The notes beneath the pieces were generated by a model. The model saw only the letters and a list, made by a program, of their open reading frames with translations, searched no databases and was not told the DNA's origin. A stretch of DNA of 26,569 nucleotides from a virus: IMG/VR virus record IMGVR_UViG_3300025112_000154, positions 1 to 26,569 of that record. One strand, given 5' to 3'. Below are positions 1 to 26,569 of this stretch, piece by piece. Numbering within the stretch: position 1 is the first letter of the stretch; each line of letters opens with the position of its first letter. The position numbers and the translations under genes were made by a program.

Positions 1-50
1 GGACGCTCTGGGCCTAATGTGGTTTATACTCGCCCAGACGAGTGCCTGAT

Positions 51-269
51 TTATGCCGTCAGGTAGCGGTGGTTACCCTTGGCAACGAATTGCCGAGAGT
101 TCTTGTACTTGCGGTTCCAAGCTGATTTGGCTCCCGCAAGTGATCCCGTGAAGCTGTTAGTGCCAGCCCTGAGATCAAAGATGGTGTAGACCGCAGAGTT
201 GCTGCTGCCTACTCGGACCATGACTGCGTTCTGATTCGAGCGCACGATGTTGGTGATGTTGTTGAGCAT
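51..269 (-). CDS. Small hypothetical protein (72 aa)
   Basis: I do not recognise this protein. The chosen ATG (267-269) gives 72 residues beginning MLNNITNIVRSNQ and is preceded on the minus strand by an AAAGGAAAAG Shine-Dalgarno-like tract. A longer reading to 347 would start upstream of the sigma70-like promoter at 297-325 and is rejected. The sequence alternates short beta-like stretches (AVMVRVGSSNSAVYTIFDLR) with a basic, aromatic C-terminal half (WNRKYKNSRQFVAKGNHRYL), compatible with a small nucleic-acid-binding fold, but that is inference. Unlike the other promoter-proximal genes in this block it has a short leader (about 20 nt) with a ribosome site. It is the last gene of the minus-strand early-type block in the window. 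Confidence 0.65.
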   Translation of the reverse strand: MLNNITNIVRSNQNAVMVRVGSSNSAVYTIFDLRAGTNSFTGSLAGAKSAWNRKYKNSRQFVAKGNHRYLTA

Positions 270-296
270 CTTTTCCTTTTGTTGTTGTGAGGGACC

Positions 297-325
297 ATTA
301 TACCACGGCCCCTCTAGTTGGTCAA
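297..325 (-). promoter_or_regulatory. Sigma70-like promoter with extended -10
   Basis: On the minus strand: TTGACC (325-320), 17-bp spacer, TATAAT (302-297) preceded by TG at the extended -10 position. It lies inside the 3' end of the upstream gene and should start transcription about 20 nt before the ATG at 269. Match to the bacterial housekeeping consensus is near perfect, implying host RNA polymerase and early expression. Confidence 0.8.
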
Positions 326-714
326 CCCTCAAGGGCTGAAAAAACATCCTCTTCCGTCACCTCATCACCCAACGCGATGCGCTTGGTGAGTCCAGCGAGG
401 ACAGAACGGAGTTGAGCTTTGGACGCCTTTGCATCCTCGATCTCAGCTTCTGCGTTTGCCATTTGGCTCTCGATCTTGACGATCCGAGCCTGAGCTTTGG
501 CGATGCGCTCATCGAAGTTCGCTGGACCCTTACTGAATCCTTTGCGAGCAGCCATCTCTACCTTCTCTGCTTCCTTGATGAGATCAAGGACAGGGGTGAG
601 CAGCGGGTTGGACTTGGCCTCTTGTTGGGCCGCTTTAGCTTGCAACTTGGCAAGCCGCGCCTCAGTCTCAGCGATAAGCTGATCGGGAGTGCGTCTTTGT
701 CGTTTGCTTTCCAT
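322..714 (-). CDS. Coiled-coil protein (130 aa)
   Basis: The protein (MESKRQRRTPDQLIAETEAR...) is mostly long charged helix: residues about 10-35 and 70-110 show heptad-like Ala/Leu/Ile spacing (ARIVKIESQMANAEAEIEDA), typical of a coiled coil. No catalytic motif is seen and I cannot assign a function; a homo-oligomeric DNA-binding or scaffolding role is only a guess. The start chosen is the ATG at 712-714 because TATAAT (726-721) ends 6 nt upstream, so the transcript would begin at this ATG. Two further in-frame ATGs upstream overlap or precede the -10 box and cannot be on that mRNA. No Shine-Dalgarno precedes it, consistent with leaderless translation. Confidence 0.75.
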   Translation of the reverse strand: MESKRQRRTPDQLIAETEARLAKLQAKAAQQEAKSNPLLTPVLDLIKEAEKVEMAARKGFSKGPANFDERIAKAQARIVKIESQMANAEAEIEDAKASKAQLRSVLAGLTKRIALGDEVTEEDVFSALEG

Positions 715-720
715 GTGCAT

Positions 721-748
721 ATTATACCATAACATAGGTGCTGATCAA
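721..748 (-). promoter_or_regulatory. Sigma70-like leaderless promoter
   Basis: Minus strand: TTGATC (748-743), 16-bp spacer, TGG-TATAAT extended -10 (TATAAT at 726-721), then 6 nt to the ATG at 714. The expected start point coincides with the A of the ATG. Confidence 0.72.
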
Positions 749-832
749 GTCCTATTTTCTTTTATTTTCGGTCGTAAGTGCTTGTGGGAAGCAATGTTAC
801 ACTCGTCGCCCCGTCACCCCCTTTGGGGCTTC

Positions 833-901
833 CTAGTCCCAGCAGACAGCATAGACTGCAAGCAAAGCCAGCAGCCCACCAATTAGAATTGAGCCAATCA
901 T
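833..901 (-). CDS. 22-aa membrane microprotein
   Basis: A very short frame beginning at ATG 901-899, overlapping the TGA of the DUF2958 gene as ATGA, so it can be translated by coupling. It reads M-I-G-S-I-L-I-G-G-L-L-A, continues L-L-A-V-Y-A-V-C-W-D and stops at TAG (835-833). Nearly the whole peptide is one hydrophobic helix long enough to cross a membrane, ending Cys-Trp-Asp. Single-pass peptides of this size are known from phages but nothing here identifies a function. Evidence is the ATGA overlap plus the composition; chance occurrence cannot be excluded. The remaining 736-832 interval holds no gene that I can support. Confidence 0.4.
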   Translation of the reverse strand: MIGSILIGGLLALLAVYAVCWD

Positions 902-1245
902 GCTTCCATGTCCTCTGCAAACTCCAAGTGTGCAGCCCACTCAGGGTGGAACTCTTGAGGACCGACGAGGATATCACGCTCGATCCCAAGACCAAAGCCA
1001 ACATTGAGAGACTTCAACTCATTGAGTGTAACATATCCCCACTCAGGAGAACCAAAGCCAAGATCGCACAATCCGAAGAGGAGCCAGTCCCCGTCCTCTT
1101 GCTCAGTACCCTCGGCAATTTGCCAAGTCTGAGAGCCCATGGGGTTGAAGAATTTCACCACGATGGTTTTATCATCGCAAGGGGTGGATTCGGTTGAGTA
1201 TAGCTCAGGGAGAGCTTTGATTATTTCAGGTGTTAGTAGTTGCAT
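898..1245 (-). CDS. DUF2958 family protein
   Basis: 115 residues matching the DUF2958 pattern in order: LLTPEIIKALPELY at the N-terminus, VVKFFNP, QTWQIAEGTEQEDGDWLLFG, a WGYVTLNEL segment and GLGIERDI. DUF2958 proteins are small single-domain proteins common on plasmids, integrative elements and some phages; their biochemical role is not established. The start ATG at 1245-1243 has AGGAG about 7 nt upstream and lies 3 bp after the stop of the preceding minus-strand gene, so it is second in an operon read from the promoter at 1447-1475. Its last codons overlap a 22-aa membrane microprotein. Presence of a mobile-element family here fits recent acquisition of this GC-richer block. Confidence 0.85.
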   Translation of the reverse strand: MQLLTPEIIKALPELYSTESTPCDDKTIVVKFFNPMGSQTWQIAEGTEQEDGDWLLFGLCDLGFGSPEWGYVTLNELKSLNVGFGLGIERDILVGPQEFHPEWAAHLEFAEDMEA

Positions 1246-1248
1246 TGG

Positions 1249-1440
1249 TTAGCTCCTGTCTTTCTTGTGATCGTTGTAGTTCTCAAGCTCTCGAATGAGA
1301 GACTCGTACCAGTCATCCATGACCTCTTCGGTCATCTCAGCCTCATCAGCCATAGCCTCACGGGTTGCGGACTCATCGAATTCTGTAAGGGCATCACCAA
1401 GGATGAAGCCCATCTCTGCTGTGTAGTCGTTCGTGATCAT
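1249..1440 (-). CDS. Small acidic protein (63 aa)
   Basis: Unrecognised. Strongly acidic, helical protein (for example EFDESATREAMADEAEMTEE, then DDWYESLIRELENYNDHKK). Acidic proteins of this size are often DNA mimics or inhibitors in phages, but nothing specific supports that here. The ATG at 1440 lies 6 nt from a TATAAT box with a perfectly spaced TTGACC, so the message is predicted leaderless. The DUF2958 gene follows after 3 bp and has its own ribosome site. Confidence 0.7.
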   Translation of the reverse strand: MITNDYTAEMGFILGDALTEFDESATREAMADEAEMTEEVMDDWYESLIRELENYNDHKKDRS

Positions 1441-1446
1441 GTGTCT

Positions 1447-1475
1447 ATTATATCAGGTGAGGAGGCTAGGGTCAA
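1447..1475 (-). promoter_or_regulatory. Sigma70-like leaderless promoter
   Basis: Minus strand: TTGACC (1475-1470), 17-bp spacer, TGA-TATAAT extended -10 (1452-1447), then 6 nt to the ATG at 1440. It overlaps the 3' end of the upstream gene. Confidence 0.8.
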
Positions 1476-1680
1476 GCTTCTTTCCGAGAAACTTTTCACG
1501 GGCTCCTGCGGTGTAGCGAAGAGTGTAAGCGTCCCACTCCTCCATGATGCCAACAATGGCGAGGCCATAGTTCACGCGACCGTTGAAGTGGATAGTGTGG
1601 TCATCCTCCACGATACGGACAGCACACTGTCCATCGTCTAGGGTGGGGGCACCTAGGGAGATGATGAGGTGACGCTTCAT
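1453..1680 (-). CDS. Small hypothetical protein (75 aa)
   Basis: Unrecognised. MKRHLIISLGAPTLDDGQ, then VRIVEDDHTIHFNGRVNYG and a C-terminal helical, basic stretch ending KKLDPSLLT. The N-terminal two thirds look like a small beta sheet. No signal peptide or membrane helix. It is the promoter-proximal gene of the leftward block; ATG 1680 lies 6 nt after a TATAAT box and no Shine-Dalgarno is present, predicting leaderless translation. Its 3' end carries the promoter for the next gene, a compact arrangement repeated through the block. Confidence 0.68.
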   Translation of the reverse strand: MKRHLIISLGAPTLDDGQCAVRIVEDDHTIHFNGRVNYGLAIVGIMEEWDAYTLRYTAGAREKFLGKKLDPSLLT

Positions 1681-1686
1681 GCCCCC

Positions 1687-1714
1687 ATTATATCACACCA
1701 CACACCACACACAA
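1687..1714 (-). promoter_or_regulatory. Sigma70-like leaderless promoter
   Basis: Minus strand: weak TTGTGT -35 (1714-1709), 16-bp spacer, TGA-TATAAT extended -10 (1692-1687), then GGGGGC and the ATG at 1680. The 6-nt gap is the same as at two other promoters of this block. Confidence 0.68.
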
Positions 1715-1899
1715 GCACAATCATATCATTACATTGAGTATTCCTATGGTCCTAAGTGTATTCCTAGCAGTAACCTAGCGGAACGCTTCGCGAAAAGGTA
1801 GGAGTCCCCATTTGCGTGGGCACCCGTATACACAGGTACTTAAGTTTATTAGGAAGGCATTTAAAAAAATTTTTTTATAAATCTCAAATAGTTGGGACT

Positions 1900-1907
1900 C
1901 CTATATA
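1900..1907 (+). promoter_or_regulatory. CCTATATA promoter-like motif
   Basis: CCTATATA (1900-1907), running into TATAAT (1904-1909), only a few bases before the first leader-type ATG at 1913. The same octamer precedes genes at 4240, 5083, 6484 and 8397, so it is a candidate phage-type (late) promoter element. At this site the ATG is too close for a standard leader. Confidence 0.45.
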
Positions 1908-1912
1908 ATTAT

Positions 1913-2293
1913 ATGAACTCATACGAAAGAATTTATAGTCTAATAACGGAAATGAGACGGGGAAGAAAAAAAGGAGAACAAAAGTATCCTCAAGCACGAA
2001 CAGGCTCACGCCATACAGGACTCCAGCATGGCACTTCTTTGCGTCATGCTGCGGGAACGGCCAAACCCCTTAAATTACCTGCCGAGAGACGGGCTGCACC
2101 TGCACCAACAACAGCTACAAAGCCTTTATTACCATCAGGGGAGGCTAACCCAGCATATACAGCTATAATTAAAAGATTTACAGGTAAACTTAATCCAAAG
2201 GTTATAGCAGCAATGAAGAAAAGACTTAGTGGAAGCGAAGAGAATGTAAGTACCCAACACGGTGGGTCTGTGAGACAAGCGAGGGGTAAATAA
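1913..2293 (+). CDS. Basic internal head protein, leader type
   Basis: 126 residues. Residues 1-13 (MNSYERIYSLITE) are the shared leader of this region and end in I-T-E, matching the (L/I)-x-E recognition sequence of T4-type prohead proteases. The remainder is very basic and low in hydrophobics, with RRGRKKGEQKYPQ, a Pro/Ala/Thr-rich middle (ERRAAPAPTTATKPLLP) and a C-terminal KKRLSGSEE...RQARGK. In T4 such leaders (capsid targeting sequences) carry internal proteins into the prohead and are then removed; assignment here rests on that analogy. The ATG at 1913 is chosen over an upstream TTG (1892) because the leader starts there in all relatives. First of five consecutive genes of this kind. 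Confidence 0.78.
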   Translation: MNSYERIYSLITEMRRGRKKGEQKYPQARTGSRHTGLQHGTSLRHAAGTAKPLKLPAERRAAPAPTTATKPLLPSGEANPAYTAIIKRFTGKLNPKVIAAMKKRLSGSEENVSTQHGGSVRQARGK

Positions 2294-2294
2294 C

Positions 2295-2648
2295 ATGAAC
2301 TCCTACGAAAGAATATATAATATATTAGTAGAGAGGAGTGGAGCGAGTCGCGCTAGAACTGCTGGACGAAAAGAGGATGCTAAAATAGCAAAGAAAAGAA
2401 TAAGAGCGAAGCGCAAAGGCAAAAGCACTATAGGGGCAGCGGAGGCCCATAGAATGGGGAGGAGATCCGCAGAGTCGTTTGGTTCTTCAAGAGAGCTAAC
2501 AAAAGCAGCAAAAGAGCATGGAGGAAAAGGTACAGCAGCTTCAGAAGTTGCAAAGAGAGCACTAACTTCTCATGCAAAAGAAAGAGATATCGTTGCAAAA
2601 AGACAAAGAGGGGCAGGAAGAGCCGCTTCCCGACACACCTATAGATAA
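2295..2648 (+). CDS. Basic internal head protein, leader type
   Basis: 117 residues beginning MNSYERIYNILVE (L-V-E at 11-13), then a lysine/arginine/alanine-rich body (KKRIRAKRKGKSTIGAAEAH, VAKRQRGAGRAASRHTYR) with no hydrophobic core segment. Predicted role is DNA-associated cargo in the capsid, released from its leader by the prohead protease. It starts 2 bp after the previous stop with a GAGGGG ribosome site inside the preceding gene. The body is not obviously homologous to the neighbouring bodies; only the leader is shared, suggesting that leader and cargo evolve independently. Confidence 0.76.
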   Translation: MNSYERIYNILVERSGASRARTAGRKEDAKIAKKRIRAKRKGKSTIGAAEAHRMGRRSAESFGSSRELTKAAKEHGGKGTAASEVAKRALTSHAKERDIVAKRQRGAGRAASRHTYR

Positions 2649-2651
2649 AAA

Positions 2652-2822
2652 ATGAACACCTACGATAGAATATATAACTTGTTAGTAGAAATGCAACAAC
2701 GACCTCTTAAGACAGACTCCTTAACAGGAAAGATTTTTAGACATACAGAGACTGGTAAGAAGGTAAGAGATAAGGAAGGAGGCCCTTGGCGTAAAATAAA
2801 CAAGAAGCCTAAGAAAAAATGA
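2652..2822 (+). CDS. Short basic internal head protein (56 aa)
   Basis: The frame from ATG 2652 reads MNTYDRIYNLLVEMQQRPLK, continues through GKIFRHTETGKKVRDKEGG and ends PWRKINKKPKKK. Leader plus L-V-E (residues 11-13) is followed by a 43-residue basic peptide. It lies 3 bp after the previous stop and its TGA (2820-2822) overlaps the next ATG (2819) as ATGA, so the run of leader genes is unbroken. Small size would let it escape standard gene calling. Function is inferred from the leader only. Confidence 0.72.
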   Translation: MNTYDRIYNLLVEMQQRPLKTDSLTGKIFRHTETGKKVRDKEGGPWRKINKKPKKK

Positions 2823-3622
2823 ACTCCTACGATAGAATTTATAATATATTAGTTGAGACTGAAGAGGTAGACGAAGGACTTCTAGGTTTGCTTGCAAAAG
2901 GCATAGGGGGCGTAGGGAAGGCTGTTGGAGGGGCTGTTAAAAAGGTTTCGACTGGAGCTTCTAAAGCTGCCTCTAAGGTTGCGACTGGAGCTTCTAAAGC
3001 TGCCTCTAAAGTAGTAGCACCTAGGTCTCAGTTTAGAATTGTAACAAAAGAGAAAGAGAAAGAGAAAGAAAAGGAGCAAGCTAAAACGGGGCCTAGGTCT
3101 CAGTTTAGAATTGTAACAAAAGAGAAAGAGGAAGAGGAAGAACCAATGAAAAAACCTAAAAAAGAGAGAACAACCGTTTTGGAAGCATATGCTAGACTTT
3201 ATAATTTACTAGAAGGTCTCTCTCCTCAAGAAGAACTTAAAATAAAGAGACAGAAACAAGCTGAACTACGAAAAATGGGGCCTACGGCTCAGAAGAAAAT
3301 AAAACAAAAAGCGGGGCTTGGAGAAGCTTATCTTAGGCTTAAAAACCTTTTAGAGACGCAAGGAGGCCCACAACGACAACGCTACAAAGCGGGATTATCC
3401 CAAGTCCCTATGAAACGCCAAGCTAGGTTTGCTCCTCGTTCTCAGAGTGGGGATACTGCTTCTAAAGCTCAAGATGATAGAATGTCTGCATCTGCAAAAA
3501 CAACTAAGGATGTAATGTTAGGAAGTCGCCTTCTTTCTGCATTAAAGAAACCCTCATTAACGGGTATTCAAAGAGCGCAATTACAAAAAGCTTACGATAA
3601 ATTACAACAACGGAAACCATGA
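2819..3622 (+). CDS. Triple-leader basic protein, putative polyprotein
   Basis: 267 residues with three copies of the leader-like peptide: MNSYDRIYNILVE at 1-13, EAYARLYNLLEG near residues 122-133 and EAYLRLKNLLET near 168-179. Each ends in L-x-E or L-L-E, the type of site cut by T4-like prohead proteases. Between them lie internal repeats: GASKAASKVAT twice, and PRSQFRIVTKEKE twice with a degenerate PRSQSGD later. A charged KEKEKEKE/EEEEE linker separates the first and second segments. Cleavage at the three sites would give three basic peptides, so I read it as several internal proteins fused into one chain. It overlaps its neighbours as ATGA at both ends. Alternative: one long internal protein with repeated structural helices. 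Confidence 0.72.
   Translation: MNSYDRIYNILVETEEVDEGLLGLLAKGIGGVGKAVGGAVKKVSTGASKAASKVATGASKAASKVVAPRSQFRIVTKEKEKEKEKEQAKTGPRSQFRIVTKEKEEEEEPMKKPKKERTTVLEAYARLYNLLEGLSPQEELKIKRQKQAELRKMGPTAQKKIKQKAGLGEAYLRLKNLLETQGGPQRQRYKAGLSQVPMKRQARFAPRSQSGDTASKAQDDRMSASAKTTKDVMLGSRLLSALKKPSLTGIQRAQLQKAYDKLQQRKP
2820..2857 (+). repeat. 38-bp leader repeat, copy 1
   Basis: TGAACTCCTACGATAGAATT and the next 18 bases are identical to 9348-9385, 6.5 kb away. The repeat covers the leader codons of the two genes and ends exactly at the GAG of the L-V-E motif; the sequences diverge immediately after. Confidence 0.9.
2949..3009 (+). repeat. Tandem 28-bp repeat inside coding region
   Basis: Two identical 28-base units, 2949-2976 and 2982-3009, at a period of 33 bases, starting CGACTGGAGCTTCTAAAGCT. 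They encode the repeated T-G-A-S-K-A-A-S-K segment of the triple-leader protein. Period is a multiple of three, so the frame is kept. Confidence 0.9.
3020..3130 (+). repeat. Direct 39-bp repeat inside coding region
   Basis: Units at 3020-3058 and 3092-3130 are identical, beginning CCTAGGTCTCAGTTTAGAAT, period 72 bases, in frame. They encode PRSQFRIVTKEKE twice. Perfect identity indicates a recent duplication within the gene. Confidence 0.9.
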
Positions 3623-4212
3623 ATCCTTATCAACGCATTTACGAGGCACTTATTAATGAGATAGGCGATACTCAAAGAGGTAGAGAAAAGATTAAACAGG
3701 CTATTCACAATAGGCGCGTTGATTTAGATATAGCGGGGGCTGTTGCAAGAGATAATCCAAGAGGACCATCAGCGCAAGAGCCTCGCCAACTAGCAAAACT
3801 AGCTAGGGGAGCTTATCAAAAAGGAAAAGTAAAAGCTTACCTTAAAGGAAGAGAGGAAGGTGGGCATAAAGGAGCTATTAAAGCTTATAGAGGAGCTAAA
3901 AAGAGGCAAGCTAAGGAAGTTGCTTCCGTTGAAAGGAAACATCCTAAGGCTCCCAATGTTTATGGGGGTAATAAGCCTACTGGAGCGGGAGTAAGATCTG
4001 CTACAAGAAACATGACCTATAGGAATCGCCAAATAAAGAGGGAGATGGGTGAGAGTGAGGAGTTTCCTAAATTGTCTCAACTCTCTAAATTACGAAAAGG
4101 GATGACTGATGCTCAAAAGAGGGTATGGAATAGGGCTATGTCGAAGAAATCCAAGAAAGGGGAGTGGAGAACTCCCGAAAAATCAAAAAGAATAGCAAAG
4201 AGAGTAACTTAA
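3619..4212 (+). CDS. Basic internal head protein, leader type
   Basis: 197 residues, the largest single-leader member. The leader variant is MNPYQRIYEALINE with I-N-E at 12-14. The body is almost entirely Lys/Arg-rich helix (KLARGAYQKGKVKAYLKGRE, KAYRGAKKRQAKEVASVERK) and ends EWRTPEKSKRIAKRVT. It overlaps the preceding gene as ATGA and is the last of the first cluster. Expected to bind packaged DNA or be ejected with it; no enzyme motif is visible. Confidence 0.75.
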   Translation: MNPYQRIYEALINEIGDTQRGREKIKQAIHNRRVDLDIAGAVARDNPRGPSAQEPRQLAKLARGAYQKGKVKAYLKGREEGGHKGAIKAYRGAKKRQAKEVASVERKHPKAPNVYGGNKPTGAGVRSATRNMTYRNRQIKREMGESEEFPKLSQLSKLRKGMTDAQKRVWNRAMSKKSKKGEWRTPEKSKRIAKRVT

Positions 4213-4213
4213 G

Positions 4214-4221
4214 CCTATATA
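4214..4221 (+). promoter_or_regulatory. CCTATATA promoter-like motif
   Basis: CCTATATA followed by GACAAGGAGG, 18 nt before the ATG at 4240. Same octamer as at 1900, 5060, 6452 and 8374. The ribosome site follows within a few bases, so a start point in the usual place would give a very short leader. Confidence 0.45.
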
Positions 4222-4239
4222 GACAAGGAGGTATTTCAT

Positions 4240-4470
4240 ATGAAAGACTTAATGAAGCACTTACCTCTTACTCTTTCTGTTCTTACATTTCTCATGGTTG
4301 GTTCGTTTTGGCTTGGTCAATCCCCTAAAAAGGGATGCCAAACTTGCACTTCGATGAGAGCCCGAATATCACAAGCACCTGAGCGACTTAAAGCTTGGGA
4401 AGGCAAAGGTGATAAAATCAGGGGAAGAAGAGAAGAGGGTAAGAGAGGTCCTAAAACAGAAGGTAAATAG
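4240..4470 (+). CDS. Small membrane-anchored basic protein
   Basis: 76 residues. Residues about 8-27 (LPLTLSVLTFLMVGSFWLGQ) form one membrane helix or uncleaved signal anchor, followed by C-Q-T-C (CxxC) and a highly basic, Gly/Lys/Arg-rich tail (GDKIRGRREEGKRGPKTEGK). A strong AAGGAGG ribosome site precedes the ATG by 8 nt. The topology (short inside, one helix, basic outside) is compatible with a lysis accessory or spanin-like protein, but nothing proves this. It is followed by a strong hairpin at 4476-4503. Confidence 0.65.
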   Translation: MKDLMKHLPLTLSVLTFLMVGSFWLGQSPKKGCQTCTSMRARISQAPERLKAWEGKGDKIRGRREEGKRGPKTEGK

Positions 4471-4475
4471 AAAAT

Positions 4476-4503
4476 AGGGCTCCTAGAATTAACTAGGAGC
4501 CCT
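4476..4503. terminator. Bidirectional hairpin terminator
   Basis: Perfect 11-bp inverted repeat AGGGCTCCTAG / CTAGGAGCCCT (4476-4486, 4493-4503) with a 6-base loop, between the convergent ends of the membrane protein gene (plus) and the Hsp20 gene (minus). On the minus strand the stem is followed by ATTTTCTATTT, a U-tract; on the plus strand the tail is poor in T. It probably serves mainly the minus strand. Confidence 0.75.
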
Positions 4504-4527
4504 AAGCATAAAGAAGTGAATCTGAAC

Positions 4528-4953
4528 TTACATTAATTCGACGATTTCAGCATCTTTTGCGCGGGGTACGGTAATTGTAAGAAGACCATTGACAAAATCC
4601 GTCTCCGCTTTTTTTAAGTTAAACGCTTCGTCTATAACAAGCGAAAAATCGACATCCTTTTTAGAAATGCCGTGGTGTACAAATTTTACACCTTCTTCCT
4701 TTTCTCCATTTGCGGTAATGCGTAAAATATTTTTGCTGGCGCGAATTTTAAGATGTTCTTTCGCGTATCCAGCCAACGCAAACCTCAACCACAGTTTGTT
4801 GCCGTCATCATCAAGCCAGCAATCGGAGTGAGGATAATTTGGAAGTGAAGCTAATTGCTTTTTTGGTTCAATAACCAGTCGTTGCCAGTCTCGAAGGACC
4901 ATATCGAGATCTTTCCAAATATAATCAAAATTAGTCCAATAAAAGTTTCCCAT
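4528..4953 (-). CDS. hsp20: Hsp20 small heat-shock protein
   Basis: 141 residues from the ATG at 4953, preceded by AAAGGAG 7 nt upstream. The C-terminal 90 residues form an alpha-crystallin domain: WLDDDGNKLWLRFALAGYAK (beta strands and the conserved A-x-Y-x-K-E turn), LKIRASKNILRITANGEKE, then FSLVIDEAFNLKKAETDFVN and GLLTITVPR, the classic N-G-x-L-x-I-x-x-P ending. Small heat-shock proteins are holdases that bind unfolding proteins; Hsp20 genes occur in many T4-like phages, especially of cyanobacteria. The gene lies alone in antisense between plus-strand genes and has its own terminator. An upstream in-frame ATG (5007) would add 18 residues (see findings). Confidence 0.9.
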   Translation of the reverse strand: MGNFYWTNFDYIWKDLDMVLRDWQRLVIEPKKQLASLPNYPHSDCWLDDDGNKLWLRFALAGYAKEHLKIRASKNILRITANGEKEEGVKFVHHGISKKDVDFSLVIDEAFNLKKAETDFVNGLLTITVPRAKDAEIVELM

Positions 4954-4983
4954 TGTAATTCTCCTTTCTTTCGACAAGGGGTT

Positions 4984-5007
4984 ATGAGTCCCAAAATGGC
5001 GACTCAT
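4984..5007 (-). promoter_or_regulatory. Leader hairpin upstream of Hsp20
   Basis: Inverted repeat ATGAGTC (4984-4990) / GACTCAT (5001-5007) with a 10-base loop, at the predicted 5' end of the Hsp20 message, just after a TATA-rich stretch (5008-5024) that can act as -10 in both directions. It may stabilise the mRNA 5' end or act as a regulatory element. Confidence 0.4.
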
Positions 5008-5059
5008 TTTTATATAGTATAATAGTGGGATTTTTTGGTTTTTGAATAAATATATGCTT

Positions 5060-5067
5060 CCTATATA
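5060..5067 (+). promoter_or_regulatory. CCTATATA promoter-like motif
   Basis: CCTATATA followed by CAGTAGAGG; 15 nt separate it from the ATG at 5083, exactly the gap seen at 8374-8381. A TATAAT at 5018-5023 is an alternative plus-strand -10. Confidence 0.5.
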
Positions 5068-5082
5068 CAGTAGAGGTTTAAT

Positions 5083-5424
5083 ATGTCTTGGAAAAATACA
5101 CTGCTTTCACTTTTAGAAGATACACCTTCTAAAACAGAGATTAAAGTTAAAAAAGCACTAGGATGGAAGATTAGGCCTGAAGATGAGCCTGGGTTAGATC
5201 CTGGGTCGAGAAGACAAAGGATCAGAACGCGAAAAGGTCAGCACAGCACAAGCCCCCTTTCAGGGGGTCGCACAGGAAAACTTAAGCGTAAGTTGAAAAG
5301 TAAGGTATATACTTCTAGTGAACGCAGCTTTATCAAGTCTAAGCTTAGTAGACTACAGAAAGCAGGGAAGAAGCGAGAAGCTATGACCATGTATAAAGGA
5401 AGACCTAGCAGAGGTAAAAAATGA
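5083..5424 (+). CDS. Basic internal head protein, leader variant
   Basis: 113 residues starting MSWKNTLLSLLEDTPSK, a divergent leader with L-L-E at 10-12. The body is basic and glycine/serine-containing (GSRRQRIRTRKGQHSTSPLS, TGKLKRKLKSKVYTSSERSF) ending KGRPSRGKK. It begins the second cluster and is coupled to the following gene by ATGA (5421-5424). Leader assignment is less certain than for the MNSY group, since the aromatic Y-x-R-I-Y core is absent. Confidence 0.66.
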   Translation: MSWKNTLLSLLEDTPSKTEIKVKKALGWKIRPEDEPGLDPGSRRQRIRTRKGQHSTSPLSGGRTGKLKRKLKSKVYTSSERSFIKSKLSRLQKAGKKREAMTMYKGRPSRGKK

Positions 5425-5729
5425 ATTGGAAACAAAGAATTTATGAGAGTTTAACAGAGGCACAATTCGGTCCTCGCAAACCAAAGGGTAAAAGATCTGG
5501 TACGCAAGCTAAGACGGCTGGGACTCGTAATGTAGCAAAAAAAGCTGCTATGACGCATCCAAGTAAGAGAACTCCTGCACAGCAAAAAGCTTATGAGAAA
5601 GCAAGAAAGAAGTATCAAACAACGGGTGAGACTCCATTTAGGTCTGGGAGAGCCTGGAGACAAGAGCAAAACATTAAGCAAGCAGGATTAGGTGATGCTC
5701 CAAGTAAAAGAAAACGAGGAAAAAAATAG
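5421..5729 (+). CDS. Basic internal head protein, leader type
   Basis: 102 residues. The leader MNWKQRIYESLTEAQ combines MxW as in the gene before with R-I-Y as in the MNSY group, linking the two leader types; L-T-E lies at 11-13. The body is lysine-rich (KPKGKRSGTQAKTAGTRNVA, AYEKARKKYQTTGETPFRSG) and ends KRKRGKK. It is translated by ATGA coupling to the preceding gene. Predicted capsid cargo. Confidence 0.74.
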   Translation: MNWKQRIYESLTEAQFGPRKPKGKRSGTQAKTAGTRNVAKKAAMTHPSKRTPAQQKAYEKARKKYQTTGETPFRSGRAWRQEQNIKQAGLGDAPSKRKRGKK

Positions 5730-5768
5730 TTTAGTATATCGGGCGGGGTAGCTAATTAGGAGTTAATT

Positions 5769-6152
5769 ATGACTGATAAACCCATTATAAATAAGCAAGG
5801 TTACATTGATGTTAAGTCTGCTGTAAAGCTTAAACAGACTGAAGCTAAAGCTGATGAGAGAATGAAAGGTGCGGAGAGCAAAGCTCGTATGCAAGAGTTA
5901 ATATTTAAAGAGTCAGCAAAAGAAAGTGCGTCGAAACACTTAGCTAGATTTGCAGGTTTGTACCTACTTATCTTAGTTCTTGCCTTCATTTTTAGTATAA
6001 AGTTTATTCCCGAAACTAGTATTGCAGTAGTTGCAGGTTTAATCACGCTTGTTGTGACTAATTTATCGACTATTCTTAAGGGAATTGTTGAGAATGGAAG
6101 TACACCAGAAGGAGAAGATAAAACTCCTTCGCAAAATCAATTTAAACATTAG
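5769..6152 (+). CDS. Two-helix membrane protein, holin-like
   Basis: 127 residues. The first 55 are a charged helix with coiled-coil character (KLKQTEAKADERMKGAESKA). Then come two hydrophobic helices, about 60-76 (LYLLILVLAFIFSIKFI) and 80-103 (TSIAVVAGLITLVVTNLSTI), separated by a short P-E-T turn, and a polar tail. The hairpin topology and size match phage holins and similar pore or anchor proteins, but sequence alone does not separate these. A good AGGAG site lies 8 nt before the ATG. It sits between internal-protein genes and does not carry their leader. Confidence 0.65.
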   Translation: MTDKPIINKQGYIDVKSAVKLKQTEAKADERMKGAESKARMQELIFKESAKESASKHLARFAGLYLLILVLAFIFSIKFIPETSIAVVAGLITLVVTNLSTILKGIVENGSTPEGEDKTPSQNQFKH

Positions 6153-6160
6153 GAGAAATT

Positions 6161-6406
6161 ATGAGTTGGAAAGATAAGTTATTTAATTCTTTTTTAGAAG
6201 AAGAAGAAAAAAGAAAAAGAGGCTATAGATACTCTTCTGGAGCAGGTGATCCTACAGTAGGTCAGCAGTCTAAACCTTCAAGAGGAAGAGGAGTAAAAGA
6301 GATAGAAGCTTCTAAAAAGAAGGGTTCAGCACATAGAGGAAGAATGGCTGGACACATTAAAAGAATACGCAAACACTATAAAGAACATCCAGAGGATAAA
6401 CCTTAA
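6161..6406 (+). CDS. Small basic protein, leader variant
   Basis: 81 residues beginning MSWKDKLFNSFLEEEEKRKR; L-E-E at 12-14 is a possible cleavage site and the MSWK start matches the gene at 5083. The rest is Arg/Lys/Gly-rich (SKPSRGRGVKEIEASKKKGS, HRGRMAGHIKRIRKHYKEHP). AGGAG lies 7 nt upstream of the ATG. Likely a further internal protein; the leader is at the divergent end of the family. Confidence 0.64.
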   Translation: MSWKDKLFNSFLEEEEKRKRGYRYSSGAGDPTVGQQSKPSRGRGVKEIEASKKKGSAHRGRMAGHIKRIRKHYKEHPEDKP

Positions 6407-6451
6407 ACAAAATAATACCTAAAAATTTTCGCGTGGGGCTCGCTGCGCTCG

Positions 6452-6459
6452 CCTATATA
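6452..6459 (+). promoter_or_regulatory. CCTATATA promoter-like motif
   Basis: CCTATATATTTTAAAGGAC begins here, 24 nt before the ATG at 6484. The 13 bases CCTATATATTTTA are identical at 8374, the strongest pair among these sites. It precedes the two putative virion protein genes, so it is probably a strong late promoter. Confidence 0.55.
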
Positions 6460-6483
6460 TTTTAAAGGACATAGGAGTTTTAA

Positions 6484-7320
6484 ATGCCTACATTTTCACC
6501 ATCATCAGTATCATCACTGTCTTACACGGCAACAGCCTTATTACCTACCACAGCAGTAAACAGCTTTTCTAATGTTTATGACGGGGGTGATTACGGTGCT
6601 AGTGGACCTTGGATGATTGAAGAACAAGCCATGACAGTACAATATTGGCGTGTTCCTAGAATTACACCATCAGGTCTTCACCTTAACCTAAGTGATTGTT
6701 CTCAATCATTAAATGTCGCTTATACAGATTTATGGGTACAAGTTAATGCTATGTATAGTCGCACCTACACCACGGATATTTATGTTTCTGCTATACAAAC
6801 TCGCACCCAGTTGTTTGAGCTACAGTCTAACAACACTGACCAAGAAGGGGTTACATATAATGCTGATGCGCCTAACGGAACAAATCTTCCCGCTTCTGCG
6901 TTAGGTGTACGAGGATCCATCTATACTTCAAGACCTTGGTATAATAGGAGACCTTGGCTTTCTGCTACGGATAGCACTACGCACCAATTCAATGCTTCTC
7001 AGGCATATAATTTCCGTATAGCTGGACTAGGGGGGAAAACAGAAGATGAAATCTTCGGAAATGATTACGCTTGGTGGTCTCCTACTACTAACCCATTAGG
7101 GGTAGAAGGGGCACAGATGATAACTAATATGCCTGGAGGGTCTATTAACGGAAATTACGACCCAGATAATGATTATTTAAGAGGAGCATTCCTACCTCAA
7201 ATACTCGATCTTATTGGGACAAAAATAGCCGCAGGTACTTTAACGAGCTATACGGCTGAGTCAGGAAGAAGGGTTCCTGGTTACAGGAAAGACAGACATG
7301 ATTATACTAACACCCCCTAA
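6484..7320 (+). CDS. Putative virion structural protein (paralog A)
   Basis: 278 residues rich in Ser, Thr, Tyr, Trp, Asn and Gly, low in Lys, strongly beta-type and unlike its basic neighbours. It shares with the next gene a segment S-G-P-W-M-(I/V)-E-x-Q-x-M followed by Y-x-R-V-P, and further W/Y-rich matches (WYNRRPWLSATDSTT against WYYRRYWNDATDTEY), so the two are paralogs. AGGAG precedes the ATG. With an upstream promoter-like motif and a hairpin after the second gene they form a separate unit, as expected for abundant virion components such as head decoration or fibre proteins. I cannot name the family. Confidence 0.7.
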   Translation: MPTFSPSSVSSLSYTATALLPTTAVNSFSNVYDGGDYGASGPWMIEEQAMTVQYWRVPRITPSGLHLNLSDCSQSLNVAYTDLWVQVNAMYSRTYTTDIYVSAIQTRTQLFELQSNNTDQEGVTYNADAPNGTNLPASALGVRGSIYTSRPWYNRRPWLSATDSTTHQFNASQAYNFRIAGLGGKTEDEIFGNDYAWWSPTTNPLGVEGAQMITNMPGGSINGNYDPDNDYLRGAFLPQILDLIGTKIAAGTLTSYTAESGRRVPGYRKDRHDYTNTP

Positions 7321-7342
7321 TAATCACATAAGGAGATAACAT

Positions 7343-8293
7343 ATGCCACCAACAATGCCAGCATGGGGCGCACCTGGAACACCAGTCCCCACAATCCCAT
7401 ATAACCCTACGGGTTCTCAGTTTTACTCTTCATCTTCTACATCAGGCATAAACCCTGCCTCAGGTGAATCAGGTGCGTTATCAGGTCCTTGGATGGTTGA
7501 AATTCAATCAATGGATTATGATTATGTAAGGGTTCCTTTTGTAGAAATGTCTTCAACGCAATTTACTCTTTCTGATACTTCTTGGGATGGTAATGTTAAA
7601 TGGACTCACATGCAAATTAATGCTAGAGCTTTCTATCAAGTAAAGAAGACTTATGAGAACTATGCCACCTCTTCTTGGATTCAAAATCAAAGATTTGCCG
7701 TACAAGCGGTAAGTGCGGATCCTTACGGGAATACTTATGGGTCTGTTTCGGCAGGAACTTTCGGTCCAGCAGGAAAAATCGTAACTGAACAAGAGTGGTA
7801 TTATAGACGGTATTGGAACGATGCTACTGATACAGAGTACAGTAAAACGATGGATGGAGGCTATACTTTCTATGTGACGGACGCTGGGGCTGGTTGGACT
7901 TGGGGGACTTCGAACGGAGGGTTTGATTCGGCTAACGGAACTCCTCAGTATGTGGTTTGGGGTAATTATGATCGTACTTTACAATCATATGAAGAAGGAG
8001 CCCCTATGGAAGGCTGTAGAGTAACTCGACAATCAACCGATAACCAAAATGATGGTCCTGTAGTTATGGAAGGGGATTACTTCACAGGCATAGCAATGGC
8101 AGTTAATACTAAATGGGGTGGTTATAAAACCACTCAGGATACAAACCAAGATGTTGCGGTTACCACTAATTCGCTTGGTGGGTGGATTAGAGCAGAAGAA
8201 ATGATGAAGAATGCTGCTCTAGGGGATGTTATGAGCAATGACAACCGCACAGGTATCTCAGAATACAGCGAATTCCGACATGCTTGGAATTAA
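7343..8293 (+). CDS. Putative virion structural protein (paralog B)
   Basis: 316 residues; paralog of the preceding gene (S-G-P-W-M-V-E-I-Q-S-M and Y-V-R-V-P near residues 48-65; WYYRRYWNDATDTEY near 152). The N-terminal 45 residues are Pro/Gly/Ser-rich and flexible; the rest is beta-type with many Trp and Tyr and several Gly-Asn turns (GTPQYVVWGNYDRT). Start ATG 7343 has a strong AAGGAG site. The pair ends at a 13-bp hairpin. Likely exposed on the virion; whether head or tail cannot be decided from the sequence. No leader peptide or (L/I)-x-E start is present, so it is not an internal protein. Confidence 0.7.
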   Translation: MPPTMPAWGAPGTPVPTIPYNPTGSQFYSSSSTSGINPASGESGALSGPWMVEIQSMDYDYVRVPFVEMSSTQFTLSDTSWDGNVKWTHMQINARAFYQVKKTYENYATSSWIQNQRFAVQAVSADPYGNTYGSVSAGTFGPAGKIVTEQEWYYRRYWNDATDTEYSKTMDGGYTFYVTDAGAGWTWGTSNGGFDSANGTPQYVVWGNYDRTLQSYEEGAPMEGCRVTRQSTDNQNDGPVVMEGDYFTGIAMAVNTKWGGYKTTQDTNQDVAVTTNSLGGWIRAEEMMKNAALGDVMSNDNRTGISEYSEFRHAWN

Positions 8294-8332
8294 TTAAGGT
8301 CTGGTTGCAAGGATCGCTACCTTAGCACCGTT

Positions 8333-8367
8333 ATAAGCCGAAAGAGTTTTTTATTCTTTCGGCTTAT
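8333..8367 (+). terminator. Hairpin terminator after paralog pair
   Basis: Perfect 13-bp inverted repeat ATAAGCCGAAAGA (8333-8345) / TCTTTCGGCTTAT (8355-8367) with a T-rich 9-base loop, followed by TCTTTG. The downstream U-tract is weak, but position between a stop codon and the next promoter motif fits a terminator. A second small repeat TAAGGT/ACCTTA lies at about 8296-8324. Confidence 0.65.
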
Positions 8368-8373
8368 TCTTTG

Positions 8374-8381
8374 CCTATATA
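8374..8381 (+). promoter_or_regulatory. CCTATATA promoter-like motif
   Basis: CCTATATATTTTAGAGG starts here, 15 nt before an ATG at 8397. Thirteen bases identical to the site at 6452; follows directly on the hairpin at 8333-8367. Confidence 0.55.
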
Positions 8382-8396
8382 TTTTAGAGGTAAATT

Positions 8397-8483
8397 ATGT
8401 CACATTTTCGATGAGGAAAAGGAAAAAAGAAGAAGCCTGTTGGTAGACCTAAGCCTAGGCCAATTCTATGAGGTGGTCATCTC
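8397..8483 (+). other. TGA-interrupted basic micro-ORF
   Basis: ATG 8397 has a good AGAGG site and a promoter motif, but its frame reads M-S-H-F-R then TGA. The same frame continues as GKGKKKKPVGRPKPRPIL, a second TGA, then GGHL and runs in phase into the ATG at 8484. Only TGA interrupts this 29-codon stretch. Possible explanations: two G-to-A changes in former TGG codons (decayed gene start), stop readthrough, or coincidence with the real product being only the downstream gene. TGA is an ordinary stop elsewhere in the window, so general recoding is unlikely. Confidence 0.4.
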
Positions 8484-8804
8484 ATGAGTAATTTTAAAAA
8501 ACTTAGAACTATATTGGAAATTGCACAAGGAACTCGTACAATGTCGGGTGCTTCAAGGGCTTATAGAAAATCGCTCACTTCTTCTTGGAAGCAAGGAGAG
8601 AAATCAGGAGAGCTTCAACAAAAAGCGGCTGAATTGGAAAAGAGTGGAGGGGCTATAGCCAAAATCCATAGCGACACTATGCGAAAAGTAGCTAAGAGAT
8701 TAAGAAAAAAAGGTTCTACATCCCTAGATACCGCAATGCGGTTACGAAAGGCTGTACCTCAAAGCTCAAAAAGACGAAAAGAAAGGTTAAATATAGAGAG
8801 ATAA
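8484..8804 (+). CDS. Basic internal head protein, leader variant
   Basis: 106 residues starting MSNFKKLRTILEIAQGTRTM; the I-L-E at 10-12 resembles a prohead protease site, although the spacing and aromatic pattern differ from the MNSY group. The body is basic and helical (SWKQGEKSGELQQKAAELEK, MRKVAKRLRKKGSTSLDTAM) ending KRRKERLNIER. AGGTGG lies 7 nt before the ATG. An upstream frame broken by two TGA codons runs into this start. Confidence 0.66.
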   Translation: MSNFKKLRTILEIAQGTRTMSGASRAYRKSLTSSWKQGEKSGELQQKAAELEKSGGAIAKIHSDTMRKVAKRLRKKGSTSLDTAMRLRKAVPQSSKRRKERLNIER

Positions 8805-8805
8805 T

Positions 8806-9114
8806 ATGCCTAGAGTAGGAACAAAACATTTTGCTTATACTAAAAAGGGGAAAGCTGCTGCTAAAGCTGAGGCTGCAAAAAAAGGAAAGCGCATGAAGTA
8901 TGAGGATGCTTCCTATGGGCGACTTTATTCACTTTTGGTTGAGTCTGATTGGATTCAAGGGGCAGTAAACCCTAAGCATAAAGGTTATTGCACACCTATG
9001 ACCAAAGAAACCTGCACACCTCGTCGTAAAGCTTTAGCTAAGAGATTTAAAAAAGCGGCAAGACGAGAAGGTACTAAGGCTGGTGGGAAAACGGGTTGGA
9101 AAGGAAAAGTATGA
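8806..9114 (+). CDS. Basic protein with internal leader motif
   Basis: 102 residues with three parts: residues 1-30, MPRVGTKHFAYTKKGKAAAK and following, an N-terminal motif of a kind I recognise from small proteins of other phages; residues 37-46, YGRLYSLLVE, a leader-like peptide ending L-V-E but placed inside the protein; and residues 50-102, a basic segment with two Cys-Thr-Pro units (GYCTPMTKETCTPRRKALAK) that may bind metal or form a disulfide. If cut at L-V-E the C-terminal cargo would be released as in its relatives. It is coupled by ATGA to the next gene. Confidence 0.68.
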   Translation: MPRVGTKHFAYTKKGKAAAKAEAAKKGKRMKYEDASYGRLYSLLVESDWIQGAVNPKHKGYCTPMTKETCTPRRKALAKRFKKAARREGTKAGGKTGWKGKV

Positions 9115-9350
9115 ACTCCTACGATAGAATTTATACTTTGTTAAAAGAAGCTGCCAAGCGTACTGGAAAAACTAGAAAGTTCAAGAGTGGTGAGTACCAA
9201 AGTAATACTTTTTCTGCTCTTAGACCACAAGGCAAGAGAAGAACATCTACTGATACTGATGAAACAGATACAGGGAGACAGGGACCTAAACTCCCTACCA
9301 GACTACAAGCAAAATTAGGGGCTTATAAGAAGTTGAGGAAAAAGAAGTGA
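9111..9350 (+). CDS. Basic internal head protein, leader type
   Basis: 79 residues from the ATG at 9111, which overlaps the previous TGA as ATGA; an upstream TTG (9096) is rejected because the leader starts here. Leader MNSYDRIYTLLKEAAKR with L-K-E at 11-13. The body is Lys/Arg/Thr-rich with a polar acidic patch (TSTDTDETDTGRQGPK) and ends KLRKKK. Same cluster logic as the genes at 1913-4212, but 5 kb away. Confidence 0.75.
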   Translation: MNSYDRIYTLLKEAAKRTGKTRKFKSGEYQSNTFSALRPQGKRRTSTDTDETDTGRQGPKLPTRLQAKLGAYKKLRKKK

Positions 9351-9676
9351 ACTCCTACGATAGAATTTATAATATATTAGTTGAGCATCAGTTTAAGAGG
9401 GGAAAGAAGAAATCGTGGTGGGCAAAGGGGTTGCGTAGCACAACGACTTCTCCCCGTCAAAAAAGCCATCAGGAGCTTGACGCAGACATCACCAGTACTC
9501 TAGATTCACATGCACGAATAGCATCTGAGCCTGAAGCAAAAAGAGGTGAAGCGTGGAGAGGTCATATGAAAAAGGTCTCAAAGGACGCTTGGACTGATGT
9601 TGAGGAAAAGGTGAGAAGACAACAGGCAGCGGAAACTAATAAGAAATGGAAAGAGGCAAAGAAGAAGAGTACTTAG
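9347..9676 (+). CDS. Basic internal head protein, GTG start
   Basis: 109 residues; the GTG start overlaps the preceding TGA as GTGA, and the 38 bases from 9348 are identical to the start of the triple-leader gene at 2819. Leader MNSYDRIYNILVE with L-V-E at 11-13, then HQFKRGKKKSWWAKGLRSTT, a middle with acidic helix, and a lysine-rich end (NKKWKEAKKKST). Its last 41 bases overlap the convergent glycosyltransferase-like gene. Sharing of the leader at DNA level with an unrelated body points to recent leader copying. Confidence 0.74.
   Translation: MNSYDRIYNILVEHQFKRGKKKSWWAKGLRSTTTSPRQKSHQELDADITSTLDSHARIASEPEAKRGEAWRGHMKKVSKDAWTDVEEKVRRQQAAETNKKWKEAKKKST
9348..9385 (+). repeat. 38-bp leader repeat, copy 2
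   Basis: Identical to 2820-2857. Both copies encode the leader of a putative internal head protein; flanks on both sides differ, apart from the start-codon position (GTG here, ATG there). Confidence 0.9.
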
Positions 9677-10328
9677 TAATATAAGCTTCCCTGTTCTTAT
9701 GCCAGGACTCTCTCCCACTTGTGTCTCCTATGGAATAATGGCACATTTTTACTTCTACAGTCTTATTATGATATCCCTTTAGATGAGCCTGTGTAGTGTA
9801 ATATATGTCGTAGAAATCCCATTTTCCTTCGAAAATCTCAGGTTTTTCTAACTCTATATCCATTAGCACCTCTGCCCTCGCTGCTAAGAACACTCCGTCG
9901 AGGACTGCTACTTGTCTACAAGGTCCATAGACAGTCGGATAATGCCCCTGGCTCTCTTCGTAGTGGTAGATGGATCCGCTATGCTTTCCTTGTTGCCATT
10001 TATGGTGATCCCACCATATGCAAGGTCGATCAAACTCTTCTGTACCTGCGGGACCGACAAAACCTACCTCAGGATTTAAAACTTCCAATAATTCTTTTTT
10101 AAATTCTTCTGGGGTAGAGAGTATCTCTATATCATCATGACATAAAATTATAATGTCCTGTGGGTCTGGATTAATGCGCTCAAGCCCCTTTTTATAGCCA
10201 TTAAAAATAGATTCTTGATCAACTAGTAGTTTTATATCGACATTAACCCTAGATAAGTAGGAGATTAAATTTTTTAAGAGGGGCGACCCGTTCTTAGATC
10301 TCGTACATATAAGACAATAAAAATTCAT
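9636..10328 (-). CDS. Glycosyltransferase-like protein (GT-A type)
   Basis: 230 residues from the ATG at 10328 (MNFYCLICTRSKNGSPLLKN). Features of a GT-A nucleotide-sugar transferase: N-terminal beta strand with CTRSKN, I-I-I-L-C-H-D-D-I at about 59-67 (DxD-like, metal binding), a GPAGTEEF segment, DGVFLAARAEVL in the acceptor region, and WDFYDIYYTTQAHLKGY with a following H-Y-S motif. It resembles the Glyco_tranf_2_5 type. A likely role is transfer of sugar to a virion or host-surface polymer; substrate cannot be read. A longer reading to 10589 lies inside terL and is rejected. It has no Shine-Dalgarno and shares a 12-bp divergent interval with terL. Confidence 0.78.
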   Translation of the reverse strand: MNFYCLICTRSKNGSPLLKNLISYLSRVNVDIKLLVDQESIFNGYKKGLERINPDPQDIIILCHDDIEILSTPEEFKKELLEVLNPEVGFVGPAGTEEFDRPCIWWDHHKWQQGKHSGSIYHYEESQGHYPTVYGPCRQVAVLDGVFLAARAEVLMDIELEKPEIFEGKWDFYDIYYTTQAHLKGYHNKTVEVKMCHYSIGDTSGRESWHKNREAYITKYSSSLPLSISY

Positions 10329-10340
10329 ATAATATAATAG
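10328..10340. promoter_or_regulatory. Divergent leaderless promoter for terL and glycosyltransferase
   Basis: Only 12 bp separate the two opposite ATGs. Plus strand: TATAAT (10328-10333), 7 nt, ATG 10341. Minus strand: TATTAT then ATTAT and the ATG at 10328. Neither gene has a Shine-Dalgarno, so both messages are predicted leaderless. No good -35 is visible for the plus strand. Confidence 0.5.
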
Positions 10341-11873
10341 ATGAACAAGCAGCAGATTGTAGACGAATTTAACCGATGCAAAGAAGATCCTATCTACTTT
10401 GTTTCTAATTATATTAAAGTTACACATCCTGTTCGTGGTCTTGTAAAATTTAAACTTTACGGCTTCCAAAGAAGGATTATGAATGACCTGGGAGAGCACA
10501 GATTTAATATTTTGCGAAAATTCAGACAAGCAGGATGTACAACGATTGCCTCCGCTTACTCCCTTTGGATCGTACTCTTCAATAAACATAAGTCTGTTGT
10601 TATTCTCTCTAAGGGAGATGCCGAGTCCACTGAGGTTCTTGATAGGATCAAACTAATGTATGAAGAGCTTCCTTCGTACTTTCAACCAGGAATAGCAGAG
10701 GATAATAAGCATACATTAAAATTAAATACAAATTCCGTTATTAAGTCTAGACCTTCAGGTAAACAGTCAGGGCGATCACTTGCTGGATCCTTTCTTATTA
10801 TTGATGAAGCAGCCTTCATCGAAAACATTGATACGATCTGGGCTGCTGTTTATCCCATTATTTCAACGGGAGGGAGGGCTTTCGTTCTTTCTACGGTAAA
10901 TGGTATGGGAAATTGGTACGAAGAAACCTACAATGCTGCGAGGGAGGGTATAAATTCCTTTAATCCTATAGACATTGAATGGCAGCATCACCCCGAATAC
11001 AAGAGACAAGAAGGTTATGAGCCTTTATACACCGAAATGGAGGACAAAGGGCTCTTTGTGGATAAGTGGGAAGAAGTTACTCGCTCTAATATGCCTCTTA
11101 AACAGTGGCTTCAAGAGTATGAATGCGAATTTTTAGGTACAGGTGATACTTTTATCGACGGAAGTGATTTAAAGTTCTTAACAGAGAGTGTAGATGATGA
11201 TTACGATATAAAATATAACAATCGTATGCGAGTTTGGAAGGACCCTGATCCTGCTTACGAGTATGTTATAGGTGTAGATACAGCTTTAGGAAGAGATAGA
11301 GATTATTCCGCATTCCATGTTATTAATTTGTATAACGGGGAGCAGGTAGCAGAGTTTTATTCGAAAAAAACCCCTATAAACGAGTTTGCAAAGATTATTT
11401 TTGATGAAGGAAACAGGTATAATGTAGCAACAGTGCTTATTGAACGAAATACAATCGGGAACAACCTTATAGACTGGCTCTTTACCTCTCTTGAGTACGA
11501 AAATGTGTGGGTAGACGATACAGGGAATATGGGTTTTCAGATAACTGCTAGGAATAGGGAACAAGTATTGGCAGGTTTAGAGGAAGCTATTAGAACTAAT
11601 ATAATAAGGATAAATTCAGGTAGAACGGTAACAGAACTTACTACTTTTGTTATAAAGCCTGGAGGTAGAGCAGAAGCAGAACAAAACAAGCATGATGATT
11701 TAGTTATGAGTTTAGCATTATCAGTATATGGTGTCAATGAAATGATTGATAACACACCCGTTGAACATTCTAGAGTAGTTGCTCTAAAGAAAGAGCCTCT
11801 CTTGCCAACAAAAGTAAAGGTTTCTAGTTATGGTGGAATTCAAGAGGAGGATATGAAATGGCTTCTGAGCTAA
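10341..11873 (+). CDS. terL: Terminase large subunit
   Basis: 510 residues, gp17-type packaging motor. ATPase half: adenine-region KLYGFQRRI (38-46), Walker A-like RKFRQAGCTT (59-68) with the deviant form typical of T4-like phages, Walker B FLIIDEAAF (151-159) with D155 and E156, coupling motif STVNG (184-188). Nuclease half: Y-V-I-G-V-D-T-A (D313), V-L-I-E-R-N (E368) and K-H-D-D-L-V (D452/D453), the RNase H-like acidic triad that cuts concatemers. It drives DNA into the prohead through the portal encoded next; the portal ATG lies inside its last codons, with GAGGAGG just upstream. No small terminase is recognisable nearby. Confidence 0.96.
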   Translation: MNKQQIVDEFNRCKEDPIYFVSNYIKVTHPVRGLVKFKLYGFQRRIMNDLGEHRFNILRKFRQAGCTTIASAYSLWIVLFNKHKSVVILSKGDAESTEVLDRIKLMYEELPSYFQPGIAEDNKHTLKLNTNSVIKSRPSGKQSGRSLAGSFLIIDEAAFIENIDTIWAAVYPIISTGGRAFVLSTVNGMGNWYEETYNAAREGINSFNPIDIEWQHHPEYKRQEGYEPLYTEMEDKGLFVDKWEEVTRSNMPLKQWLQEYECEFLGTGDTFIDGSDLKFLTESVDDDYDIKYNNRMRVWKDPDPAYEYVIGVDTALGRDRDYSAFHVINLYNGEQVAEFYSKKTPINEFAKIIFDEGNRYNVATVLIERNTIGNNLIDWLFTSLEYENVWVDDTGNMGFQITARNREQVLAGLEEAIRTNIIRINSGRTVTELTTFVIKPGGRAEAEQNKHDDLVMSLALSVYGVNEMIDNTPVEHSRVVALKKEPLLPTKVKVSSYGGIQEEDMKWLLS

Positions 11874-13636
11874 AAGAGGAAACATTAGAAGAGCTTAATG
11901 AAGAGGGGGCGACAAGATTTGAAGCAACCAGAACAGGTAATGCCTATTTCTATCCCACAGGGGTCTTAGGGAGATTCTTTGCTAAGTTCTTTGCTACAAA
12001 AGCTAAACCGTATGTAGCTGACTACGAAAAAAATTCAGGTTTAGCTGGTGATACTATTATCCAAACGGATGTAGTAAAAACAGAAACAAAGGGGATGGGA
12101 TTTAGCGTCCTAAAAAGTGAGCCTTATTTCCCTGAGGTCGAGAAGAATAGACGAAAACGATATAAGCAGTATGAAGATATGGATGAGTACCCCGAAATTG
12201 GTGCGACTTTCGATATTTACGCTGATGATTGTACACAGAGAGACATTAGAGGGCGAAAATGGACTATAAAATCTGAAAACCTTAATGTCGTTGAAGAAAT
12301 TAATCGTCTGTTTACTAAACTTAAGTTAGATAGGTTCTATTGGGATATCTGTAGGAACGCAGTAAAATATGGCGACTGCTTTATAGAGACCATTCTTGAT
12401 GTTAATAACCCTACTTTTGGTATACAAAGGGTAAAAGTTCTTAACCCTAATTATATTATCAGAGTGGAGAATGAGTATGGATACCTTACCGACTTTTTGC
12501 AAGAGATTCCCGACCCCAAAGGAGATGTAAATTATAGCACTTCCCCATCTTTAAGTCAGGATAGGATTAAATTTATAACTTTAGATAAAAACCAAATCGT
12601 CCATTTCAGATTGTTTACTTCTGACCCTGCTTTCTACCCCTATGGGAAATCTATTGCGGCTCTTTCTGTAAGAATTTATCGCTCACTTAAGCTTATGGAA
12701 GATGCTATGTTGGTTTATAGGCTGGCTAGAGCACCAGAAAGACGAATTTTTTATGTAGATGTAGGAAATCTCCCCACTTCTAAGGCTGAGATGTTCATAG
12801 AACGAGTAAAGCAAAAATTCAAAAAGGAGAAGTTCTACAACACGCAGAAGGGGACGGTAGATGCTAGGTACAATCCTTTAAGTGCTGATGAGGATTACTT
12901 TGTTCCTGTAAAAGGTAATCAAGGAACTAAGATTGAGACCCTTCCAGGTGCTCAGAATTTAGGAGAAGTGGATGATGTGAAGTACTTTAGGGATAAATTG
13001 CTTGCGTCTCTTAAAATTCCTAAAGATTATATTGTTGAAAAAGACCAATCTCCTGAGAGAAAGGCTAACTTATCTCAGTTAGATGTTAAGTTTGCTAGAG
13101 TTATCCAAAGAATTCAACACTCTATAGAAATAGGATTAGAGAAAATTGCCAAAAGGCATCTTAGATTAAAGAATTTCCCTCAAACTCTTATTAACGAGCT
13201 ACGAATTGAACTGCCTGACCCCTCTGATATGTTCACTAAGAGGAAACTTGATATTGATGAGCAAAAAGTTAGAGTAGTTCAGGCTGTAAAAGCCATGGAT
13301 CTCTTCCCTCTTTCTATGATATATAAAGAATACTATGATATGAGCGAAGAAGAGATTGTGGAGACGATGAGCGAACTATCAGATGATAGGGAGAAGGAAT
13401 CTATGGCCCAAGCGGAGATGGCACAAAATAATCCTAACATGAATACAGAGGCGGGAGGACAGGAATCTAGTGAAAATATTCCCCCCACTACTACAGAAAT
13501 GACACATTTAAATAAACTTCGGGTGCGTTTAATAGAGGAAACAGGGGCTAGAAGCCATCAAGTAGCATCATTTACTCGTATTTTAAGAAAAATAAAAAAA
13601 CAATCGGAAAAAGAGGGAGTTGAAGATAGTATATAA
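11858..13636 (+). CDS. Portal protein (gp20-like)
   Basis: 592 residues, slightly longer than T4 gp20 (524). Matches the T4 portal pattern: EYPEIGATFDIYADDCTQRD (about 108-127), the wing and stem regions with FYWDICRNAVKYGDCFIE, RVKVLNPNYIIRVENEYGY, IVHFRLFTSDPAFYPYGKSI, ARAPERRIFYVDVGNLP, VEKDQSPERKANLSQLDVKF and YYDMSEEEI. It forms the 12-fold ring at the head vertex for DNA entry, head assembly and tail joining. Translation is coupled to terL. The C-terminal 45 residues after a Gln/Asn-rich linker (NKLRVRLIEETGARSHQVAS) are very basic and contain an L-I-E-E like the protease sites of the internal proteins. Confidence 0.94.
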   Translation: MASELKEETLEELNEEGATRFEATRTGNAYFYPTGVLGRFFAKFFATKAKPYVADYEKNSGLAGDTIIQTDVVKTETKGMGFSVLKSEPYFPEVEKNRRKRYKQYEDMDEYPEIGATFDIYADDCTQRDIRGRKWTIKSENLNVVEEINRLFTKLKLDRFYWDICRNAVKYGDCFIETILDVNNPTFGIQRVKVLNPNYIIRVENEYGYLTDFLQEIPDPKGDVNYSTSPSLSQDRIKFITLDKNQIVHFRLFTSDPAFYPYGKSIAALSVRIYRSLKLMEDAMLVYRLARAPERRIFYVDVGNLPTSKAEMFIERVKQKFKKEKFYNTQKGTVDARYNPLSADEDYFVPVKGNQGTKIETLPGAQNLGEVDDVKYFRDKLLASLKIPKDYIVEKDQSPERKANLSQLDVKFARVIQRIQHSIEIGLEKIAKRHLRLKNFPQTLINELRIELPDPSDMFTKRKLDIDEQKVRVVQAVKAMDLFPLSMIYKEYYDMSEEEIVETMSELSDDREKESMAQAEMAQNNPNMNTEAGGQESSENIPPTTTEMTHLNKLRVRLIEETGARSHQVASFTRILRKIKKQSEKEGVEDSI

Positions 13637-13658
13637 CTATACAAAGATAAGGTGATTT

Positions 13659-15269
13659 ATGTTTGATCTAATTTTTGAAAATCGTCACAAGAAAGTTTCA
13701 TGCTTACTCAAGGCAGCAGAAAGCTTAGGAAGGTCTCTTAGAGAGAATATTAAGCTTCTGTCAATTGATGATATGACCAGAGAAGTATTATTTCTTTCGG
13801 AGCACGGTAATGTAATAAAAGCAGTTTACAGCTTAGAGGAAGATGTTGTTCTTTCTAATATTGAAATAGAAGATGGAGAGATATTCTCTAACGATGAAAA
13901 GTTTGATGGAGTAGTCGGTCAAAAGGTGTCCTCTTTTATAGAGAACTTATATGAGGATAATTATTCTCATGCTGATAGCTCATTTGCAAGTGTGTTATCA
14001 CTTTGGGAAAACCGAATAAAATTCAATGATCTTCGGAAGGAGATTACGGAAGAGTCTACTTTTAACTCTTCCCGTAATACCATTATTGGTACTGAGGAAT
14101 TTTCAAACTTCTTAGAGATTGCCCCCAAACTAGTTTCTTTCCTTCGAGAGAATAAAGAAACCATAATAAGCATCCCCGAAATTAAGAACGGTGTCAGACT
14201 TTCTGATACAGTAGCGAAAGCTTTTAATTTCGATAAGATGAGTTATGAGGAGTTAGAGGGCTTAGATTCGTACCACCCCAACACGGGTCTTACAGATACG
14301 ATTTATGAAATGATCTGTAAACAAGAGCTTATTAAAAAAGAAATTTACGAATCAAAGAAGCATTTTGAGGATATCTGGGCTACCAACAAAAAAATCTCAA
14401 AGCTTTCTTCGTTGATTTTTGATAAGGATAGAAATAATGTAATTGCTACCTTGGTTGAGTGCATTATTGAAATTCCCTATCTTGCTCTCACTACTAAGAG
14501 GCAGCTTTTTGAAACTTTCAAAAGTAACTTAGGTGTTTCTGAAACAGAGCCAATTAATGAAAATGCTATTCATGACTTTGTTTCTATCATCTTCGAAATG
14601 AAGAAGCCACTTAAGAGTATTCTTTCTAATACCTTAAACGAGAAGTACGGCATTAATATTAATAACTTAAAAGATACCCCATCTTTTAAAAGCCTCTTAA
14701 ATACGCAGGTTGTTATCTTTGAAGCTCTTTCTAAGATGTCCCCCAAGGGAAGTGTGCAAAGAAAGACTCTTAGTGAAGTGTCTGAGCTTCTGAAAACTAA
14801 GAACGGTGTTGAAAGCATTGATGTTAATGATTACCTTCAGATTATCTTTGAAGAGGCTGGGTTAAACCAAGTGATAAAAACGAAGCCTCTTTCCGAGAAG
14901 ATAGCGTTCGATAATCTTTTAAGCACTACTCAAAGCATTGATACCTTGGTTCAAGCTGTGATGGAGCAGATGGGAGAGGATGATGAAGAAGATTCGGATA
15001 GGGCTCCTGAAGATACCTTTGATGCTCCTGGAGGCGTAGAAGACGAACAAGCAGAAGAAGACGAAGAAGAGGAAACAACGGAAGAAGAAGACGAAGAAGA
15101 AGAAGCCCCTAAGGAGGGCGAAGAGGAAGAAGAGGATGAGGAAGAAGCTAATGAGGATAAAGAGCCCGAAAAGCTTCAACTCTCAAAAAAGGAAGTAATG
15201 GACGGAATTAAAGATCTTGAGAATCTCATGCTAGGACTTAACCTAGGTAAAGATGAAGAGGATAACTAA
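13659..15269 (+). CDS. Prohead scaffold/core-like protein
   Basis: 536 residues. Most of the chain is charged and helical; residues about 440-515 are an extreme acidic tract (runs of Glu and Asp such as EEETTEEEDEEEEAPKEGEE), followed by a final helix KKEVMDGIKDLENLMLGLNL. N-terminus MFDLIFENRHKK contains I-F-E, a possible prohead protease site. Position directly after the portal, acidity and helical content match scaffold/core proteins of T4-like heads (gp22 role), which shape the prohead and are degraded. It is larger than gp22 (about 270) and I see no clear sequence match, so the name is by context. AAGG precedes the ATG. Confidence 0.62.
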   Translation: MFDLIFENRHKKVSCLLKAAESLGRSLRENIKLLSIDDMTREVLFLSEHGNVIKAVYSLEEDVVLSNIEIEDGEIFSNDEKFDGVVGQKVSSFIENLYEDNYSHADSSFASVLSLWENRIKFNDLRKEITEESTFNSSRNTIIGTEEFSNFLEIAPKLVSFLRENKETIISIPEIKNGVRLSDTVAKAFNFDKMSYEELEGLDSYHPNTGLTDTIYEMICKQELIKKEIYESKKHFEDIWATNKKISKLSSLIFDKDRNNVIATLVECIIEIPYLALTTKRQLFETFKSNLGVSETEPINENAIHDFVSIIFEMKKPLKSILSNTLNEKYGININNLKDTPSFKSLLNTQVVIFEALSKMSPKGSVQRKTLSEVSELLKTKNGVESIDVNDYLQIIFEEAGLNQVIKTKPLSEKIAFDNLLSTTQSIDTLVQAVMEQMGEDDEEDSDRAPEDTFDAPGGVEDEQAEEDEEEETTEEEDEEEEAPKEGEEEEEDEEEANEDKEPEKLQLSKKEVMDGIKDLENLMLGLNLGKDEEDN

Positions 15270-15766
15270 TGAGTAGCGAAAGAGAAACACTTCTTCCGTT
15301 TTGTACTACAGTATCATCTATTCCTGATCAGAGCCAGTATATCTTAGGTTTGTCAGGCACAGACGGTAATCCTGTTCCTTGTAATTATATTTCGGTCTTT
15401 AGCGTCAGTAGTATTACTAACACCATTAGACCCTCTTACTTTACAGTTTGTCCTTCGGGAATGTTTGCTGGGGAGGGGTGGGCTGCTTTAACTAATTTCT
15501 ACACAGGCATGACTTATGCTTCTTCTGTAGATGTTAGTGCCAATTCTAATGCATGGTGGACAAACGATTATACCGCTGGAAGTGGAACGGGAGGCTTAGT
15601 GGGAGGAGCTTCTGATAAAGTAAGTTTTACTTTGCCCACAGGGATGCTGTGTACTAGTATTGTAATCAGAAATGATTTAGGGGACTATGGGACATTTGCG
15701 GTAAACTACGGTAGAATTAAGCACTCCACACGCTTAAAAGATGGCGGTGGTTATGGTGGTAAGTAA
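15269..15766 (+). CDS. Putative virion protein, glycine-rich tail
   Basis: 165 residues, unrecognised. Beta-type, rich in Ser/Thr/Gly with few charges (YILGLSGTDGNPVPCNYISV; SGTGGLVGGASDKVSFTLPT) and five Cys, ending in a short Gly/Tyr tail (DGGGYGGK). Linked to the scaffold-like gene and to the next gene by TAATG overlaps, so all three are translated from one message. Composition and place suggest a minor head or neck protein; there is no direct motif. Confidence 0.6.
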   Translation: MSSERETLLPFCTTVSSIPDQSQYILGLSGTDGNPVPCNYISVFSVSSITNTIRPSYFTVCPSGMFAGEGWAALTNFYTGMTYASSVDVSANSNAWWTNDYTAGSGTGGLVGGASDKVSFTLPTGMLCTSIVIRNDLGDYGTFAVNYGRIKHSTRLKDGGGYGGK

Positions 15767-16203
15767 TGGCCTTAGTAGAATTATCTAATCTCAGTGCGGA
15801 AGCCTTAAGCATAGAGGGGGTTGGGGAGCGTGTAAAACAGTCACGCTCTCGTCAAGCTTCTGTTGTGTTTGGGAAAGGACCTGTGGCTTGTATAAGCTTT
15901 ACTATTAAACCAGGGTCTTCCTATGATGGTGTAATGGGTAATAAATTAAGCCTTATCTTTCTAAGAACTTCAGCGGCAGGATTAGGGAAGTACGCAACGC
16001 GCCTTTTTGACCCTAATGGGAGTACGATAGACGGGACTATCCAAGCTGTAGGTATCCAGTCTTGTGTTGATGCGGTTAATGCTAGTAATTTATCTAAAAA
16101 TATTATAGCACGATTCCACAACGAGTCTGGAGCGGGAACATTTAGTAGTGGCTCTACTCATAATGATGCTACTTATTTTAAAGGAGGGAGAGGAGGGGTA
16201 TGA
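15766..16203 (+). CDS. Putative virion protein
   Basis: 145 residues, unrecognised. Basic and helical at the start (SIEGVGERVKQSRSRQASVV), then beta-type (VACISFTIKPGSSYDGVMGN, LSLIFLRTSAAGLGKY), ending Gly-rich (YFKGGRGGV). The overall plan resembles the preceding gene: small beta domain plus glycine-rich C-terminus. Start TAATG and end ATGA overlaps place it in the head operon, so a structural or completion function is the simplest reading. Confidence 0.58.
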   Translation: MALVELSNLSAEALSIEGVGERVKQSRSRQASVVFGKGPVACISFTIKPGSSYDGVMGNKLSLIFLRTSAAGLGKYATRLFDPNGSTIDGTIQAVGIQSCVDAVNASNLSKNIIARFHNESGAGTFSSGSTHNDATYFKGGRGGV

Positions 16204-16433
16204 CAACCTCTAAAAGCTTTTTAACTAAAGACACTCTAATGCCTTTAGGAATGGTTATTGCGCTATGCAGCGGGGTTGTGTGGATAAGTACTCAACTTAC
16301 TAGCATTAATTATAAGTTGGATATGCTGGAAGAGAAGTTGGAAGACAACTGGACGCGGCGAGATATGGAGAACTGGGGGCTTAAGCTTAAGATGGAAAAC
16401 CCCGATATAGAAATTCCTATCTTAGATAACTAA
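16200..16433 (+). CDS. Small membrane protein, holin-like
   Basis: 77 residues: one membrane helix at about 13-30 (LMPLGMVIALCSGVVWISTQ), a short coiled coil (INYKLDMLEEKLEDN), then W-T-R-R-D-M-E-N-W-G-L-K-L and a conserved-looking end N-P-D-I-E-I-P. One-helix proteins with a coiled coil and this Trp-bearing W-x-x-x-D-M-x-x-W tail recur in phage genomes, often near lysis genes, and are commonly annotated as holin-like; the function is not proven. AGGAGG lies just before the ATG, which overlaps the previous stop. Its stop overlaps that of the convergent gene by 2 bp. Confidence 0.66.
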   Translation: MTTSKSFLTKDTLMPLGMVIALCSGVVWISTQLTSINYKLDMLEEKLEDNWTRRDMENWGLKLKMENPDIEIPILDN

Positions 16434-16657
16434 TCTACCATATGATTCTGTTTAAAAAGCCTAAACAGACGGGTTATAAAATTCTCACGAAATATACTCA
16501 ATTCTGAGAGAATATTCGTAACTCTCTTAAAGTTATTTTCTGTTACCGTTCCGTCAGCTATAACCTCTTTAAGAGTAATTATAATTTCCTTAATGCGCGT
16601 TTTTTCGTTCTCACTTAAAGACCCTATTTGCTTTTTTATTTCTTTTTCTGTTTTCAT
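16430..16657 (-). CDS. Small helical protein downstream of helicase
   Basis: 75 residues, unrecognised. MKTEKEIKKQIGSLSENEKT, then RIKEIIITLKEVIADGTVTE and a basic end with RLFRLFKQNHMVD. It is mostly helical. Its ATG overlaps the helicase stop as ATGA, so it is translated with the helicase and may be an accessory to it. T4 has a small UvsW.1 product next to UvsW, which makes a partner role plausible, but I cannot show homology. Confidence 0.62.
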   Translation of the reverse strand: MKTEKEIKKQIGSLSENEKTRIKEIIITLKEVIADGTVTENNFKRVTNILSELSIFRENFITRLFRLFKQNHMVD

Positions 16658-18024
16658 AATACATTTACCTCATGTCCCTCTTTTCTATAAAATTTCATTC
16701 GTTCGTTTGAATGGTTTTTAAGATACTTCTCTTGATCTAAGAAATCATAAATAAAAACAACGCTTTTATTAGGGTGTCTTCGGAGGGCTCTTCCCAATGC
16801 TTGAAGAGTTGCTATTTCTGATTTCATACCTCTAGCATTAATAAAGTGGGTTATTTCTTCAATGTTAATCCCTGTTTGGAGGATTTTAGTACCAATGAGG
16901 ACGCTAGACTCTCTATATCCTCGGAATCTAGAAATAGCTTTATACCTTTCTCCGATTGAATTCGCTCCCTCAAGAAATTGGGTGCTGCCTCCAAGTAAGT
17001 TTTCCAAGGATCTTCCGTGATCAAGTGATTTGGTAAGTATAAGTATGCGAGCTTTTGGGGTGTTTTTTTTAATCTCATTTACAAGTTCCTTAATTTTATT
17101 ATTTCTACCCTCGTTATGTACGATGAACTCCTCATAAACATCTAAGTATGGCATATCCATGTCTACTCCTGATGCTGTGTATGGCATTCTAATTAGTTGA
17201 ATAATAGGTTTAGCTAATGTGCCTTGATCTACTAAGTTTTTCGTTTTAACCACTTCCCAGATTTGTCCTAATGCTCCTTGTAGGTTATATAGTCTTATGG
17301 GATCCTCTGGCGGGGTGGCACTAAATCCGATGCGGTATGTTGCTTTAGGAAAAGAGTTTATGGCAGCGAGAGTGGTTTTCCCTTGGCAGAATTCATGGCA
17401 CTCATCAATCATAAGAACTTCAGTTCCATCTAAGTGAGTATCTAAAATCTTCTCGATACTCTGAACGGTACATAGCATGATATCACCATAAATGTATCCT
17501 TCCCCGAAGCACAGCCCAATATCTTGCATATCACAAGTTTCAGTAAGAAACTCGTATGTTTGGGTTAGAAGTTGTTTTGAGTTAAACAGCACTACCATTT
17601 TTCGAGGACTTAAAGCTTTAATGATCGCAGCCATAATTAAAGTTTTCCCTGAACCCGTGGGAGATTTTACTACACCACGCTTCTCCTTTAAAGCAATCTG
17701 AATTAACTCTTCCTGGTAATCGTAAAGAGTGAACTTTTCGATGCCGTACTCAGAGAGTGTTATGTCTTCAGTAGGGACTGTATACTCTATCTCGGGAACG
17801 CAATCAATTTTTTTAAGATCAGTACACAGTTGCTGAAGAAGCCCTGTGCGAAACACTCCAGCTTTATTTATAAAATGTTGTTTACCGTCCCAGTGCCGAT
17901 TCTTGTATGCAGGAGAAAATTCCCTTCCTGGGACATTAAAACTATATAAAGAGATTAGGGCATCAAGTAGTTTTGGGTTGTCCGTATGTATTTTAGACTT
18001 TAAAGTATCTACTTCTATTCTCAT
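16654..18024 (-). CDS. uvsW: UvsW-like SF2 helicase
   Basis: 456 residues. An N-terminal 80-residue domain (FSPAYKNRHWDGKQHFIN, then TGLLQQL) matches the small substrate-binding domain of T4 UvsW. Helicase motifs: Y-D-Y-Q-E-E-L (101-107), Walker A SPTGSGKT (121-128), motif II I-D-E-C-H (206-210), motif III F-S-A-T-P (234-238) and motif VI QALGRALRRHP (408-418). UvsW unwinds R-loops and branched DNA, drives fork regression and helps switch T4 from origin-dependent to recombination-dependent replication. It is encoded antisense to the structural genes, with its own TATAAT 7 nt before the ATG and no Shine-Dalgarno, and is followed by a coupled 75-aa gene. Confidence 0.92.
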   Translation of the reverse strand: MRIEVDTLKSKIHTDNPKLLDALISLYSFNVPGREFSPAYKNRHWDGKQHFINKAGVFRTGLLQQLCTDLKKIDCVPEIEYTVPTEDITLSEYGIEKFTLYDYQEELIQIALKEKRGVVKSPTGSGKTLIMAAIIKALSPRKMVVLFNSKQLLTQTYEFLTETCDMQDIGLCFGEGYIYGDIMLCTVQSIEKILDTHLDGTEVLMIDECHEFCQGKTTLAAINSFPKATYRIGFSATPPEDPIRLYNLQGALGQIWEVVKTKNLVDQGTLAKPIIQLIRMPYTASGVDMDMPYLDVYEEFIVHNEGRNNKIKELVNEIKKNTPKARILILTKSLDHGRSLENLLGGSTQFLEGANSIGERYKAISRFRGYRESSVLIGTKILQTGINIEEITHFINARGMKSEIATLQALGRALRRHPNKSVVFIYDFLDQEKYLKNHSNERMKFYRKEGHEVNVL

Positions 18025-18026
18025 TT

Positions 18027-18041
18027 ATACTATTATAGTAT
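18027..18041. promoter_or_regulatory. Palindromic divergent promoter
   Basis: ATACTAT-T-ATAGTAT is a perfect 15-nt palindrome. On the minus strand it supplies TATAAT (18037-18032), 7 nt before the helicase ATG. On the plus strand TATTAT (18031-18036) lies just before GAAGG, the ribosome site of the gp26-like gene. One short element can therefore serve two opposite genes, or be a dimeric repressor site. Confidence 0.55.
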
Positions 18042-18055
18042 GAAGGTCTTTCTCT

Positions 18056-18811
18056 ATGAAACAAACTCACACGCCAGAGCCTGATGTTGATAGTATTAAT
18101 ACAGAGGTAGAGGATATCCTCTCTGAGCTTCCCTCTGAGGTTGAAACAGCATTCGATCTCCCCTCTAAGGGTCTTCTTTATGCTAATAAAACGGAAGCGG
18201 TGACTGTTAGACCCCTATCTTTCGAAGATGAGAAGTTCCTCCTTTCTGCTAAAAATGATCCATCTTACGATCCTGTAAATTCTATTCTACATAGATGTGT
18301 TAAGGGTGTGGATATAAATGATTTACTTATGATGGATAAGATGTTTATCATTATGAAAATTCGAGAGTTGTCATATGGTAAATCTTATAGTTTTTCCGTA
18401 ACTTGTCCACAGTGTAACTTTGTTAACCCTCTAACTTTAGATATTGCATCGTTAAAGGTAACAGGGCTAAGTGAAGAGGTGGTGGATCCTGTAGAAGTAG
18501 ATCTGCCGATGATTAAAAAGAAGGCTAAGATCCGCTTTCCCAGGGTTAGGGATGAGAAATACCTTAATGCAGATACAGGAGTATTAGATAATTTGTGGAG
18601 ATTTGTTGTTGAGATAGGTGGAAGCACTCAATCAACCGTTATATCTAAAGTAATCCCTAAACTTCCTTCTGCTGATGTACATACCCTTATTCAAGGAATG
18701 ACAATGGGCGATTATGGCATAGACACAGAAGTAGACTACGGATGCCATAACTGTAAAACTAAGAACCGAATTGCTCTACCCATTACTGAAAATTTTTTTT
18801 CAGTGAGCTAA
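18056..18811 (+). CDS. gp26-like baseplate / tail assembly protein
   Basis: 251 residues in zero frame. N-terminal acidic segment, then AFDLPSKGLLY and VTVRPLSFEDEKFLLSAKND, diagnostic of the T4 gp26-like baseplate family (T4_baseplate), followed by PVNSILHRCVKGVD. Two CxxC pairs, C117-P-Q-C120 and C230-H-N-C233, form a likely zinc ribbon framing the C-terminal half. In T4 gp26 belongs to the baseplate hub pathway. The zero-frame protein ends ENFFSVS directly after an eight-T run at which a -1 shift would add 60 residues. GAAGG lies 9 nt before the ATG. Next-door divergent helicase shares the promoter region. Confidence 0.85.
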   Translation: MKQTHTPEPDVDSINTEVEDILSELPSEVETAFDLPSKGLLYANKTEAVTVRPLSFEDEKFLLSAKNDPSYDPVNSILHRCVKGVDINDLLMMDKMFIIMKIRELSYGKSYSFSVTCPQCNFVNPLTLDIASLKVTGLSEEVVDPVEVDLPMIKKKAKIRFPRVRDEKYLNADTGVLDNLWRFVVEIGGSTQSTVISKVIPKLPSADVHTLIQGMTMGDYGIDTEVDYGCHNCKTKNRIALPITENFFSVS

Positions 18812-18981
18812 TTCAAGGTTTTGAACTAGAAGACTTACTTCAAGAAGCCTATATACTAGTAAGCAAGTTACATTTTTCATATTCGGATGTAAAAACACTT
18901 ACTAGAACTGAGCGGTTAGCGTTTTTGCGTCTTTATCAACAAGAATTGAAGGAGCAAGAAGATGCAGTTAAACACTATTGA
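18793..18981 (+). CDS. -1 frameshift extension of gp26-like gene
   Basis: The run of eight T (18793-18800) contains a slippery heptamer T-TTT-TTT in the zero frame (18793-18799). Slipping back one base continues from TTC (18799) as F-S-E-L-I-Q-G-F-E-L-E-D-L-L-Q-E-A-Y, then YSDVKTLTRTERLAFLRLYQ and QELKEQEDAVKHY to TGA 18979-18981, giving a 308-residue product. No ATG, GTG or TTG start lies in the first half of this frame, and without it 18812-18961 would be a non-coding gap in an otherwise packed operon. Programmed frameshifts that make long and short tail assembly chaperones are widespread in tailed phages. The end overlaps the next ATG (18962). Confidence 0.75.
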   Translation, partial: FFFSELIQGFELEDLLQEAYILVSKLHFSYSDVKTLTRTERLAFLRLYQQELKEQEDAVKHY

Positions 18982-19975
18982 AGTTATTGATCGACACTCT
19001 AGGCCAAATGTATTAAATAGAGTGTTACTAAGGACCTTTTTTATAAATGATGGGGGTCTAGCAGACCCCTTCCAAATAAGTGGGGTTGGTATTTTTGCTC
19101 TACCCGCAGGTACTTCCCCTAGCAGTTTTTTAGGAGCCGATAATTTAATTGCCCCTGGGCAAAACTCCGCAGCCAAAATGTTCTTCCAGCCCTCTGGGGA
19201 CGGAAAAGTTAGAACGGAAGACGGATCCATTAATCCTGCATTTAATACTGATAATTATACAGGGGTTGTAACCCCAGTATCCTCTATCGAGGCTGGTTTT
19301 GGGATGCCTTGTTCAGGGGTGAGTGGAGTTTATAGACTAGGGACAGGGGAGTACTGTTCGGTCTTAGACGGGATACAAGGCAGTTCTGTTTCAAGCGTTA
19401 ACTTTGTCCCCGAAGGTGATCCTGATGCCTGGGGGAATGTGTATAACACAGCCACAGCAGGGGTACAGTACGCAGATATTTGGACGGTAAAGTTAACACA
19501 AAATTCAGCATGGAAAACTTTCATAAACTATTTTGAGCTTTTTGATGGATCTTTCTATACTACTACCCAACCTACTCTCCTCACAGCAAGAAATTCTTTA
19601 ATGAATAAAGAGGTAACTTTGGGATCTCAAATAAATTTAAAAGTTACTACAAATATTACGGTTAATAATAGAGATATTGATGACGATATTAAGAATTTGA
19701 TGAAGAATGTAGCTCTTAGGGCGGCTTCTTTTAGAATAGTAAAGATAAACTCTCACCCAAGCCCTTCTCTACCGTCAAGAGTTACAGTGCTAGACTTTCT
19801 TGATGTTCAGGATATAGATATTACCTCCGAAAATACTTTAACCTTATTATGGAATACAGCATCACTGGAGGCGACCGCGCTAGGTAACCCTATAGGACCC
19901 TATGCTATTCAAGTTAGATATAATCTTCTAAAAGAAACTATTATTAGTCCTCCCATGTATTTAAATATTAAATAA
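18962..19975 (+). CDS. Putative tail/baseplate structural protein
   Basis: 337 residues, unrecognised. Beta-rich, uncharged and Ser/Thr/Asn/Gly-rich (GVGIFALPAGTSPSSFLGAD; SGVYRLGTGEYCSVLDGIQG), with a C-terminal part of repeated strand pairs (VTLGSQINLKVTTNITVNNR) and LGNPIGPYAIQVRYNLL. Its ATG overlaps the frameshift extension of the gp26-like gene, so it is in the tail operon. An abundant or oligomeric virion protein is likely; position suggests baseplate or tail. Confidence 0.62.
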   Translation: MQLNTIEVIDRHSRPNVLNRVLLRTFFINDGGLADPFQISGVGIFALPAGTSPSSFLGADNLIAPGQNSAAKMFFQPSGDGKVRTEDGSINPAFNTDNYTGVVTPVSSIEAGFGMPCSGVSGVYRLGTGEYCSVLDGIQGSSVSSVNFVPEGDPDAWGNVYNTATAGVQYADIWTVKLTQNSAWKTFINYFELFDGSFYTTTQPTLLTARNSLMNKEVTLGSQINLKVTTNITVNNRDIDDDIKNLMKNVALRAASFRIVKINSHPSPSLPSRVTVLDFLDVQDIDITSENTLTLLWNTASLEATALGNPIGPYAIQVRYNLLKETIISPPMYLNIK

Positions 19976-19976
19976 C

Positions 19977-21350
19977 ATGCTAACCAACGAAGGAAATACT
20001 ACTCCAAATACTGCTGGAGCAGGGGGATACCCCATTATAAAGTGGTCAACAACATATGCTACTTCTAGGGGTATAGTCGCTAAACCCAATGCCATAATGG
20101 TAGCGATAGGAGATAAGCTTAAGGATCTTATAAAAAAAGAAATAAGAAGTCATGTTCTTGATCGGGATTGGATCACAGAAGATCTGTTCGGAGGAGAGCT
20201 TGGAGCGGGTCCAGGAGGGTTTCAGTGGGAAGGGCGTGGAAATCTAGGTGGTGGAGGCTTTGAGGCAGAAGTTTTTATTGGTTCTAATCTTTATATTGGT
20301 GACGATATGAAGATTGAAAATGATAGAAACTGGTCCTGTGGTTTTGCTCTTAATTGGGGTTGGGGTGCCCAAAACCCTGGGGCCGCAGGTCTGCCTCCTG
20401 GATGGAATAACGGAAGATATTGGGATTGGGGGGCCAGGAACCACTTATGGGATGGTTGGTGTGATGACTGGGAGAATATGGATCCTTTCGAGCAGGAACC
20501 GATTTTAGAGGAAATGAAACAAGGCTTGGTAGAATCTTTGGGCGCACATGCTGGTCACTACATTATGTATGATTGCGGGACTGCGAATCAATTTAAGCAA
20601 TGGTTTGGTCCTACGGTACATTTTAGACCTTGTACCCCTCACTATCATCCTCATGATCCAAATAAACCTTGCCCCCCTGGGACAGAGCGTAACTGGTATG
20701 AGGCAATGAAGGATACTGTTTATATAGAAGAATTAGAGAACGGCCCTTATATACCTTTGGAGCTTGGTCCTACGGGTGATGGGGTTAGGGATCGAAGTGA
20801 TGCTCTTGAGTGGGCCGAACTGGACAGCTACTTGGAAGAGGTGCGCGGAGCAGGGGATAGCCTTGCTGACATAAATTGGGGGTTGCCAGGAGGAGACGGA
20901 AATTCAAATCTAATAATATCTAATCAGGGAGGTAATACTGGACCTCAATCTGCGTTAGGAGGCGGTGATATGAGAAGGCATGGGTGGAACACCGACTACT
21001 CTGATTGGAGTAAAATCATACAACGAACAATTGCGAAAAAACGAAGAATGAGCGATTTAATCCACCCTCATATGCCAGCCATTTTCGAGTTCGATCCGTG
21101 GATGATAGGCTTTTTAGAGTTACAAAAAACAGACGAGGCGCATAATATATTAAATGACAGAAATCCTCTAAGTAAATACTATAAGCCTAGAGATGCTTTT
21201 GGGGTCCCTAAATACGCTTTTCCTGCGGGGACTTGGCCTGGGGGAAATCATTTCTTTGAGGTACTAGGTTTAGATCCTAATGGTTACTTAGCAGATGTAA
21301 CTACTAATGTTTGGACGGGTAGCCATAATGCTAAAGACTGGAAGCCTTAA
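19977..21350 (+). CDS. Trp/Gly-rich protein of unknown function
   Basis: 457 residues, unrecognised. Residues 1-70 look like a tail-type adaptor (WSTTYATSRGIVAKPNAIMV, AIGDKLKDLIKKEIRSHVLD). Residues 75-165 are exceptionally rich in Gly, Trp and Asn (GGGFEAEVFIGSN; FALNWGWGAQNP; GRYWDWGARNHLWDGWCDDW). The middle has His/Cys/Pro-rich stretches (HFRPCTPHYHPHDPNKPCPP) that could bind metal, and the C-terminus has helical and loop parts. The gene starts 2 bp after the previous stop, and its own stop overlaps that of the convergent primase-like gene. Virion protein or receptor-binding element is inferred only. Confidence 0.6.
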   Translation: MLTNEGNTTPNTAGAGGYPIIKWSTTYATSRGIVAKPNAIMVAIGDKLKDLIKKEIRSHVLDRDWITEDLFGGELGAGPGGFQWEGRGNLGGGGFEAEVFIGSNLYIGDDMKIENDRNWSCGFALNWGWGAQNPGAAGLPPGWNNGRYWDWGARNHLWDGWCDDWENMDPFEQEPILEEMKQGLVESLGAHAGHYIMYDCGTANQFKQWFGPTVHFRPCTPHYHPHDPNKPCPPGTERNWYEAMKDTVYIEELENGPYIPLELGPTGDGVRDRSDALEWAELDSYLEEVRGAGDSLADINWGLPGGDGNSNLIISNQGGNTGPQSALGGGDMRRHGWNTDYSDWSKIIQRTIAKKRRMSDLIHPHMPAIFEFDPWMIGFLELQKTDEAHNILNDRNPLSKYYKPRDAFGVPKYAFPAGTWPGGNHFFEVLGLDPNGYLADVTTNVWTGSHNAKDWKP

Positions 21351-22342
21351 TACCCTAGGTCCTTTAAAATACCTAATTCATAGGTATACTCTACTCTGGT
21401 TTTATTGATCCACCCTTTTAGGTCTATGCCTTTTATATGGGCCTCATTCCAATCTTTGTATGAGGGAGGAGGGCTAACGACCTCAAATGTTGGCATCATA
21501 AGGCAGCGGCGTATGCTGTCATAATGCAAGACTCCTTTCTTCCCTGCCTCGTCATTATCATAAGCGATAATAACAGTACCCTCAAATTCTCTAAGATAGC
21601 TCATCTGATTAGTTGAAATTTTGCTCCCAACTGTGCAGGTGGCGTTTACCCCTTGAAGCTGTAAGGATATCGCATCCATAGGTCCCTCGCAGATGCATAA
21701 GTGATCTGCCTCTTCATCGAAAGGGTATAGAACATTTCTGGCTTGAACCCCCGCAGTAGAGGGAGGGTTAAGATATTTAGGGTTAGAGTAAGGATCTAAG
21801 GAGCGAGCTTGGAAAAAGAACATACCTCCCTCTGGGTCCTTAAAGGGGATTAGGATACGATCTTTATATTTACCTTCTGTAGCCAGATAATACGGTTCAG
21901 GGTCGAAGGTTTCCTTATCAAAAACATCACGATCCATTAGAAATTTCCACGCAGAAACCACTTTCTCATTGGGAGAGGCGTAGGAGTTTATGTTTACAGG
22001 AATAAGCTCACTGGTGCTAGGGAAGGGGTCTTCTTGAACATTAATGCCTGAGAGGACGAATTTAGCATTAGGCTCCTCATTCAACTCCTTTAGGAGCATT
22101 TCAGCAGAAGATCTAGCATAAGTCTTATTTTCTATAATAGAGTACAGCTTAATAAAGTTACCCTGCTCTCCTGATTTAAAGCACTGCCATAGACCCGTCT
22201 CAGCGTTAATGCTCATGTGGCGTTTATAGTCGTTTTGGACAAAGATAGAGGGAACTATATACTCTACACCGTTAGAAGAGATTTTGCAATCCTTTTTGAA
22301 TTTCTCCTCTAAGTAGGCTCTAATAATGGTAGGTGAACTCAT
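21347..22342 (-). CDS. Primase-like TOPRIM protein, degenerate zinc domain
   Basis: 331 residues from the ATG at 22342. DnaG/T7-type primase layout: N-terminal domain with L-W-Q-C-F-K-S-G-E-Q-G-N-F (51-63), the usual W-x-C-F-x-C-G-x-x-G-D block with the second Cys replaced by Ser and the first Cys/His pair absent; a middle domain with GKYKDRILIPFKDPEG (158-172); TOPRIM motifs C-I-C-E-G-P-M-D-A (E219) and A-Y-D-N-D-E-A-G (D262, D264); and P-S-Y-K-D-W-N-E (293-300). It would synthesise RNA primers; loss of zinc ligands implies altered template recognition. No helicase domain is attached. Antisense to the tail operon; no Shine-Dalgarno. Confidence 0.86.
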   Translation of the reverse strand: MSSPTIIRAYLEEKFKKDCKISSNGVEYIVPSIFVQNDYKRHMSINAETGLWQCFKSGEQGNFIKLYSIIENKTYARSSAEMLLKELNEEPNAKFVLSGINVQEDPFPSTSELIPVNINSYASPNEKVVSAWKFLMDRDVFDKETFDPEPYYLATEGKYKDRILIPFKDPEGGMFFFQARSLDPYSNPKYLNPPSTAGVQARNVLYPFDEEADHLCICEGPMDAISLQLQGVNATCTVGSKISTNQMSYLREFEGTVIIAYDNDEAGKKGVLHYDSIRRCLMMPTFEVVSPPPSYKDWNEAHIKGIDLKGWINKTRVEYTYELGILKDLGY

Positions 22343-23114
22343 GTTTATAAATAAAATTTCTGAATCGAAACGCAATACATTTAATCAATGCCGCTTAAAA
22401 TACCAATACAGGTACACTGATCGGCTGGATGAGACAGGCAATAATAATACGGACGCTTTGCATTTTGGGTCTTATATCCATAAAATATTCGAAGAAGGGT
22501 ATAAAGCTACTTCTTACAGTGAATTAGCTCAAATAGGAGAAAAGTACATTGATGATTACTCTTTCTCAAAAGCTTACCATAAGAAGATTGAACCATGTCT
22601 GAAGAATTTCCTTCGCTTTAACGCCAGTCTAGAAGAAACGAGGTCAGTTGAAGAATACTTTGAACTAGACATGGATAACGATATATCCATTATAGGCTAC
22701 ATCGACCGCATAATCCAAGGAAAAGAGGGTGGAGTTTTAGTTATAGACTATAAGACTGGGAGGCGAGAAAAGGACAAAGTTGAGCTTTTTCAGGACACTC
22801 AGTTGAAAGGGTATGTTTACGCAGTCCACAAGATTTACAATGTTCCTCTCGAAAAGATAGTAGCATCTCATTACTACCCTGTCACAGATAATTTCGTTTC
22901 GGTGAAATATTCAGAAGGGCAAGTACTTTCGCATGTTCGGAGCGTTATTGAAGATGTGTGGAAAATACGAAAATTAAAAAAGGACCAGTTCCCACCCCAA
23001 CAAAACGAGTTTTGCAATTGGTGTGGGTACAAGAATATATGCACCTTATTCAATGATGCTTGTTCAATCAATAAAATTATTGAAGAAGCTAAAGCTAAGA
23101 AGTCTTCGTCTTAG
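22341..23114 (+). CDS. Cas4/RecB-like PD-(D/E)XK nuclease with Fe-S cysteines
   Basis: 257 residues from ATG 22341 (AGGTGA 5 nt upstream). Motifs in order: C17 in F-N-Q-C-R-L-K-Y, H47 in HFGSYIHKIFEE, D122 in G-Y-I-D-R-I, D136 and K138 in V-I-D-Y-K-T-G, Q154 in QLKGYVYA, and C225-x2-C228-x5-C234 (FCNWCGYKNIC). Together with C17 these four Cys match the iron-sulfur cluster of Cas4/AddB-type nucleases. Such proteins cut or resect DNA ends; in phages they act in recombination or host DNA degradation. No cas1/cas2 or CRISPR repeats are present, so a CRISPR role is not supported. Start codon overlaps that of the divergent primase-like gene. Confidence 0.9.
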   Translation: MFINKISESKRNTFNQCRLKYQYRYTDRLDETGNNNTDALHFGSYIHKIFEEGYKATSYSELAQIGEKYIDDYSFSKAYHKKIEPCLKNFLRFNASLEETRSVEEYFELDMDNDISIIGYIDRIIQGKEGGVLVIDYKTGRREKDKVELFQDTQLKGYVYAVHKIYNVPLEKIVASHYYPVTDNFVSVKYSEGQVLSHVRSVIEDVWKIRKLKKDQFPPQQNEFCNWCGYKNICTLFNDACSINKIIEEAKAKKSSS

Positions 23115-23388
23115 AAAAGATGAAAGGGTAATAAAGATCTATATCAATAGTTTCAAAGAAGTTATCTACTACTTCTTTAGAATACCTACACTTTTTAGTA
23201 AGGTAAAGATATAAAGTATTAAGCTTTAAAGGTCTTTGTTTATTTAAGTACTCTAGAAGTTTTAACTGAAAGTGTTTAATAAACTTTTCAGAGTACTTAA
23301 ATTTCCACTTATTCACAAAATCATTACTTAAAGTATGGTTGATCAAATCCATAAAATCTACAATTTCAATATCTACATTATCATCCAT
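23095..23388 (-). CDS. Small hypothetical protein (97 aa)
   Basis: Unrecognised. An acidic N-terminal part (MDDNVDIEIVDFMDLINHTL) is followed by a basic helical body (NKWKFKYSEKFIKHFQLKLL) and K-K-C-R-Y-S-K-E-V-V-D. GAAGG lies about 8 nt upstream of ATG 23388. Its 3' end overlaps the nuclease gene convergently by 20 bp. Coding status is supported by the ribosome site and by filling an otherwise empty interval. Confidence 0.6.
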   Translation of the reverse strand: MDDNVDIEIVDFMDLINHTLSNDFVNKWKFKYSEKFIKHFQLKLLEYLNKQRPLKLNTLYLYLTKKCRYSKEVVDNFFETIDIDLYYPFIFSKTKTS

Positions 23389-23412
23389 TAATACCTTCTT
23401 TAATTAAGATGC

Positions 23413-23420
23413 TATATATT
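23413..23420 (+). promoter_or_regulatory. TATATATT promoter-like element
   Basis: GCTATATATTAATAGC immediately precedes ATG 23427; TATATT (23415-23420) is 6 nt from the ATG, the same gap as the leaderless promoters of the left block. No Shine-Dalgarno is visible. Confidence 0.42.
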
Positions 23421-23426
23421 AATAGC

Positions 23427-23942
23427 ATGGCTTCAACACGAATTCAAAATATTGTTGTAGATTTTTTAGTAAGGCTTGTTAACGCTGTATCTACTATGGG
23501 GTTATCCGAAAGATCACCAGAGGCAAAAAATTATTTACAAAATAATCCTGTAACTCAAGAAAATGTTGAGGAGATAATCAAGCCATCCCCTATTTCCACT
23601 TCTTGGGTTCAGCCAGGAGACTTAATCCTTTTTAACTATTCTCGCCCTACCACAGAGACCCACCTAGTTCTTGTAGTAGGCAATGAGAGGACTTCGACAG
23701 GCATCTTTAGAAGTAGCGCATTAAACCGCTCAGGAGTTAGGGAGAACATGCTTTTATCTGCGTTTAAGTTAGATTCCGCAGACATTGAAAATTCCACAGC
23801 GGCTGTAAGGAATCTATATAAAAAGAGGGAGATTACCTATAGGGACATTGTAGATACTAAGGATCTATTGGGATCTGAGAACTACAGAACCTATCTAACC
23901 AATCGAAACTATATGTCTAATTTTAATGAGGTCGAATTCTAA
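23427..23942 (+). CDS. Putative tail/baseplate protein
   Basis: 171 residues from ATG 23427 (MASTRIQNIVVDFLVRLVNA). An upstream in-frame ATG at 23409 lies before the -10-like box and is rejected. An N-terminal helical part is followed by WVQPGDLILFNYSRP and HLVLVVGNER, a pattern seen in small baseplate-associated proteins of T4-like marine phages (P-G-D-x-x-x-F-x-Y then x-L-V-L), and in NlpC-like folds without the catalytic Cys/His. The C-terminus (TYLTNRNYMSNFNEVEF) is polar. TAATG overlap couples it to the tape-measure-like gene. Confidence 0.58.
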   Translation: MASTRIQNIVVDFLVRLVNAVSTMGLSERSPEAKNYLQNNPVTQENVEEIIKPSPISTSWVQPGDLILFNYSRPTTETHLVLVVGNERTSTGIFRSSALNRSGVRENMLLSAFKLDSADIENSTAAVRNLYKKREITYRDIVDTKDLLGSENYRTYLTNRNYMSNFNEVEF

Positions 23943-25582
23943 TGCATTGGGATAAGCTAATATACAACTACACTTATCAAAAAGAGGTCAAGATCTCGGT
24001 GGAGCAACCAGGTGGCGCGGCAAAGCCTGGACCTGAAGTTGCCACTCTTGGAGATAGGTTAGATCTTACCACCCAAGCACTTCAAGCCTTTGGGGAGAAT
24101 GTATTAGATTTCGGTGAACACACCAAGAACTTAGGGCTTAAGATGGGGCTTCTTAATGAGGCTCAGAAGGCATTAAGAAAAGCATTAGCCGAGGCGAACA
24201 CTCTCCAAAGAACCACACTTCAAGTTAATAGAACTGTAGGCCAAGTAACAAAGGGCAACACTATGGCATTAGCCAAGATGCCTGGAAGCTTTATGAAAGC
24301 TGGTGAGACGATGTTCCAATTCTTAGAGACTGGTCTTCATGGAGCATCAACAGCCTCTTTAAAATTAGGGACTACCATGAAGAGCTTGGGGTTGGATATA
24401 AAACAATTATTACAGCTTAATAAATCAGCTTTAACCGTTGGTCGCATGTCAGTTGGGGGGGTTGAAGATCTTAATAAAGCAATTCTAGATACTACTAGTA
24501 AGACGGGTGTATCGTTTAATCGTTTAATAGGAGCTATGGATAAGATGACTGAAACGATGCGTATTACTGGAGCCTTAGGGGTAACTGGAGATGCGCTTAA
24601 AACTCAGATGGCACTAATAGGTAAACTTGGGGCTGGGTCTGATAGTCTAATTACTGAGATGATGACTAAGGCATTTGATGCAAACTCATCCATGGCGAGT
24701 GAAGCGATGTTAGGTATCTTTGATAAGATGCAAGCCTTCAGAAGAGGACCCACAGCAGGAGGGGGTATGGGTGTACTAGAGACAGCCGCTGCCAGCTTCG
24801 AAAGAGTTAACCAAACCTTGCAGAATGTACCTCTTCAAATGAGAGCGGCTATCCTAGAGCCGTGGGGGGGATTTGAGGGGTTTGGAAATTTAGCTTCAAT
24901 GATTATTAGCTTTAGAGATAATATGTCTGCGTTAGATATAAGACAGGCTGAGGCTAATGAGCAGTATAGGAAAACCTTTGAAGAATTTTCCAATGAAGTA
25001 CTTCGACCTCTTCAAATAATATTTACTAAGGTTTTCACTGGCCTTATAGCAACTTTAACATTTTTAGCTACTCCAATTAGAATTTTAATCAAGACCTTGA
25101 TGTTAACCAAGACTGTGCAGGGCCTAATATGGGCTTGGGAGAAGCAAAAAGCGATAAGGGAAGATTGGAATTTTAAACGACTCACCGCTGCTATTAAACA
25201 GAACACTATGGTACAACTTAAGAAAGCACATGGGGGTGGTCTAGGGAAATTTGCAGGAGTCGGTGCCCTGTCACCCCATTGGGCAGCTATCACAGTCGTA
25301 GGCTCTCTCGTGGCCGCTATCGTGCAAGATTCAATGATGGCTGAGGACATTTCGGAGATTAACCGAAAGACTTTAGACCCTCATAAGTTTACTAGTATGT
25401 TTGCTGATCGCACTAGTGAGTTAATAAAGCAAGGAGTTGCTACCACTATTTTTGGTGGTAATGAGTTATTAGCTGCAATCAATACTTCTACCGAAGAGCA
25501 AGCCTCGCAAATGGGGCAATTGCTCACTTTCTTCTTGGAGAGTACAGATCGAGGCTCCGTTCCAGCCCTAGGAGGTCCTTAA
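23942..25582 (+). CDS. Tape-measure-like tail protein
   Basis: 546 residues, close to T4 gp29 (590). Predominantly helical: long Ala/Leu/Lys-rich segments (LLNEAQKALRKALAEANTLQ), glycine-spaced helices (KLGTTMKSLGLDIKQLLQLN) and two strongly hydrophobic parts near 365-390 (FTGLIATLTFLATPIRILIK) and 440-460 (AAITVVGSLVAAIV), typical of tape measures, which span the tail tube and reach the membrane on ejection. It lies before the tube-cap-like gene, as gene 29 does before 48 and 54 in T4. Annotation is by composition, size and order rather than by a family motif. TAATG overlaps at both ends. Confidence 0.7.
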   Translation: MHWDKLIYNYTYQKEVKISVEQPGGAAKPGPEVATLGDRLDLTTQALQAFGENVLDFGEHTKNLGLKMGLLNEAQKALRKALAEANTLQRTTLQVNRTVGQVTKGNTMALAKMPGSFMKAGETMFQFLETGLHGASTASLKLGTTMKSLGLDIKQLLQLNKSALTVGRMSVGGVEDLNKAILDTTSKTGVSFNRLIGAMDKMTETMRITGALGVTGDALKTQMALIGKLGAGSDSLITEMMTKAFDANSSMASEAMLGIFDKMQAFRRGPTAGGGMGVLETAAASFERVNQTLQNVPLQMRAAILEPWGGFEGFGNLASMIISFRDNMSALDIRQAEANEQYRKTFEEFSNEVLRPLQIIFTKVFTGLIATLTFLATPIRILIKTLMLTKTVQGLIWAWEKQKAIREDWNFKRLTAAIKQNTMVQLKKAHGGGLGKFAGVGALSPHWAAITVVGSLVAAIVQDSMMAEDISEINRKTLDPHKFTSMFADRTSELIKQGVATTIFGGNELLAAINTSTEEQASQMGQLLTFFLESTDRGSVPALGGP

Positions 25583-26508
25583 TGACTATTCCCCTGGATA
25601 ATAAGCTTTACGGTCTTCAAGAGCAAGGTCGTTCTAAACTTATTTTTGAGTTCTATAAAGGAGGTAGTAAGATTATTCGAGTACTAGATTTCTTTGAGAA
25701 TATCATGGTTAAAGAGTCTCAAAAAGCTAATCTTATTACTTATAATCCTATCTCTAGAGGAGGATCCTTGTACGGATATGCAGGATCTAAATCGAGAACT
25801 TTTTCTGTTAACTTTAATCTAACCATTCCTAATATTTTACATGTATCTAAACGAGCAATAGGCTCCAATAAAAAATTAGTGGAGAAAAGGGGGGATTTCT
25901 TTGTGTATGATTCGGTTAACACCGTAGACGGTGAGGGGATTCCAAAAGGAGTTTTCCAAGACAGTGGAGAGAACAGCCCCACGCTTCAATATGATACAAA
26001 CTTTATGTATACCGCTTCCGCAGTAAACCCCGAAGCAGCAAAGAGAGCGTTTGGAGGTGATGTAGAGGCTGCTATCGCAGGGAGAGGCGCAGCGACTAAA
26101 GGGCGTAGAGGCGCGTTAGATGTTCTTCAGTTTTGGGTAAACCTTATTAGGTCTAGCGTTGTAAACAGCGCACAAGACCCTACTTTATCTCCACCTATAA
26201 TTCGTTTAAGACATGGAGCACTTTATCAAGATGTTCCTTGTGTGTGCGAGAGCTATAATATAGCACATGACGAGAAAGCAGGTTATGATCGAAACACTTT
26301 ACTACCTAGAGTTATTAAAGTATCTATGAAATTGAATGAGTATCGTCGTAGCAGTCTCAATCCCTTTGTACATCAGGATCCTGAGAATCGGGATGTCTTA
26401 GCAGGGTGGGAGTCTGTGGTTATGACAGGAGATGATAACAAACACTTCAGCATGGATCCTGGAGTTTTGGGGCTTGCAGACGCCAGCTATGTAAAGGACT
26501 CAGTTTAA
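25582..26508 (+). CDS. Tail-tube cap-like baseplate protein (gp48/gp54 type)
   Basis: 308 residues. Pattern of T4 gp48/gp54-type proteins: NLITYNPISRGGSLYGYAGS, then R-T-F-S-V-N-F-N-L-T-I-P (first beta layer of a tube-like domain); LDVLQFWVNLIRSSVV (helix); PPIIRLRHGALYQDVPCVCE; and LLPRVIKVSMKLNEYRR (closing strands). These proteins sit on the baseplate hub and nucleate tube polymerisation. It follows the tape-measure-like gene through TAATG, in the T4 order 29-48-54. The C-terminal 50 residues are polar and less conserved in character. Confidence 0.8.
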   Translation: MTIPLDNKLYGLQEQGRSKLIFEFYKGGSKIIRVLDFFENIMVKESQKANLITYNPISRGGSLYGYAGSKSRTFSVNFNLTIPNILHVSKRAIGSNKKLVEKRGDFFVYDSVNTVDGEGIPKGVFQDSGENSPTLQYDTNFMYTASAVNPEAAKRAFGGDVEAAIAGRGAATKGRRGALDVLQFWVNLIRSSVVNSAQDPTLSPPIIRLRHGALYQDVPCVCESYNIAHDEKAGYDRNTLLPRVIKVSMKLNEYRRSSLNPFVHQDPENRDVLAGWESVVMTGDDNKHFSMDPGVLGLADASYVKDSV

Positions 26509-26509
26509 T

Positions 26510-26569
26510 ATGGCTTTTGTAAATAAATATAGTGGAAATAAATCCCTTACTAGATACAACTATGGTGTA
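26510..26569 (+). CDS. Partial CDS at window end
   Basis: ATG 26510 begins 2 bp after the previous stop; 20 codons are visible, reading M-A-F-V-N-K-Y-S-G-N and K-S-L-T-R-Y-N-Y-G-V. It continues beyond the window. By order it may be another baseplate or hub protein, but this piece is too short to judge. Confidence 0.6.
   Translation, partial: MAFVNKYSGNKSLTRYNYGV

Follow-up and report, generated by a model that had tools for sequence, protein, structure and literature searches.

The stretch of DNA analyzed here, hereafter the window, comprises 26,569 nt of IMG/VR record IMGVR_UViG_3300025112_000154 (positions 1–26,569). The virus is a marine T4-like myovirus, and the window includes genes for terminase (10341), Portal_T4 (11858), a UvsW-like helicase (16654), and a T4 baseplate protein (18056). 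A second contig, IMGVR_UViG_3300002514_000012 (110,937 bp), is 99.992% identical over window positions 2502–26569 (24,068 bp) and represents the same virus; gene counts given below refer to the whole virus, taken as 113 kb. Among deposited phage records, the best matches reach a terminase identity of only about 33–34%.

Positions 1913–9676 hold an array of genes for basic proteins marked by similar leader peptides (Table 1). A sequence-only reading of this region had described at least eleven genes with the leader at their start and one more that carries it internally, the leaders ending in (L/I)-x-E or a variant of it at residues 10–14 and preceding very basic bodies that differ from one another. 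This description is borne out: the leader-first genes start at positions from 1913 to 9347, the internal leader lies in the 8806 product, and all window leaders terminate in [I/L/V/F]-x-E, or a near variant, at residues 10–14. The bodies have a pI of about 10–11.5 and are mutually unrelated, with no pair matching at E ≤ 1e-4. That reading overlooked the internal copies in the 2819 product as well as tagged genes elsewhere in the genome. Window genes are named here by their start positions; for the relatives, V110 is the virus to which locus L110 belongs, and V111_2874 is the L111 gene that starts at 2874.

Table 1. Coordinates of the tagged genes, internal tags, and promoter-like element in the window.
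Feature	Leader or tag	Position	Strand	Remarks
Promoter-like element	GGGACTCCTATATAA	1894..1908	+	4 nt 5' of first tagged gene
Tagged basic protein	MNSYERIYSLITE	1913..2293	+	Leader rule and leader profile
Tagged basic protein	MNSYERIYNILVE	2295..2648	+	Body weakly similar to V110_8707 and V111_483
Tagged basic protein	MNTYDRIYNLLVE	2652..2822	+	Homologue is C-terminal unit of fused V111_2874
Tagged basic protein	MNSYDRIYNILVE	2819..3622	+	Two further internal tag-like copies
Internal tag 1 of 2819 product	EAYARLYNLLEG	3182..3217	+	Profile score 9.1
Internal tag 2 of 2819 product	EAYLRLKNLLET	3323..3358	+	By eye; under profile cut-off
Tagged basic protein	MNPYQRIYEALINE	3619..4212	+	Body start homologous to V110_9599 and to internal unit of V117_595
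Tagged basic protein, payload DTPSKTE...	MSWKNTLLSLLE	5083..5424	+	Payload behind other leaders in G002, V120, and V067
Tagged basic protein, W class	MNWKQRIYESLTE	5421..5729	+	Leader rule
Tagged basic protein	MSWKDKLFNSFLEE	6161..6406	+	Leader rule
Tagged basic protein	MSNFKKLRTILE	8484..8804	+	Payload common to V120, G002, and V121
Basic protein, tag internal		8806..9114	+	N terminus matches phrog_33179
Internal tag of 8806 product	ASYGRLYSLLVE	8908..8943	+	Profile score 20.6
Tagged basic protein	MNSYDRIYTLLKE	9111..9350	+	Leader rule
Tagged basic protein, GTG start	MNSYDRIYNILVE	9347..9676	+	Leader DNA that of 2819 except start codon

To describe the leader, we used a rule (aromatic residue at position 3 or 4, aliphatic residue at 7, and an [ILVMFY]xE ending at 9–15) applied to basic genes. 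The rule holds for 14 of the 26 basic genes of the virus, compared with a mean of 0.3 and a maximum of 3 when N termini are shuffled. Counts elsewhere are 8 in G002, 6 in V120, 4 in P-SSM2, 3 in HTVC008M, 2 in T4, and 1 each in Syn9 and KVP40, and because the rule misses IPI–III and Alt among the basic genes of T4, these figures are a yardstick for this leader design rather than a full census of capsid-targeting sequences (CTSs). All 11 window leaders have a hydrophobic residue at position 7 and an aromatic residue at position 4, or at position 3 in the W class defined below. Leaders measure 9–15 residues, mostly 12–14, and most tagged proteins are 50–270 amino acids long. Scored against a profile trained solely on the leaders of other viruses, nine window genes and two from the rest of the genome rank in the top 12 of 132. 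Six of these genes reach 30–33 bits, compared with 11.8 for the best shuffled N terminus. At a net charge of at least 0.10 per residue, the 19 most basic genes include 15 with a leader of this design, if the internal leader of 8806 and the short leader of a head-module gene are counted.

The promoter-like element upstream of the array, GGGACTCCTATATAA, is conserved in V110, V112, V119, V120, and G002 at the matching site ahead of the array's first gene, and with different spacing in V075. The form CCTATATA also lies upstream of 5083 and of structural-type genes; in the window it occurs near 4214, 5060, 6452, and 8374. This distribution suggests a promoter role for the element. With just 4 nt between GGGACTCCTATATAA and the ATG of the first array gene, the transcript could be almost leaderless. 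Behind a CCTATATA element and AGAGG, positions 8397–8471 hold a short frame, MSHFR-TGA-GKGKKKKPVGRPKPRPIL, in which a basic peptide is interrupted by an in-frame TGA.

A search for the leader in related phages, which the sequence-only reading had proposed as a check, found tagged genes across the relatives. Combining pattern scans with a terminase search, we counted 88 tagged genes over a set of 17 related contigs that includes the window. Most leaders fall into two main classes, MNxYxRIYxLLxE (Y) and MNWxxRIYESLxE (W), and V067 and V075 have F-type leaders such as MNNFEQYLINVLLE. Y-class genes sit behind the GGGACTCCTATATAA element, and W-class genes are mostly closer to the terminase gene. 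The notion of a single import tag is thus an oversimplification, since there are two leader classes plus outliers. Several other relatives with 66–69% terminase identity have no such arrays upstream of the terminase gene, so the array is not universal.

Comparison of relatives reveals that the same payload can occur behind different leaders. The DTPSKTE payload is found with three leaders, and in five of five swap pairs homology begins at residue 1 after the Glu, with leader identity of 17–31%. Likewise, the HGADVFHKK payload follows MNWQNRIYESLTE in V119 (W class) and MNAYERIYTLLTE in V120 (Y class), the MSGATRAYR payload has three kinds of leader, and the GELKKQR payload has two, again with homology from residue 1. 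The payload of 8484 carries the leader MNW[KE]D[RK]LLTE in V120 and G002 and MDFKTKVAFVLLSE in V121. For DTPSKTE and HGADVFHKK, leader class tracks the array that holds the gene and not the payload. For leaders of the same class, the comparison gives 0.54 within a virus versus 0.435 between viruses, a gap that is smaller by another measure; leaders are thus only modestly homogenized within each virus. Recombination may be spreading leader DNA.

Tags also occur inside proteins. A profile scan scored nine internal tags, compared with 0.1 in shuffled sequences, and tags are present at the joints of fusions. The 2652 protein stands alone in the window, and its counterpart is part of V111_2874 with a tag at the joint; similarly, V110_9599, the relative of 3619, stands alone and has its counterpart inside V117_595, also with a tag at the joint. 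The region around internal tag 2 of the 2819 product is homologous to the tagged units V110_7452 and V111_2874. These arrangements suggest that the prohead protease may process multicargo polyproteins at internal tags. An in-frame ATG is kept in most internal tags (it is absent from those of 8806, 2819, and V117_595), which means that some of the tags may mark internal translation starts and not cleavage sites. A Glu lies at most five residues upstream of all nine; we considered double cleavage at these tags and set it aside, as in most of them the upstream Glu can equally well be what is left of a ribosome site that once preceded a start codon.

The sequence-only reading had named the lack of a prohead protease in the genome as an outcome that would speak against capsid targeting; a gp21-like protease is in fact encoded in the 110,937-bp contig of the same virus (Peptidase_S77, E = 2.4e-24). 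It conserves the T4 gp21 motifs GELxHP and GxSSRG, which contain the catalytic His and Ser, and a protease is present in all four tag-bearing contigs >70 kb that we tested, those of the window virus, G002, V110, and V120. The gene order of the surrounding head module resembles that of T4: an acidic gp67-like protein, a gp68-like protein, a basic protein, the protease, a scaffold-like protein, and the major capsid protein (MCP), with the gp67, gp68, and scaffold names given by position and composition and the MCP cleavage site placed only roughly. Several viruses also have a short leader with an [IL]xE ending on the basic protein encoded immediately upstream of the protease (MNIFETIRE, MDILDQILE, MKLTDIITE). 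As a separate observation, the protease of this virus (L085, joined coordinates 59021–59848) bears a long basic C-terminal extension that is also found in G002, whereas T4 gp21 has none.

We interpret the array as an expanded internal-protein system of the T4 type, whose basic payloads lose a CTS-like leader to the prohead protease, enter the virion, and are probably ejected from it, and we assign this reading a probability of roughly 0.8. In such a scheme, the array genes would be transcribed late from GGGACTCCTATATAA, and the 10- to 15-residue leader, with its aromatic residue at 3 or 4 and aliphatic residue at 7, would act as a CTS that binds the scaffold core, so that the protein becomes part of the prohead. 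Cleavage by the S77 protease after (I/L)-x-E would then remove the leader, and the basic body would stay with the packaged DNA, probably entering the cell alongside it, where it could condense or protect the DNA, disarm host defenses, or both. Indirect evidence speaks strongly for a capsid-cargo design: the protease encoded by this virus, the swapped leaders, the tags at fusion joints, and the protein-level conservation of leader codons.

T4 has few internal proteins, such proteins are known chiefly from enteric phages, and three have proven antirestriction roles. IPI–III and Alt likewise have a short N-terminal propeptide ending in (I/L)xE, an S77 protease, and basic, mutually unrelated bodies, and they too are accessory and variable between relatives; the aromatic residue 4 and hydrophobic residue 7 of IPI–III (MKTYQEFIAE) match the present design. 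The T4 CTS is ≈10 residues long, with residues 4 and 7 important for targeting of IPIII and residues 8 and 10 for processing (PMC9026906), and the T4 internal proteins and Alt are ejected (PMC9026906). The present system differs from T4 in having 14 basic tagged genes versus three internal proteins and Alt, arrays upstream of the terminase gene, two main leader classes mostly 12–14 residues long, and internal tags in fusions. Because our leader profile does not pick out T4 IPI–III or Alt, the link to T4 is one of design and context rather than leader homology. The array thus appears to work like the T4 system while being larger, with other leaders and fused cargos.

Other systems share parts of this design. 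At least 10 internal proteins have been reported across related T-even phages (Repoila et al. 1994, as cited in PMC12373910), and this repertoire, as outlined there, also combines a conserved leader with many bodies at a genomic hotspot, although its variety is described across phages, compared with about a dozen in one genome here. In the phiKZ-like phage SPN3US, a gp21-like protease cuts the propeptides of gp53, gp54, and gp47 after a short motif ending in Glu, but these propeptides exceed 100 residues and form no common short leader array (PMC7411985), unlike the leaders of 9–15 residues described here. The Prochlorococcus phage P-SSM2 has basic genes with short N termini ending in E (MKTYQQFNE, MKTFKQFQE, MKSFKQFLEE, MRTFQEFLQLCE); these number only four by the same rule, have T4-like leader sequence, and are partly scattered.

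What the payloads do is the point on which the strongest rival differs. It accepts the same tag mechanism, as a core-assembly signal, but regards the payloads as solely structural, protamine-like packaging aids that condense DNA and not as host effectors. The lysine/arginine-rich bodies have no recognizable domains, and the T4 internal proteins are themselves abundant, basic, and thought to interact with DNA, with IPIII affecting head assembly (PMC9026906), which makes this a real possibility, if somewhat short of even odds. An electrostatic job, however, seems not to need a dozen unrelated, exchanged bodies, and T4 Ip1, Ip2, and Ip3 inhibit distinct GmrSD restriction enzymes while having only the leader in common (PMC12373910). 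Counter-defense and DNA condensation are both compatible with our data. The payload bodies gave no sequence match to the T4 internal proteins or to other useful families in PHROGs, Pfam, and phage searches, apart from phrog_33179, which carries no functional annotation, and tblastn searches of phages with the products of 3619 and 8806 yielded no matches; missing homology to the T4 proteins is not decisive, because those proteins share only their leader.

A different objection is that the leader could direct proteins to another place (a membrane, a replication site, or a binding partner) independently of the prohead protease, as a short amphipathic N-terminal peptide might. We consider this unlikely, given the Glu at the predicted P1 position with the swap boundary directly after it, the similar [IL]xE leader on the core-adjacent basic protein of several viruses, and the fit to the T4 CTS design, although (I/L)xE is a short, common pattern. 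Even less probable is that the repeated start is a DNA or RNA element for translation initiation, coupling, or recombination. The near-identical DNA of some copies (2819 and 9347) and the lack of a clear Shine–Dalgarno sequence at several genes speak for such an element, but Y-class leader codons show pS of 0.63 and pN of 0.26 compared with 0.72 and 0.70 in the next 12 codons, a contrast that is somewhat inflated, as are the other conservation statistics, because leaders were picked by rule. Moreover, W- and F-class leaders retain the same peptide design in different DNA, and tags are kept inside fused proteins, some without any ATG. That the genes are ordinary paralogues diverged past recognition, as tandem arrangement and one leader might suggest, is least likely, because the window bodies do not match one another and some match bodies of other viruses behind different leaders.

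The internal-protein reading has several implications. In uncultured marine viruses, the tag offers a sequence handle with which to list candidate ejected proteins, and the swaps suggest a rule for cargo recruitment, namely replacement of the leader as far as the cleavage site. This modular exchange of tags and payloads looks like a system for carrying proteins into the newly infected cell. A bolder version, tentative and in our view less likely than not, is a plug-and-play virion cargo in which payloads are captured behind the local import tag, fusions are split by the protease, and ejected counter-defense proteins rotate. One tagged payload of a relative, V111_2020 (L111:2020–2877), is a possible packaged 2H phosphoesterase: it contains two HxT-like motifs, and its tRNA_lig_CPD match (E = 0.0069) stays below threshold; a PDB sequence search gave nothing relevant, and its AlphaFold model, built without an alignment, has a mean pLDDT of 43.

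The tag pattern also occurs in contig QCKN01000003.1 (L140, 130,604 bp) from the Prochlorococcus single-cell genome AG-409-P03, which hints at a picocyanobacterial host; because the viral contigs showed no psbA, this assignment is only a lead.

A small heat-shock protein of the HSP20 family is encoded within the cargo array (4528–5007, minus strand), and genes of similar appearance also occur near the W-class arrays of V133, V134, V136, and V138. Two related-looking proteins (6484–7320 and 7343–8293; SGPWM[IV]E... and an RVP motif), without convincing family matches, have parallels in V120, which carries four tandem genes of this type. Finally, an 868-amino-acid protein without a family match adjoins the tail tube gene at L089:5116–7722 (minus strand); it begins MNYFEELLES, suggesting a possible large capsid-targeted protein, and an L121 protein has a similar start.
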